Program-made: the position numbers and the translations under genes | Source: Astropecten irregularis | Lineage: Eukaryota; Echinodermata; Asteroidea; Paxillosida; Astropectinidae | Length of the DNA: 64,000 bases | Assembly: GCA_963971285.1 (NCBI GenBank) | Contig: OZ020248.1 | Span: forward strand, 24,759,873-24,823,872 | Direction of reading: 5' to 3' | Notes under the pieces: generated by a model | What the model saw: the letters and a program-made list of their open reading frames with translations, nothing else | Databases searched by the model: none | What the model was told of the DNA's origin: nothing | In this document: positions 1-64,000 of the stretch, one piece after another | Position numbering within the stretch: position 1 is the first letter of the stretch | Layout: the number at the start of each line of letters is the position of its first letter

Positions 1-1559
1 AATTCCTTAATAATTGTTACTATTAAGATCTATATGATTATCCTGTTTGGGGTGATTATCAGCCATCAAAATCTGTGTGCTTAACTGCTCATTTGCTCTT
101 TCCATGTTGATTAGTATTTATGCCTACTTAAAATTTTTGTTGAGAAAAAAAAAAAATCCCTCTATTATTTACGGAATTATTCTGAAATATTCATTGCTTT
201 CCCAAGCTTGATGAGCTCTGACGAAAAATGGTGCGTAATACATTATAATTGCAAGAAGGCAGTGATCGGTGAGCTTGATGCCACAGTCTGATCAGACGCT
301 AGTGTCTCACGGGCCCCTCCAACGATACGCTCTGTTTCAGATGCGAGCCGGCTGCCCCGAGAATTGCCACAGGTAGAGTGTGGATGTTTTGTAAGCCGTG
401 TAAGAACTGAATGCACGCTGCATCTCCTTGCAAACCGTCCCGGGTGATGCGGGGGATATCACTTTGGATCGCTGTCTGCGTGACTGCAGCTGTGAGATTG
501 CAACAAGAACGTTACATCTAGAAGTTTGCTCGGCGTTCCCTTTTAGCGAGCAGTTGGTGATTTCATCAGTGTTTTTGAAATAATCTGGACAGACACTCAG
601 TCATGAGCAGGAGTATATGTTGTGTTACTTGATTTTGTGGATAGTACCGTATACATGAAAGACAGGGTGAGTTTGTACACTTCTTGCATTTTTCTTTTCT
701 TTCCATTTGATCTTAGATGCATATGGGCAGTGGGTTTTCCAGCTGGCCATATGCTGTTATGATCTCCATCCCTTGTGACCCTTGGTTGAAATTTTCTGCT
801 TTTTGAGAAGAGCTGGCTGGAGGCTTCCATGTGAAGACAGGAAAGCACCTGTGGTTTAGAGGTATTTTTTATTGATTGATTTATTTGTTTATTTCTTCTT
901 TTGTTTTAATCTGAACCAAAGAGAGTGTTATTACAGAGGTACATTTTGTTTTGAAATGGAAATATGAGATCAGCTCAACTCAGTTCAAAATCAAATGCAA
1001 AATCAAAATGTTCCTGTAACACTGCATTTATCAGTCACAAAACAAGTGACAGCAAAGCTGAAAAGCATTTATTGTCTTTTAAATAATTAAAATGAAATTC
1101 CAAGGGGGAAACTATAGAATTACTGATAAAATTTTACATAACAAAATGCTCATTTCAAAGGAGTTTGTAGTCTTTGAAATATCCCCCACCCCCAAACAAA
1201 AATAAAAATGAATATGGTGAATATGATGAATATGGATACTAGCAAGACAATTCTAAAAGCTGTGAATAAACCCAGAAACTTAAAGTGCACAAGTAAAACC
1301 ATTGAAACTTGGCAGCTGAATCTCTCTTCTCATTAAGCTGGAATATGTTACACTGTACATGTATTGCCATCAAGTACAATTGGCACCTGAAATGTACAGT
1401 CAGTCCTATATGTACAGGTGTATACAAATACATGTTTTAAATGTAAATACATTAATTTTTTACAGTCCAAATCTTGGACTTTTGTCCATGATTTCATTTT
1501 TCACTTTAAATTGTTCATTATCAAGAGTTTAAAAGCATCGTATTCCTTGAGCACTGCAG
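1..1559. other. Non-coding stretch, nothing recognised
   Basis: I see no coding exon, RNA gene or clear repeat here. A GC-richer patch at about 230-560 stands out from AT-rich surroundings and contains a possible splice donor (CCACAG followed by GTAGAG, near 370). It could be an untranslated first exon or a promoter, but nothing in the sequence decides this. Confidence 0.4.
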
Positions 1560-1745
1560 CTCAGGATGCTACAAATAGCGCTCCACACTTGCGCTAAAAA
1601 TAGCACTGGATCTCAGACAAACATTGCAACCATGCAAACGTGTGTGCGTGTGCGCGTCCATGTACACTACATGTACGTGTGTGAGACAATGTTTGTCTGA
1701 CATCCGGAGATTTTGTGACGTCATTAGTGCGGAGCGCTATTTTAC
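1560..1745. mobile_element. Small MITE, ATAGCGCTCC-type ends, copy 1
   Basis: The ends are inverted repeats: the left reads AGCGCTCCACACTTGCGCTA and the right reads TAGTGCGGAGCGCTATTT. The interior is shared almost base for base with 21532-21692, including CAGACAAACATTGCAACCAT and the pair GAGACAATGTTTGTCTGA. No reading frame is present. Two copies with the same ends and interior support a non-autonomous DNA transposon; the superfamily cannot be told. Confidence 0.65.
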
Positions 1746-1884
1746 TATGTGTACAGTAATGAATGAATTCTGGCTATAAACTCGGCACACTATGCATTTA
1801 CCGAGCATTCATGGATCATGATCCATTGGAGAGGTGTGTGCATTCCACACAGTCTCATCAAGCATTGAGACATTCCTCAATTTG

Positions 1885-1965
1885 GTCTGCTCCGTCAATC
1901 AAGCAAGCCTTTGAGAAAGATCCTGCTAGGATCAAAACGCGTCATCAGGCCCTCCTAACTTTAAG
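1885..1965 (+). repeat. Dispersed repeat with GATCCT hairpin, copy 1
   Basis: This fragment contains AGCCTTTGAGAAAGATCCTG followed by a short hairpin (GATCCT, GCT, AGGATC) and then AAAAC and CCCTCCTAACT. The same block recurs at 2680-2737 and 54190-54245, and in weaker form at 10978-11096. It is the right-hand part of the foldback element described at 2492-2737. Confidence 0.55.
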
Positions 1966-2491
1966 CAATCAAGCAAGCAATCAGACTGTGAGGTGTGGCA
2001 GCAAGCAGACGATTATGATTTGACACCGCCGCATGAGTTGAAAGTCACCATGTCATCATTATCCTATAATTCAGTCATTCACATGAAGCATTCTACCGAC
2101 TTGAACTAAAAAACAAAAATGATTTTGATGGGCAAAAGTGAAGGAATTTACTCAGGATTTTAATGTATCGAATAACCACAAGGGAAACTGGAATAATTTT
2201 CAGTAATTTTTTTTATTGTTTCACTTTTCAATGACTCAGGATTTTATCCATTAACTATTGAAAAGCTCATATTTGCAGGTCATTGCAGCCATAATGATGT
2301 CTCACTTTTTGTTCTGTTTTCTTTTCCCTTTTCTCCTTTTTTTTTACAACCTTTCACTTGTTTATTTTTGGGATGTGAATCCAGGCAGCCCTTAAGCAAA
2401 CAAGTGAAATGTTCCTCGAGGGTTGTGGTTGTGCTTCACTTTTTCACATATAGTTGATGTCATGACATTTATATCAAACAAATTGAAATTA

Positions 2492-2737
2492 TGCTTGGAG
2501 TTAGGAGGGCCTGTCGCGTTTATCGAAGGCTGAATGACAAGACAACAACATGCAAGTCAAGATACAGAACAAATAATGGATGAGAAGGTCAGGTCAGGTC
2601 ACAGGTCAAAAGAGGTGTGTGTGGGGTGAAGGTGTGTAGGATTAACTTCTTGACTTCCATGTTGTCTTCTTGTCATTCAGCCTTCGATAAAGATCCTGCT
2701 AGGATCGAAACTCGTCAAGCCCTCCTAACTCCAAGCA
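2492..2737. mobile_element. Foldback element with TGCTTGGAGTTAGGAGGGC ends
   Basis: The left end reads TGCTTGGAGTTAGGAGGGCC and the right end is its reverse complement (GCCCTCCTAACTCCAAGCA). Inside, TTTATCGAAGGCTGAATGAC is matched by GTCATTCAGCCTTCGATAAA. The right arm also holds the hairpin GATCCT-GCT-AGGATC followed by GAAAC, which the left arm lacks. The element is 246 bp and has no reading frame. Relatives occur at 1885, 10978, 45818 and 54190. Confidence 0.65.
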
Positions 2738-2868
2738 TTTTATAAATTTCAGGTCATTATTTGGCTGATGAGCAGTTTGCAGCAATTTGTGATGTATTTT
2801 TATGTATTATTTAATTATGTATTTCTTACTGTACATTATTCCAAAAATCTGTCACAAACTTTGCACAG

Positions 2869-3092
2869 GACTACACAAGATGCAGGTAACGCACATGTAC
2901 AGTCCATGCTCCACATCAGAGCAGCCAGAAGCCAAGAGCCATGTTGATGGTGCGGTGACCAAGCCGTCCCAGCAGCAGGAGACCAAGCCAGAATGCAAGG
3001 GCAACTGTGTGGCAGGACCTTCCAGAGAGAGGGAACTGCTACCCACCGAACAGGAGAAACTCTTACTTCCATTGCCACCAACCCCAGAAGAT
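2869..3092 (+). CDS. Candidate alternative first coding exon of the rhomboid gene
   Basis: An ATG at 2880 opens a 71-codon frame that runs to a consensus donor (GAAGAT, then GTAAGT at 3093), and an acceptor (TTTGCACAG) lies at 2868. The peptide is polar and rich in Pro, Glu and Gln and ends LPPTPED. The exon ends in phase 0. Splicing to the in-frame acceptor CTTCAG inside rhomboid exon 1 (next base 12126) would give PTPED-KWKPYFEK-FDIDGK. As I recall it, human RHBDL3 has a similar layout, with PED just before a Trp-containing helix and the first EF-hand. The isoform would be 434 aa, close to RHBDL1. The 12126 acceptor has a poor pyrimidine tract, and the exon could instead belong to an unrelated upstream gene. 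The family comparison is from memory and the link is an inference. Confidence 0.4.
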
Positions 3093-4284
3093 GTAAGTCA
3101 TAAAAATGGAGTCTAATCGGTTTACCCCATTGCTTTATTACATTGATAGATGTACATGGCACTTCTTTGTTGTAAACCCGAACCCTTTAACCATTCTGGT
3201 CAAGGACCTTCATTAGTTTGCCATTTGAATTCAACTCTGGGATGAGATGATGTTGGAAGAGCTACATGAATGAATGAAATGTCTTGCATGTACACCACCT
3301 AACACTCACATACATCAGACTGATAATGTGATCTGTAATGCTCCCATGGGGCACTGATGATGACTCCTTGTGGCAAATTTGATTGGAGTTGTTGGCGAAA
3401 AACCTCAGGGTGTTCAAAATGATAGTTACATATTGCATGCTTCGGCACATGCAAGAAGGAGAGGATCGCAGTCAAAGTCGCCGTTTCTGTGCAACACGGA
3501 CAGTTACATCCATCTTCACATCCCGGATCCGGAGTTGGCATGAAAATTTAGTGTCAACTTCATAAAATACTGTAGCATGCAATGCATCCCTGTGTGTTAG
3601 ACCTGGCAAGAGATCCTTATAGACATTAACATTTTGGTACTACTCCGGCGTCAGGCATGATGGCTTCTAAATAGAGTCTATCTTGATCCATTTGACAGTG
3701 GTCACACGCCTCCTTTGTAAATGACCAAGTCGCTACAAGCATATATACCCCTGATTTATTTCATGCTCCACGGCATAACGTACTCACAGAGGGCGCTTCA
3801 CTGTGTAATACACACACACTCATTGGGCAAGACCTGGTGAATATTTTAAGCCTTGTGCCATACGGATGGTTAGGCCTAATACTCAAGTGGACTGAGGGAT
3901 TGGTTCCTGCCCTTGCAGGCATCTGGATGAATCATGCGGGGTTAATGCTGATTACGATCTGTCAAAATGATTACTTTGGGGCTTTTTTTTTTTGGCTCCA
4001 TTGTGGGAATCAGAAAGGACTTCAGAGGTCTTGTGTCTCACCTTCATTGTGAAAGTTCATTTGAACTCTTCCGTTTTTCTCAAAGATTTTCCTACTGCCA
4101 AATTCCTTGTCAATTCATCTTTCCGCAATATTTTTCTCTTTTTTATTATCATTGCAGAGACTTTCATTTTTCTAAATTTGTGATCATGTTGGTATTATCA
4201 CAGCTACCTCCATACTTCAAAAATACACATTCATGAGTGATTCTAAAGATAAAATAAGATCAGTTCAGTATTTGCAGACCATTT
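3093..4284. other. Non-coding stretch, nothing recognised
   Basis: AT-rich DNA with no exon that I can support and no recognised repeat. If the exon at 2869-3092 belongs to the rhomboid gene, this is the start of its first intron. Confidence 0.4.
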
Positions 4285-4287
4285 TGG

Positions 4288-4571
4288 GGAGTCAGGTTGG
4301 CGTAGCGGTTCTTTCCTCGCCTTTCACCTCTGTGGAACGGGTTCAAGTCAGGCTCGGTTCACAAGTGGATTGGGTTTTCAGTCCCTGCCTGAGTTTGTGG
4401 GTTTTACCCAGAATATTACTCTGGGGTTTTCCTCCCACCTCTAAAACTGTATATCTTCTTCTCATCATCTTTCCACGAAAGGTTTCATCAGGCTTGCGAG
4501 CTACAGTGCTTAGGGCACTTTTGAGGAATCCTTGGTGTCATGTCATTACCAGAAATAAATAATAATAATAA
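4288..4571 (+). mobile_element. tRNA-derived SINE, family A, copy 1
   Basis: A pol III box A (TGGCGTAGCGG, 4298-4308) is followed by a box B (GGTTCAAGTC, 4340-4349). After a tRNA-unrelated body that includes GGGGTTTTCCTCCCACCTCT, the element ends in an AATAATAATA tail. The 42-bp spacing of the boxes and the body match the element at 16335-16620, so both belong to one family. It carries no coding capacity of its own. Confidence 0.7.
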
Positions 4572-5555
4572 CAATTGACTTTGCTTGGATAGATACAAGA
4601 TAGTTTTAAACCAGTGACAACATTTACTTGTACTGAGCTACTTGTGAAGGCGTGGCATTCCTTTCTTTTTGATGTCCAACTCACAGATTATTTGAGTATT
4701 TTACTGAAATACTTGAGAAAAGGAAACTGCTTGATCAGCATGCACAGTGTGTATAGCTATACCCATATTTTGAATTATATCTTGAGAGAGTCCCATTTTT
4801 ATTTTAGTAACTAGTGGTCATGAATTGTACATCATCTCCTAAGCTATACCCCTGATACCCCAGTACTTTAACTGTGAACCCAGGTTCTGTATTTATACGT
4901 GTAGTGGGTTCTGGAGATGGCTTAACACAGGCTGGACCTTATCCCTTCATGAATAAATTCAGCCACTCTCTTGGAATTTTAAATAGGTAAATCATTGGCA
5001 ACTGTCAAAGCTAATTTATTGGTCTGTACTCATTTTTTTTTTTTTTTTTTTTACTTCATGGATTATTAACTTTGCCTGTCCTTTTAAATAATTTGTGCAA
5101 ATACTTACTTCCACTGACCCAAGCTCCATATGTTGCATGGCTTAGGATGGCAAAAACAGGTATTGTACAAAACATTTTCTCAACAGGTACTTGTAGACCC
5201 TACATGTATGAATTATAAGTTAAGTGAACATGTTGGCCTACACTATATATGTTGTTTAGAGATTCCAAAACTTGTGATTCTTCCTCAGAGTGATCTTGGG
5301 TGTTCTCTGTATGCACCAAAATTAGTTTTTGAAGTTAGACTGGAATTTGTCTTTGACTTTTGAAGTGTTTACATTTACAGAATCAAGTGTGTGCATTAAT
5401 TTCATCATCAAGTCTTCCCCATTACCTTTCAGAGCATTAATTAATTTCAAGAATCATCTACGCTAATTTACATTGAATCAGGAATGTTGAGAACTGTGAC
5501 CTTCAGGGTATAATGTGTCTCGTAACATGCTGAAAATTGCTGGCATACATGCGTT
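4572..5555. other. Non-coding stretch, nothing recognised
   Basis: No exon or repeat family could be supported. A run of about 20 T lies near 5033-5053. Confidence 0.4.
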
Positions 5556-5708
5556 CAGGGGCCGATTCCTCGAAGCACTCAGATTGATCTTAATTGTGAA
5601 TCAATCTTAATTGCTAAGAAACGGTGTGATGTCACAATACAAATCACTATGGTGATACTGACAACTCATCTTAAGATCAATCTTAGTGTTTGGTGAAATC
5701 CAGCCCAG
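5556..5708. mobile_element. Palindromic MITE, CAGGGGCC family
   Basis: It begins CAGGGGCCGATTCCTCGAAG and ends with a degraded complement (TGGTGAAATCCAGCCC). The inner arms AGATTGATCTTAA and TTAAGATCAATCT are inverted. The end motif, CAGGGGCC then an ATTTCAT-like block, is shared with elements at 15749, 19917, 32552, 36238 and 39558. Confidence 0.55.
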
Positions 5709-8700
5709 GCTGCATATCATGTAAGTTAGTTCTACTGTGTCTGTCACTCACTGTAACCTTCAGCATCAAGGAAAAATCTGAAGTGAGTTTAATACCAGTA
5801 TCCCCCTCTGGGACAAAATATAACCACACACCGAGCAACTATTCTGAATGGCTTAGTGACAGATTACCTTGGTCAGAGCCAGAACCCTACAATACTTCCC
5901 AGAGTTCCCCAGATGGCAGGGAATCCATCCCAGTGTACTCCCATATGTATGATTGTTACTCTTCCCATTCACCGTCGGTAATCAGCCCAAACTACATGTA
6001 TAGCTGCCTCATTCACCAGGGACCATTCTGGGAGTAGGCCCAGGCTGTTGCAACAAGCACTGACCCACTACAGTATAACGTGAGACTCTGATTAGCCTGA
6101 GCCTGTGCCATCAAAATGGAAATGATGTCACCCATAGAGAGAGGGTTATTAATGAGGTGTGAGTGAATATTATTTATGAGTGGATTTATTTTGTATCTCC
6201 CCCCCCCCCTTCCCCTCTAGTCTGCTCATTATGGAAGGGTCGCATTCTTGAGCTTGTCAGAGATGAACCGGATGAAAGATGAAGACCTTAGACTTTTTAG
6301 AGTCTGCTCATTATGATGCAAGAGGAGATATGGAGACAGTTATGTGCTTTCCAAAACCCATACTTATATTTTGACCATAGCTTTAACCTGACGGAAACTG
6401 GGAATAATCATACACGTTTTCAACTCCCTGTTTTGGACACCCTGTTTCATAATTTTGCTTATGCAAGACTTTAAAAGTCTGTATTTGGGATGCATTTTTA
6501 GTAGTTTGAACACACTTTGGGGGGCCTTTTCCAAACATTGGAATTTTGGAAAACCTGGAGGCTATTTTAAATTGTCCTTCCATCTGAAGGCCTGAAAATG
6601 ATTTTTTTTGGTCACTTTGATGTGGAATGGCTCCAGGCATTAATTAAACCTGTTAACGGCTTCCTGTGGTTAGAACGTTTTCCAATCTTATTCACATACA
6701 GACTAATATGTACACTGTGCATTATTATGTTTTCATGAAGCCCAAACACCATACTGTTATCATAATTGGTAAGGAAGGTCATTTGAGGTCACACATGGCA
6801 TGTGTGATTTTCCACTTAGTTGAAGGACTTTCACTTTACAGAATAACACAGATTTTGGGAAGAATGTAAAATCTATAGATTGTAGTTTGTACCCAACAAA
6901 TCTAGTACATGATAAGGAATGTGGAGTTTTTAAATTGGTAGGCAACCAGATTTAGACACAAGCCCATCGTGCAAACCTTAGTCATAATAAGTTAGCACAA
7001 GTATATGGGCTTGTCAAAATTGATCCTTTTGGAAGAGCTCCTTTATTTGGCTTGTCAAAAATTAACAACTTAGTGAAAATTCCATTTCACCTGCCTAAAT
7101 ACTTGATTGTTAGGCTGCCATTTTTTTTTTAATCAATTTTGACTGAAGAATCTAAGATGCTTTTTATTTAATGGATCACATTAATCATTCTACAAACATG
7201 CAATTTTGTTTTTAATTGTGGGGGTGTCACTGTATTTTCTTCTTTGTTTTCTTTGGAAAGTTTTCCACCCAAGGACAACACCTTGACACCCTGTTCACAA
7301 ACCCTTTGGCACTGAACTGGTGACTAAAAGGGGACTGTTTTGAGATAAAAAATCCAAAATGGCTGCCGCTTTATTCGAAGTGTCTCATTGTATGCCAAAA
7401 ACACCCCATAAAACTCACTTTTCAGAACCCCAGTTTTACACAGATGAGACTGAAGTTCATCATAACTTGTATCCAGAAAGTTAACTCTATAACCGCTATT
7501 TCCATATTGTCCCAAGCCTTTAATTTAACGAAGGCCATGGCCTTCATTGCCCTGGTTCTTGGCCTTCGTGCCCCTTCAAATGTTTCCATAGACATTATGA
7601 TTTTCCAATGGAAGTGGCCCTTGCAATGGAAAAGTGATCTTGCCCTTTACAGAACCAAATTCAAGGCCTGTACATGTAGTCCATCAGTGGAAGTCATCCC
7701 TTTTCTTTTTGTATGCCAGGATGACTCAATTCTTACTTCAAATAAAGTCAGTCACGTAGTCAGGCAGAGCTGCTTGATCAGTATGTTTTATTGATAATTC
7801 AGTCATCAGTTGAATCATCATGCTGTCAAATTTCCAGTAATCAGTGACAGTAATTAATGCCTGATGGTTTGGATGGGTTATTAAGGTTTCAGAAGGTTTC
7901 GTCATTCTCATGACTTGTTCTGCAATTTCCATGCCATTTCCATGATCACTTGGGATTATTTTCCGAGCGGCGGCGTCTGTACGTACCTGCATGCTGAAGC
8001 ACCAATGTATGTATGCAAATATGCGAGATGTGTCAGAAGGAAAGTTTGTAGGGGAAATAGAGAGGGGTAGCCAGGGGACCAGAGCGATGACAGCCGCCGT
8101 GAACTGACCTCGGATACATGTAGGCTCACTGTTACTCAGGGAATATGGTTAATTATTTTTCATGGAAATGGCTGAGCCACAGGCAGAGGAAACTGGCTTC
8201 ATCAGCATCAATCCGTGTGTAGATGTGTGTGATGAGACTGTTGAGAAAACAGACCAAGTTATTAGTGCGTACATGTAGGAAGATTTTCTGTTAATGACGT
8301 CTGAGTTTGTTTGTTTGTTCTGTGAAGGGGTGGATGAATTGGCATTTTTTTTTTTTTTTTTGAGAAATGAATTTTGACAAATATTTCTCAATCTGTCAAT
8401 TTTGACCACAAGTTATTACTGCAACAAAAGTTTATTGCTTTGGGCTACCACTTATTCAACAACTTTTTAAAGCAAATAGCTTCCATAAATATCCAATTTC
8501 AATTTTCATGTTTCTTTCTTTTGGTGACTTCTTCACAGATGATACAAATTTGTAATATCTGAAGTAGGGGAATTTCCTGGAGAGTGCAATTGATATTGCT
8601 CCCATTTGAAGCAGAATAACTTTCCAGGAATAAACTTCTCTTTGTGATTAGTGCATGTATACCTTGGAAGTTGAAAATTCCTCCTTTTTTAGTTAATTCC

Positions 8701-9004
8701 AAATATCACTTTTGTGAAAACCTTACAGTGGGAATTTGTTGAGACCTACATGTATGCCCCTTTAGAATTTCCCTGTCATGTCTGTGGAGACATACATGTA
8801 TTCAACCTATTGTGCGCTGTCTCCACAAGGTAACAGATATGCGGCCTTATGACATGGATAATCATATAGACCTAAAAATGATTTTAAATTATAATGAGTG
8901 ATTTAAAAACAATTTCCTTTTGTTACAGATCACAATGGAGCCCAAGCTTCCGTAGTTGTTATCATTATATGGGTATTTAATTAGTTGTCATGATGTCATC
9001 ATGT
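5709..9004. other. Non-coding stretch, nothing recognised
   Basis: Short open frames occur but none has a matching acceptor and donor or a recognisable product. Low-complexity tracts include a C run at about 6200-6210 and a T run at about 8346-8361. Confidence 0.4.
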
Positions 9005-9350
9005 GGGGTACTGTGGCCTAGTGGTCTGGCGTGTTTAACTCAAGAACCTGTGGTCAATCTACAGATTGTGGGTTTGAATCAAGTGTCTTGCGTCCTTGGG
9101 CAAGACGCTTTGTCACATTTATAATGCTCCTCTTCACCCAGGTGTAAATGGGTACCTGCGAGGGTAGAGATGGCTTTGTGGTTTGATTAGCCTCTGTGCG
9201 CCCTACGGTTGCTGGGGTTGTATGCTCCTCAGGGAGTTGAGATGGTTTCAGGAATGTAAATTATGGCCCGATGACCAGGGATAATGATAATATACAGCGC
9301 TTTGATCTTCTTGGAAAGGTTGCTTTATAAAATGCTTGTTATTATTATGA
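9005..9350 (+). mobile_element. tRNA-derived SINE, family B, copy 1
   Basis: Box A (TGGCCTAGTGG, 9014-9024) and box B (GGTTTGAATC, 9071-9080) head a body with TTGGGCAAGACGCTTTGTCA and CACCCAGGTGTAAATGGGTA. The 3' part mentions ACAGCGCTTTGATC and ends in TTATTATTATG. A second copy with the same body lies at 23398-23757. Confidence 0.75.
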
Positions 9351-10515
9351 TAATGAATAGGCCTAGTAAATGTAACGTAATTTACGCTCTACATGTTTGT
9401 CACAAGATGACAGATCTTGCCCAGTTGACAAATCAGACCTAAACCTCACAACTCAGGCGATTCATCAGTGTCATCGACGCAAACTATACATCTTATCTTG
9501 ACCCCAAGAATCTTGCCACGGCAGATCTATCTGCTGACACTGACAGCTCCCCTTGAATGCTGTGGCTATTCACTTTATAAAGCATGACTGGGCTTGGCTG
9601 GTGTGATCACCACAGCATGGCTAGGGGATATGGTTGCGTCTAGGATTACATCTTATGAATTCAGCTGTATTCGTTTTCTTTTTTATGATTGATTAACCTG
9701 TGGTTATCATACGTTGAATGAAGAATTGAATAGAATTAACCAAGTAATTACAAAGCTCCATACATCGCCACACTAGTGTACATCAAGTACTATTACAGGT
9801 CAGTTTCTTCTTTTAAAAGTATAATACATGATTGGTAAAGGTCACAGAACACTTTGCCTGATCCAGCATGTGCATGAAATGATAAACCTATGAAAATTTG
9901 AGAACTGCTTTACTGTATGTACGCTAAGTCTTCTTGGAAACATCATGACCACTTTCCTTCCACATCTTACACACATTACAAAGAGTAATCTTGTCAAACC
10001 TTACCATAAAGTCCAGGATTGATGGAACTTTTGTGACAAGCAATTAAGAAGCTCACAGACACCGACAGATAGAAGTGGATTAATTATCATCATGACATAT
10101 ACAGAAATGTCATAGAGCAAGCTTGGTACCAGAAATAGTGGGGAGCGGTCCATGACAAAGAAAAGATAATTTTATTTGTGCATGGCTACATTTTGTAATT
10201 TGAAAAACACATCGAAAATAATGCAGTGTCTTTAATAGTTCAGGAAGTTTCATGTTTCCCTTAATGATCTCTGTGTTTCTAAATTTAATTCAGTTTACTC
10301 CCTTGACCTTATATTATAAATGGTTAGAAAGCTTCCTCGTTGGCTGTCAAATTTTGAAACAGTGTAGCATCCCAATGGCACAATCCCCTAGACATTTAAG
10401 CCAAATTTGGCCAGCTGATCAGTGATAAGATTACGGTGCCTGTATGAGCCCTTTGCAGAACTAGGTCATTTTGGCAAAATTGTCGTGTTGTTATTGTTGG
10501 AGACCTGTGAACATT
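9351..10515. other. Non-coding stretch, nothing recognised
   Basis: No exon, RNA gene or repeat could be supported in this interval. Confidence 0.4.
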
Positions 10516-10886
10516 TTAAAGGTAGTATCATACTTTAGTAAGACACCAAAAAAGGAATGTCCACAGATTTAAGTATAACTTACAGGGTGTGAAGATGGCG
10601 GTGGTAGAAACATAGGCCTACCGTTCAAATATTTACGCCCGAAATTGTGTATTTATCCAGAAATTAGTAAAACAATGACTGAAAATCTTTTTGATCTTTT
10701 AAAAGATCAAAAATAAAAGAGAAAAGACTTAAGAAAAACTGTGGCCGTTTTTCGCTGTTTTCTCAAAAAGTGGGCAATGTATGGGACTGAAAATTTCAAA
10801 GATGACTGTTACTGTATCTGTCTTGGTATTTTTGCCCATGAATCTGCATTTCTCTGATAAAAACAAAAGTATGATACTACCTTTAA
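10516..10886. mobile_element. MITE with TTAA duplication, copy 1 (intact ends)
   Basis: The element is flanked by TTAA on both sides (10516-10519 and 10883-10886). Its ends are inverted: AGGTAGTATCATACTTT on the left and its complement on the right. The centre is a palindrome, TTTTGATCTTTTAAAAGATC. Length is 363 bp without the duplication. TTAA duplication is the hallmark of the piggyBac and Kolobok superfamilies; which one mobilised it cannot be told without the parent transposase. Six more copies are in this window. Confidence 0.8.
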
Positions 10887-10977
10887 CACTGAAACTAATT
10901 TTGTAAGTACTTGAATAATAAACTGCTGCAAACTGCCCATCAACCAAAATAATGACCTGGAACATTTACATCATATC

Positions 10978-11096
10978 AAATGCTTGGAGTTTGGAGTGCC
11001 TGACATTTCAATCCTGCTGGATGTGTCTCAAAGGCTAAAATGGGAAAGATCCTTCTAGAGAATTGGAACATCAGGCCCTCCTTACTCAAGTAATTT
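10978..11096. repeat. Diverged copy of the TGCTTGGAGTT foldback
   Basis: It starts ATGCTTGGAGTTTGGAGTGC and ends CAGGCCCTCCTTACTCAAGT. Between them is a remnant of the AAAGATCCT hairpin. This is the 2492-2737 family in worn form. Confidence 0.45.
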
Positions 11097-11639
11097 TTTG
11101 TTAAGAACTAAAACAAATCCTGTGTAACATTCTGTGCCTTGCAAAATCACTCCTTCATCATCCCAATTCACCAAAGTGAACATACACGTGGCAAATTACA
11201 GTGTTGGGTAATATTTAACCTTTGGATGATTTCCTGTTCCATTTTTCATTTCCTTTTCCATCACCCAAACTTTCCTTCAAAAAAAAGAAAGAAGAAAAGA
11301 TGAAGAAAGCTTGCCTTAAGAAGTGGGGCAGATTTAATTTGAGTCTCTTAATGCTTGAAAGTCACACCCTAACCCCTATATGCCAAGCATTATGCCTCCA
11401 CCAACGACTCCCATCAATAATTCACCATCATGATATCCGCATCAATGCTAGGCCAAACTGAGAAGAAAAAAAAAGAAGAGAAAAATCTACTTAAAGATTC
11501 AACTGCATATCATGCATGCATGCACGGCGTGCCTGACTGGATTATACATGAAACTTTGTCACTTTTGCCGGACGAGTCATCGTTTTTTGATGCCGTCGCA
11601 CTCCAGCGCTCCCACGCAGCCATCAATAATTAGAATGTG

Positions 11640-12050
11640 TACTCTAACACAACATAAATCAGGTTGCATCAAAATTCAACTGTCGGACATTCCTGCAATC
11701 ATATTCCCATTAAAGTCCCCCCAATTTGTACGTTTCTGGCACAAAAGCCAGGTTACTGACACACGGGCGAGGGCGCTAAAAAAGTGACCCGAGCGCGGAC
11801 GGGTGAAGAATCGTGGAAATGCCCAAACTTGGCGTTTATTTGGTGGCCGTTGATGATTAACCATTGATTGCCTTGTAAATGAGATGCAAGTCTGTGGTGT
11901 GGTAGATAGAAGGACTGTCAATTCCCGATTGAGTAAGGGCCGGCTGTAATTACCTTGAGTCAGGGGGGCATCTCACCGAACGTTGTCTTTTTTTCTCTCT
12001 CTCTCTTTGCTCATTTCTCTCTGGGCTGCTGATCGGTACTGACGGACACG
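11640..12050 (+). promoter_or_regulatory. Putative promoter and 5' leader of the rhomboid gene
   Basis: This GC-richer stretch directly precedes the rhomboid start codon. It contains GTTGATGATTAAC at 11849-11861, a one-mismatch fit to the HNF1 palindrome GTTAATNATTAAC. A homeodomain-like TGTAATTACC lies near 11945, and a CT-rich leader runs from about 11988 to 12024. There is no TATA box at a usual distance. An in-frame TGA eight codons before the ATG, with no AG between, shows that the coding region starts in this exon in this isoform. Factor assignments are motif matches only. Confidence 0.4.
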
Positions 12051-15000
12051 ATGTCGGACTCCGCCAACCTATGCCTCCTGAATCACAACTCGCTCCATGT
12101 ACCTGTCATGGCACCGGAACTTCAGAAATGGAAGCCGTACTTTGAGAAAGTGAGTGTTATTCCAGGTTTGTTTTTAAATTTGCATGCAAACTGTTTGTTT
12201 TTGGTTGTTTTTGTTTTTTTAGATGATGCTAAGGCCAACAACAAAAATTGTTGTGTTGCCCTCAGCGACCGACTGTAAAATGCCAAAACCTTGGGTCGGG
12301 ATTTTTTTTTTCTTTTTTTTCTGAGTCCTAAAGTATAAAAACTCACCATTTTTGACAGGAAATGTAAGATTTAGCAGTAAAAAAGCGTGTCTCCTCAAAA
12401 CGACCCAAGACCAATTATTATTATTACATCCTGTATTATTTATTTTTAAATGTTTGAAAGTCGGCCAAAAAAAAAAAATTGACCGACCGACCCAAAATTT
12501 TAATTTTTCCACTTGAGGGCAACACAACAATTTTTTTTTTTGGTCTAATGTTACTACAAGTCTTTTGTCATTGTTTCTTAAACTACACAGTGTTCGGTTG
12601 GATTCAGAACATGTTAGTCAAAGCGTCGACTTTTGGCATCAATTGGTCTTTCACATCTGATTGACATACTGTGTGAATGTCACTATGATTCATATTTGTA
12701 CACGCTAGGTTGAAATTATTTTTAAGGTTTTTTTCTCTGGTTGGATTGTGGGCCACTAGGGTTTTTATTCTACAATGTAATTTCAGTTTATAAGTATTTT
12801 CTAATTTGCTGTTAAGTCCTAATATCATGAATATTGTACAAAATTGACTTTAATTTTCAATCAGGTGAAATCCAAAAATATGGGATTCTTACATGATGTA
12901 CATGTGATATGTAGATTCTAAAGAAAAGAAGGGGAGGAACAAATTATAATTTCAGTCCCAGTTACACAAGGGCAGTGAGTGAAGCAACGCTGCCTTGCAA
13001 TCAACAAGCAAAGGTCATTAGTGTTGGAATCATCAAGTAAAAGGTCAGGTCCGTTGAAGACACAGGCCCACAGTTGTATGAGGGGGAACAGTTTTTATTT
13101 TGGGAAATGCGATAACACCTTCGCGAGAGTTCACATCTTAAATACTGAATGATGAGCAAAGGTTAAATGTGAAATATAGCACGAGGGATGTGTCAAGTTT
13201 GGCTCGAAGCATAGAAGTAAAAAGTTCCAAATTTACATGCGACAAAAAAAAATTTAAAGACTGAAGTGTGTAAGTGTCAAACATACATGTACATGTACTC
13301 TACATAGCCAGGATCTTACTGGGTTGAAAAATGTAATCCTGCTTACTATGCACAGTTTTGCCTTAATTGCGTACTTGTATGACATCCATACATCAGGCCC
13401 TGGTGATTTATTAGCAGATGCTGCAGCAGTTTCATCCTAAAGAGTACATGTACCTGTGGTGCAAAAAAAAAAATAATAATAATTATACCACGATTTATAA
13501 AGCGCATTTTCCAATGGATACAATGCGCATCAATTGGAATGATCTGGAAAAACAGCAAATGAGATGATAACTAATTGAAGTGATGAGAAAATAAGTGTGT
13601 TTTCAGATTACTCTTAAAATTGTTGAGCTATGCATATTGTGTGGGAGAGAGTTCCAGTAACGAGGACCAGACACAGAGAATGCCCTGTCCCCTGCCCTTT
13701 TGAATGTGCGCGGAATTATCAGATTTTATCTTTTTTATTTTTTAGATTTTATTTTTAATTATCAGAATTATCAAAAACATTCAACTCTTCTCTTTGTTCC
13801 ATATCAAGATTATGTCATTGTGTAAAATTCTGAAAAAATACATCTTGGCACAGAGTTGGTTGGTCAGATGTGTCATTTGAAATATGGTTTGGGAAAGTGA
13901 ACAGAAAAAATATTGTACGTACATGAACATGTGTGTGGCGCCTAAAAATGGTACTTGCACCTGTACGTCTTGTGTACTTGTACATGTACATGTATGTCAA
14001 GCAGCTAGACCCGCTAGGAGTGATAAAATGTAAACCTCTTTCTTATCTGTCTATTACGTACATGTAAACCTTCAAATTAGCTTTCATAAATTTCGGATTG
14101 TTAATTGCCCCTCGTGATTACTATATGTTTGGCAGTTTTGACTCAAGAAATGAAAATTTCTTAAAAGTTTTGTAAAAATATTAGAATATTTGCACATTGT
14201 ATGATGACTCATCAATGTAATACAACATTGATGTACATTGCATAAACAGGATGATATATTATATCTAGTCTGCTAATTCATGCCATCCCTATGATCTCCA
14301 CATATTTAAATACGCTTCCCAGTGCTTCCAAACAGGTGTTAAATAGTTAAACAAAAAAAAATTCCCCTTGCGCTTTCCACGTCATTAAATATGCATAGGC
14401 CGCTGATGAGTTGCCGGCTAGATTCATTAAATCACTGCCGCGCCTTTCCTTCGTGGCCCACTGCATGTTCAAGGTCGACAAGTTTCATAAATGCAACATA
14501 TCCTCATCCCTAGCTGGTACTCTGCCGTCGCGGTTTTTTTCTCTTTGCGTGCAACGTTGGCGTGTGCCTGTGTGTGTTTTGGGGGTCAGTTCGGGGAAGG
14601 ATGATGGCGATTGGGTTACAGAACTCCATCAGGCAAGGTGCTAGTGTGGAAAGCTGTACGAGCTGAGTGACTGGCGAAGTTTGAGTCAGGATGGATGACT
14701 TTTCCCTGACTGTATCGCGTGGCGCCACAAAGCAGCGTTGTTGTTTTCGGACAAGGTTTGATGGCAGTCGTTGTGGAGGCGGGGGCTATTTTAACCATTT
14801 ACGCTCATTTTCGCATCAGAACAAGAATCTGTTTCATCGAGGATGCGAATTATATTATTGAGACATCTCATCGCTATCAGTTTTAAAAAAAATCAAAACC
14901 AAGTTACAATCTGATTAATTCTTTATCAGTTATGAATGTAAGGTTTTGTGCACCTGAGCCATGGCACATGATGAGTTATTCATGCGTCTTGTTTGGCATG

Positions 15001-18000
15001 ATTTAATTTATGCAACACTATACATTTTTCATGGACTTTCTTGAAAACCCAAGGTTTGAACTTTATTTAATTAAAACAATCGGTTAATGGAGATTGGGTT
15101 GACCAGAAGCCACTGAATTTGGAAAATTTTGTAATTTGGTTAAAGGTAGTATCATACTTTGGTAAGAGACCAAAATAGAAATGTTCACAGATTTACGTAT
15201 AACTTACAGGGTATGAAGATGTCTACATTGTGCTTAAATGTATGTGGTGGTGCTGTAGACTCGTTCAAAGCATGTGTATACCGGTTCATACAATGTCATA
15301 CATGTCATTGTGTAACTGTAAAAGATGATCCACCAAAGTACAGACATGTAATTATACATGTGATTTCGTATGCATGCCACCCATGCCGTCCTTGCTCTAG
15401 GTGTTTCACACATGCCACGCCCCCGCAATTCATCAAAGAACACCTGTATATGCCATTTACAATTATTTACAATAATCCATGAGCTTCAAAACAATAACAG
15501 ATGCGAAACTTGGTTTGATAAGAATTTAACACGTTTAGTTTTCAAAATCGTCCCTTTGATCAAGCTCTTTCTGATATGTTTTTGTTACAAATACAATGTA
15601 CATGTATGAATGCTTCTTTGGCATGTCATTTTCAGGTTCTGGATTTGAACCATTATGAGATTGCGAGTTAAGCTCTCTTTTTTTTCTTAATAATATTCTT
15701 CTCTCTCTGGCTGTGAACAAGAACAAGATCCAACCAGTGGGACATCACCAGGGCCAATTTCACTAACGTTTGCGATCACCGTTAAAGCCCAAATCCATCG
15801 CTAAATGGAAAATCGATCGCTATTTTGCGTAGCAATTTTCCATTTAGCGATGGATTTGGGCTTCAGCGATGACCACAAACGTTAGTGAAATCAGCCCCTG
15901 GAGTTACTTGCATATTTTCTATATTCTCTCTCTCTCTTTCTCTTTCAGTTTGACATAGACGGTAAAGGGAACATCAGCATGGAGGCCTTCCAAGTGATTC
16001 TATACAAGCACGGGCTGAAGGATGAGATAGAACCCCACAAGCTGGAAGTCCTAGAAGCCACCATCGAGGATAACACTGGCGGGAGACTCAGCTATCAAGA
16101 GTTTGTCAACATTGTAAGTATAATATGCAGAGCTCAACCTTAGCAAGTTAACACTAGCCCAGCGGTCATTGTCTAGTAAAACCATGGGCTAGTGCTATTA
16201 AAAACACACCACTTTGATAGCCAGACCGACTATTAACAAAAGTAGCTGCAAAACCCTACATTCCAAAAACTACAAGTCGATTTTCGAACATGGAAGGAAA
16301 CAGAACACCACCCAGAATGCCACCCTTTGGCATAGGTGGCAAAGTGCGTTGGGCACTCGCCTCTCACCAATGTGGCCCGGGTTCGATCCCGGCTTGGGTC
16401 ATATGTGAGTAGAGTTGTGCGTTGGTTCTCTCCTCTATGCTTTTCTCCGGGTTCTCCTGTTTTCCTCCCTCCACAAAAACCAAACACTTCCGATCTCAGG
16501 CTGTGCTTCGTGATCATATATGGGTTGATGTGGCTGGCTGCCAAAGGGCGCCCATGAAAGCCTGCTACTCGGTCACGTGTAGCACCATCCTTCATAATTC
16601 ATTTAATATTGTTATTGCTGGGAACCTCTGGAAAACAGTGTATCTCACTGAGCAGGTAAACGAAGGGTAAACAAGATATAAATAATTTCTATGGCACAGA
16701 CAATTTTGAAGTGGATTCCATCAAATATCACGACCAGTCCGACAACCCTGAGACTGCCATGTTGCGTCATGATTGATTAATCTTGTGTTAAATATAGTAA
16801 GGACTATAGTGAAACTTCCAGCGGGCTAGTATAAAACTTGATTTCCTAGCCCGGTTGGATAGTAAAATAAACTTAAGTGTGAGGCCTGATATGTTATTGA
16901 TGGCAGTAACGTCATGGCTTTCGATCCAGGAAGAAGTGAATGTTGCATAGTAGGTGGATGGTTGGATGGGTTCATGTAGCTGGAAAGCAGTGGTGTGTAG
17001 AGATAATGGATGAGGCAGAAGTCTCGTATTGTACTAGCCATGGTTTATTATTTGTTCCCAGAGCGCCAGCCATCCAACATCATGGTGTGATGCTTCTCTT
17101 TTACTTCAAAACACATTATGGGGCTGTCATGGCTGTGGTCAATGCACCCCGCTTGCTCTCCATTATTGCATGTAGTTGAATGTGCATCTCAACATCTGCT
17201 CACCATCTGTACATGTATGATGAATAGTAAGCTGATATCATGACCTATATAATTCTCGTCCGGAAGAGTTGCCAAAAATGTTTGATGGTGGTTGTCCTTC
17301 GGATCCGAAGAAGACATTGACATTGATGCAACTCATCAGTGGATTCGGAGACCCAAGTCTAGAAGCGCAGAGCGAGTCTGGAATAGTTTAGAGGGGGCAC
17401 TGGAACTCAGTTGTTGTGATTACTGCTGCTGCTGCTCTATGTCGTTGTCTCTGGCAGCAGCGAGCTTCAGGCGACGAGTAACCTCAAAACTGGCAGCAGC
17501 CTTGTGGATTGAGGCCCTCCATGATGGTCGATTGCTGGCACACTCCTCTAGCTCCTTGGGTTTTATCAAAAATGTTTACGCAACATATATAATAGGCAAG
17601 CGTGAGATTGGGAACCAGTAGTTGATGCTGGCTGTAGCTTATTGTTACTTTTTTGCTCGGCCCACCGATCTTTTTTTTTTTTTTTTTTGAAGAATTCAGA
17701 AAGGATAGCACTTTTTTTGCACTGCATTCATGATGGATGACACACGGGGACGAAATGATTTAAAAACCAAGTCATGGATTAAGACTAGCACTTTCCTGCA
17801 TTATAAACACACCAGCAATAAGGCAGCAAGTTTCAATGGGTGTCATTTGAAGGCGCAGAGTCTGTCAATGCCCGTGCTATTCTTTATTATAAAAGCCAAC
17901 TGCCCAAAATTCTATCAAGGTTTTTCAGGCTCTTTTCAAAAACTAGCTTCATCAGCTCCAGCTCTACATATACATGTATGTATAGATTTAGCGCAATGTC

Positions 18001-21000
18001 TCACATGTGTATAATATCCATTTTGAAATTATAGGCCGAGATATCAAAGTTTTGGGTTCCATTTGAAAGTAGATCGATACTCTGTTTTGAAAAAGAATAC
18101 AGAGTATAAGCCTCATCAGAACTCAACAACCTGCAATTCAAAGTTTGGATGGCAGCCAATTGAAGCCAAAGCCGGAGCCTACACTGAGGTTTCGAAAAAG
18201 GCCCCTAGAAAGGTATCTGTGTGTGTTCAACCATTAGGTATATGACATGTACAGACACTGTACTTGATTAATTAGAAGTGGATGACCCTAAATAACCGGC
18301 TGACATCTTGATGATTAAAGAGTGTGACATGCATTCCCAACTGGTTTATTGTAGAGGCAGTTGCCTCTACAAAGATAGACTGCATCCCTGGCTGCATCAC
18401 AGCAGCATTAAGTAATATATGCACCTATGGCAGCCACTAGCCAGTGATTACAGCCGTTTCCCATAGACGTGTGTATTATTTGCAGCCACAGCCAGAAATG
18501 TGGTACACAGTCGTAGCTCAGTCCACTTGGCCATGGTGTCAGTGTGTCGTGTGCACAAGATGGGTCCCATCCCTTGGGTGTAACCACCCCCACCATCTAA
18601 TTCTTGCAGTGAATGAAGACAGGTGGTTTTGATATCTTGAGATGACAGAGTTCATTGGGTTTATTTCACTGACAACTGATGGCATTTGATGCGCATGGAA
18701 ACTTGCCCTCTGATGAGCACTTTGTGCAGTGCAGTGATTATTCAGAGTTACACACACATGCATATCATTAAGGCGCCTTTCCATATGTGCGTTTTTTCAT
18801 CCGCTGCGTATACGCTGCGTGTGCGTTAAAATTGCCCATTAAAAAGACACGCGACCTTTTCAAACGCACGCGCACATATGGAAAGGGTCGCTTGTTTTTT
18901 TATAATGATCAATTTTTTTGCAACGCGGCGGACACGCAACGTATACGCAGCGGATGAAAAAACGCGCATATGGAAAGGCGCCTAAATTACACTTATGTGC
19001 AGCACTTTATCAATCGTTTGTATTGGACCAATACATGTATCTAGGAAAAATACTACTAAATAAGAAATATGGGACACCCCATTCTCAATCCTTTCTAAAA
19101 TCCTGTTTACTCAAACAAGTTTTAGTGCAAATTCTGTGCCCGTTTGGGAGACCTAATGTACATGTAGAAACCCCCTTTTGTATTAAGTAAAAATAAACAT
19201 AGTGGACAATGCATGCAATGTATTACATATATTTTAAGATAATTATAAGAATTACTTTAAGACTATGAATGGCAGAAGTACATGAAGTACCGGTAATTGT
19301 TTGTGGCAACACCATGTGACATACATAAATGTATCTCTTTTGTGAGTATGGGGTGGCTCTGAAAAGAACCGGCTCTTTTCAGAGCCACCCCATACTCACA
19401 AAAGAGATCTATGTCACATCATGATATGTTACCGCAAGGATTGCATTTTTCTATTCAGAGCTTGTACATTTTGTATCGCACATACTAACATACTTTCCGA
19501 AGGCTGTCATACTTGCTGAGTGTATTTCTGGCTCTTTTATATAAAGTAGTTTTAATCTATGTCATTTTTTACCCATACATGTACATGACCTGTGTGCTTT
19601 TCGTTTTGTTTTTGGTAGATGAGTGACAAGAGAACTCTTAGTTTCTCCATTGCCGTCCGAACCCGCGGTGAGACCTACGACACGGAGAGCACCCTCCAGC
19701 TGACCACTGCCAAGCCGCCGTTCCGCGAGCGGCTTCTCCGGCGAGTTGCCCAGGAGGTCCTGACCAACGAGGACGACCGACGGAACTTCTGCAGCAACTT
19801 CCACTGGTGTCTTCCTCCTCTCTTCATGCTGTGCATCAGCTGTGTTGAGGTGAGCTAAGGGCCTGTTTGTTACGCCGCGGATCTTGATCATCATATTTCA
19901 TCTTACAAATCCAAGTCCAGGTGCTGATTTCATAAAACTCTGCGACGCATCGCATCTCGATTTGCGACCCGTCATAGCTGCGACGCGTCGCATAGATGCG
20001 ATGAATCCATAGAGAAAGGATGTGTCTTAACTCTGTGACGCGTCGTAAGTTTTATAAAATCGGCCCCTAGGCAGGTTACGGTAAAATGCAATCCAGAGCA
20101 GATTTTTAAGGTAATAGTATTTGCTGTAACACACTATGACATGTATCTTTTGTGAGTATGGGATGGCTCTGCAAAGAGCCGGTTAACTCAATGTTCCGGT
20201 CAGTATATACTCTGGCCGTCTTCAGTAGAATGCTCCTGAAGGCATGCTTCTGAAGACGGCCAGAGTATACTGACCGAATCGTCGAGTTAACAGGCTCTTT
20301 TCAGAGCCACCCTGTATTCACAAAAGGGATATGTCACATGGTGTTACCACAAATCCTTTTACTTTACCGGTACATGTTCTTTCGCCATGCATAGCCTTAA
20401 ATCGAAATTAGAGCAGTTTTTGCGGTTCGGATCACTGATGATCGCGTTCCTGAAACAAACAGGAACTAAGAGCCTGTCTGCCATTAATCTCGTTGATCAC
20501 AGATCCCTGTCAGCCTTTTGACAGATATTTTGCGCTAAAAATGTTCACTCATTCACATAATGTCAGGATCGGAACTGCTGTCGTGAGCCCTTTCATGAAT
20601 AGGCCGGAACCCGGAAGTATGCATTGAAAATGTATGAGAAGTGTGTTGTAGGATTGTTTCTGTTTGCGCTCGAATTTTGCATACAAAATCCCATAGGCTG
20701 GCTGTCTGTGGAAGGGTCTATGGCTTTTAATAATTAAAGATGCACTTGATGTATGCTCCATCCATCAAGATTTAAGTATTTGGGAAATTTGATGTCAGTA
20801 TTTGGCTCGAAGTCAGCACATAGGATGTCAAAATGTTCTATTTTTGTAGTACTGTCACAGGTATTAAATTCAGGGCTCGAATTTCGTGAAAAAAAATCAC
20901 TGGACAGCAGGTCCAGTAACTGAAGCATTTTACTAGACTTTTTTCACTAGACTTGTGGCATTCATGTACATAAGAAAACCATAATTATATGCAATATTGT

Positions 21001-24000
21001 GTCAAAAATCATCAATTTTAATTGTGCAAGGAAAACAAAATCACTAGACAGCCGGACTAGTGCAGTACACACTTTACTAGACCAGCACTGAAATCACTAG
21101 ACTCGGTCTGACAAAGTCTAGTGGATATTTCGAGCCCTGAAATTGCAGATAGAACAATACATCCATACCACTCCATCTAGATGCCCTAAATCAGTCGCCA
21201 TGGGGCTAAACCTTCCTGTCATGGAGCACTTGGGGCCTGTTTGTTTCAGACGAATCCTGCGGATCCGGATCCCATTTAAGCGTACCCTGCATAGGAGAAG
21301 GATCCCAAAATATCGGATCCTTTGCGTGAAACAAACAGGCCCTTGATTCTGTCCAATTTCAGTTTCCAAGAAGACTGATTTCAGATCTGGATGATATTGT
21401 TAGGTTTTCCAATGTTTCACTTGTACCTTGGCTTGGACATAAGGAAAAACCGCTCAACAAAATTTCACCAGTAATGGCTCACTGAGCAATTTTGAAGAAT
21501 GTGTCAATTTAGTGCAAATCTTCAGTATTATAGCGCTCCGCACTTGTGCTAAAAATAGCACCAGATCTCAGACAAACATTGCAACCATGCAAACGTGTGT
21601 GCGTGCACGCGTCCATGTACACTACGTGTGTGAGACAATATTTGTCTGACAGCCGGGGATTTTGTGACGTCATTAGTGCGGAGCGTTATTCAGGACTGAT
21701 CGATAATATCATTTTTGTCACCAAAAAAAAAAGATTTTTAGGTGTGAAATACATTGGTTGAAAGGTTAAAACTTTCAAAATTCTAGCAAATTATCATTCT
21801 ATGATGCACCGTTTTATTCTTCACAAGTTCACGTGTTATCTGTAACCCTTTAAATTAGTTTGACCTAGGACATACAGTGTGCAAGTGCCTCTGCAGTGCA
21901 AAAATTGTGCACACAATCACCATAATGTTCTTGCATGGCAAGGGACGGAATTATTTTTCCGGGATTATTTATAGGTGTAGATACGGTCGTTGAACATAAG
22001 AAAAGTAACCTAGCTGACAGTAGATTGTGCACATCTACCCGGCCTACATTACAGGAGTGAAGACACATGTAGTAAGTCATGTCCCAACCCTAGTTTGTAA
22101 TCATACAAGGAATACTCTATACCTGAATGATGAACCCAGTATGAAATGAGCTGCACGTATCAGGTATCTGAAATGCACACACAGCCCACACGCCGCCTAG
22201 CCCCTTTAACTTCCCCGGCATCCCTGCACTAGTGAACGTGTGAGAATTTGGCACGTCACTGATACAGGCCATCGCCGTGAGGTGTGATATGCAAGGCTTT
22301 GACGTCCCCCGGGACCACCCTGACAGTGCATCGTTAATAGTAATGATGAGGCTACTGACTCCAAAAAAACATAGCGTGGCTGAAGGAACCTTTCGGATTA
22401 GCGTCGGATACTAGCACATTAAAGACATTTTATGTAGAAGTGCGTATTAAAGATACTTCTGTCAAATTCGTGGATGAGAATTAAGTCCGTTGGAATGGTA
22501 CATTGATCAAATTTATAGGCATCACCTGCGATAGACTATAATTCTTCTCCATCAAAAAATTTGGAGGTTAATTGCAGGCTAATTGCAGGTAAAATACGCT
22601 ACAACATAGTGATTTTTTTCTTTCTTCCTCTCATCATTCATAAAGCACAGAGTCACTTGAGATTCTAAGGGAATTCTCAATTTGAGATCTAGGTGTGAAA
22701 TTATTGCGCTCCTCTGGGGAGTCGCCGCATAACCAGTTTATGGCGAGGTAAATCGTGCAATGTTTGCACAGGCAAGAAGGTCTGTTGATCTTGTTAATGA
22801 CTGACTCTTATAGGAGGGATACCAAGCAGATATGATGTAATATTTTTCCTCCTGGTTGAGATGTTGAGCATGATGGCGTGTGGGTAATTATGGGTCATGG
22901 CATGGGTTTAACCACATGCGTGCTTGCCCTAAGCAAAGTCATGTTACAATATATCAGAGACCAAGAATGATTCGATGCTGATCACATTTTACTTTGAACA
23001 TGCACTGACCAGCTACCAGTTATCACTCCCAGCGAATGGCAATCTCATCAAACCACCTGTCCAACATCGGTCAAGTGAGGGCGCTATGCTTCCTTTGGGG
23101 TACAAGTTGAAGAAAAATCCCACAGATACACACCGCATGATATACCGTTATTATTACTGTGGTGTCCACAGCCTGCCTTTTGTCCGACAACAAAAGAATG
23201 TACGCTCCGCTGCACTCTCTATTGTATGGGACATACACCCTGCAATTATAGAATGTGGCACAGCGTAAATTCTTTTGTTGCGGACAAAAGGCAGGCGGGC
23301 ACACCGCAGTAATGACGGACAGTATATCATGCCGTCGTACTTGCTGGGATCAAGTACAAGGTGCATTTGTTCATCTTACAGGCAGATACACATGTGGTGA
23401 TGAGATGTGGTGTAGTGGTCTGGTGTATCGTACTGGTCAATCTACAGATTGTGGGTTCAAATCCAGCCATGGACTAGTGGTCGGGTCCTTGGGCACTTTG
23501 TCACATACAGTATATTGCTCCTTTTCACCCAGGTGTAAATGGGTACCTATGAGGGTAGAGATGGCTTGGCTAAATTTGTGCTTGATTAGCCTTTGTGCAC
23601 CTTACAGCAGCCAGGGCTCCATACACATACTCCCCAGGGAGTTCAGATTGTTTCATGAATTTAAATGTAGCCAAATGATGACCAGGGATAATTGTAATAC
23701 GCACCGTGAGCGTCGAAAGACAGCGCATGAACTTGATAAGTATTAATATTATTCCAATCCCAGTCATCACCTTGACTCTCACCAATCCAATATGCCTCTG
23801 TTCTCCCTGTCTTCAGTAGCTTGGCTTCTACATTGGCATTGGGGTCAACATGATCCGTACCGATGTCAACACCACCCTCACGGACTTCTGGTCCGGACCG
23901 GTTCCCAAGGGAAGCTGGATCATCTTCAACCCGAACAAAAAGATTCAGTTCTGGAGATTTGGTACATATATTTTTATACATGGAGGGTAGGTGGAGTTTC

Positions 24001-27000
24001 TGTTTTTGTTTGTAGGGATTTGAGATTTGATGTGATCATGGGTGTCATTTGACTCATTTTTCAATCATTATTTTGATTCTATGGACATCCTTAGTGGAGA
24101 TGTCTACCTCTTCATGAAGGTTTTCAAGTTTAGAGAAGCAGCAATTATTGCTACAGTAACCTTACAGTTACAATGTATACATGTATGCATACTCATCCAG
24201 ACATGCAACTTTTCCTCGGATCAGCTGATTTCCTCTTTTTTCACTTCATTCTTATGCCATTGAAAAATGAAAAACACTGTACAAAATATGGTAAAGATTG
24301 GAATTTCCTATTTTTTTTCAAAAGTCCAAGTTGCATGCCGGTCATCGGATAACTCACTTTTAACAATAGAGGGCGGTATTTATTCTAACAGTGCACTGAA
24401 TAACATAAGGCACTGAAGCCAATAACCTCGATCAACTTGTGACTTTTTGAATAATAATAGTGAAGCCTTTGATGAAAATACGGACATGATCTGTATTAAT
24501 TTGCAATGTTCAAATCGTAACTCCATTCTAGTTGGAAAGTTCCTTAGTGAGTTAGTTGCTGACCGACCGTCTCCTTTTGTCCTTTCCCCCTCCTCCAGCA
24601 TTGAGCATCTTCTTTTTAACTTAGCTGTGCAAGTGTTACTCGGCGTTGCCATGGAGATGGTGCACGGGTCACGGAGAATAGGAAGCCTTTACTTATCAGC
24701 AATAGCTGCAGGTAACGTATTTTTATAGAACCTGCTCAGTACTTGATCAGCGATGATAGTTTGGATGCACTTATATGCCAGTGCACATGCTCTAGACCCT
24801 TGGTTTAATACAATGATCTGCTACCCAATATTGAGGCAGTACCTACACAACCCAGCTTGGCATGTCTTCACTGCTACAGATCCACACCCCTTCTTCAACC
24901 CTTCCCCCTTAGAGTCCGTCGACCCACACCCCTTTAGAGACCTTCAACCCTAACCTTGCCTTTAACCTGGCCCTTAGAGTCTGTCAACCCCCTCGCAGAG
25001 TCCTTCAACCCCACCCCTTAGAGTCCTTCAACCCACACCCCTTCATAGTCCTTCGACCCCACCTGCTTAAAATCCTTTCACCCCCCCCTCCCCCTTAGAG
25101 TCTGTCAACCCCCTCGCAGAGTCCATCGACCCGGCCCTTAAGAGTCCTTCAACCCACACCCCTTAGAGTCCTTCAACCCCACCCTTTAGAGTCCTTCAAC
25201 CCCACCCCTTGTAGAGTCCGTCAACCCACACCCCTTTTGAGTCCTTCAACCAGTGTTTCCCCTGCCTATTAGATTGTGAGGCGGCCCGCCTCACGGTTTT
25301 TGGGGACCGCCTCGCACATTTTTTGCCAACACTGCCGCCTCACGCTCACAGAAACAAAAATAATATTTTTTTATTACACAATAAGCTGAAAATCACAGAA
25401 ATGTTTAATAATCTTTATAAAAACACCAACATTACGCTTAAAAGCGGAAAATGAAAGCGCTTTTTCCATTCCGAAGATCTAAAAAACGAAACGTAACACT
25501 TGCACAGCGAGTATGCACGTACGGCCGAGCGGCACACTCAACGCGTACGGCCGGGCGACACAGCTCAAACAACGGCCGACATTATCTCCATCGCACGGTG
25601 CACAGTGCCTATACAGCGAACATGCGGTCTTGTATATTCCTTCACTGGTTCGCGCGCGGCTCCCTGCCTATATAATGTATGCACTGCCGTGAGGCTGTAA
25701 CCAGTTCCGTTCGTTACACACGTGCATGGTGCATTTGAGATCAGCGGTGTTTGGTGGACTTTATCGAATGTTTTTTGAACAAATAAATGGAGGAATTCTT
25801 TTCGACATTTTAGTAATTTTTACCTCAAATTCGCTAGGAATGGAAATCTTCCACGATCCACGCACGGTGCATGGCTGCTCATTTTGCTTGCGCCAAAAAC
25901 TCGCCACCGAGAGAATCCTTAGGATGGTGATTGGTGAATTAAAATCACGCTGAGTTAACGCACCTCCATGGTTAACGTAAGCAAGTTTTGTTAGCTACTG
26001 TTTTCCGTTTTCGTACATGTTTTCTCGAAAAGTTGTGGGTGAATTACAAAAATGCACAAAGAATGTACAAGCAGAACGGATCAGAAAACAAATAGTTTAT
26101 GATCTAGGAGTAGAGGTACAATGTAGGTGCCGCAATTTTTCACCAAATACTGATAGTTGTTGTTTTCAAAACCCATAGCGTTACGGCACCCCGAAAAGTG
26201 ACAGCTAGTGCTTGGCTCACCGTGATGGAGCCTTATCGTTCTCGCATAGCCTACATTTTTCAAATGTTTGCGTGACCAGACTTAATTTACGAGGTGTGTC
26301 AATTCATTATTTGGTGTTTAAAATTCAATTTGTGATCAAGACTTAATTGTAGGCCCCTAAACACTACCTTAACAGTAAAGGTAAATAATAATATTCCATT
26401 ATGTGGACTTGTTTTTGTTTTCATTTATTTTGTCTCATTCTTAAAAAAAAAAAATTTTTAAACAAGAATATAGGATCAGTGTTAATAACCAATTCAATAC
26501 AAAAGCAAACATTACATGATGTAGGTATATAAACTGAGTTCTTAAGAAGTGGGCCCCGGACATCGCGCGGTAAGGGCTTCGCGCGTCGTCGCGCCGGGTC
26601 CATACTCCATACCCAGAAAAATTTCATTTACCACCTCACGGCTACCAGCAACCCAGGGGAAACACTGCCTTCAACCCTAACCTTGCCTTTAACCTGGCCC
26701 ATAGAGTCTGTCAACCCCCTCGCAGAGTCCTTCAACCCCACCCCTTAGAGTTCTTCAACCCCTACCCCTTTATTAAAGGCCTTCAACCCCCACCCCTTAA
26801 GAGTCCTTCAACCCTACCCCCTTAGAGTCCGTCGACCCACACCCCTTTTGAGTCCTTCAACCCTAACCTTGCCTTTAACCTGGCCCTTAGAGTCTGTCAA
26901 CCCCCTCGCAGAGTCCATCGACCCCGCCCCTTAAGAGTCCTTCAACCCACACCCCTTCATAGTCCTTCAATTCAACCCCACCTTCTTAAAATCCTTTCAC

Positions 27001-28861
27001 CCCCCCCCCTTAGAGTTCTTCAACCCCCACCCCTTCAGAGTCCGTCAACCCACACCCCTTTGAAGGCCTTTGACCTCCATCCCTTAGTACATTGGTCTAT
27101 ACAAGTGAATTATATGTGCATACCAGTGATTACTGTACACATTTGTCAAGACTGATTTCTCAATGTTGTCAATGTTGTTTCCCACTCAGGATCCATGGGT
27201 TCCTCAGTCCTTGATAGGACAAGTTTTGTATGTGGTGCTTCTGCAGGCTCATACGCCCTGTTGTCTGCACACCTTGCTAATGTTCTATTGGTAAGCGGAC
27301 TCTTTTTTTATAGTCAATCTTTGACATGTGAATGAAAAAGAACTTGACCATAGTGGGATTCGAACCTGCGACTCCCAGCTTGCCATAGTTAGTATTCTGG
27401 TCGTAAGCCAAGCATTCGTAGAAAAGTGATCTTAAGAACTCTACAAGCTGAGAGCCTTTGAAGATTTTTTTAAATGGGAGGAAAACTCTTGATGAGAGTT
27501 TTTTTCTCCATGCAGAGAAGACAAGGATTGATCTTTGAGGGTTGGTTTTTTTTATATGGGAGGAAACCCCTCATGGTCAATATGTCAGATAAAAGTCAGG
27601 TAGGGACTATAAACAATCGTTTTGTATCCTTGGTGGGATTCGAACCTGCTGAGATAGGAGGCAAGGGCAGAAACTGCCACATCAACCTCTGAGGAGTGAC
27701 CTTTGATTCCTTTTTAATTCATGGAACAAGTTCAATAACCGTCGGTTAGTAAGAACTTGGTTGCCATTTAATCTTGCTCATATCGACCATCAAGTGAACA
27801 ACTCTCATCAGACCTCTACTTATCATCAAGTGTTCTTTGTTGTGCTCTCTCAAAAGCTAAACACAATGCAATATTGATAAGCAGTGAGACCATGCCCTTT
27901 AGTTGGGTTCCAGATTGCTAACTTTACTAAGGCATGCAAGGTTCATTTCATTTTTTTTTTTTTTTTACATTTCCAAAGATTTTATTTTCAGTTTGGTGCT
28001 TTTCTTTTCTGCAGAATTTTTCTGAAATGAAGATTGGAGCTGTACGTGTTGGTGTAGTTTTAGCCTTAGGTAAGTCTCAAATCCAGTTACCTACCTTACT
28101 CTACCATCTGAGCCATCCAGCCTAATGATGAGGGCCTTCCATGTAGTAAATGGTTTCTGCTTAAGGTACCAGTCTGAAGCCGTGATATAACCCATTAGCT
28201 GTCCTACCAGTACTCTACCATCTCAGCTATCCAGTGATGGGGTTTCCATACTATTTTTGATCAGGGTGCCAGTCAACTGCCATATCAGTACCCTATATGT
28301 ACCCCCTGAGTTATCCAGCCCTATGATGGGGCCTCCCTGTAGTCACTGTTTTACTCAGTGTGCCAGTCAGAAGTCATACTTGTACATGTATAACCCACTA
28401 ACTGTACTACTAGCACTGTACCATCTGAGCTATCCAGCCCTATGGTGGGGCCTCCCTATAGGCAACGATCTTTGCCCAGGGTGCCAGGCAGAAGCCATAT
28501 AACTCATCAACTGTCCTACTCTAACTGTACTCTGACATCTCTAAGCCATCCAGACCTTTGCTGGAACTTTGTAGGTCCTAATTCCCTTGTGTCTTCTTCT
28601 CTCTTCTTCCCCTCTCCCGTCTCAGTGAGCTTAGACTTTGGTCTTGCAGTCTACAGACGCTACTCTGGTCTCAAGACGGCCACCTCCTTCGCGGCCCACC
28701 TCATGGGCATCGCCATCGGTCTCAGCGTCGGTCTCTTCATCGTGCGCAACTACAACCAGCGGCTGCACGAACGCCTCACCCTCTGGCTCTTCACGGTCCT
28801 GTACATTGCATTCATCATATTTGTCATATTCTGGAACATATTTTACAAGCCGGCCGTATAG
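12051..28861 (+). CDS. RHBDL3: EF-hand rhomboid protease, RHBDL1/RHBDL3-like (8 exons, 388 aa)
   Basis: Rhomboid serine proteases cut membrane proteins within the bilayer. Coding exons are 12051-12149, 15949-16113, 19619-19849, 23820-23986, 24599-24711, 27190-27290, 28015-28069 and 28626-28861 (stop TAG); all junctions are GT-AG and the phases agree. Residues 35-46 and 73-84 form two EF-hand loops, both degenerate (Ala at position 12 of the first). The membrane part shows the WR motif (W210, R211), the H219-H224-N228 pattern of the second segment, catalytic Ser276 in GASAG, the run YALLSAHLAN, and catalytic His335 in FAAHLMG. The end, from RRYSGLK to VFWNIF, matches RHBDL1/3. Length 388 fits the family (about 400-440). 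Oddities: GASA instead of GxSG, and a CAGTAG acceptor at exon 4. RHBDL1 and RHBDL3 cannot be told apart by eye. Confidence 0.9.
12243..12541. mobile_element. MITE with TTGTTGTGTTGCCCTC ends, copy 1
   Basis: It begins AAAAATTGTTGTGTTGCCCT and ends with the complement (GAGGGCAACACAACAATTTTT). The interior has GAGTTTTTATA and GACCGACCGACCC-type blocks. A second copy, in the opposite orientation, lies at 34317-34578. It sits in rhomboid intron 1. Confidence 0.7.
12542..13469. other. Intronic stretch, nothing recognised
   Basis: This is part of rhomboid intron 1 and is AT-rich, with no repeat or exon that I can support. Confidence 0.4.
13470..13720. repeat. Dispersed repeat beginning in an ATAATAATAAT tract
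   Basis: After ATAATAATAATTATACCACG the sequence continues with TTATAAAGCGCATTTTCC and, further on, GAGTTCCAGTAACGAGGACC and GAATGCCCTGTCCCCTGCCC. This arrangement is familiar from non-coding repeats in marine invertebrate genomes, but I see only one copy here. The call rests on resemblance. Confidence 0.35.
13721..15139. other. Intronic stretch with a GC-rich patch
   Basis: Part of rhomboid intron 1. The patch 14395-14830 is clearly richer in GC than its surroundings and could be an enhancer or an unrecognised untranslated exon. I found no exon with good splice sites and an open frame in it. Confidence 0.35.
15140..15221 (+). mobile_element. TTAA MITE, copy 2 (left end only)
   Basis: TTAA (15140-15143) is followed by AGGTAGTATCATACTTTGGT and the inner sequence shared with copies at 10516 and 58137. 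The match stops at GGGTATGAAGATG, so this is a truncated left end. Confidence 0.7.
15749..15901. mobile_element. Palindromic MITE, CAGGG-type ends
   Basis: It is almost a perfect hairpin: CAGGGCCAATTTCACTAACG on the left is matched by CGTTAGTGAAATCAGCCCCTG on the right. The inner arms AAGCCCAAATCCATCGCTAA and their complement also pair. It lies in rhomboid intron 1, about 50 bp before exon 2. Confidence 0.7.
16335..16620 (+). mobile_element. tRNA-derived SINE, family A, copy 2
   Basis: Box A (TGGCAAAGTGCG, 16337-16348) and a perfect box B (GGTTCGATCC, 16380-16389) are present. The body includes TTCTCCGGGTTCTCCTGTTT and CCTCCCTCCACAAAAACC, resembling the body of the element at 4288-4571. It lies in rhomboid intron 2. 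Confidence 0.75.
16621..17284. other. Intronic stretch, nothing recognised
   Basis: Part of rhomboid intron 2 with no supported feature. Confidence 0.4.
17285..17575 (-). mobile_element. 3' fragment of a LINE (non-LTR retrotransposon)
   Basis: On the - strand the frame ending near 17425 reads ECASNRPSWRASIHKAAASF, then EVTRRLKLAAARDN, a CAG-repeat stretch and a stop. An Arg-x-x-Trp-Arg block followed by a Phe-Glu and Arg-rich helix is the usual look of the C-terminus of LINE ORF2 proteins, after the reverse transcriptase. No RT motif remains in the window, so only the last part was inserted, as is usual for 5'-truncated LINEs. Confidence 0.45.
17576..18770. other. Intronic stretch, nothing recognised
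   Basis: Part of rhomboid intron 2. A run of about 20 T lies at 17669-17689. No exon or repeat family was identified. Confidence 0.4.
18771..18983. mobile_element. Palindromic MITE, AGGCGCCTTTCCATATG ends
   Basis: The arms are long and near perfect: AGGCGCCTTTCCATATGTGC and GCATATGGAAAGGCGCCT, then TTCATCCGCTGCGTATACG and its complement. A second copy of the CATATGGAAAGG block occurs internally at about 18875-18890. It is CpG-rich, has no reading frame, and lies in rhomboid intron 2. Confidence 0.7.
19250..19465. mobile_element. Foldback element carrying histone 3'-end-like stem-loops, copy 1
   Basis: The two arms are inverted around 19370/19371. Each arm runs from a histone-type stem-loop outward through ACCCCATACTCA, CAAAAGAG and ATGTCACAT to a TTGTGGTAAC-like end. 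The outer flanks (TAAGACTATGAATGGC and GGATTGCATTTT) are also shared with copy 2 at 20075-20403. No reading frame is present. It is in rhomboid intron 2, about 150 bp before exon 3. Confidence 0.7.
19371..19386 (+). promoter_or_regulatory. Histone mRNA 3' stem-loop-like sequence
   Basis: The 16 bases GGCTCTTTTCAGAGCC form a 6-bp stem with a TTTC loop, the exact form of the replication-dependent histone stem-loop. ACCCC follows, as in histone genes. Twelve bases after the stem comes CAAAAGAGA, which matches 7 of 9 bases of the sea urchin downstream element CAAGAAAGA that pairs with U7 snRNA. No histone gene is next to it. A second stem-loop (one G-T wobble) lies on the - strand at 19355-19370. 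Confidence 0.55.
19917..20071. mobile_element. Palindromic MITE, CAGG...CCCCTAGG ends
   Basis: It starts CCAGGTGCTGATTTCATAAA and ends TTTTATAAAATCGGCCCCTA, with inner arms rich in GCGACGCGTCGCA. The end motifs fit the CAGGGGCC family listed at 32551. It lies in rhomboid intron 3, directly between exon 3 and the second foldback. Confidence 0.6.
20075..20403. mobile_element. Foldback element carrying histone 3'-end-like stem-loops, copy 2
   Basis: The arms repeat those of 19250-19465. A - strand stem-loop (20165-20180, loop TTGC) and a + strand stem-loop (20293-20308, exact) face outward. Between them is a further inverted repeat: GTCAGTATATACTCTGGCCG and GCCAGAGTATACTGAC around TCTTCAGTAGAA. 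It may be the fuller form of the element, or may have another palindrome inserted in it. It lies in rhomboid intron 3. Confidence 0.65.
20293..20308 (+). promoter_or_regulatory. Histone mRNA 3' stem-loop-like sequence, second copy
   Basis: GGCTCTTTTCAGAGCC is again exact, followed by ACCCTGTATTCA and CAAAAGGGA. The order and spacing match the copy at 19371. The opposite arm at 20165-20180 keeps the full stem but has TTGC as loop. Confidence 0.5.
20871..21139. mobile_element. MITE with CAGGGCTCGAA ends
   Basis: CAGGGCTCGAATTTCGTG at the left is mirrored by GATATTTCGAGCCCTG at the right. The interior repeats ATCACTAGACAGC and ACTAGACTT blocks in both halves. CAGGG ends are common in hAT elements, but I see no clear 8-bp duplication here. 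It lies in rhomboid intron 3. Confidence 0.6.
21233..21343. mobile_element. Palindromic MITE, GGGCCTGTTTGTTTCA ends
   Basis: GGGCCTGTTTGTTTCAGACG at the left is matched by GCGTGAAACAAACAGGCCC at the right, with GGATCCGGATCC and CGGATCC blocks inside. A lone GGGCCTGTTTGTT also follows exon 3 at 19860. Confidence 0.65.
21532..21692. mobile_element. Small MITE, ATAGCGCTCC-type ends, copy 2
   Basis: It is the second copy of the element at 1560-1745, with ends ATAGCGCTCCGCACTT and TTAGTGCGGAGCGTTATT and the same interior. It lies in rhomboid intron 3. Confidence 0.65.
21693..23151. other. Intronic stretch, nothing recognised
   Basis: Part of rhomboid intron 3. No exon, RNA gene or repeat family was identified. 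Confidence 0.4.
23152..23315. mobile_element. Foldback MITE with CCTGCCTTTTGTCCG arms
   Basis: ATTACTGTGGTGTCC plus GCCTGCCTTTTGTCCG on the left is mirrored by CGGACAAAAGGCAGGC plus ACACCGCAGTAAT on the right. The arms are about 50 bp each around a unique centre. It lies in rhomboid intron 3. Confidence 0.65.
23398..23757 (+). mobile_element. tRNA-derived SINE, family B, copy 2
   Basis: Box A (TGGTGTAGTGG, 23408-23418) and box B (GGTTCAAATCC, 23454-23464) are followed by the same CACCCAGGTGTAAATGGGTA body as the element at 9005-9350. It ends only about 60 bp before rhomboid exon 4. Confidence 0.75.
24881..27086 (+). repeat. Minisatellite with CCTTCAACCCCACCCCTTAGAGT units, split by a transposon
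   Basis: Units of about 23-25 bp repeat at 24881-25250 and resume at 26668-27086; the 1417 bp between are a hAT insertion. A longer composite block (CCTAACCTTGCCTTTAACCT then GGCCCTTAGAGTCTGTCAAC) occurs three times, near 24945, 26677 and 26865, which shows higher-order duplication. The strand is strongly C-rich. It lies in rhomboid intron 5, just before the exon with the catalytic serine. Confidence 0.85.
25251..26667. mobile_element. Non-autonomous hAT element, 1417 bp, with perfect 8-bp duplication
   Basis: The ends are a 14-bp perfect inverted repeat, CAGTGTTTCCCCTG. The flanks are an identical 8-bp duplication, CCTTCAAC, at 25243-25250 and 26668-26675. CAGTG ends with 8-bp duplication identify the hAT superfamily. 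Just inside the left end is a hairpin, GTGAGGCGG against CCGCCTCAC, with more GCCTCAC repeats nearby. Open frames inside are short and show no transposase features (no BED finger, no dimerisation domain), so it looks non-autonomous. Confidence 0.85.
27345..27700 (-). mobile_element. Two tRNA-derived SINE fragments
   Basis: The - strand box B sequence GGTTCGAATCCC appears at 27355-27366 and again at 27635-27646. Each is followed on the + strand by sequence that resembles the 3' half of a tRNA. No box A could be found at the right distance, so these are SINE pieces and not tRNA genes. They lie in rhomboid intron 6. Confidence 0.5.
28090..28560 (-). repeat. Tandem array of tRNA-like SINE heads, about 110-bp unit
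   Basis: A block reading ACCATCTGAGCTATCCAGCC recurs near 28107, 28216, 28304, 28421 and 28533, with spacings of roughly 90-117 bp. On the - strand it is CTGGATAGCTCAGATGGTAG, a classical tRNA box A. Between the blocks, ATGATGGGGCCTCCCTGTAG and GGTGCCAGTCAGAAG also repeat. A SINE head has therefore been amplified in tandem; it fills most of rhomboid intron 7. Confidence 0.7.
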
Positions 28862-30200
28862 CATCTGGAGACGTCGACCCCGGGTGCGAGGAGGCTTCCA
28901 TATTAAGTTTGTATAAAAAAATTCCAAAAAAAAAAAAATTAGAAAAAAAAAATCAATATTGTATTTGTACCAGAAATTCATCCAGGGATTTTTTCAGAGT
29001 TGAAAGTTTGAGCAACGAAGGCCCTGCGATAGTTTTATTGTAGTATATAAAATGACGTTCAAATTGAGGGTTGGTTGTTTGGTTTTGTAAACTTTAGACG
29101 TATTTGATGAGAGTTTTTGCAGCTTTTTTGTAGAGTTGCCCAAAGAATGTTTTCATGTCGCAAAACAAGAAAACAAAAGCATTTCTAGATGTCTTGTGTT
29201 AATAATGACGTTATTTATTGGCAGGTGTGCTATATTTATTGTATTACTGTTTGTTTGCAGTGTGCTACTAATAATACGTGCAATGTTTGATATTTATTCA
29301 TTGATCAGTGGTAGGAGTGAAGAAGTAGAGAAATACCTAGTTGAGCTGGTCTAGTCGTCAGGAAAACCTGAAATGTTTATTTGCAAGGATTGGACGGAAA
29401 GCCAGTGGCAGTTTTAGAATAGGTTTTTCTTGAGACTTCTGCTCCACTCACTAGGTGCTGTTGGAGTTGCTTGTGTTTGCCAGGCATAGGGTGTACATTT
29501 TGGAGTGAATACAGTTTGTTAGTATTGTTGATCATAAGTGTCGAATTGTTGCACAGTTTTGACAGTGTGTATTTGAGTAGCTTTCCCAGGTCGACCCGGA
29601 TCAGCCCTGTGCTGTTTAAGTAGCTCCGACATCATTCTGGGACTTCGCCTGATGCCGCCCCGACCAACTGTGCTGGAGCAGCAGGGTCTGTCTTGCTCAC
29701 TCGGATGGATGGTGTCGCTTGCACGTTGTGGATTTAGTATGTCATCCTTCCGTCCTCTTACTGAGCTCTCGGAGACAAGAAACCTGTTGAACCACTAAAG
29801 GACAATGTTAATTTTTGTACTCACGTCGCCTTGCTCACTACAACCTCAAGAGGGCGCATGAGAGCTCTCAGTCCTGGCTAACCTGATGAATCTACCCAAG
29901 TCAACTAGAGGAAGCTAGTGGAACAAACTCGATAGCATTTTACTTCATTTTCCTTTGCTTGCCACTCCATAAATTACCGGTAATACCATTTCTCCAGCCA
30001 AACCATTGTGCTACTATGTACATAATGCTATGAACCACCTTCCCATGTGACTTATGAATATTTTAGGCACCTTGTTGCGGAGAGTGCACTCAAGTCCACT
30101 GATTGATTAAGAGGGCAGTGTGATTGGTATTAATGCGGCATCACACTGTCGTTGTGGCTGTGGTCATACTGGTGATCAAAACCATCCATTGTTTCTGGTC
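28862..30200 (+). other. Putative 3' UTR of the rhomboid gene
   Basis: After the stop at 28861 there is no acceptor-flanked coding exon. A-rich runs occur at 28925-28955. No AATAAA is present before the minisatellite; the first good ones are at 33069-33074 and 33098-33103. Either an atypical signal is used here or the 3' UTR is over 4 kb long and includes the 22-bp minisatellite. Confidence 0.4.
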
Positions 30201-30204
30201 AGAG

Positions 30205-31800
30205 CCTGCCATATTTGAAGTAACAGCCTTTGTTTGAGGTTACAGCCAGCCATGTTTGAGGTTACAGCCAGCCGTGTTTGAGGTTACAGCCAGCCATGTT
30301 TAAGGTTACAGCCAGCCATGTTTAAGGTTACAGACAGCCATGTTTGAGGTCAAGCCAGCCATATTTGAGGTAATACAGACAGCCATGTTTGAGGTTACAG
30401 ACAGCCATGTTTGAGGTCAAGCCAGCCATGTCTGAGGTTACAGACAGCCATGTTTGAGGTTACAGCTACCCACGTTTGAGGTTACAGCCAGCCATGTTTA
30501 AGGTCGAAGCCAGCCATGTTTGAGGTTACAGCCAGCCATGTTTGAGGTTACAGCCAGCCATGTTTAATGTCAAAGCCAGCCATGTTTGATGTTACAACCA
30601 GCCATGTTTGAGGTTACAGCCAGCCATGTTTGAGGTTACAACCTGCCATGTTTGAGGTTACAACCAGCCGTGTTTGAGGTTACAAGACGACATGTTTGAG
30701 GTTACAGCCAGCCGTGTTTGAGGTTACAGCCAGCCATGTTTGAGGTTACAACAAGCCATGTTTGAGGTTACAACCAGCCATGTTTGAGGTTACACCCAGC
30801 CATGTTTGAGGTTACAGCCAGCCATGTTTGAGGTTACAGCCAGCCATGTTTGAGGTTACAGCCAGCCATGTTTGAGGTTACAGCCAGCCATGTTTGAGGT
30901 TACAACAAGCCATGTTTGAGGTTACACCCAGCCATGTTTGAGGTTACAGCCAGCCATGTTTGAGGTTACAACAAGCCATGTTTGAGGTTACAACCAGCCG
31001 TGTTTGAGGTTACAACAAGCCATGTTTGAGGTTACAACCAGCCATGTTTGAGGTTACAGCTAGCCATGTTTGAGGTTACAGCCAGCCATGTTTGAGGTTA
31101 CAGCCAGCCATGTTTGAGGTTACAGCTAGCCATGTTTGAGGTTACAGCCAGCCATGTTTGAGGTTACAACAAGCCATGTTTGAGGTTACAACCAGCCGTG
31201 TTTGAGGTTACAACAAGCCATGTTTGAGGTTACAACCAGCCATGTTTGAGGTTACAGCTAGCCATGTTTGAGGTTACAGCCAGCCATGTTCGAGGTTACA
31301 GCCAGCCATGTTTGAGGTTACAGCTAGCCATGTTTGAGGTTACAACAAGCCATGTTTGAGGTTACAACCAGCCATGTTTGAGGTTACAGCTAGCCATGTT
31401 TGAGGTTACAGCCAGCCATGTTTGAGGTTACAACAAGCCATGTTTGAGGTTACAACCAGCCGTGTTTGAGGTTACAACAAGCCATGTTTGAGGTTACAAC
31501 CAGCCATGTTTGAGGTTACAGCTAGCCATGTTTGAGGTTACAGCCAGCCATGTTCGAGGTTACAGCCAGCCATGTTTGAGGTTTCAGCCAGCCATGTTTG
31601 AGGTTACAGCCAGCCATGTTTGAGGTTACAGCCAGCCATGTTTGAGGTTACAGCCAGCCATGTTTGAGGTTACAACCAGCCATGTTCGAGGTTACAACCA
31701 GCCATGTTTGAGGTTACAACCAGCCATGTTTGAGGTTACAGACATCCATTAATATGAGGTCAAGCCAGCAATGTTTGCCATCAAAGCCAGCCTTAGTGGA
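30205..31800 (+). repeat. 22-bp minisatellite, about 70 units
   Basis: The unit is CATGTTTGAGGTTACAGCCA plus GC, repeated head to tail for about 1.55 kb. The variable bases lie between TTACA and CATG: forms include GCCAGC, ACAAGC, ACCAGC(C/G) and GCTAGC. The series ACAAG, ACCAGCCG, ACAAG, ACCAG, GCTAG, GCCAG recurs near 30970, 31168 and 31432 (steps of 9 and 12 units), so blocks have been duplicated as wholes. Edge units are worn and central ones near identical. The unit length is not a multiple of three and each register meets a stop, so it is not coding. Confidence 0.95.
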
Positions 31801-32070
31801 GGTAGAATATTGCCTGTCTGATACAACTGAAGGATGAATTTGTGCATTCCCTGCAATGTTTTTTAACATTATGCCAGTAACAGTGTAGAAACTGTATTCA
31901 GATAAACATTATCCGAGAACCTACACAAATAAGACTGTTTCGGTCTGCTTATTCTTGCCAAAGATGTAAAAACCAAACGAATATACAGTTGGATACCGTG
32001 TTGTGTCAATACAATTTACCGAACACTGAATCTGATAAATTTCTCAAATTTTTAACATCCATAATAAATC

Positions 32071-32183
32071 TGTGGATCGGTTTGCGGAAACACCATGTGT
32101 TTCGCACTTCTACTTCGTTCGCACTTTTCGTAAGGTCTCAACGTTTCGACTAGCCTGCTCTAGTCATCATCAGGAGACAGAAG
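32071..32183 (-). mobile_element. Penelope-like element fragment with hammerhead-like motif, copy 1
   Basis: On the - strand, CTGATGA is followed by T, a 6-bp hairpin stem (GACTAG, CTAGTC) and GAAAC, then GTTGAGAC. GTCTC before CTGATGA can pair with GAGAC to form stem I, and ACGT can pair between two copies as stem III. Type I hammerhead ribozymes of this layout are known from Penelope-like retroelements. The motif spans 32135-32178. The flank TGTGGATCGGTTTG to the left is shared with 54597-54722. No coding part is present; it is a fossil fragment. Confidence 0.55.
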
Positions 32184-32550
32184 TGTCAAATAACCACAAG
32201 GGAAGCTGACTGGTAATTGAAAACTCTCACATAATGTTTTAGAAGAGTGCATGTGTATAAATAGTATAAGTGACCGAGCCTTCCATAAACCCTAGCCATA
32301 CCACGTCTGCCTAAATCCATGTAGAGTCTCACAGATTTCTTTGGAAGAATTGGAATAGTAGATCTCGGCTCACCATTAATTTTGATTACTGGGAGCCTTA
32401 TTAGTTTTAAATTGACCTACATAGAGTCCTTAGAAAAGGCTATGGGTGTGTCGCACAGTGTTGAACTTGGGAAGATTCGGGAGTAAGATCCAAGTACATG
32501 GTAGAGTTGTTTGGACTTTGGAACTTGTTATCAAACTGAAAAACAAATGA

Positions 32551-32800
32551 CCAGGGGCCAATTTCATAGAGCTGCTTAGCACACACAAAATTGCTTAGCA
32601 CAAAAATGGCTTGTCCAATTAAACAAACCACCATTGAAAATTCGATTTGATATTCATGGTCAGCGAACAACAGCGAATCGAAAGAACAATTTCAAGTGAT
32701 ACACAACACATGGACATTTGGAAACATGTTTTTATTGAGACAGAAATGTCATGCTTAGCAATTTTTTTGTGCTAAGCAGTTGTATGAAACTCGCCCCTGG
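32551..32800. mobile_element. MITE, CAGGGGCCAATTTCATA ends, copy 1
   Basis: CCAGGGGCCAATTTCATAGA at the left mirrors TATGAAACTCGCCCCTGG at the right. Inner arms GCTGCTTAGCA and TGCTAAGCAG pair as well. Two further copies of this 250-bp form are at 36238-36489 and 39558-39806. Confidence 0.75.
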
Positions 32801-34316
32801 TTGATAAATTGTATTGGAGTATATACTCGGAATTTAGAGGTGATGGTTTGTGCATTTTGAAGTGTCACATCGCTTCAAGTGGAAGCCAGCTTGTTAGACG
32901 AACAGGTGGGTTCTTTAATTGATTAATACATGTAATCTGATTTGCTGGGCAATAATCTTTGAGTGCCCGATTACATTGTACATAATTCGGTTCGGCGCTG
33001 GCCACCACAAGTACATGAGATGTCATGATGTACAGAGTTACAATTAATTCAACCTCTCCCTGGTGGAGAATAAAGTTTTGTAAACGTAAAAGTTGAAAAT
33101 AAACACATTTGTAAGCTCGAGTGAACGTTAACCGATCATATAATAACTCAAAACATGAACATTGATTTTGGTTTATTAAGATTGGTTGCGTTGGGTGTTA
33201 GTGTTACTGCCATTCTAAATCATATACTGAAATGTTTGGTATTGGCATTTAATAACTGTATGACTAAAGTAATAGTACTAATGAATAATAATTTATATAA
33301 ACAACAGTAATAATGTAAGAAGTTGATGTAAAGAAATGGAATGTATTTAAAGAGATATTGTGAGAAAATGTATATTTGTGTGATTTATTTATAGGTTCTT
33401 AATTTGTAAAATAAAATATTGGCTTATTAATAATTTGGACTGATTTGATTAAGTACTTAACATTCAAATTATTTCTAGATTCACTTAGCATTAAATGCAA
33501 GGTCAAAGATAACACAATTAATTTTATGCATTTCTTTGCAGCATTTGCATAATTTTCCAATAATGACTCAAATTCTATACGAAATCTTGCCATCCTAATT
33601 CTGTTACAAGATTTGTTTGAATAATTAAGAATGGATATATTTTCCTTGATAGTTGATGTTGATATAAATATTTCACCCGATGCTAACAAATAATTTATGT
33701 CATGTATACCCAGTATACATCGTTCAAATATTGTAAAGGTAGCAGATCGAATTGTCGGTAGATTACGTATAGAGAGGAAAAAAGTTGTTTTAATTAAAAA
33801 TGTATGCAGATACTTTGCTTGTAAAATGGATTGTTTATATAAATGTGCTGTTTTGCGGTGGCTCGGTCAATTTTATTACAGCTTTATTTTTTATTCAAAT
33901 CATCCATATAGTTGTTAAATGCATTATTTATTCCGAAAACAAATTAATAAAAACAACACGATTTAGTTGGACGGCGGTGCTTTTTATCAATCTTAAAAAA
34001 TATGCTATGGTCTGTTGAACATTTCCTTTTTTTAATTGAGCTATACTTTGAGGTCATGCTGAATTAGTTCTACAACTCTCAACGACCACTTCCCGTGCAA
34101 TGTCGATGTTTATTTACCTTCAAGTTTCCTTTGGGTATAGTTATTTCAAGCTAAGAAAACAATTTGGTCAAGAATTTGCCTTATCAATCAGTTCGACAGG
34201 TGTACAGTGGTATCATCGGGTTTGATATTGGCTCTGCTATGCCGATTAGAGCTCTGAGTCGACTGAAATTTGTGTCGACAACATTGCAGACACCGTACCT
34301 GCATTGTAATTAGGCC
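32801..34316. other. Intergenic stretch with two polyadenylation signals
   Basis: AATAAA occurs at 33069-33074 and 33098-33103 and could end a long rhomboid 3' UTR. The remainder is AT-rich with no supported gene or repeat. Confidence 0.4.
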
Positions 34317-34578
34317 TAAAAAAAATTGTTGTGTTGCCCTCAAGTGGACAAATTTAAAAATTTGGTCGGTCGGTCGATTTTTTTTTTTTTTTTTTGGCAG
34401 ACTTTCAAACATTTAAGAATAAATACAGGATCTATGGTTACCAGGGCTTATAAATCAACGGTCCTGGGTCGTTTTGAGGAGACACGCTTTTTTACTGCTA
34501 AATCGTACATTTTCTGTCAAAAATGGTGAGTTTTTTTTTTTATAAAAAAAAGAGGGCAACATAACAATTTTTTTTAGG
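34317..34578. mobile_element. MITE with TTGTTGTGTTGCCCTC ends, copy 2
   Basis: AAAAAATTGTTGTGTTGCCC at the left is mirrored by GAGGGCAACATAACAATTTTT at the right. The interior (GGTCGGTCGGTC, AAACATTTAAGAATAAATAC, GTCGTTTTGAGGAGACACGC) is the reverse complement of that at 12243-12541. Confidence 0.7.
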
Positions 34579-36237
34579 CCTTATGTACAAATTGAAGGCA
34601 GGCATTGATATTTCCTCTAGGCAAGCCCCTTCATAATTATGTCAATCATGTTAACTGCATGTTGTATAAGATTAATTTTATTTCAAGAAGTCTTTATCTT
34701 GCCAAGATGTGGTGCAATTGAATTTATTTTACATAATAAACGAAATCTTGTTGAAGGGGTATAAAAGCGAACATTTCCATTGTAAATTTGACGACCGGAC
34801 CAACTGTACAAAGTCACTTTAGATTTTTAAAATACAACCAAATTAAAATTTTGAAACTAGCGCTCCAGTTTAAAATAAATACATGGCATACTTGCCAAGT
34901 AAATGCCACTGCCTAAAGATAAAATAAACCATGTGATGTAGGCAAGCAAAATGCAGATATTGAAAGTTCTCCATTATCTTTGCTTTAGTTTTGAAAACAC
35001 TGGTTTTTTGTTTCGAATAATTCCCACCAAGTTATCAGTCTGATACTTTGATATGTATTGAATGTCATATATACCAGCCATTCCAAATCTAATAATTCCT
35101 ACATTTTGTAGGGCATTGTTGGGTTTAGGACATAACCCATGTGTCCACACACATTGACTTTATAAGCATCTGGAAACATGAAGGCCAAGTTGGGGATAAC
35201 CCAAAAATGCGCCATTGGGATACCGCACTGTGCTGAAAATTTGACAGGCAAGTTTGTAAGCCCATTATGGGCATAGTAAGTATTTTACTCGGGACGATTT
35301 GGAGGTGGTTTATTGTCAAATTTATACGAAAAGATATTGCCATTTCATGCAGTTTTGTTTTCGTATTGTTTGTCTTCATATTGAGACATAATAGTGTGTT
35401 GCAGAAGTCCATATAATTCATAGACATGTCTTTGAAGCTACGTGTGTAACAGATATCTGTGATATTGAAACACTGGTAATAATAATAGGCCTGACAGAAG
35501 TAAATGTCCATTCCGGTGACATTCTGTTGTTGTTTACTTTGGAAGAGCCCACTATTCCTATTGTGGTTTAGTTTCTTCTGCGATCTTTTGCGGTTTTAAA
35601 AATCCAGTTTTAATGCAAAATTCCGTACTGAATAAAGGCGACAAGGGACCTAATATAATGTATTTATTTGGCTTTCTGAAAAAGTACCAAGATTCATGAA
35701 TAAATAAATGTATGATAAAATGCTATTAAAATCAGTGTAAGGTTACGAATGTAAAACCGTCAATATTTGGTTCTCGTTCACTAACATTAACCAATATATT
35801 TTTCGTTGAAAAACATTTTCAGACTTAGGGGGAGAATTCATATACATGTAACATGTTTTAGTTGACAGGTAATAGGCCTATACTATACTTTGCCGTAAAA
35901 ACAAAGTGTGATATTGTGTGGCATTTTGTTAATAATAATGTGTTTATTTTGTTATAGGACGAGTATAGGTGGAACTGATTAATAATTTGTACCCATCAAT
36001 TGCAACTCATGAATTTGACAGTGGTACTACATGAACTCGTTGCATAGAATTAATGCATGGTTGTTTACTCATGTCCTGGTTTGATGTCCAGTATGGTTAT
36101 GTTCAGCAGGAATGGGTTTCTTCAAAAACGATCCGATTGTAACTCCGCCCTCTGTTTTGTGAATAAAGAGAGAAGAAAATGCCATTGTTTCAGGATGTTG
36201 TGCTTTTATTTCATGTTCTAAGTAGCCTAGCGGTCTG
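34579..36237. other. Intergenic stretch, nothing recognised
   Basis: AT-rich DNA. A 128-codon frame on the - strand (35125-35511) has no family resemblance and is not accepted as a gene. Confidence 0.4.
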
Positions 36238-36489
36238 AGACCAATTTCATGGAGCTGCTATAAGCGCACAAATTTGCTTAGCACAAAAATGTCTTGCCCA
36301 ATAAAACAAACCACCGCTAAAAAATTTAAATTTCATTTGATATTTTATGGTCAGCAAACAACAGCCAAAGAACAATCACCAGCGATACAAAACATATGGA
36401 AATTTGATTGTTAACCTTGTTTTTATTAAGACAGAAATGTCATGCTTAACAAATGTTTGTGCTAAGCAGCGCCGTGAAATTGGCCCAGG
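36238..36489. mobile_element. MITE, CAGGGGCCAATTTCATA family, copy 2
   Basis: GACCAATTTCATGGAGCTGC at the left and GTGAAATTGGCCCAGG at the right are the family ends; the interior matches 32551-32800 (for example AACAAACCACC and AGACAGAAATGTCATGCTTA). Confidence 0.7.
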
Positions 36490-37320
36490 ACTATAGAGGT
36501 ATTTTGACTTTTGAAGAATTAATTATCAAATTAATTAAATTAGATTTGTTGATACGAGGCGGGGGTGGGGGTTAAGCACATGACCTAAACGGATTTTGTT
36601 ATTAATCCTATTGTCCTCTGCCAATTTATAAGAAGTGTGGAAGAAAGGTTGTTTCTTGATGAGGGAGCACCGATATAAGGACCTCATAAGATATGAATTC
36701 GTCCAGTTTGGAATAAAGTTAAAATCTTCAGGCCCTTTTTAAAATTGCACTCTGTCTGTATTACATGCATGCCCTTCACTGCCATTTTCTTTTCGACCCA
36801 AAATATTTTAATAATAGGCGTATAATATATACGTTGCGAATATCAGTCATGATTATATTATTAATTGAAGTTAACTTTTCTTCTTTTGCGTCAGGCGATT
36901 GAATTTAATTTCTATAATTTACATTGCACGCCGATGGCATTAATTTTTTGTCCATCGGTGTATTTTCAAATTATGTTCTCCCAGGCGTTACCTGCCAGAA
37001 GTTACAATAAAGAGGCCTACACCATTTTTATATTAAACTCACATGTTCATTGGGTCTAAATCGACCTGGAATTTTGATTTGGGTGTCCCATTCAGAGTCT
37101 ATTCCAGCACCCTTAATTTATACAAGAGTTGATCACGTAATGGTGCAGACGTTAATTGAACAATAACTGGAACGTTCCAGTGCTGTAAGCTAGCAGTAGC
37201 TGCATAGTCCCTGGGCAGCAACATTCCATTTCTGTTCCATTGTTGCATGATGCCATGGCTGGGTCGCCCTCAAAGTTAGACTACAGGGCTTTGTTTCCTT
37301 TGCTGCATAAATTATTCAGA
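36490..37320. other. Intergenic stretch, nothing recognised
   Basis: No feature supported between the MITE and the H2B promoter. Confidence 0.4.
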
Positions 37321-37520
37321 TTTCGCGCCACGATCCGGCGCGCCCAGTCTCGGCATTCCAATAGCATTGTTTGACTCGGCAATGCGCGTTAACAACTAAA
37401 GACAGTGGGTCTTCATCTTGGGTTGGCCCAGGTGTAAGAAATTGCTGGCCCAGCCAAAATTTGAAAGAGGGGTTTGCTATAAAAACCGTGGGCTTGCAAT
37501 GCTTCGCCGTCATTCTGCTT
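37321..37520 (+). promoter_or_regulatory. H2B promoter: E2F-like, CCAAT, TATA and initiator
   Basis: TTTCGCGCC at 37321-37329 fits the E2F site, CCAAT lies at 37358-37362, TATAAAAA at 37478-37485, and TCATTCT at about 37510-37516 fits an initiator about 32 bp after the TATA box. This is a compact, canonical pol II promoter in the right place for the H2B gene. An E2F site would favour expression in proliferating or germ cells; that is an inference. Confidence 0.6.
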
Positions 37521-37613
37521 GTTAGCTTCTGAACGTGCTACTTCGTGTATAACCTGGTGTGAAGTTATCCACTGCCTTTCCGCCATTTTATAAGTCGTTC
37601 ATCTATTTTGCCG

Positions 37614-37872
37614 GTGAGTTTCATCAAGGAAGACTTCCAAAGTGTTTGTGCCAATCACGGTTGTCTACTTTAAGCTCGTATTCGCTGTTCGACGGCCATT
37701 TCTCGAATTTCAAGCAGCAACCTACAAAAACTTGTGCCACCATTTTATCCTGCGAACAACTGAAGTCGTGCTATGATCCGATCAACCTAAACCCTTTTTC
37801 GTTCCAGAGTTTTTAGAATTGTTGCATTTCCTTTTGCATTTTCTCATCTCCACAAATTCTTACATTTTGCAG
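37614..37872 (+). other. Probable 5' UTR intron of H2B
   Basis: A strong donor (TTGCCG then GTGAGT at 37614) and a strong acceptor (TTACATTTTGCAG ending at 37872) bracket 259 bp between the promoter and the H2B start codon. Splicing would leave a leader with CACCACCACCACC just before the ATG. No coding frame is affected, so only transcripts can prove it. Confidence 0.5.
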
Positions 37873-37911
37873 ATTTTTCGACACCACCACCACCACCACC
37901 AAAACCTCGAT

Positions 37912-38641
37912 ATGACGAAGGCATCCAGCAGAGCAGCAGCAGCCGCAGGCGAGAAGAAGGTCGCCAAGGTGAAGTCCACAGCCCCGGCGATTGCAGGAGG
38001 CAAGAGGGAAGGTCGCAGGAAAAAGCGAAAGGAGTCCTACAATGTCTACATCTACAAGGTCTTGAAGCAGGTAAAATAGTTTCAGCATTTATCATGTTGT
38101 CCCTGTGGGCCCTACTGTGTGCATCTTGTATTTGCTGAATGTAAGGTTGAGAACTGGATTGAAATCGGAGGAAAGTTGCTTCATCGAAAAGCTGTTTTCA
38201 TTACATTCCCCTTGCCAATGGTTTTATTTGAAATAGAACTAAACTCAAGCTCAGAGTTGTGCATTTATCCAATGAACCATTATTTTTGTGCGTGAATTTC
38301 ACAAATTCTGTCCAACCCAAAGTGCCATTGCGCTAAGCTGCACTCCAAATATTTATTTGGCAGACTCGCTCACAATTTGTGTGTCTCTTCTTTCACGACA
38401 GGTCCACCCAGACACAGGCATTTCCAGCCGTGCCATCAGCATCATGAACAGCTTCGTCAACGACATCTTCGAGCGCATCGCTTCCGAGGCCTCCCGTCTG
38501 GCTCAGTACAACAAGAAGTCCACCATCTCCAGCCGTGAGGTGCAGACCGCTGTCCGTCTCCTCCTGCCCGGTGAGCTGGCCAAACACGCCGTCTCCGAAG
38601 GCACCAAGGCCGTCACCAAATACACCACCACCATCCGATGA
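37912..38641 (+). CDS. H2B: Histone H2B variant, intron-containing (2 coding exons, 132 aa)
   Basis: H2B pairs with H2A in the nucleosome. Coding exons are 37912-38070 (53 codons) and 38402-38641 (79 codons plus TGA); the intron interrupts VLKQ and VHPDTG in phase 0. The N-terminal tail is rich in Ala and Lys ([20 protein letters not shown]) and differs from canonical tails. The basic run GRRKKRKES and the whole histone fold are present ([61 protein letters not shown]). Lys126 is the counterpart of the ubiquitylated K120. The C-terminus TKYTTTIR is unusual. Introns, AATAAA and the lack of a 3' stem-loop are marks of replication-independent histone genes, such as germline or replacement variants. 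It lacks the SPKK repeats of sea urchin sperm H2B. No other histone gene is nearby. Confidence 0.97.
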
Positions 38642-38848
38642 TTCTGACCGGTCACCATTTTGTTTTTTCTCGCCGAGAATAATTCTAAATAATCGGCCTT
38701 CCTTAAGATGATGAAAAAGAAAATGCCCAATTATAAATAATTAGGGCCTATTTAGAAGAAAACTTTGAATATTTAATTAAGTCCATGTTGTAAATAATTG
38801 TATAAATTTGGTTGATGTTGGATGTGTTTACTTTTTTTATGTGTTTGA

Positions 38849-38854
38849 AATAAA
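38849..38854 (+). terminator. H2B polyadenylation signal
   Basis: AATAAA lies about 210 bp after the H2B stop and is followed by a GT-rich stretch (AGTTCGTGTCTTGGACTTTT). I checked the 3' flank up to 39000 and found no GGCTCTTTTCAGAGCC-type stem-loop, so the mRNA is probably polyadenylated. Confidence 0.7.
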
Positions 38855-39557
38855 TTAATGTGAAGTTACAAGTTCGTGTCTTGGACTTTTTTGTTACTGG
38901 TGTTCCTTGTGTTTGTAATTGTTATAAGTTCAGTACATTCCCAAATTAAAGTGATTGTCTAAAAATCTTAACAATGCAGCAAAATATTGATGTCACAACT
39001 TGGGGTTATTACTTTATCTCTAGCAGCCTTTGGGTGCACCACACTAAACAGCTCGAATCAATGCGGCGATCTAATTATCATATTCTGTGTATACTGTCAA
39101 ATGCTTTTTTTTTTAATACGCAATTTGGGGGGTCATGCAAACTAACCGAACTTGAAAATAATTGGGTAGATGAAGGTTCAAACTACCATTTTACAGTATT
39201 CGCCAAAAACTACTGAATGAGCGTTTTTATTTAACTCTAAAGTTGAGGGATTTTACACTAAGATCAACGGGAGTTTATTGAGTGGTCCACCCCTCGGAAA
39301 ATAATTTTATTAAACATGCGCCCTCTATTGACCAAAACCTGACAGACATGTAACATGTGGCTTTAGGAACTTCTATTGATTCGCACTTTAATGAATTATT
39401 TGTACAGCTTGAAAGGAGACCAATTACATACCCTGTCCTTTAACAGACTATGCATATTCTATTTACATGTAAGTCTTCCTAGAATCATGCAGTTCACTTT
39501 CTGCACCGTACGGAAAGCGTGTTCAAGTACAGGCTTACATAGGGCCTAGTGTATTGC

Positions 39558-39806
39558 CAGGGGCCAATTTCATAAAACTGTTAAGCACAAAAATTTGCTA
39601 AGCATGACATTTCTGTCTTAATAAAAACAGGGTTAACAACAAAATTTCAAAGTGTTGTGTATCACTTGTGATTGTTCTTTGGCTGTTCTTTGACTGACCA
39701 TGAATATCAAATGGAATTTTCAATGGTGGTTTGTTTTATTGGGCGAGACATTTTTGTGCTAAGCAAATTTTTGTGCTTAACAGCTAGTTTTATGAAATTG
39801 GCCCCA
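39558..39806. mobile_element. MITE, CAGGGGCCAATTTCATA family, copy 3
   Basis: CAGGGGCCAATTTCATAAAA at the left and TTTTATGAAATTGGCCCCAG at the right are almost perfect inverted ends. The interior is in the opposite orientation to copies 1 and 2. Confidence 0.8.
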
Positions 39807-40240
39807 GATGGGTAACCAAGTGTATGAAAATAAATATCAGCCAGAGGCTGTTTAATCCTATAACCAGGTATCCATCAAAATATGGGATCTTTCATCGCGG
39901 TTCACGGTCACCAGTATTCAGTGGGGCAATCATTTTGAAAGGACGCTGGCTTAATATGGAATGTGGGGAAAGGGGTCATCTATCTACTTATCACAGGGTT
40001 AAGGAATTTCCTTTTGGCCTGATATTATAATCCGTATTGTTAGGTGTGTTTATTAAAGGCATAACTCCATTTCATCCCCTAATCGCATAGAGGGTCATGA
40101 ATATTGCTTGTATTATACATGTACATGTACTGCAGTGACTCGCAATGGGTACTTACTGTACATCATATTGATACCAGTATTGATGAAGATATGTGTTCAT
40201 TTTTCTCGTCTGGTTGGAAGGAACGACAGCTACCCGCGGT

Positions 40241-40588
40241 TTAAAGGTAATACTTTGGTTTTAGTAAAGGAAATGCAGATTAATGGGCAAAAATATCAAG
40301 GAAGATGCGATCATCTGTGAACTTACCTCAGTCCCATACGTTGCCCATCTTCTGAGAAAACAGTGAAAAACAGCCACAGTATTTCTTAAGTCAATTTTCT
40401 CTTTTATTTTGGATCTTTAAAAGATACAAATTAATTTTGGGCATTGGTCTGGATAAATACAGCATTTCAGGCAGACAAACTTTAGCAAGATGTTTCTACC
40501 ATCACCATCTTTATACCCTGTAAGTTATATGGTAAATCTGTGAAGATTTCTGTTTCGGTATGCTACCAAAGTATGATACAACCTTTAA
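40241..40588. mobile_element. TTAA MITE, copy 3 (both ends present)
   Basis: TTAA flanks lie at 40241-40244 and 40585-40588. Ends are AGGTAATACTTTGG and CCAAAGTATGATACAACCT. The interior matches 52328-52697, including ATCTTTAAAAGAT near the centre. Confidence 0.75.
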
Positions 40589-42469
40589 CCCAAAGGCCTC
40601 CTAGTTCCACGGTTTAGTTCGCACAGATATACTATAGGTGAGTGATTCTAATAAGTGGTTGGGTTATTTGGATATAAAGAAATCTATTTTGTCATGTATT
40701 TACACTGATGTGGTTCATCATACTTGTTCTATTTTAGTATAGGGCTATTTTATTAGTCTTCGATTCATGAGTGAGCGAACTTGCTGGTAGGCCCACGTGA
40801 ATTTGGATATGATTTGTGATGTTTTAATTTGATAACATTGAGACCTGGAGCAGTGCTGGGTTCGTGTGGTACATTTATTCATGTCGTGTAATTCTGATGG
40901 TACGTGAACGACACAGTTCGTGCTAACTGCCTACACGTGCAGAATGATGTTGCCGTGCACAGGAGGCGTTTTCTCGACGACGTAAACAATTGATGTTGAT
41001 TTTCTCATGTTGTAGTTCTGTGATTAGCATCATGGAAACTGCATCAAGCAGAAGAAATGTTATATCGGTGAGTGAATTAGTTTGCAATTTATTCATTTGT
41101 TTTAACTTAATTGAATCGTAGGTTATCTGAAGTCTGAATGAATATCAATGAAATGGCAAGTACCTATTATAAATACACCTTATCATGCCCTGCCAGTGTG
41201 TTGCAGGAATTGTCAACCATTGCTTGCCATTCTTTTTGTAATGTTGAGAGTTTCGTGTGAATTAAAAAAAAAATTCTTAGTATAGAAAAATAGAAAATAT
41301 ACCGCAGGAACCCTTTATGAATAATTAAGATAGGCCTACAAGTCGAATTGGGTTCAATCATTGTTAAATCGCGGTTTTTAAATTCAGTCATTCCTCCAGA
41401 TATGTGTTAAAAAAATTACAATTTTGTCTGTCTGTTTGTCCGTTTATTTGTTTGTTTATTTAATTTGCAGTATACTTTACGCGCGATACTATTCGTCAAT
41501 ATCTATATACAGTATAACCGAGACTATGTAACGGTGCAAATTATGGCACAGACAATTTTCAAAGGATGAATGTTTTATACACTTCTTGGTCGTGTTGACC
41601 CTGTGGGCTTGCTTGATCACATGGAGCTGTGGAATTATCATGAACATTCATCCGTGAGCAGGTTTCACAGAACGGTGACACGGTAGGGTGATCAGCGCTA
41701 TTATCACTGTATGGTGATGTCACACATAATTAATTCACACGGATTTAACTCATCAGTGAAATTTTACACACTTTGGACAAAACCCACTCTACGGTTAGCA
41801 CCATACATAGACTCGCCAAAGTCCCTCTTTAGTGTCCGGAATCTGAAGGAAACAATTTGGACAACTTCATTCAATTTTCATATATTTATTAATTTATTTA
41901 TTTATTTATTTATTTACGAAGTGGGGGGGGGGGGGGCTGACTGCATTAGCGCTCTGGCTATTATGTATGGAATGCATTTATTCTTCATTTATCGTTATTA
42001 TCATTTTTTAATTCACGCGGAAATGCGGGACCGCTTTCGATCGGCTCCATTGTCGAGTTGAGCGATTCTGCATGGCAACAAAATGACCGGGGCTGTCATT
42101 ATAAGAAATTCCTCATTCATACATGAATGCGCACATATCGACACCATTGTATTATCGACCGACTCAGTCTTAGGCAGTGTTGCATGAGTGCCCCGTGTAA
42201 TAGCGTCATGCCTCTCTGCATATTATTGGCCTCTGTATATTGTATACGTACTTCAGCTTGAAGGGTTTTGTCATAAATTTGAGCATGTGAACATTGAAAC
42301 GAAAATGTAAGAAAAACTCCAACTTATCTTATAAACAATAGACCTTTTAGACAAGGACTATAAATTACCGAAATGGTTTAGATGCATGTTTTCAGTGTCA
42401 CTGTCAGCATGCAGTGGCCATGAAAAGAATGAATGAAATTTGTGAAAAGCCGATGTAAGGGCCTAGGTG
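40589..42469. other. Intergenic stretch, low-complexity tracts only
   Basis: A TTTA microsatellite (about 41883-41916) and a G run (about 41924-41936) are present. A short frame 41032-41067 (METASSRRNVIS) ends at a strong donor (TCG, GTGAGT) and has an acceptor before it, but no partner exon was found. Confidence 0.4.
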
Positions 42470-42800
42470 TTAAAGGTACAGTATATAATCCACGATTGGA
42501 AAAAACGGCCATAAAACAGCACTCACACTTTGTCTGATCCAATGTGCATGACTATAATAAAAGTGTGAACATTTTAGCTCAATCGGACATCGATTCACGA
42601 GAAAATAGCGACAACCCATCTCAATTTGTCTTCGGTTTTGATCTTACCCCCCAGATCAAAACTGTTTTCGGTCCTTGTTTTACTAATTTCTGGATAAATA
42701 CACCATTTCAGGCAGAAATATTATTTTTAATATGTTTCTACCAGCACCATCTTCATACCCTGAAAGTTATACGTAAATCTGTAAATATTTCTGTCAGTTG
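42470..42800. mobile_element. TTAA MITE, copy 4 (worn)
   Basis: TTAA then AGGTACAG begins it, and the right half (TTCTGGATAAATACACCATT, CACCATCTTCATACCCTG, GTTATACGTAAATCTGT) clearly matches the family. The right terminus is not recognisable. Confidence 0.6.
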
Positions 42801-43750
42801 GGCAATGCTTTATAAAAAAAATCAGTGAACTTTTGCCATAATTTATCTTCACCATTTTATTATAGGCATTACATTTTGCTGGAGACTGATTCACATGGGG
42901 TAACTGTAGGAACGTCAGACAACCATAAACTAGACAATACTGACAATGCTAGACAATGCTGAGAAGGCGCTGTAAATTTCAAAGTTATTTGAAATATTAT
43001 ATAGGCCTATACCATGCAGTATAACCTCGACAACAACAATATGTTTAATCGTTATGGCTTTTTTCCCCCAGTATTTTTGAAACGTGCTCTCGATAGCAAT
43101 CTCGTTATGATTGCCCCAAGCCTCGAGTATCCATATCTGTCAGAAATCATTTTCAGCATGGACCCACAGGTCCGGCCGACCGGTCATCACGGACGTGACC
43201 TTTACCCCGTGGCCCTTAGTAGGTCAAGTTTCCAAATTTGGGACGCTCGTCAAGGTTGATGAAAGTTAACCTCGCCCACTCAAATTCAAAGCTTGCAGTG
43301 TAATATAATTTTTATCTATAGAAAATGTCGACGACTCGAAAATATGAACCATTCCTTGCTCTCGATCGACGTCACGGCGATGATAAAATAACAGTGCAAA
43401 GCCTGATCAGCCAGACGCCATAAATTATGACGTCGCCGGGAGATCTTATTTTGTTACAAAGATTCGATATTAATTGCGTGATTATCACTAGGGAACAATT
43501 ACGTGGTTTTTATTATGTTGTTTTGAAGTTCAGTCGTAAATAGCGAGGACCTTGCTCTATGATGTAACTCTTTATATCATTTCAGACTACAGGCTAGGCT
43601 CGTATAGGGGTGTTTAGCACTCACCATGGAGGAAGGGCCTTATATAATTCCTCCATACACTCACAGTTGAACTTGAAGCGAGTAATCATTCAACCTTCTA
43701 CTAGGAATAGGCCTAAATCCTCTGTAATTTTAATGGGGGATTTGTCATTA
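42801..43750. other. Intergenic stretch, nothing recognised
   Basis: No exon or repeat family supported. Confidence 0.4.
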
Positions 43751-43875
43751 GGCCGTGTCTGAAACGGGCTTCCAAGCTATGGCTAGGCCCATATGTCTGC
43801 ATCCAAATCTGTTGTCTAGAGCTTGGTCCAGGCATCGATCGCTCCATTGGAAATACGCGGAGACACTTAAGACAT
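43751..43875. repeat. GTGTCNGAAACGGGCTTCC repeat, copy 1
   Basis: GGCCGTGTCTGAAACGGGCT begins a block shared with 57551-57675 (AGCTATGGCTAGG, TCCA(T/G)TGGA). It is probably a small MITE; the ends are imperfect. Confidence 0.5.
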
Positions 43876-46800
43876 TATTTTTGTTGACAGCAGTGAAAAT
43901 CCACTGCAATTTAAGTCAAATTTAAGCATTATACTAGTATCCTGAATCACATATCATAATTGGTACAATTACCGAAGATATATACAGTCTTCTCCCTGGC
44001 CCAACACCAAAAGACCTGGCGCAACAGACCTAAGGCGCTATTAAGTAGGCTAAACGGTACCTTTAAAATACTAAGTGAGTCGATTGAGCACCTTTAACAG
44101 AATAATGTGGCATAATACATATACAATAGAAAAATCCGCCCTATACCATTCGTTATTGATCTGCTCATAGTGCCGTATGATTTATTTTCCATCTCGATTA
44201 CGTAACTATGAAATCCCCTCAGAGGCCAGAGTAGAAATTCGCAAGCCATCATACTGCATGTGTACTCGCATCAGTACATACAAAAGGTGGGATTGTCATC
44301 TGCAATACTTGAATGTATGCTGTTTAATAGGTGATCGTCCACACTTTTTGGTTATTAACTGGATCTGCAGGGTCGAGAAAATTGATATCATACAAGGGGA
44401 AACGCCACCTTTATGGTCATGTATATATCTAGTCCTACATGTTTTAATAGATCCATGTTAAGGTATGTAAGGCCTATACTGCGCACATACACAAAGCACG
44501 TGACTGGTCACTGCTCAAGAGGATGTGTACATCACATACCGGTGTTATGCAATACTTTTCACCAGTATTGCATGCCAACGCTCGTTTACATGAGTCCTCG
44601 TTTTTTGTACAGTTCGTGGATATTAACTTCCATATCACGCCTTCAGTCTTGGAATAATACCATCATTAGTTTTCATCTCGGGAGGTCAAAGGCGACCGGA
44701 TCCCCTCCATCTGTTGAATTTACCAAGTTATCCCAAGAACTATACGAACTCTGTCTGTGTATTTGTCTTTGGGGTTGATTTACAGTCAGCAGACACGGCG
44801 ATCGGCCGTTCGGCCACAGCCTGAATATAATTCTAGCATAAATATTTACCGAAAGCATTGCGACATTGGGTGTACTCATTCCTGTCATTCACGTCTCGGC
44901 TATGATCGTCACCACATTGCAACATATCTGCCCGTGGGATATCATCATGCATTGCAGAATGTTGTAGCAACCGGCATGACGTACGTGTGGACTGGCTTCG
45001 AAGGGAATAAGCTTCCATTAGTTCCAATCAACCGAGTTTTCACATACAGAGAAATTAGAGTTAGTTATTTTGCCCACCCCTAGTGCATGTGGTAAGTGGA
45101 ACAACATTGGCAGAGCACGCACGTGGTCGGGCATGGCCTAGCCTACCCGCGATAGACAGTCCAAACACGATTGCATCCTGTAATGTTGTACCGTGGAGGA
45201 ATGGACGTAGCCTACGTGACGAGCGGATGACTTCCATATGTGTGGAATTATTATCGAAGCTCGGGTGAGTTGTTTTGAGAAAAATGTGCACTTGTGCATG
45301 TCGTGTATGAACCGAGAAAAATGTATCATGCAGCATCCCAGGTACAGCGGTAGACCATCCAGTATGTATCATTATTAGACACGATATTATGTTCCCTTTG
45401 GGTCATAATGTTCTCATTATCATATTATTAACGATGGTGTATATTCCTTCATGCATAGCACGGAGCCATCGAACCTGTATTATAAAATGTAATTCGAAGG
45501 CTATACCTCACTGCAGTGTTTGGACGCTTCGTGACGTGAATGTCATGCATGTGGTCTGTGCTCTGTGGATGGTGGAACAGCATTAAATTATTCGTTAAAG
45601 GTGAATTATATGCGCGAATTGTTTTGTTTACGTTTCATTATCTCATCATGGATTCTTCTATGTAGGTTGGAGACGGCTCCACGGTAACTTTTCAACAAGC
45701 AACTGAGGCGAACTGATATTTTTATGACCTGTAGGCCCTAAATATATTTTTCATGAGCTGTCTCATTTCAAAAGTGCGTGACAAACATTTTATTCCATGT
45801 TGAACGATTTTTAACTGTGCTTGGAGTTATGGAGGACGTCAGGCTCTCCTATAACTCCAATCATTTAATTATTTCAGGTCAGTTTATTACTTGTTTATGT
45901 TAACTTGTCACAATTTCAGTTTTACAGTCACTAAGTTTTCAGAATATCCTCTCGAAAACCCATGTTTTAACCAAAAAAGTACGCCCCAATCTGTTTGTAA
46001 TACGAAATATTACTGTTCTGACAGCCGCTTGGTAGACTCGTGGAGGTAGATTGAGTCCTCTTAAGGTAGAATTACCTCAGTTTGTCAGTTTGCCTCGCTT
46101 TCTTCCTGATTTTCGACCCAAGGATTGATAATTTGTTTTCAAGGAGATTCTTCGCACGAGGTAGTTGATAGTGTATGCTGTGCTGGTTCATAGCGGGCAA
46201 CGTAGTTTGTGTACGGATTCGAGTATCGAGTATCCGAGTATATGGCCTAATGCCCCCAAGTACTCAGCCCTATATCCTCTTATCCTATGTCATTCCAGTT
46301 GTCATTCGTAAGGCTTATTTGAAATTCGTCTGTATGGTCCTTGAAGAAGGAGAAGACGACGAAGAAGTGGCTAAGAATGTGAAGATGATAAAGATGAAAG
46401 CGTTTAATCTGATTGCGTTGGATTAGGCAACAGATTTAAGCCACATCACCATACCGGATTAACTGATTGGAGGATGGAGGGGATCATTTTTGGTTTATAG
46501 GCAAGGTATTAATGGTTCTATCTCCATGGTTCTACCTTACGGACTATGAATGGACACTGGCTTATACAATTACAAGTTGCCAGACAAAGCAAGGAGAACT
46601 ATTTTCGTCTTTCTTTCTGTTGACCAAAACTCTATTTCTTTGGATATGATGGTTTTCGAATCCATCAGTAGCTTTAAGGAGTCGCTATTGGTAAATTGAC
46701 TATATGAGACCGAAATCAATTTGCACTATAATTGATTTGACTTGTTCCATGCATGAGTCTTTTATCGATATAGTTTTATTAATATTGGTGTAGTAATGCC

Positions 46801-47427
46801 TGTGGCAGTTACAAGGTCAAGATAATGGCAAAAGGCACCCGCACTAGATAATTATTATAATGGAAATATTTTGACATGGTATCTGCACAGTGAATAGGCC
46901 TATGCATGGTTTTGCTGTGGACGGTGTAAGTAATATGGGTTAAACCATGATTACACTTACACAGCCGAAAGTCCGCATTTGCTGTTTCATTGGCATCAGT
47001 TATTTCGTTTCCGTAGCAATAAGGAAGGGTTTCCATGGCAACCAAGAACTCCACAAACACTTCACTTTCCCGCGGCACAAAAAAAGGTTACCCTAGTTCG
47101 ACGACGTCGGACTTTGTGGCCTAAAGGCACAGATGCTTCTAGCGCATTAGGGTCACTGATATCAAGATTAATCAGTTTTTGATAACTCCCATGGGTCACG
47201 GTCCTTTTGCATCGTGCACCTGAAGAACGCATGAGACAAGCAAGAGCACGTGCCTTAATTACCACGCGCGTGGTATTGATTAGGGCAATCGAAGATCCTT
47301 TGAGCGTAATGACTTTAAGTAATGAATCCAGTCATGAATTACTGCTGAGGCCCTGAATCGCGGCGAGGGGTTCGGAGTGACATCTCGCAGAAAAGAAGGT
47401 TATTGAATTAAATGCGCCGCTGATACT
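43876..47427. other. Intergenic stretch, one small foldback remnant
   Basis: At 45818-45864, TGCTTGGAGTTATGGAGGAC is mirrored by CCTATAACTCCAATCA, a reduced relative of the 2492-2737 foldback. Otherwise no feature could be supported. Confidence 0.4.
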
Positions 47428-47772
47428 AAAGGCCTTTTCACACTGTCTCCTTTTCGATCCGTATTGAAACCAACCCGGATCCGCCCCGGTTCAGCCCGGC
47501 ACGTTTTTGAACTGGATCGAAGAGATGCAACATTCACACTACCTTTATGGTGAACCGGTTCATACAACACAGATCACGGCGCAAAATGCAGTTTGGAACC
47601 GGGTTGAGATTTTCAACCCTGCTCCCTACCAGGGTTGATTTCGATCCGGCTAGGCCGTCCTACCCGGGTTGGCTCAGGGTTGAAAATGTTCAAGTGTGAA
47701 AAGGGTTGAAAAAATTCTCGGGGTTTGATCCGGTTCCAACCCCGAGATTTTGGATAGTGTGAAAAGCCCTTA
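47428..47772. mobile_element. MITE with GGCTTTTCACACT ends
   Basis: AAAGGCCTTTTCACACTGTC at the left mirrors GATAGTGTGAAAAGCCCTTA at the right. The interior has many GATCCGG, CAACCC and GGTTG blocks in both orientations. It is about 345 bp, without a reading frame. Confidence 0.7.
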
Positions 47773-49171
47773 AGTCGCGCTTTCAGATGTTCTGGATGTT
47801 CTCGTCTCAGCAGGGGTCAGACCGGGCTGGTGTAGCCGAACTATGCGGGGTATATCACCCGTTGCCGACTTCATGCTCGCCGAAGACGTCGCGTGCATAT
47901 TTGTGAGAATTATGAGGACATGGAAATTTATTATAATTGTATACAGTGAGTGTCTGCAAATGTCGGAGGGGAATGTCTACTCGTCAGCTGATGCCGCGGT
48001 AGGGTTTCAGATTCTCGCCTCGGGCTAGGGAAAGGGCTTTTCATTTATTGTGATATAACATCCACGTAGGTCCTTCCTTCCTCCATGGTGCTACCATAGA
48101 GAAATAAGACTCCGAGGTCTATAATGCGTGTTGATGTATAAATGAATAAGAAGAAACGTGGATTAATTTCCCATGGACGTGGCACGTGTTTTCGGTGAAA
48201 TCATACACAGCACACTTAAATCATCACTGAAGTTTATTTACCATGATTGTTTTCTATGCAAATGCAACTTTTCATATAAATCGAAGTGAAACTGTAAAAG
48301 CAACCCAATTTGGGAGTATTCCTCTGTTGTTGCTGAAATTAGTATTAATTTGAACCCTCTAGTTTTCAGTTCATCTCTACTGCAGATATCATCGCATCCT
48401 TATTACGATAAGACCTATAAATAGCCACTCGTTTCAAGGTAAACTGCGTGCAGATGGGAAAGTTGTTAACATTTCCAGTGCTCATCCTGGCATCACTTTT
48501 AATAATAATAACCCCCCCCCCCCCCTCCTCCTCGTGATACTGATGACATAGCCACATTTTTACCGCCTATCTCCCCTTTTATTTGCAGATGTTTCGCCGG
48601 CTGTGAAGTACATCAACACCGCCTACTCGTGCCCGCGCAAACCACAACTGTGCGTGAACTGTGAAGAGGCGAAAAGGGGGAAATAAAAACACCAAACAGG
48701 ACATACTGATTCCTGCAGGAAGACAGGAGACTCGAGCATAATAAATCATTGTGTGTGTTGGTGGTGTGATGTGTCGTGGATGGACCTGACTTTGACGAAC
48801 GCTGATGTGATGTGTTAATTTATCGCATTCGTCTGATAAACAGACGGAACACATGCATTGCTGTTGATGCATGTATGTGGGAAAATTGTATTTGTATATA
48901 TACATTTGTACATTCATGCTTTCTGAATGACAACTGCTGTACACATGTATAATGATCCATATGCATGGACGACTGTATAGCGATGGTGAATGGGAATGTT
49001 AATCTGGTCAAGTTATCAGTTTGCCCGCGCACACAGATTACAGACATGGATTCTTTGGTGTCAGCGCACATGATTCAGCCTCGGTGTATTCCGTCGACAG
49101 GAGCGATCGTTACATATCTCCTGATATATCTGTGCCGCGGGGACTGGCAGTAGTAGGGGAGGCGCGGTATC
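47773..49171. other. Upstream region of the espin-like gene
   Basis: No TATA box or other certain promoter element was identified. A C run lies at 48511-48525. In-frame TAG TAG at about 49151-49156 precedes the start codon at 49172, so no further coding sequence is read upstream in this exon. Confidence 0.35.
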
Positions 49172-52100
49172 ATGCAGCTTCGCCCGTGGGCTGCCGCCGA
49201 CAATATGGAGACGGTCATCAGCGACGGGGGGAGCACGACCGTCGATGCGACCCCGATTGATGACAGTTGGGCATCGTCTGACGGCGTGGCCGGCGTGTTC
49301 GACGTACTCATGGAGCTGGACGTGTTTCTGAATGACCAGGTCGGGACAAGCGCCTGCAACACGGAGGAGGAAGATGCTTTTGTGACGAGGATGGAAGAGG
49401 AGGAGGATGCAGAGGCAATGAACCATATTACTGGATTGGAAGAGGAGAGTGAGACTTCGCTCTGTGATAACACAAGTTATGTTATCGGTGCTTGTTTGGA
49501 GTGCGTCCATGTGGACGTCGGATCGGCGGTCATGAACGCCGTCCGGAATGGACACGCGCCGTGTCTGCAGTGCATCATCAATAACTTCAGCGCCGTGAAT
49601 CAGATCGAGAGGCGACTCAGCCTCTTCCACCAGGTCACCTCTCACCTGTCTCAGGAGTTCCCCCTCCTTGATGCCGTGGAGAGGGGCCACGAGGGCGTGG
49701 TGCACCTCTTCCTCCGGTTCCTGAGGGACTGCGGCTGCCTGGACGAGGCCCTCCAGATGGCGGACGGCAAAGGGAGGATGCCGCTGCACCTCGCCGCTCA
49801 CCACGATCACCTCGGCTGCTTGGAACTTCTCCTGGACTGCACGCCGACGGACAGGCGTTATTGGAGGGACAAGCAGACCCAAAGGACGCCGCTGCATCAC
49901 GCTGCCGCAGGAGGTTCCGTGAGGTGCTTGAGAAGACTCCTAAAGGTCGAAGACCCGGAGGTCGTCACCCAAACTGGGAGAACGGCAGGTACCATAATAC
50001 CCTAAAATTAATCTGGCTCCACTGTTGCCTTTACATGATGCATACTTGGTAAGATTGATTGACCGAAAATTGGACCATTCTAGAGATGAACTGAAACCAA
50101 CAGAATTAAATTAAGAATCCTTACCTTCTTGGTAACCGTAGACATTCGTATCGAATAAACCAAGCATCCATCAGTTGCCTACAGTTCATTGATACACAAA
50201 CAACACTGACCTTCGGGTGAAATTGCAATCTATAAATAACGAGGTTTATTTCGTCAGGATGTATTAGGTTACCAAGAAATTATTCGCATGCTTTTGGCAA
50301 CGATAACACAAGAATGCCTTAGCCACCAGTGGAACGTACGAAGGTCGGCCTAATGAAACCATGTCAAGGGTGAATAAGTATTATTGTTATGATATTATGT
50401 ATGCATATTCGCCCTTAACCAGGCTAACAGCCACTCTAGGTGAGAGGCTTCGATAGAGGAATAAAAACAAACTCGATGAAGCTCGAGGTAGAAATTGACA
50501 TTCCTCCAGTAAAGCTGTGTCATGGTTGTATGATGGGGGAAAATATGTACCAGGCATTCAGGGTGTAGGCCAATACAGTGATTATGAAAATAGTCCATGC
50601 AGCTATACACAAAATACTATCCCAGGCTAAGAATGATAACAAAATACCAGTCTAGCCACGTCATCAGAATAGTACTCTCCAGTATGCAATAGCATTATAC
50701 CAATACCAACTGGTACCCTGTATGAATTACCAATATAGGTGAATGGTACCAATTAGGCCTAGGTACACACGGTGTCATGTTTGTGTTACCACATGGTAGA
50801 GACATTAGAGAAATTGATTTAAAGAGGAAGTCCAATCGTAAATTCGGAGCCTATAAACACAAACAAACAATTTAAAGGGCGGCTGCAGTGCTTTTTTCAG
50901 TCAGGTTATTTTATTGCCTTCATACAGAGAATATACTGACAAATAATAAATGGCAAGTCTTATTTTGGTTTCAAACCAACATTTGGTTTTCCTTTGAATG
51001 GCTTTGTCAAACGGGGGATTTTCACGCATACTCATGTAGGGAACCAACAGCCAAAATATAATGAAAAAACATAAGAAATGAAGAGGCAAACTTGACCTAC
51101 AGAAATGGTTTGGGAAAAGTTACACCACCAGTTGAGTGAAAGGAACATTTTTGGCAAAATAAAACCATTGAGGAGGAAAAGATCTGTCAGAAAACCTATA
51201 AAACAACTGCAACTTTTTGTGCACAAATAAATTGGGTTACTGCTCTCAGTTCCCAAGATGACATCACAGTTTTGCTCATGAATATGGAAATGCTAATTAG
51301 CATACAAACCAAAAAAACTGTTTTTAACCCTGAATCAGTGTGAGGAAGTGGGTAAAATTACAATCCCCATGTACAGTTTTTTTTATTGGCACATGTTCAA
51401 GCCATAATATTGCCATTGCAGAGACCCTTTAATAGAAAACACTGATGACATTACAATTTGAACGCATAATGTGTAATAGGCCTATATACACGTAACGTGT
51501 TCAAATGTGTATCACAGTCCTATAGATACATTTCTGAACACGAATTTAAAGTATGCATTTAGATTTTTAATTTGATTTACTCGTCAATTTAACATGTTCT
51601 CGTATGCTAGCTTCTATTCAAAATTCAAGTTCTCGTGACACAATTGAATTACAGGGCTCCAGTACTTCATCTTCATTTAGGATATTCTGCTATCGCTGTG
51701 CATTATAATTTCTATACTTTCTCCAATTATAGAAAATATCATACAGTTTGGCATATATCTTTAAGGTCAAGGCTTGGATTTGTTTGGATATCACCACATG
51801 ACTCTCATGCAGCTGGATATCACTCTGATATCCCGCTGAACACAACCGTGATGTCTGGTTCATTGTGCAGAATAACACTTCCTCCCATTAGGCCTATACC
51901 CAATAGGGCATATAACTACATTATACTATAGCATACAGTTGTTTGTTTATTCTGGATATTTCCCAACTTATTGTCCAGAAATTCCCCCAAATATTTCCCT
52001 TCCGTGGAAAAAGAAAATGGACTGATCATGGACTGGGGAAAAATATCACCACCCAAAACAGAAAACATTATTGCATTACGACAGCAATGGTATTATTGCG

Positions 52101-55100
52101 CAGTCACCATATGGGATTCCCCATGCATGGAGTAAACAGCATAATATAATCTTGCGCATGGAATACTCATATAAATTTATATACCATCTGTCATTCAAAA
52201 TAGTGTTTACAATCTAGGATATGCGGTAGCAGAGATAGCATTCAACTATATGCATTCGTATCACAATAGGAGATAACGTTATTGTTTAATATCTCCAAAC
52301 TTATCAGTGATCTCCCTCTTTTTTTTGTTAAAGGTAGTATCATACTTTGGTTTTTGTCAAAGGAATACAGATTCATGGGCAAAAATATCAAGGAAGATAC
52401 AGTCTCAGTCATCTGTGAAAATTTCTGTCCCATACGGTGCCTACTTTTTGAGAAAACAGTGAAACACGGTCACAGTATTTCTTAAGTCTTTTCTCTTTTA
52501 TTTTTAACCTTTTAAAAGATCAAAAAGATTTTCGGTCGTTGTTTTACTACTTTCTGGATAAATACACCATCTCAGGCGGACAAATATTAACGATATGTTT
52601 CTACCATCACCATCTTCATATCCTGTAAGTTATACGTAAATCTGTGAACATTTCTGTTTTGGTTTCTTACCAAAGTATGATACTACTATACCTTTAAAGG
52701 GTGATTGAGATAGAACCAACCTTTAATCCCTTTTCGGTTGAGAGGTCTCCAATATTACCAGTAAATCACAATAATAAACTAGGAAATTTTGGATATATGA
52801 ATTGTCTTTGAAGTTTGAGCACTGCATAATAAACGTCACGAAATGCGGAATGCAGAATGATATACTGCTTCGTTAAACTCCCTGAGCACTCAGGAATCGC
52901 TGCATGGTGTCATGTTGAGTGGTTAACAGTTATTTTGACCCTCTGTCGTCCAAATTAAAAACGCCCTCAATTTTGAACTTGGGTGTCTATAATGTCTACA
53001 TTATATAACATTATAATTATGTCAATATGTGGCCTGACGTCACCACGATTGCATTATCAACGTTACCACTCACCCGCCAAAAACACTGGAAATCAAAACT
53101 TGTTCTCAAATTTGCTTCTCATTTTTCTTTGTGTTCAGTTGAGGTAATCTAGTGTCTTGTATATTGTTATGTCTTTCCTTATGGATCAGCATTGTATCTT
53201 AAGGGTAATGCACTTTATACAATATCACCATCACGGACACTACCTAGGTCCGTCATCACCATTCCCATCACCATTTGTATACCACGTCTAATACACCATG
53301 GAGGAAGGAAATGCTCCATGAATAGACCAACACGGTGTGATAACCTTTTAGCATCACACCTTTACATCACTCTCCATGTGTACACTTTCACCAAATCATC
53401 CTCCCTAGGACTGTAATGATAATTGTGATCTTGCCTGGAATGATGGAAAGCTTAAGTAAACCCTATACACGGATGCAAGATGCAAACAGTGACCCCTGGT
53501 GGCTCATCATGTTTTGTTTTTACACCGGCAGTGTCCCTAGCAGCTCAGGCAGGAAGCGTCAGCTGTCTGGAGGAACTCATCGACGTGTCTCAGGCAGACC
53601 CAAGACGACCCGATCAGGAGGGCATGACACCGGTTCATTACGCCGCCCAAGCAGGTAATTAAGACGGCGTCGACGGACCCCTGGCATCGGGGCATGACCA
53701 CCGTGGAAGAATGGAAATGTCCATCAAGCATCAAAAAGCCATCAAAGATATGGTCGCAAAATTTGGAGGTCATTTGTATGCGACCTTTTACGTCATAAGG
53801 TTATAACAACTTGTCAAGGCATACAATTGCACCCAAAATACACTTTCGTTATGATTCAAAACATAAAAACAATCTTGCTGTTTCCGGATATATTTTCAGT
53901 CGACATGCCGGATGATGCATTTTCTTTCTGAGAAAGTATGAGGATGAGATAAATCTATTATTCTCCAGGGCACAGCCAGCTCATAAACAGTGGCCGGAAA
54001 GTCGAGTTAACATCCGGTTTTACCAGCATTATTGCATGGTGCAATTTACCACAGAACTTTGAGCTTGAAATGAACTTTTTCTCTGGTCATCACTCTGTCC
54101 CCCTTTGTTCTGAACCTCTCATCCACTGATATGTGTCTTTACTTGCATCATATAGAGCTATGCTTGCATGGTCTTGTCCTCTTGTCATTTAGCCTTTGAG
54201 AAAGATCCTGCTTGGATCGAAACGTGGAACCCTCCTAACTCCAAGCATTTGAAATGCCTGGTACATCACGTCCGTGACTGTCTAAACAGTTGCCTGTTTT
54301 GTGAATAAGTTTCATCTCTTCGTTTGACAGTAATTTTGACATACTTGTTGATATCTTGATTCATTTGGCAGGTCATTTGAATTGCACTCACTGGCTGGTA
54401 CGGCGGGCGAGATGTTCCTTGAACGAATCCAGGAAGAAAGATGGAGCGACAGCCATGCACCTTGCAGCTGGAAAAGGCAAGAGATGGATAATTCATCAAT
54501 TAACCGTTTATGCCGGCCACATTATGTAGATGAAAATTTAGAAACAAGTAGGCCTATACAGTGAAAGATTTGAGGCTTTGCATGGTGACAATTGGTGTGT
54601 GGATCGGTTTGTGGAAACACCATGTTCGATCGTACTTTCGCGCTTCTATTTCGTTCGCAGTGCTCATATAAAGGTCTCAACGTTTCGACTAGCCTGCTCT
54701 AGTCATCATCAGGAGACAGTGCTCATCATAAGCTCTGAAATAATCCCAATTATTAGTTCTTTTCTGCCAACCACTTGAAGTTATGAAGATGTCAGTATTC
54801 ATGCTTGCACTTACAGACGAGGAAGAGCGATACGAAATACTCAGCCACAATGGATATCAACTTCATTCGCTATTTATGTCTCGTTGTATAGAGAGGAAGG
54901 CACAGAAAAGAAACGTCCTCACAAGATTTAATCAAAAATCTTCCAATTCCCTATCCGAATGAAGTAGTAAAACAACTCATTACACATAATATTAATTACA
55001 CGCAGTTAAATGAGATTCGAATGTTTGTATGATTGGTTATCTACGTAGGGTTTTTGTGGTGACACTGAGACTGGCTCTGAGAAATATTACTCAATGTCTC

Positions 55101-57358
55101 GGTCAGCGTGTTCTCTGCATCGACGACGGGCAGAGATATCATGATGTAGGATATTACATCATCAGGACCAATTGTTCTCCTGTTGTTGGTATTTTTTGTT
55201 AGCAACTCGGGCTGATCAAGGACAGTAGAGGACACATTGACCACATCCGCCATTCTTTTCTTTCCTGTTGTGAATGACAGTGTTTTCCTTTTTTGAGACA
55301 ATTAATAATGTCTATATATTATCTGTTCTAGACGTGGTTGAAAGTTTAAATTGAATGAATAAATGGATAATAACTAGGCACTGATGACACGAACGCTAGC
55401 TATAACCTTTGAACAATAACGGTGTCAAGTGATCTCAAAATAAGCCCATGTATACTAAATTGTGATATTTCTCCGTCTCTACATTTTGTTAAAGGGCGGT
55501 GTCCGATCATCCAGTGGGCCCTAAACCGTGAGCTTTCCTTCGGTGGGGAGTTGGACGTCTTCGGTCGGACGCCCGTGCACTACGCGGCCGAGGAAGGCCA
55601 CATCACTGCCCTCAGGACGTTCTCTAAGTTCACTCGAGTTCACCTCGATGCCAAAGACTTTCTCGGTCGTTCGCCAAGGTGAGTTGACGTATCAGGACAT
55701 CGAGCGATGTGAGTGAGTTCTCGGATTGATATCACAGGGTTGGACTTAGTCTCATATTCCTCGGCTGCGACCTTTAAAGAGGGTGTTCAACCACTCAAAA
55801 AATCTCGCTTTATTTTGTTAGAACTATAATCCTGAAATTACTTCACATGAGAAGAAAACAATTTATCTCACACTGAACACAGAAAGAGGGTCTTTTTGGA
55901 TGATTATCCCCTCAACATGCTTAACCCGCAAGCTCCCCAAATTTCAGATTCTCTGAATTTCGTCAATGGGGGCAGCAGACAAATCTTTGTGATTTCGTGA
56001 CGTCAGATATGGGAGCCTTTCATTTATCATAAATTATCAAACTCTAAACTACTGATTTGTTTCTAAAATTGTATTATTCTGGTGTCGTTTTGCAGCAATC
56101 TAGCGGAAAGACGAGGTCACAGCGCCTGCGTGCGCTTTCTCGACTCCTGCCTCCAGCAGAGGCAGCCTGACGGTGAGGGCGCCCTTGCCAAACTGACCCG
56201 TTCCATCTCCAGTCCTGGCGGTCTGAACAACAAGCTAAACAGGCGAAACTCGAACAGGCGAAGCGGCAGGAGAAAGCACATTTCGTCGGTTTGTATTCAC
56301 GATAAATTATGTAGGCATTAAATGTAGAATATAATCACTGGTTTTGTTGTATTCTTGGATGAAGGATTTCACTTCAGTCATGAAGTTTCCCAACAGTATT
56401 TCATGAATCTCAATCCTAATCGTTGGCAGTGGCGTGAAAAAAAATATAATATACATTACTATTGTGCCCCCCCCCCAACAATTGCTAGTGCCCCCCTTGT
56501 GCCCCCCCCCCCCCTCCCCCCAGACTCAAAAGTCTGGTGACGCCACTGATCGTTGGAATGTGAACAAAGACAAATTGACTAAAGCGGGATTTGAACCAGT
56601 GAACTCCGTAATACCTACCTATGTTGGTGGTGTCCCTATTTGGCAATTATCTTTGCTAAATTATCTTTGACTATTAGAGACACCACCAACATAAGATAGC
56701 TCAGTTGGTACTGAGAGCGCCTGCCCAGTACAGTATTCGGGAAGTCGCTGTTTGAATCTTGCTTCTGCCGAGTGTCTTTTCATAAAATTTAAAGTTAATT
56801 CAGTCAGTTTTTCTTGTGGTTATTCGTTGAATCTAAACCCTATGAAAATGTCAAATCGTTGTAGCAATCTGAAACCTGAAATGTTATCATCCTTGTAACA
56901 ACATTTGAAAAGCACCAAGTCATGAATGTTTCTGGAAAGGGCGATACTTCTGAAATAATTCGATGTAGGCCTAATACTCCTGGTTGGGTTATGCACTGTT
57001 CAAAGTATCCATAATTCAGTATCGTGCTAGTCTTTAAGTCTTGTTCCAGTGTCGTCTCTTTCCTGGCTGTAAGCAAGATCTGAATATGTGTTGTCTACTT
57101 TCATATTCTGACGTCACTCTCCAGGTGTACCTGGAAGAAAAGACTCCCATGACGGGCATCGAAGCTGGGTCAATCCCTGAACAACCTGCGACGGAAGAGG
57201 GCGCTAGTCACATCGTGTCTTCCCTGATATCTCAAGTCGGCCTGATGTCCATCGCTCCCGTGGTTCCGGACGTCTCGTTCCACAGACGGATAATCAACAG
57301 CATATTCAAGACGTTCAGGCCTCAGAGGAACCTCGAAGACTTCACAGTGACTTTGTAG
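49172..57358 (+). CDS. ESPN: Espin-like ankyrin-repeat protein (6 exons, 551 aa)
   Basis: Ankyrin repeats mediate protein binding; espins bundle actin in stereocilia and microvilli. Coding exons are 49172-49988, 53532-53654, 54372-54476, 55495-55678, 56096-56288 and 57125-57358 (stop TAG), with consistent phases. Residues 1-110 are acidic and unique. About nine ankyrin repeats follow to residue 440 (RMPLHLAAHHDHLGCLELLL, QRTPLHHAAAGGSVRCLRRL, EGMTPVHYAAQAGHLNC, KDGATAMHLAAGKG, FGRTPVHYAAEEGHITAL). Their order and the GMTP/CSLNES/DGATAMH blocks closely match the espin repeats. A basic patch (NNKLNRRNSNRRSGRRKH) and a C-terminus ending NLEDFTVTL follow. The Pro-rich, WH2 and actin-bundling parts of espin are missing, so it may be a short ESPNL-type scaffold. 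Intron 3 uses a GC donor; the exon 5 donor (TCG, GTTTGT) is weak. The ankyrin call is firm, the espin kinship likely. Confidence 0.82.
49989..52327. other. Intronic stretch, nothing recognised
   Basis: First part of intron 1 of the espin-like gene. No repeat family or exon was identified. Confidence 0.4.
52328..52697. mobile_element. TTAA MITE, copy 5 (both ends present)
   Basis: TTAA at 52328-52331 and 52694-52697 flank ends AGGTAGTATCATACTTTGGT and ACCAAAGTATGATACTAC. The centre is the family palindrome CTTTTAAAAGATCAAAAAG. It lies in intron 1 of the espin-like gene. Confidence 0.8.
52698..53531. other. Intronic stretch, nothing recognised
   Basis: End of intron 1 of the espin-like gene. 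Confidence 0.4.
54180..54250 (+). repeat. Dispersed repeat with GATCCT hairpin, copy 3
   Basis: TTGTCATTTAGCCTTTGAGA, the hairpin GATCCTGCTTGGATC (54204-54218), GAAACG and CCCTCCTAACTCCAAGCA reproduce the right arm of the 2492-2737 foldback. Confidence 0.55.
54477..54483 (+). other. GC-type splice donor of the espin-like gene
   Basis: Exon 3 ends AAAG and is followed by GCAAGAG. Only this cut keeps phase 1 and joins AAGKG to RCPIIQW in register with the ankyrin repeat (32 residues to the next unit). GC-AG introns are a known minor class whose donors fit AG/GCAAG closely, as here. Confidence 0.6.
54597..54722 (-). mobile_element. Penelope-like element fragment with hammerhead-like motif, copy 2
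   Basis: The motif at 54674-54717 is identical in its core to that at 32135-32178, and the left flank (GTGTGGATCGGTTTGTGGAA, CGTTCGCA) is shared. No coding part is present. It lies in intron 3 of the espin-like gene and is a fossil fragment. Confidence 0.55.
54723..55494. other. Intronic stretch, nothing recognised
   Basis: End of intron 3 of the espin-like gene; no feature supported. Confidence 0.4.
56467..56522 (+). repeat. C-rich tract
   Basis: Three long runs of C, of 6 to 14 bases, lie within 56 bp. The complementary strand could form a G-quadruplex. It lies in intron 5 of the espin-like gene. Confidence 0.6.
56565..56765. mobile_element. Two inverted tRNA-like SINE heads
   Basis: On the - strand GGTTCAAATCCCG (about 56588-56600) is a box B. 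On the + strand TAGCTCAGTTGGTACTGAGA (from 56697) is a box A, with a degenerate box B GTTTGAATC near 56751. Between them GTTGGTGGTGTC and GACACCACCAAC are inverted. The right-hand copy resembles a tRNA but has too poor a T arm to be called a tRNA gene. Confidence 0.5.
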
Positions 57359-57550
57359 AGATCATGTACACAGCAATAATGAATGCAATAATAATGTAAT
57401 GGCTTGTTTAACTTAATTAATTTTTATGATGACACGTTTTTTTCGATCCCATGCACCTTTTATCTATACTGCCAATTTGACCTTCATCTGAAGCTTAACA
57501 TAGGTTGGATGAAGAGCAAGATATAACTTAAATCTATGCATCTGAACTCT

Positions 57551-57675
57551 GATGCCGTGTCCGAAACGGGCTTCCAGAGCTATGGCTAGGTCTGTTGTCA
57601 GTGGTGTCTCTGCGTATTTCCAGTGGAGCGAAGACCTAGACCTAGCTCTAGACTACAGATTCGGAGCAGCCTGAG
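57551..57675. repeat. GTGTCNGAAACGGGCTTCC repeat, copy 2
   Basis: GCCGTGTCCGAAACGGGCTT at the left and CTACAGATTCGGAGCAG at the right form imperfect ends; the interior matches 43751-43875. It lies in the 3' flank of the espin-like gene. Confidence 0.5.
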
Positions 57676-57904
57676 CCTTCAATTAATCAAGACGGGTAGA
57701 CTTGACCCAACCTCATGGGAAGGGTTTGAACTGGTTATACCAATAGCCGTGTCCAGTCATGTTAAACGCCGAGTGCAGCAGGAAACCAGCCGGAAACCTC
57801 AGGATCAACTATCGAGTGTTTGCATCTTAATACTCGTGCCATTCTTTAGACTTGGAGGCACGCTACCATTGGAACCCTTATGCCATTTCCTCGAACTGGT
57901 TTTG

Positions 57905-57910
57905 AATAAA
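57905..57910 (+). terminator. Candidate polyadenylation signal of the espin-like gene
   Basis: AATAAA lies about 550 bp after the stop and is the first canonical signal on the + strand there. It would place a repeat copy (57551-57675) in the 3' UTR. Confidence 0.4.
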
Positions 57911-58136
57911 TTGGAAACATGTTTTCCTCTCACAACGTTATTGATGAACAATCGGAAGTCGCATAAATACCCAGTGGGACACTCATAAGATAGGCATATT
58001 ATGTGCTGGTTCACATCTTTCTTGGCTTATCATCACCACAATGGAGCGCCCTGTAGAACCTCAACCGTTTTTATACTTTGGTTTTTACAGAACCAACAAA
58101 AAAGAATTTTTGCTGACTTTTTGCACAAATCCAGCT

Positions 58137-58463
58137 TTAAAGGTTGTATCATACTTTGGTAAGAGACCAAAACAGAAATGTTCACAGATTTACGTATAAC
58201 TTACTGGGTATGAAGATGGTGGTGGTAGAAACATACCGTTAAAATGTTTCCGCCTGAAAATGGTGTATTTATCCAGAAATCGGTTAAAGAACGACCCGAA
58301 GCTTTTTTGATCTTTTAAAAGATCAGAAATAAAAGAGAAAAGACTTAAAGAAATACTGTGGCCGTTTTTCACTGTTTTCTCAAAACGTGGTCACTGTATT
58401 GGACTGAAATTTTCACAGATGATTGTGACTGTATCTTCCTTGATATTTTTGTCAATGAATCTG
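58137..58463. mobile_element. TTAA MITE, copy 6 (interrupted on the right)
   Basis: TTAA (58137-58140) and AGGTTGTATCATACTTTGGT start it; the central palindrome is at about 58310-58330. The match stops at GTCAATGAATCTG, where the hairpin array at 58464 begins. Confidence 0.75.
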
Positions 58464-58660
58464 GTATGGTGGCGCAGGAGGGACATCGCACATCACAAAT
58501 ATCTGCAAACATATTTGTGATGTACGACAGTCGTACATCACAAATATCTGCAAACATATTTGTGATGTACGATGTTTGCAAATATTTGTGATGTGCAAAC
58601 ATCGCACATCACAAATATCTGCGCATATATTTGTGATGTACGACGAATCGCACATCGTCA
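58464..58660. repeat. Array of CATCACAAATAT hairpins
   Basis: ACATCACAAATATCTGCAAA and ATATTTGTGATGTACGA alternate so that every half-unit is the complement of its neighbour. At least three hairpin units are present (about 58485-58525, 58535-58575, 58606-58645), with spacers GTCG and GTTTGCAAAT. It is joined to the broken right side of a TTAA MITE. Confidence 0.75.
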
Positions 58661-60203
58661 TAATTATTCGATTTTGTCAAACCGACGGATTTCCATAATG
58701 CAGAATACCAGTGTATACGTTTAAAGTCTTTTAGCCATAATTATTATGTACTTGCAATTTATTATTATATTTTATGTATAAACCACAGCACCAGTGCTGT
58801 AGTTGATGGTTTGCTGCAAAATTCGCCAATTTAAAAGAACTACCAGGATGGACGACGAGGATATAGTAGAGCAGCTATAGCAATGCTCATGATCACAGTT
58901 ATTTTATTCGCATGTTACCGAACAATATTAGTGCCAGATACGTCTATATAACTTTCTTATAATATTGAAATAAATGCCCAGTTAAAATATGAGACCATGT
59001 CAGTCGAATTATGTTATTTTGTTCATTTCCATAGCCTAAATATTGTATGTTGTATAAATCTCAGAAAAGTTGGTATAGCAATCAATATCGTGTGCTTTTA
59101 TCTTGAAAATCGCCGTTTTACAGTCCGTGTGTCTTGTTTTCTCCATGAAATTGTCAAAAGGTTGCATTTTCAATAATTCCAAAATAGTTCCAATCGCGTT
59201 GACTGCAAACTTTTGTCCTTCATAATTTGATTGGCAAACAGCTGAACTCGAAATTATAACAATATGCCTATTGCCCGTGAATCTGTTCTACTTTTTAACA
59301 TTCTGCTGTACTGCGTGTGAAAATTATTAAACATCGATAGGCCTGCTGTTTGCCGTGTCAAGCTAGCCCACCTCGACCATACATCACCAGACAAATGCGA
59401 GATTAACGCAACAATTGGAATCGCAATGAAGTGTGACAAGTTCAGTTTTGCATTTTGAACAAAAATACATTTTGTAATGATTCGTATGAAGCGCATGAAT
59501 TTCAAGTTACTTCAACTCGAGTGCCTAATTAACATAAACGACGCACCGCCCACATTAAAGTCAAACCCAACACATTCCAAGATGTCTGGTCTCCAATTTC
59601 ACATGGCTAAATACAGACTTGGATTTTTCTCTTTTTTTATGTCCTCTAGTGACTATACAATCTTTATTTGAAGCAAAACGTACCACAAAGAAGTGGAAAT
59701 AATGATATGGTGCCAAGTGGGGTGGTTCAGTGTTCGTTCAATTGACGAAATTGGCACTTTTGGCAGTTAAAATTTCATAATTATGTAGGCATTTAATATT
59801 TAATTATGATTATGAAATCAGCCATTTATTAGCAAGATCCCTCGAGGTAACGCTATGTTGATGGCCATGGCCGACGAGTTTTGGGTGCCCTAAAATTACT
59901 TACAGTATATGCAAGCATTGTCTTCTTGCAAACGTTGTCTTTGCTTATTATTTCTTGGGTTTTGTTTTGGTGGTTTTAATTTATGTTGTGTCTGTCGATG
60001 TCACGAATAATTATGTTATTATATACTGAAAATAATAATTATACACTTCATGGTGGTGCGATGTATGCCCACACTCACTGCGTTAAGACTGTCTAATCAC
60101 CTTGCGGGCTGTTGACGTATGGGGGCGCTGTACCATTGCTCGTACGGGGCTGCTTACTCACCGCATACCGTCCGTATCGTATCGTAGCGAGGGGTTTTGT
60201 ACA
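58661..60203. other. Intergenic stretch, nothing recognised
   Basis: AT-rich DNA with no supported feature. Confidence 0.4.
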
Positions 60204-60493
60204 TTAAAGGTATAGTATCATACTTTGGTTTTTATCAAAGAAATGCAGATTCATGGGCAAAACTACCAAGACAGATACAGTAACAGTCATCTGTGAAAAT
60301 TCAGTCCCATACGTTGCCCACTTTTTGACGAAAACGGTGAAGTCTTTTCTTTGTTATTTTTGATCTTTTAAAAGATCAAAAAAGATTTTCGGTCGTTGGT
60401 TTACTCATTTCTGGATAAATACACCAATTCAAGCGGAAACATTTTAACGGATATGTTTCTACCACCACCAATATCTTGATAGTTCATACCCTT
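60204..60493. mobile_element. TTAA MITE, copy 7 (right end missing)
   Basis: TTAA (60204-60207), AGGTATAGTATCATACTTTG and the central TTTTAAAAGATCAAAAAAGA identify it. The right part breaks off at TTCATACCCT. Confidence 0.7.
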
Positions 60494-61880
60494 TTTGCAT
60501 TCTGTGATATGCGCGGTTCTATAGAGCTACTTAATTTTTATTTTTATTTGGCTTTTCGGATTATGATGGGAAAAGGTATTGCTTTTGCTCTGATTTTGTT
60601 TTCTTCCTCGTCTTCTCCTTCAAATTAATCCCATAAACTTTGTACATGGGCGTACGGTACTCCCCACTTTGGTCAATTTTAAACTCAGTCGATCTTGACC
60701 AAACTTGGTTTAAGGTTACGTCATCATATACGTCACGTACGTGACAGCATTTAAATGTGCAAACTTTATATGCCAATCAAGAACAAACCCTATAGGTTCA
60801 ATTGGAATGAAACTCAGTACAGTATGTCTAAAATTGCAACGATCGATCGATCGACGCCATGGCGTCACCCTTTATTTTTATGAGTTACTAAAATTTGGGG
60901 TCATTGGAAGTTCGACTGGATGTAGTCATGGAAGTAGAACTATTTCTACCTCCGTGGTAATTACGTCCGTGATGTATATCAAAATTATATGACTGTGGCC
61001 TCTGTCGGGTACTGCACTGGTTCGAAATGACGCAATAGTGGTCATACACGGACGGTCGGCCGGAAGCACCCGATCGACCACCAACAAAGGCGAGATCGCG
61101 CGCCTACGGACGTTTTTTTTTTTTTTCATTTTCATAATTCCTTATTGAATTAAACGAGGTCATTTTTGTGCTTTGTCTTCGGGTAAATCATATGATACAG
61201 TCCAGTCATCAAAGTTTAGAACACGATTTTCCGAACAAAGACTGTTCACTGATACGTACGCATAATGGAGGAAAGCTAGTTTCCCTCCTCCATGGTTCAA
61301 CCATGGTTCAACCATTCTACTACCTCCATGGTTCAACCTATCGATCCATGCACCAATAACTCATTGGCAAAGATGGAAAATCATTGTACATGTAATTTTA
61401 CCCAGGGCGGCAGGAATAGGCTACATACATGTAGTTACACTGAGTATCCAAGTCGATATGCCTTTATACCACACCGCAAATAAGGACGCATACATTTGTT
61501 AATAAATTAGGCTGACACGAATAAGGCTAGGCGCCATTAACAGCGAGCGCCGTCATGTCTGGAAAAGCAAACGAGTTTTTAATTGGGAAAATGGGAGATA
61601 ACTCTTGCCAGCAGGGGAGATAACAGCTCCCCCTCCCCACACACCATAACCACGACCGTCACGCTTTTGGTGCGTGACTCATCTCACCACACTGTGCTCA
61701 TTGGCCACATAATAATACGTGGTATCCGGCGCTTGGTAACCGACCCCTTTAACGGAACTCCAAGGCCTAGCCTATGCGTAATCTCGCAGGGAACTCAATC
61801 CAATGAGGTTTTCGCATGGAATTTCCATGTGGTTGCCCTGATTAGCATAAAACAAAGTCAGACAAAGGAAACCCTGCCTT
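60494..61880. other. Intergenic stretch, nothing recognised
   Basis: A short direct repeat of CCATGGTTCAACC at about 61292-61340 is the only local structure noted. Confidence 0.4.
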
Positions 61881-61884
61881 CGCG

Positions 61885-62059
61885 GCGAGTAACGCGTTGA
61901 AACTTCCATGACAAAACATGGCGGCCGCCATGGAAGTTCTCATGGAAAAGTAAAGGAAATTCCATGAATCAATAACGCGCAATTGTATTGGACGAGAGTG
62001 TGAAGACTTATCCATGTCAAGTCGACAATTGTCAGCACGCGGAGAACACAAATCAGGGA
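61885..62059 (+). promoter_or_regulatory. Putative promoter and leader of the right-edge gene, with a short upstream frame
   Basis: CATGGCGGCCGCCATG (61917-61932) is a palindrome containing ATGGCGGC, a motif often seen at YY1-type start regions. The ATG in it opens an 11-codon frame (MAAAMEVLMEK, then stop) that ends before the candidate start codon at 62060, so it would be an upstream open reading frame. This is motif-level evidence only. Confidence 0.35.
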
Positions 62060-64000
62060 ATGGATGAAGACCTGAAATGTGACAAAGATTATATTTTGGG
62101 AACAACGACGTGTTCACGGCGTAGTGAAACGACGTTCAGTGTCAGGCATTTACGTGAGTTGAGTTTGGTTTTTGTTTGTTTGTTTGCTTTTGTCTGACAT
62201 ATTAATTTCAAGCTGGTCCAAACACTGACTGAGCAGTCAAAACATGACGGGGGTCATGTCAACGTGAAATGTTAAATTGACCACCAATAAACTATGGATG
62301 GGGCCTATAAACAAAACGTAACGTTAGGCCTGCTGAGGGGTCCTTTCCTCCATGGTTTAATAAATAATATAGCGTGTGACTTTCGTAGTAATTTTGAATA
62401 TAATGGTGGGTAGCCGTGTCAGTCAGATTGTATTTTATGTAACTGTAAGTAATTTTGGTAATTTCATGGCCCTCTTGTCATTCATATTATACTAGGAATG
62501 TAGGCTAAGTACTAGTACTGACACATGTTTACATGTAACATTAAGCCTACTTGTACATAATTTCAAGTAGGCCTAACGTTAGGCTGAAAGATTGCTGACC
62601 ACCATTTATGATCCAGTACTACTTGACACTTCACTGCATGAGATAGATCATGAGGCAAGTCGACTGAGTGACAACTCGACTCGAGACAGCTCGACCGTAA
62701 AGACGAGTACTCGAATTTGAGACAGCTCGACCGCAATTTCGCAAAGACAACTTGACAAGTCGACTCCATAGCGGGCATAGGGGGCACGCTGCAACAAGAA
62801 AATGGAGTTGACTCTTGGGTCGAGTTGTCTTTGCAGTCAAGCTATAGTCTCACTCTCAGAGTCGAGTTGTTTTTGCGGTCGACTTGTCTCGAGTCGAGTT
62901 GTCCCGTGCCCGATACAGTGATGTACACATACATGTATGTAATGTACATGTTACACATCATGTATGATGTAGTATTGGACGAGATTAGATCATCTACATA
63001 TGTATTTACCTACATGTCATGAACATGTCCAACTGAGCAGTGTATTGTCTGGGCTTGCATGTAGGCCTACAATTCAGTATCTTTCGTTGCAAATGGTTTC
63101 ACATTCAATTCTCTTGATTCTTGTTTTGATTACGTATTATGAAATCATTATATTTGAGTGAACCACACAGAAGTTAACAATTATTATTGTTTTATTTTCT
63201 TTTGATTTATCATCCAGGTCAATGCTACCAGTGCGGTAATTATGCTAAAAGGTTAGTCAATTTGTATGCAGTGCAGTCATACGTCATTATGTTACTTGTT
63301 AGTACAACAACGTTGTGTCCCAATACAGCAAGGTCGTATGTACAGCGTGTCTGTGCATGAATTTGCATGAAATTACATACTGTATGTTCATAAAGACGCG
63401 TATGTTGTTTAAAGGTAAATGTGCCCCACACATTGCACTGACACAAACTGGTTTCCTGCAAAGACCTTGTTGTTTGGTGATATGGCGTCGTTGCACTAGT
63501 GTTATGACAACGTGTGATTTATTAATTTTTTACACTAAAGCCTATTCTTACTTCGTGCGAATTGCATTGTGAAGTGTATTGTGATGCAAAACGGATTTTA
63601 CGTCATAACATTTGGCAGTGGACAAGTCGAAAATGTGCTCAACTTCTGTCAAGATTTTTTGGGAATACCCACGTATGTACAAGTTACAACTGACTTCAAT
63701 TTCGGTTTCACAAGTGCATCCGCATGAAGTATGACCTAGGCTTGTTATTGGTTTCTATCATACTGTACATGACACTTCCTGAACACCCCCCCCCCCTTTC
63801 CCCAGCTGCATGGAAATTGACCTTTGACCTTTTGTTACAAGACCAATGCAATTTGTGTTTGTAGTAACTGGAAAAAAACTTTGCAGTAACTGCTCCAGAA
63901 AAGCAAACTTCAGTGCACTTTCTGCACTGCACTTATAATCAAACAACTAGATTGTTTTCCCACAGGCATGCCCTAAAGAATTGCACTGACATGGGAAGTT
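62060..64000 (+). CDS. Candidate cysteine-rich gene running off the right edge (3 exons)
   Basis: Exon 1 (62060-62153) reads MDEDLKCDKDYILGTTTCSR and onward to SVRHL, ending in phase 1 at GTGAGT. Exon 2 (63218-63251) is only 34 nt, between TTATCATCCAG and GTTAGT, and encodes QCYQCGNYAK. Exon 3 begins at 63966 after TTTTCCCACAG and reads HALKNCTDMGS to the window end. The phases agree (1 then 2) and no stop interrupts. Splice sites are good and the peptide is rich in Cys with a CxxC pair, as in small metal-binding or disulphide-rich domains. I do not recognise the family. The start codon is not certain: the frame is open upstream of 62060 for about 80 bases. Chance agreement of three short exons is possible. 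Confidence 0.38.
62655..62912. mobile_element. Foldback with GACAACTCGACTCGAGAC arms
   Basis: GACAACTCGACTCGAGACAG at about 62670 is mirrored by CTTGTCTCGAGTCGAGTTGTC near 62884-62904. Further GTCGAGTTGTCTTTGC-like blocks fill both halves. It lies in intron 1 of the right-edge candidate gene. Confidence 0.65.
63252..63965. other. Possible intron, nothing else recognised
   Basis: Between the last two candidate exons I see no repeat family. A C run lies at about 63786-63796. Confidence 0.35.

Follow-up and report, generated by a model that had tools for sequence, protein, structure and literature searches.

A histone pre-mRNA 3'-end module in the inverted arms of a putative Penelope-like family and in a DDE transposon of Astropecten irregularis

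Two palindromic elements, E1 and E2, lie in the window, the 64,000-nt stretch of Astropecten irregularis DNA analysed here, and their arms contain the stem-loop and the downstream element of a histone pre-mRNA 3' end. To our knowledge, histone-type 3' ends are almost confined to histone genes. What kind of mobile element are these two, and does the histone ending serve them? We compared both elements with the histone genes of the same genome, with their own relatives across that genome, and with the published anatomy of transposable elements.

Two palindromic elements with histone-type 3' ends

The inverted arms of E1 (~19250-19437) meet head to head at the junction 19370/19371. Compared by eye with the consensus of 79 arms described below, its left end (~19250-19290) is tail-like and its right arm terminates at ACCGCAA; inspection of the flanks revealed no clear target duplication. 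On the plus strand, E1 has an exact histone-type 16-mer stem-loop (19371-19386), followed 13 nt on by the downstream element AAAAGAG (19400-19406); on the minus strand, it has a second stem-loop with one mismatch (19355-19370) and another AAAAGAG (19335-19341). E2 (20108-20409, boundaries by eye) consists of inverted arms and a spacer, with a tail (~20367-20409) at its right end only. Its plus-strand stem-loop (20293-20308) is likewise exact and is followed 13 nt on by AAAAGGG (20322-20328), and its minus-strand stem-loop (20165-20180) has one mismatch and is accompanied by AAAAGAT (20145-20151). An imperfect 13-nt target-site duplication, called by eye, flanks E2 on the plus strand (AGAGCAGATTTTT at 20095-20107 and AGAGCAGTTTTTG at 20410-20422). 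Inside the element, two mutually facing 28-nt hairpin arms (20206-20269, 93% complementary) contain a hammerhead-like stem II region.

Read outward, the arms of both elements follow the order GGCTCTTTTCAGAGCC-ACCC...CAAAAGAG. The window contained five matches to GGCTCTTTTCAGAGCC at up to three mismatches, with 0.43 expected, and five were reached in none of 100 shuffles. The Rfam model RF00032 (Histone3; cutoff 34 bits) matched 19366-19412 on the plus strand with 41.5 bits (E 7.6e-9 in 64 kb) and 20288-20334 on the plus strand with 39.3 bits; the minus-strand arms did not pass this cutoff, so that two of the four window arms are above it. ACC(C) directly follows the stem-loop in three of the four arms, and ATCC follows it in the minus-strand arm of E2. 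An earlier note on this DNA had placed exact stem-loops at 19371(+) and 20293(+) and near-exact ones at 19355(-) and 20165(-), and these coordinates proved right. Its statement that both parts, correctly spaced, are preserved in all four arms held for the spacing and nearly held for the letters: CAAAAGAG, which starts 12 nt past the stem-loop, is exact in both E1 arms only, and E2 has the variants CAAAAGGG in its plus arm and CAAAAGAT in its minus arm. The element ends differ slightly from those it gave, E2 being best read as 20108-20409.

An exon-like stretch (~19619-19849; splice-like borders by eye) lies between the two elements; it gave no Pfam match. The sense stem-loops of E1 and E2, both on the plus strand, flank it. 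Strong terminators at these positions would truncate the gene; hence the two elements have little or no activity, the gene can cope with them, or the stretch is no exon after all. We also observed that the arms at 19367-19405 (E1) and 20146-20184 (E2) are 95% complementary across this stretch, an arrangement able to favour exon circularisation. Just outside the elements lies a perfect 12-nt inverted match (19438-19449 and 20083-20094; GGATTGCATTTT and AAAATGCAATCC).

The module in the genome and in its histone genes

We searched the whole genome (475.7 Mb, 168 contigs) with RF00032 and scored 75 of 91,728 first-look candidates, all 75 of which were above the cutoff. A single array on C18 (15.516-15.618 Mb) accounted for 52 of them. 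The 23 dispersed matches comprised 19 arms seen in letters, two copies of a pogo-type element (one read) and two that were not read. The C18 array consists of tandem histone H1 genes, as judged from 15 of the 52, which share the same H1 coding end; their identity is given by a Pfam Linker_histone match (E 1.7e-21; open reading frames listed for locus L031). Each of the 15 genes ends in GGCTCTTTTCAGAGCC, then ACATATATTCAAAAAAGAGAT, with AAAAGAG 12 nt past the stem-loop.

The arms were compared with these genes in an alignment of 79 arms from loci found with queries that included the stem-loop. The 16-base stem-loop is identical in arms and H1 genes. AAAAGAG follows it at 13 nt in 63 of the 79 arms and at 12 nt in 5 (68/79 in total); the downstream element stands at other distances in 4 arms and was not found within one mismatch in 7. 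The best arm scored 44.7 bits against at most 42.2 bits for the H1 genes, and 14 arms outscored the H1 genes. The bases behind the stem-loop differ, being ACCC in the arms and ACAT in the H1 genes. The arms thus carry the full histone pre-mRNA 3' module: the stem-loop bound by SLBP, ACC, and the U7-type downstream element near the host spacing. Here the module sits within a mobile element, where its processing is putative. The comparison with the species' own histone 3' ends, which the earlier note had called for, supports its observation that the arms carry the parts of such an end.

A chance likeness to a histone stem-loop would be conceivable if mobility required a palindromic segment within the arm, since short stem-loops are common and the arm is palindromic elsewhere too. 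The host H1 genes, however, have the identical 16-mer and AAAAGAG at nearly equal spacing, to which the arms add ACC, and the Rfam match in 64 kb has the very low E-value given above. With the histone ends of the host matched so closely, a chance resemblance is hardly credible, and we strongly disfavour it.

The downstream element would be recognised by U7 snRNA. A search of the genome with the Rfam U7 model gave scores of 27.4 and 25.3 bits, under the cutoff of 34, and a pattern complementary to the host element had two matches against four in the reversed control. One U7-like candidate (L091, C28:11238600-11238720, match at 11238628; Rfam 20.1 bits against the cutoff of 34) reads TCTCTTTTCC then ATTTGTCTAGTAGG and has a weak hairpin. 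Its end could pair with AAAAGAGAU, a pairing that is partly by construction. At -8 kcal/mol or below, this end pairs with 52 of the 79 arms and with 22 of 1580 shuffled sequences, a comparison that the candidate also partly fits by construction.

The genome search with the arm sequence proposed in the earlier note showed a repeated family. The exact 28-mer AGTTAACCGGCTCTTTTCAGAGCCACCC occurred 52 times, and a 45-mer spanning the stem-loop and the downstream element matched 153 genomic sites at up to three mismatches (a two-armed copy may yield two such sites); the reversed controls gave zero in both cases. Three DNA arm queries produced 505, 852 and 971 first-look candidates, of which 40 were scored for each. 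Read in sense, the consensus arm begins with a hammerhead-like CTGAAGAC-GGCCAG...CTGGCC-GRAAC, then GTTAACC, then the stem-loop, which is followed by ACCCCATACTCAC, AAAAGAGAT, an AT-rich spacer and TGTCACATGGTGTTACCGCAAACCTATTACTTTA; some arms extend past TGTCACATGGTGTTACCGCAAACCTATTACTTTA by a tail of ~35 nt ending in AAATCTAAGTT. A frame upstream of the stem-loop (...TTSPVSTSQLQHSPEDGQSILAETSS, stop) was considered as a protein C-terminus and rejected: it had 145 matches, many with stops, and the longest open frame was 197 aa. A tandem array of 54-nt units related to this frame leads into one arm at C27:9199152-9204783, and its frames are interrupted by stops.

Anatomy of the inverted pairs

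Automated calling gave 26 inverted pairs; a few calls may merge neighbours (L017, L089), and the pair at L018 does not include the stem-loop. The tail is present at one end only in 20 of the 26, where the other end stops near CTTTA. Convincing target duplications of 9-16 nt were found in 9 of the 26 pairs and were missing from 17, as judged without a shuffled control; this tally omits L079, an artefact, and a window row that fused E1 and E2. The excerpt of PMC3846280 consulted here describes a similar design for Penelope elements: inverted pairs of pseudo-LTRs (pLTRs), an optional 31-bp tail on one side, and target duplications that measure 8-10 bp where present but are missing from part of the copies; the first 12 codons of the ORF lie in the pLTR, or 22 with the tail. 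According to the consulted part of PMC11167929, the tail of Penelope-like elements (PLEs) is an extension of 30-40 bp that may or may not be present, and a hammerhead occurs in the PLE of that study and in others. The consensus arm has an ATG 28 nt past the stem-loop, with 11-12 codons up to CTTTA and 23 with the tail; the frame was measurable in 31 of the 79 arms and open in 24 of these, a proportion that carries little weight given how short the frame is. A CTGANGA-type hammerhead pattern occurs in 23 of the 79 arms. The Rfam hammerhead models gave no match at E<=5 in five loci, and we term the motif hammerhead-like only. A match to MIR7993 (47.3 bits, cutoff 100) was attributed to palindromy and discounted.

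Metazoan retrozymes are tandem units, whereas the arms are inverted here, with a hammerhead-like motif that the Rfam models did not match in the five loci. Retrozymes can otherwise be likened to the arms, at least as they appear in the consulted part of PMC7229834, being short retroelements that are non-autonomous and have a type I hammerhead. The likeness to PLEs, as far as the excerpts cited above describe them, extends over the inverted terminal modules, the one-sided tail of 31-40 nt, the short target duplications, the hammerhead-like motif and, where the pLTR ends, the possible start of an ORF. Two differences are that in the arms the hammerhead-like motif is separated from the tail by a histone 3'-end module, and that their duplications of 9-16 nt exceed the 8-10 bp in the excerpt of PMC3846280.

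The same genome contains a GIY-YIG element with which this anatomy could be compared. Of 158 candidates for its frames, 150 were scored and 60 of these matched, many with equal score, with open frames of up to 954 aa (C17:11037274, C27:8780251 and others); it is probably a young PLE family. The pLTR of this element is contained in the 502 nt after a 921-aa frame. Inverted pairs of it, tailed on one side, are present in the window (2480-2798) and at L051, L087 and L089, and at L079 it is inverted but without the tail. A solo piece of it in the window (1909-1965) stands between perfect 13-nt repeats, CAATCAAGCAAGC (1896-1908 and 1966-1978). We considered the GIY-YIG element as the parent of the stem-loop arms and rejected it: no stem-loop is seen in the 502 nt that follow its frame (L090), and we therefore take it as a related family in anatomy only. 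Among the matches listed, no reverse transcriptase or GIY-YIG parent carrying the stem-loop was found beside the arms, and by eye none of the 60 listed GIY-YIG matches lay within 5 kb of a listed arm.

The earlier note had called the elements foldback DNA transposons. The length of the inverted arms, the single perfect duplication of 9 nt (L083) and the fact that no retroelement coding region appeared beside the arms among the matches listed would suit a foldback or MULE-like transposon whose long terminal inverted repeats include a histone 3' end. Yet the ends are unequal, with the ~35-nt tail on one of them in 20 of the 26 called pairs, the duplications vary from 9 to 16 nt, and the GIY-YIG element of the same genome is built in the same way. 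The called pairs lack the symmetrical ends and the fixed-length duplications by which a foldback transposon is recognised. We consider this origin quite improbable, and that part of the earlier description was not supported. The one-sided tail, the variable duplications and the equal anatomy of the GIY-YIG element argue instead for pLTRs, and by its anatomy the stem-loop family would be another PLE family, with a putative PLE parentage.

Conservation, a second transposon and possible use of the module

In the stem-loop-query set of 79 arms, all six stem pairs are complete in 43, the loop is TTTC in 68, and ACC stands behind the stem-loop in 66. We tallied mismatches in 99 of 100 printed sequences among the 153 matches to the 45-mer, excluding one row with three mismatches as well as the CpG pair (which includes the first stem-loop base) and the last two bases, all of them variable. 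The stem-loop and downstream element had 45 mismatches over 22 positions, compared with 59 over 19 in the rest (odds ratio 0.65, p 0.036), and the module is thus slightly more conserved than the other positions. The earlier note had held that copies whose module drifts as fast as the other arm bases would speak against it, and single copies came close to doing so. Such near-neutral decay indicates that single copies are mostly not under selection and that E1 and E2 are probably relics, decayed short copies. Strong selection on individual copies is thereby disfavoured; use of the module by an active element would not be contradicted.

The histone signal also occurs in a second, unexpected place, a pogo-type transposon unrelated to the arm family. 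A broken DDE_1 transposase gene at L022 (1250-1545; C14:14723769-14724064) carries the histone stem-loop; the DDE_1 piece, one piece of a frameshifted gene, scored 27.4 bits against a cutoff of 22 (E 2.9e-6). We take this transposase to be of the pogo/Tigger type, and its C-terminus (...FNGFDL, stop) is presumably of the pogo-like acidic GF type. The stem-loop lies 27 nt past the stop codon and AAAAAAGAGAG begins 10 nt past the stem-loop, and by these two features L022 differs from the pogo/Tigger DDE transposons with which it has the DDE_1 piece in common. The downstream element is spaced 12 nt from the stem-loop, as in H1. A sequence at C11:20010453-20010785 is 86% identical to L022 over nearly all of 331 nt and has a matching transposase piece alongside. 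In 17 more places the match is confined to the last 90-150 nt of the L022 query, stem-loop included, at 76-88% identity; in L086, the sole one read among them, the downstream element has decayed. The other 20 rows of this search match little beyond the stem-loop region, and may be histone genes, or (one row) the coding part only. Both copies read, L022 and L086, have an AATAAA site further downstream. Separately, a repeat of ~360 nt found in the window (10516-10886, 52328-52686, 58137-58462 and 40241-40588) is also present after the L022 gene and in many other loci examined.

On balance, we favour the reading that the arms are inverted pLTRs of a Penelope-like family and that the pLTR, with its complete histone pre-mRNA 3'-end module, uses or once used this module for RNA processing. 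In sense, the pLTR would comprise the hammerhead-like motif, the histone stem-loop, ACCC, the U7-type element and a possible ORF start. The full unit would be pLTR-ORF-pLTR, and SLBP/U7 processing in its downstream pLTR would give the mRNA an end past the stem-loop, yielding a non-polyadenylated message that is translated in S phase. Reverse transcription would use the uncleaved read-through RNA as its template, since inserted copies include the tail, which lies beyond the cleavage site. The position of the module within the inserted sequence counts against this explanation, because the template would be lost if cleavage were efficient. In the pogo-type element, the transposase gene would use the histone-type ending directly. 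We infer both the use of the module and its coupling to S phase.

A histone 3' end might instead have been captured by a PLE pLTR, for example by template switching onto a histone pre-mRNA, and amplified as an unused passenger. The nearly neutral decay of the copies and the position of the module inside the reverse-transcribed part are consistent with such a capture, as is the ability of PLE pLTRs to mobilise host sequences described in the excerpt of PMC3846280. A passenger would not be expected to keep its stem through the paired changes GGTTCT..AGAACC seen in the diverged arms of L011 and L089 (two loci only), nor both parts and their spacing in most of the 79 arms of the stem-loop-query set. 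The second, unrelated transposon with the module just past its stop codon is a further point against it, and we regard an unused passenger as rather unlikely.

A use of the module by both elements would go further. A PLE and a pogo-type DDE transposon would independently have taken over the histone 3'-end pathway and would make non-polyadenylated, SLBP-bound S-phase messages; we offer this as a possible but doubtful extension. S-phase timing would have the element proteins made while fresh DNA is available. In the retroelement, whether U7 cleavage yields message or read-through yields template would decide between translation and retrotransposition. Every inserted inverted pair would act as an outward-facing terminator of the histone type on each strand.

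Our literature search, which covered neither most subscription papers nor the Repbase reports, found no paper joining Penelope-like elements with the histone stem-loop, and none of the papers on the histone stem-loop and transposition concerned such elements by title or opening of the abstract. More than 100 known sites in mobile copies make a direct test of the histone-type ending possible. If the proposed use is true, SLBP/U7 sites would be scattered across the genome, introns included, such elements would escape poly(A)-based RNA surveys, and transposition would be tied to S phase. A histone ending linked to the cell cycle may have been adopted, for their own RNA, by a retroelement and separately by a DNA transposon.
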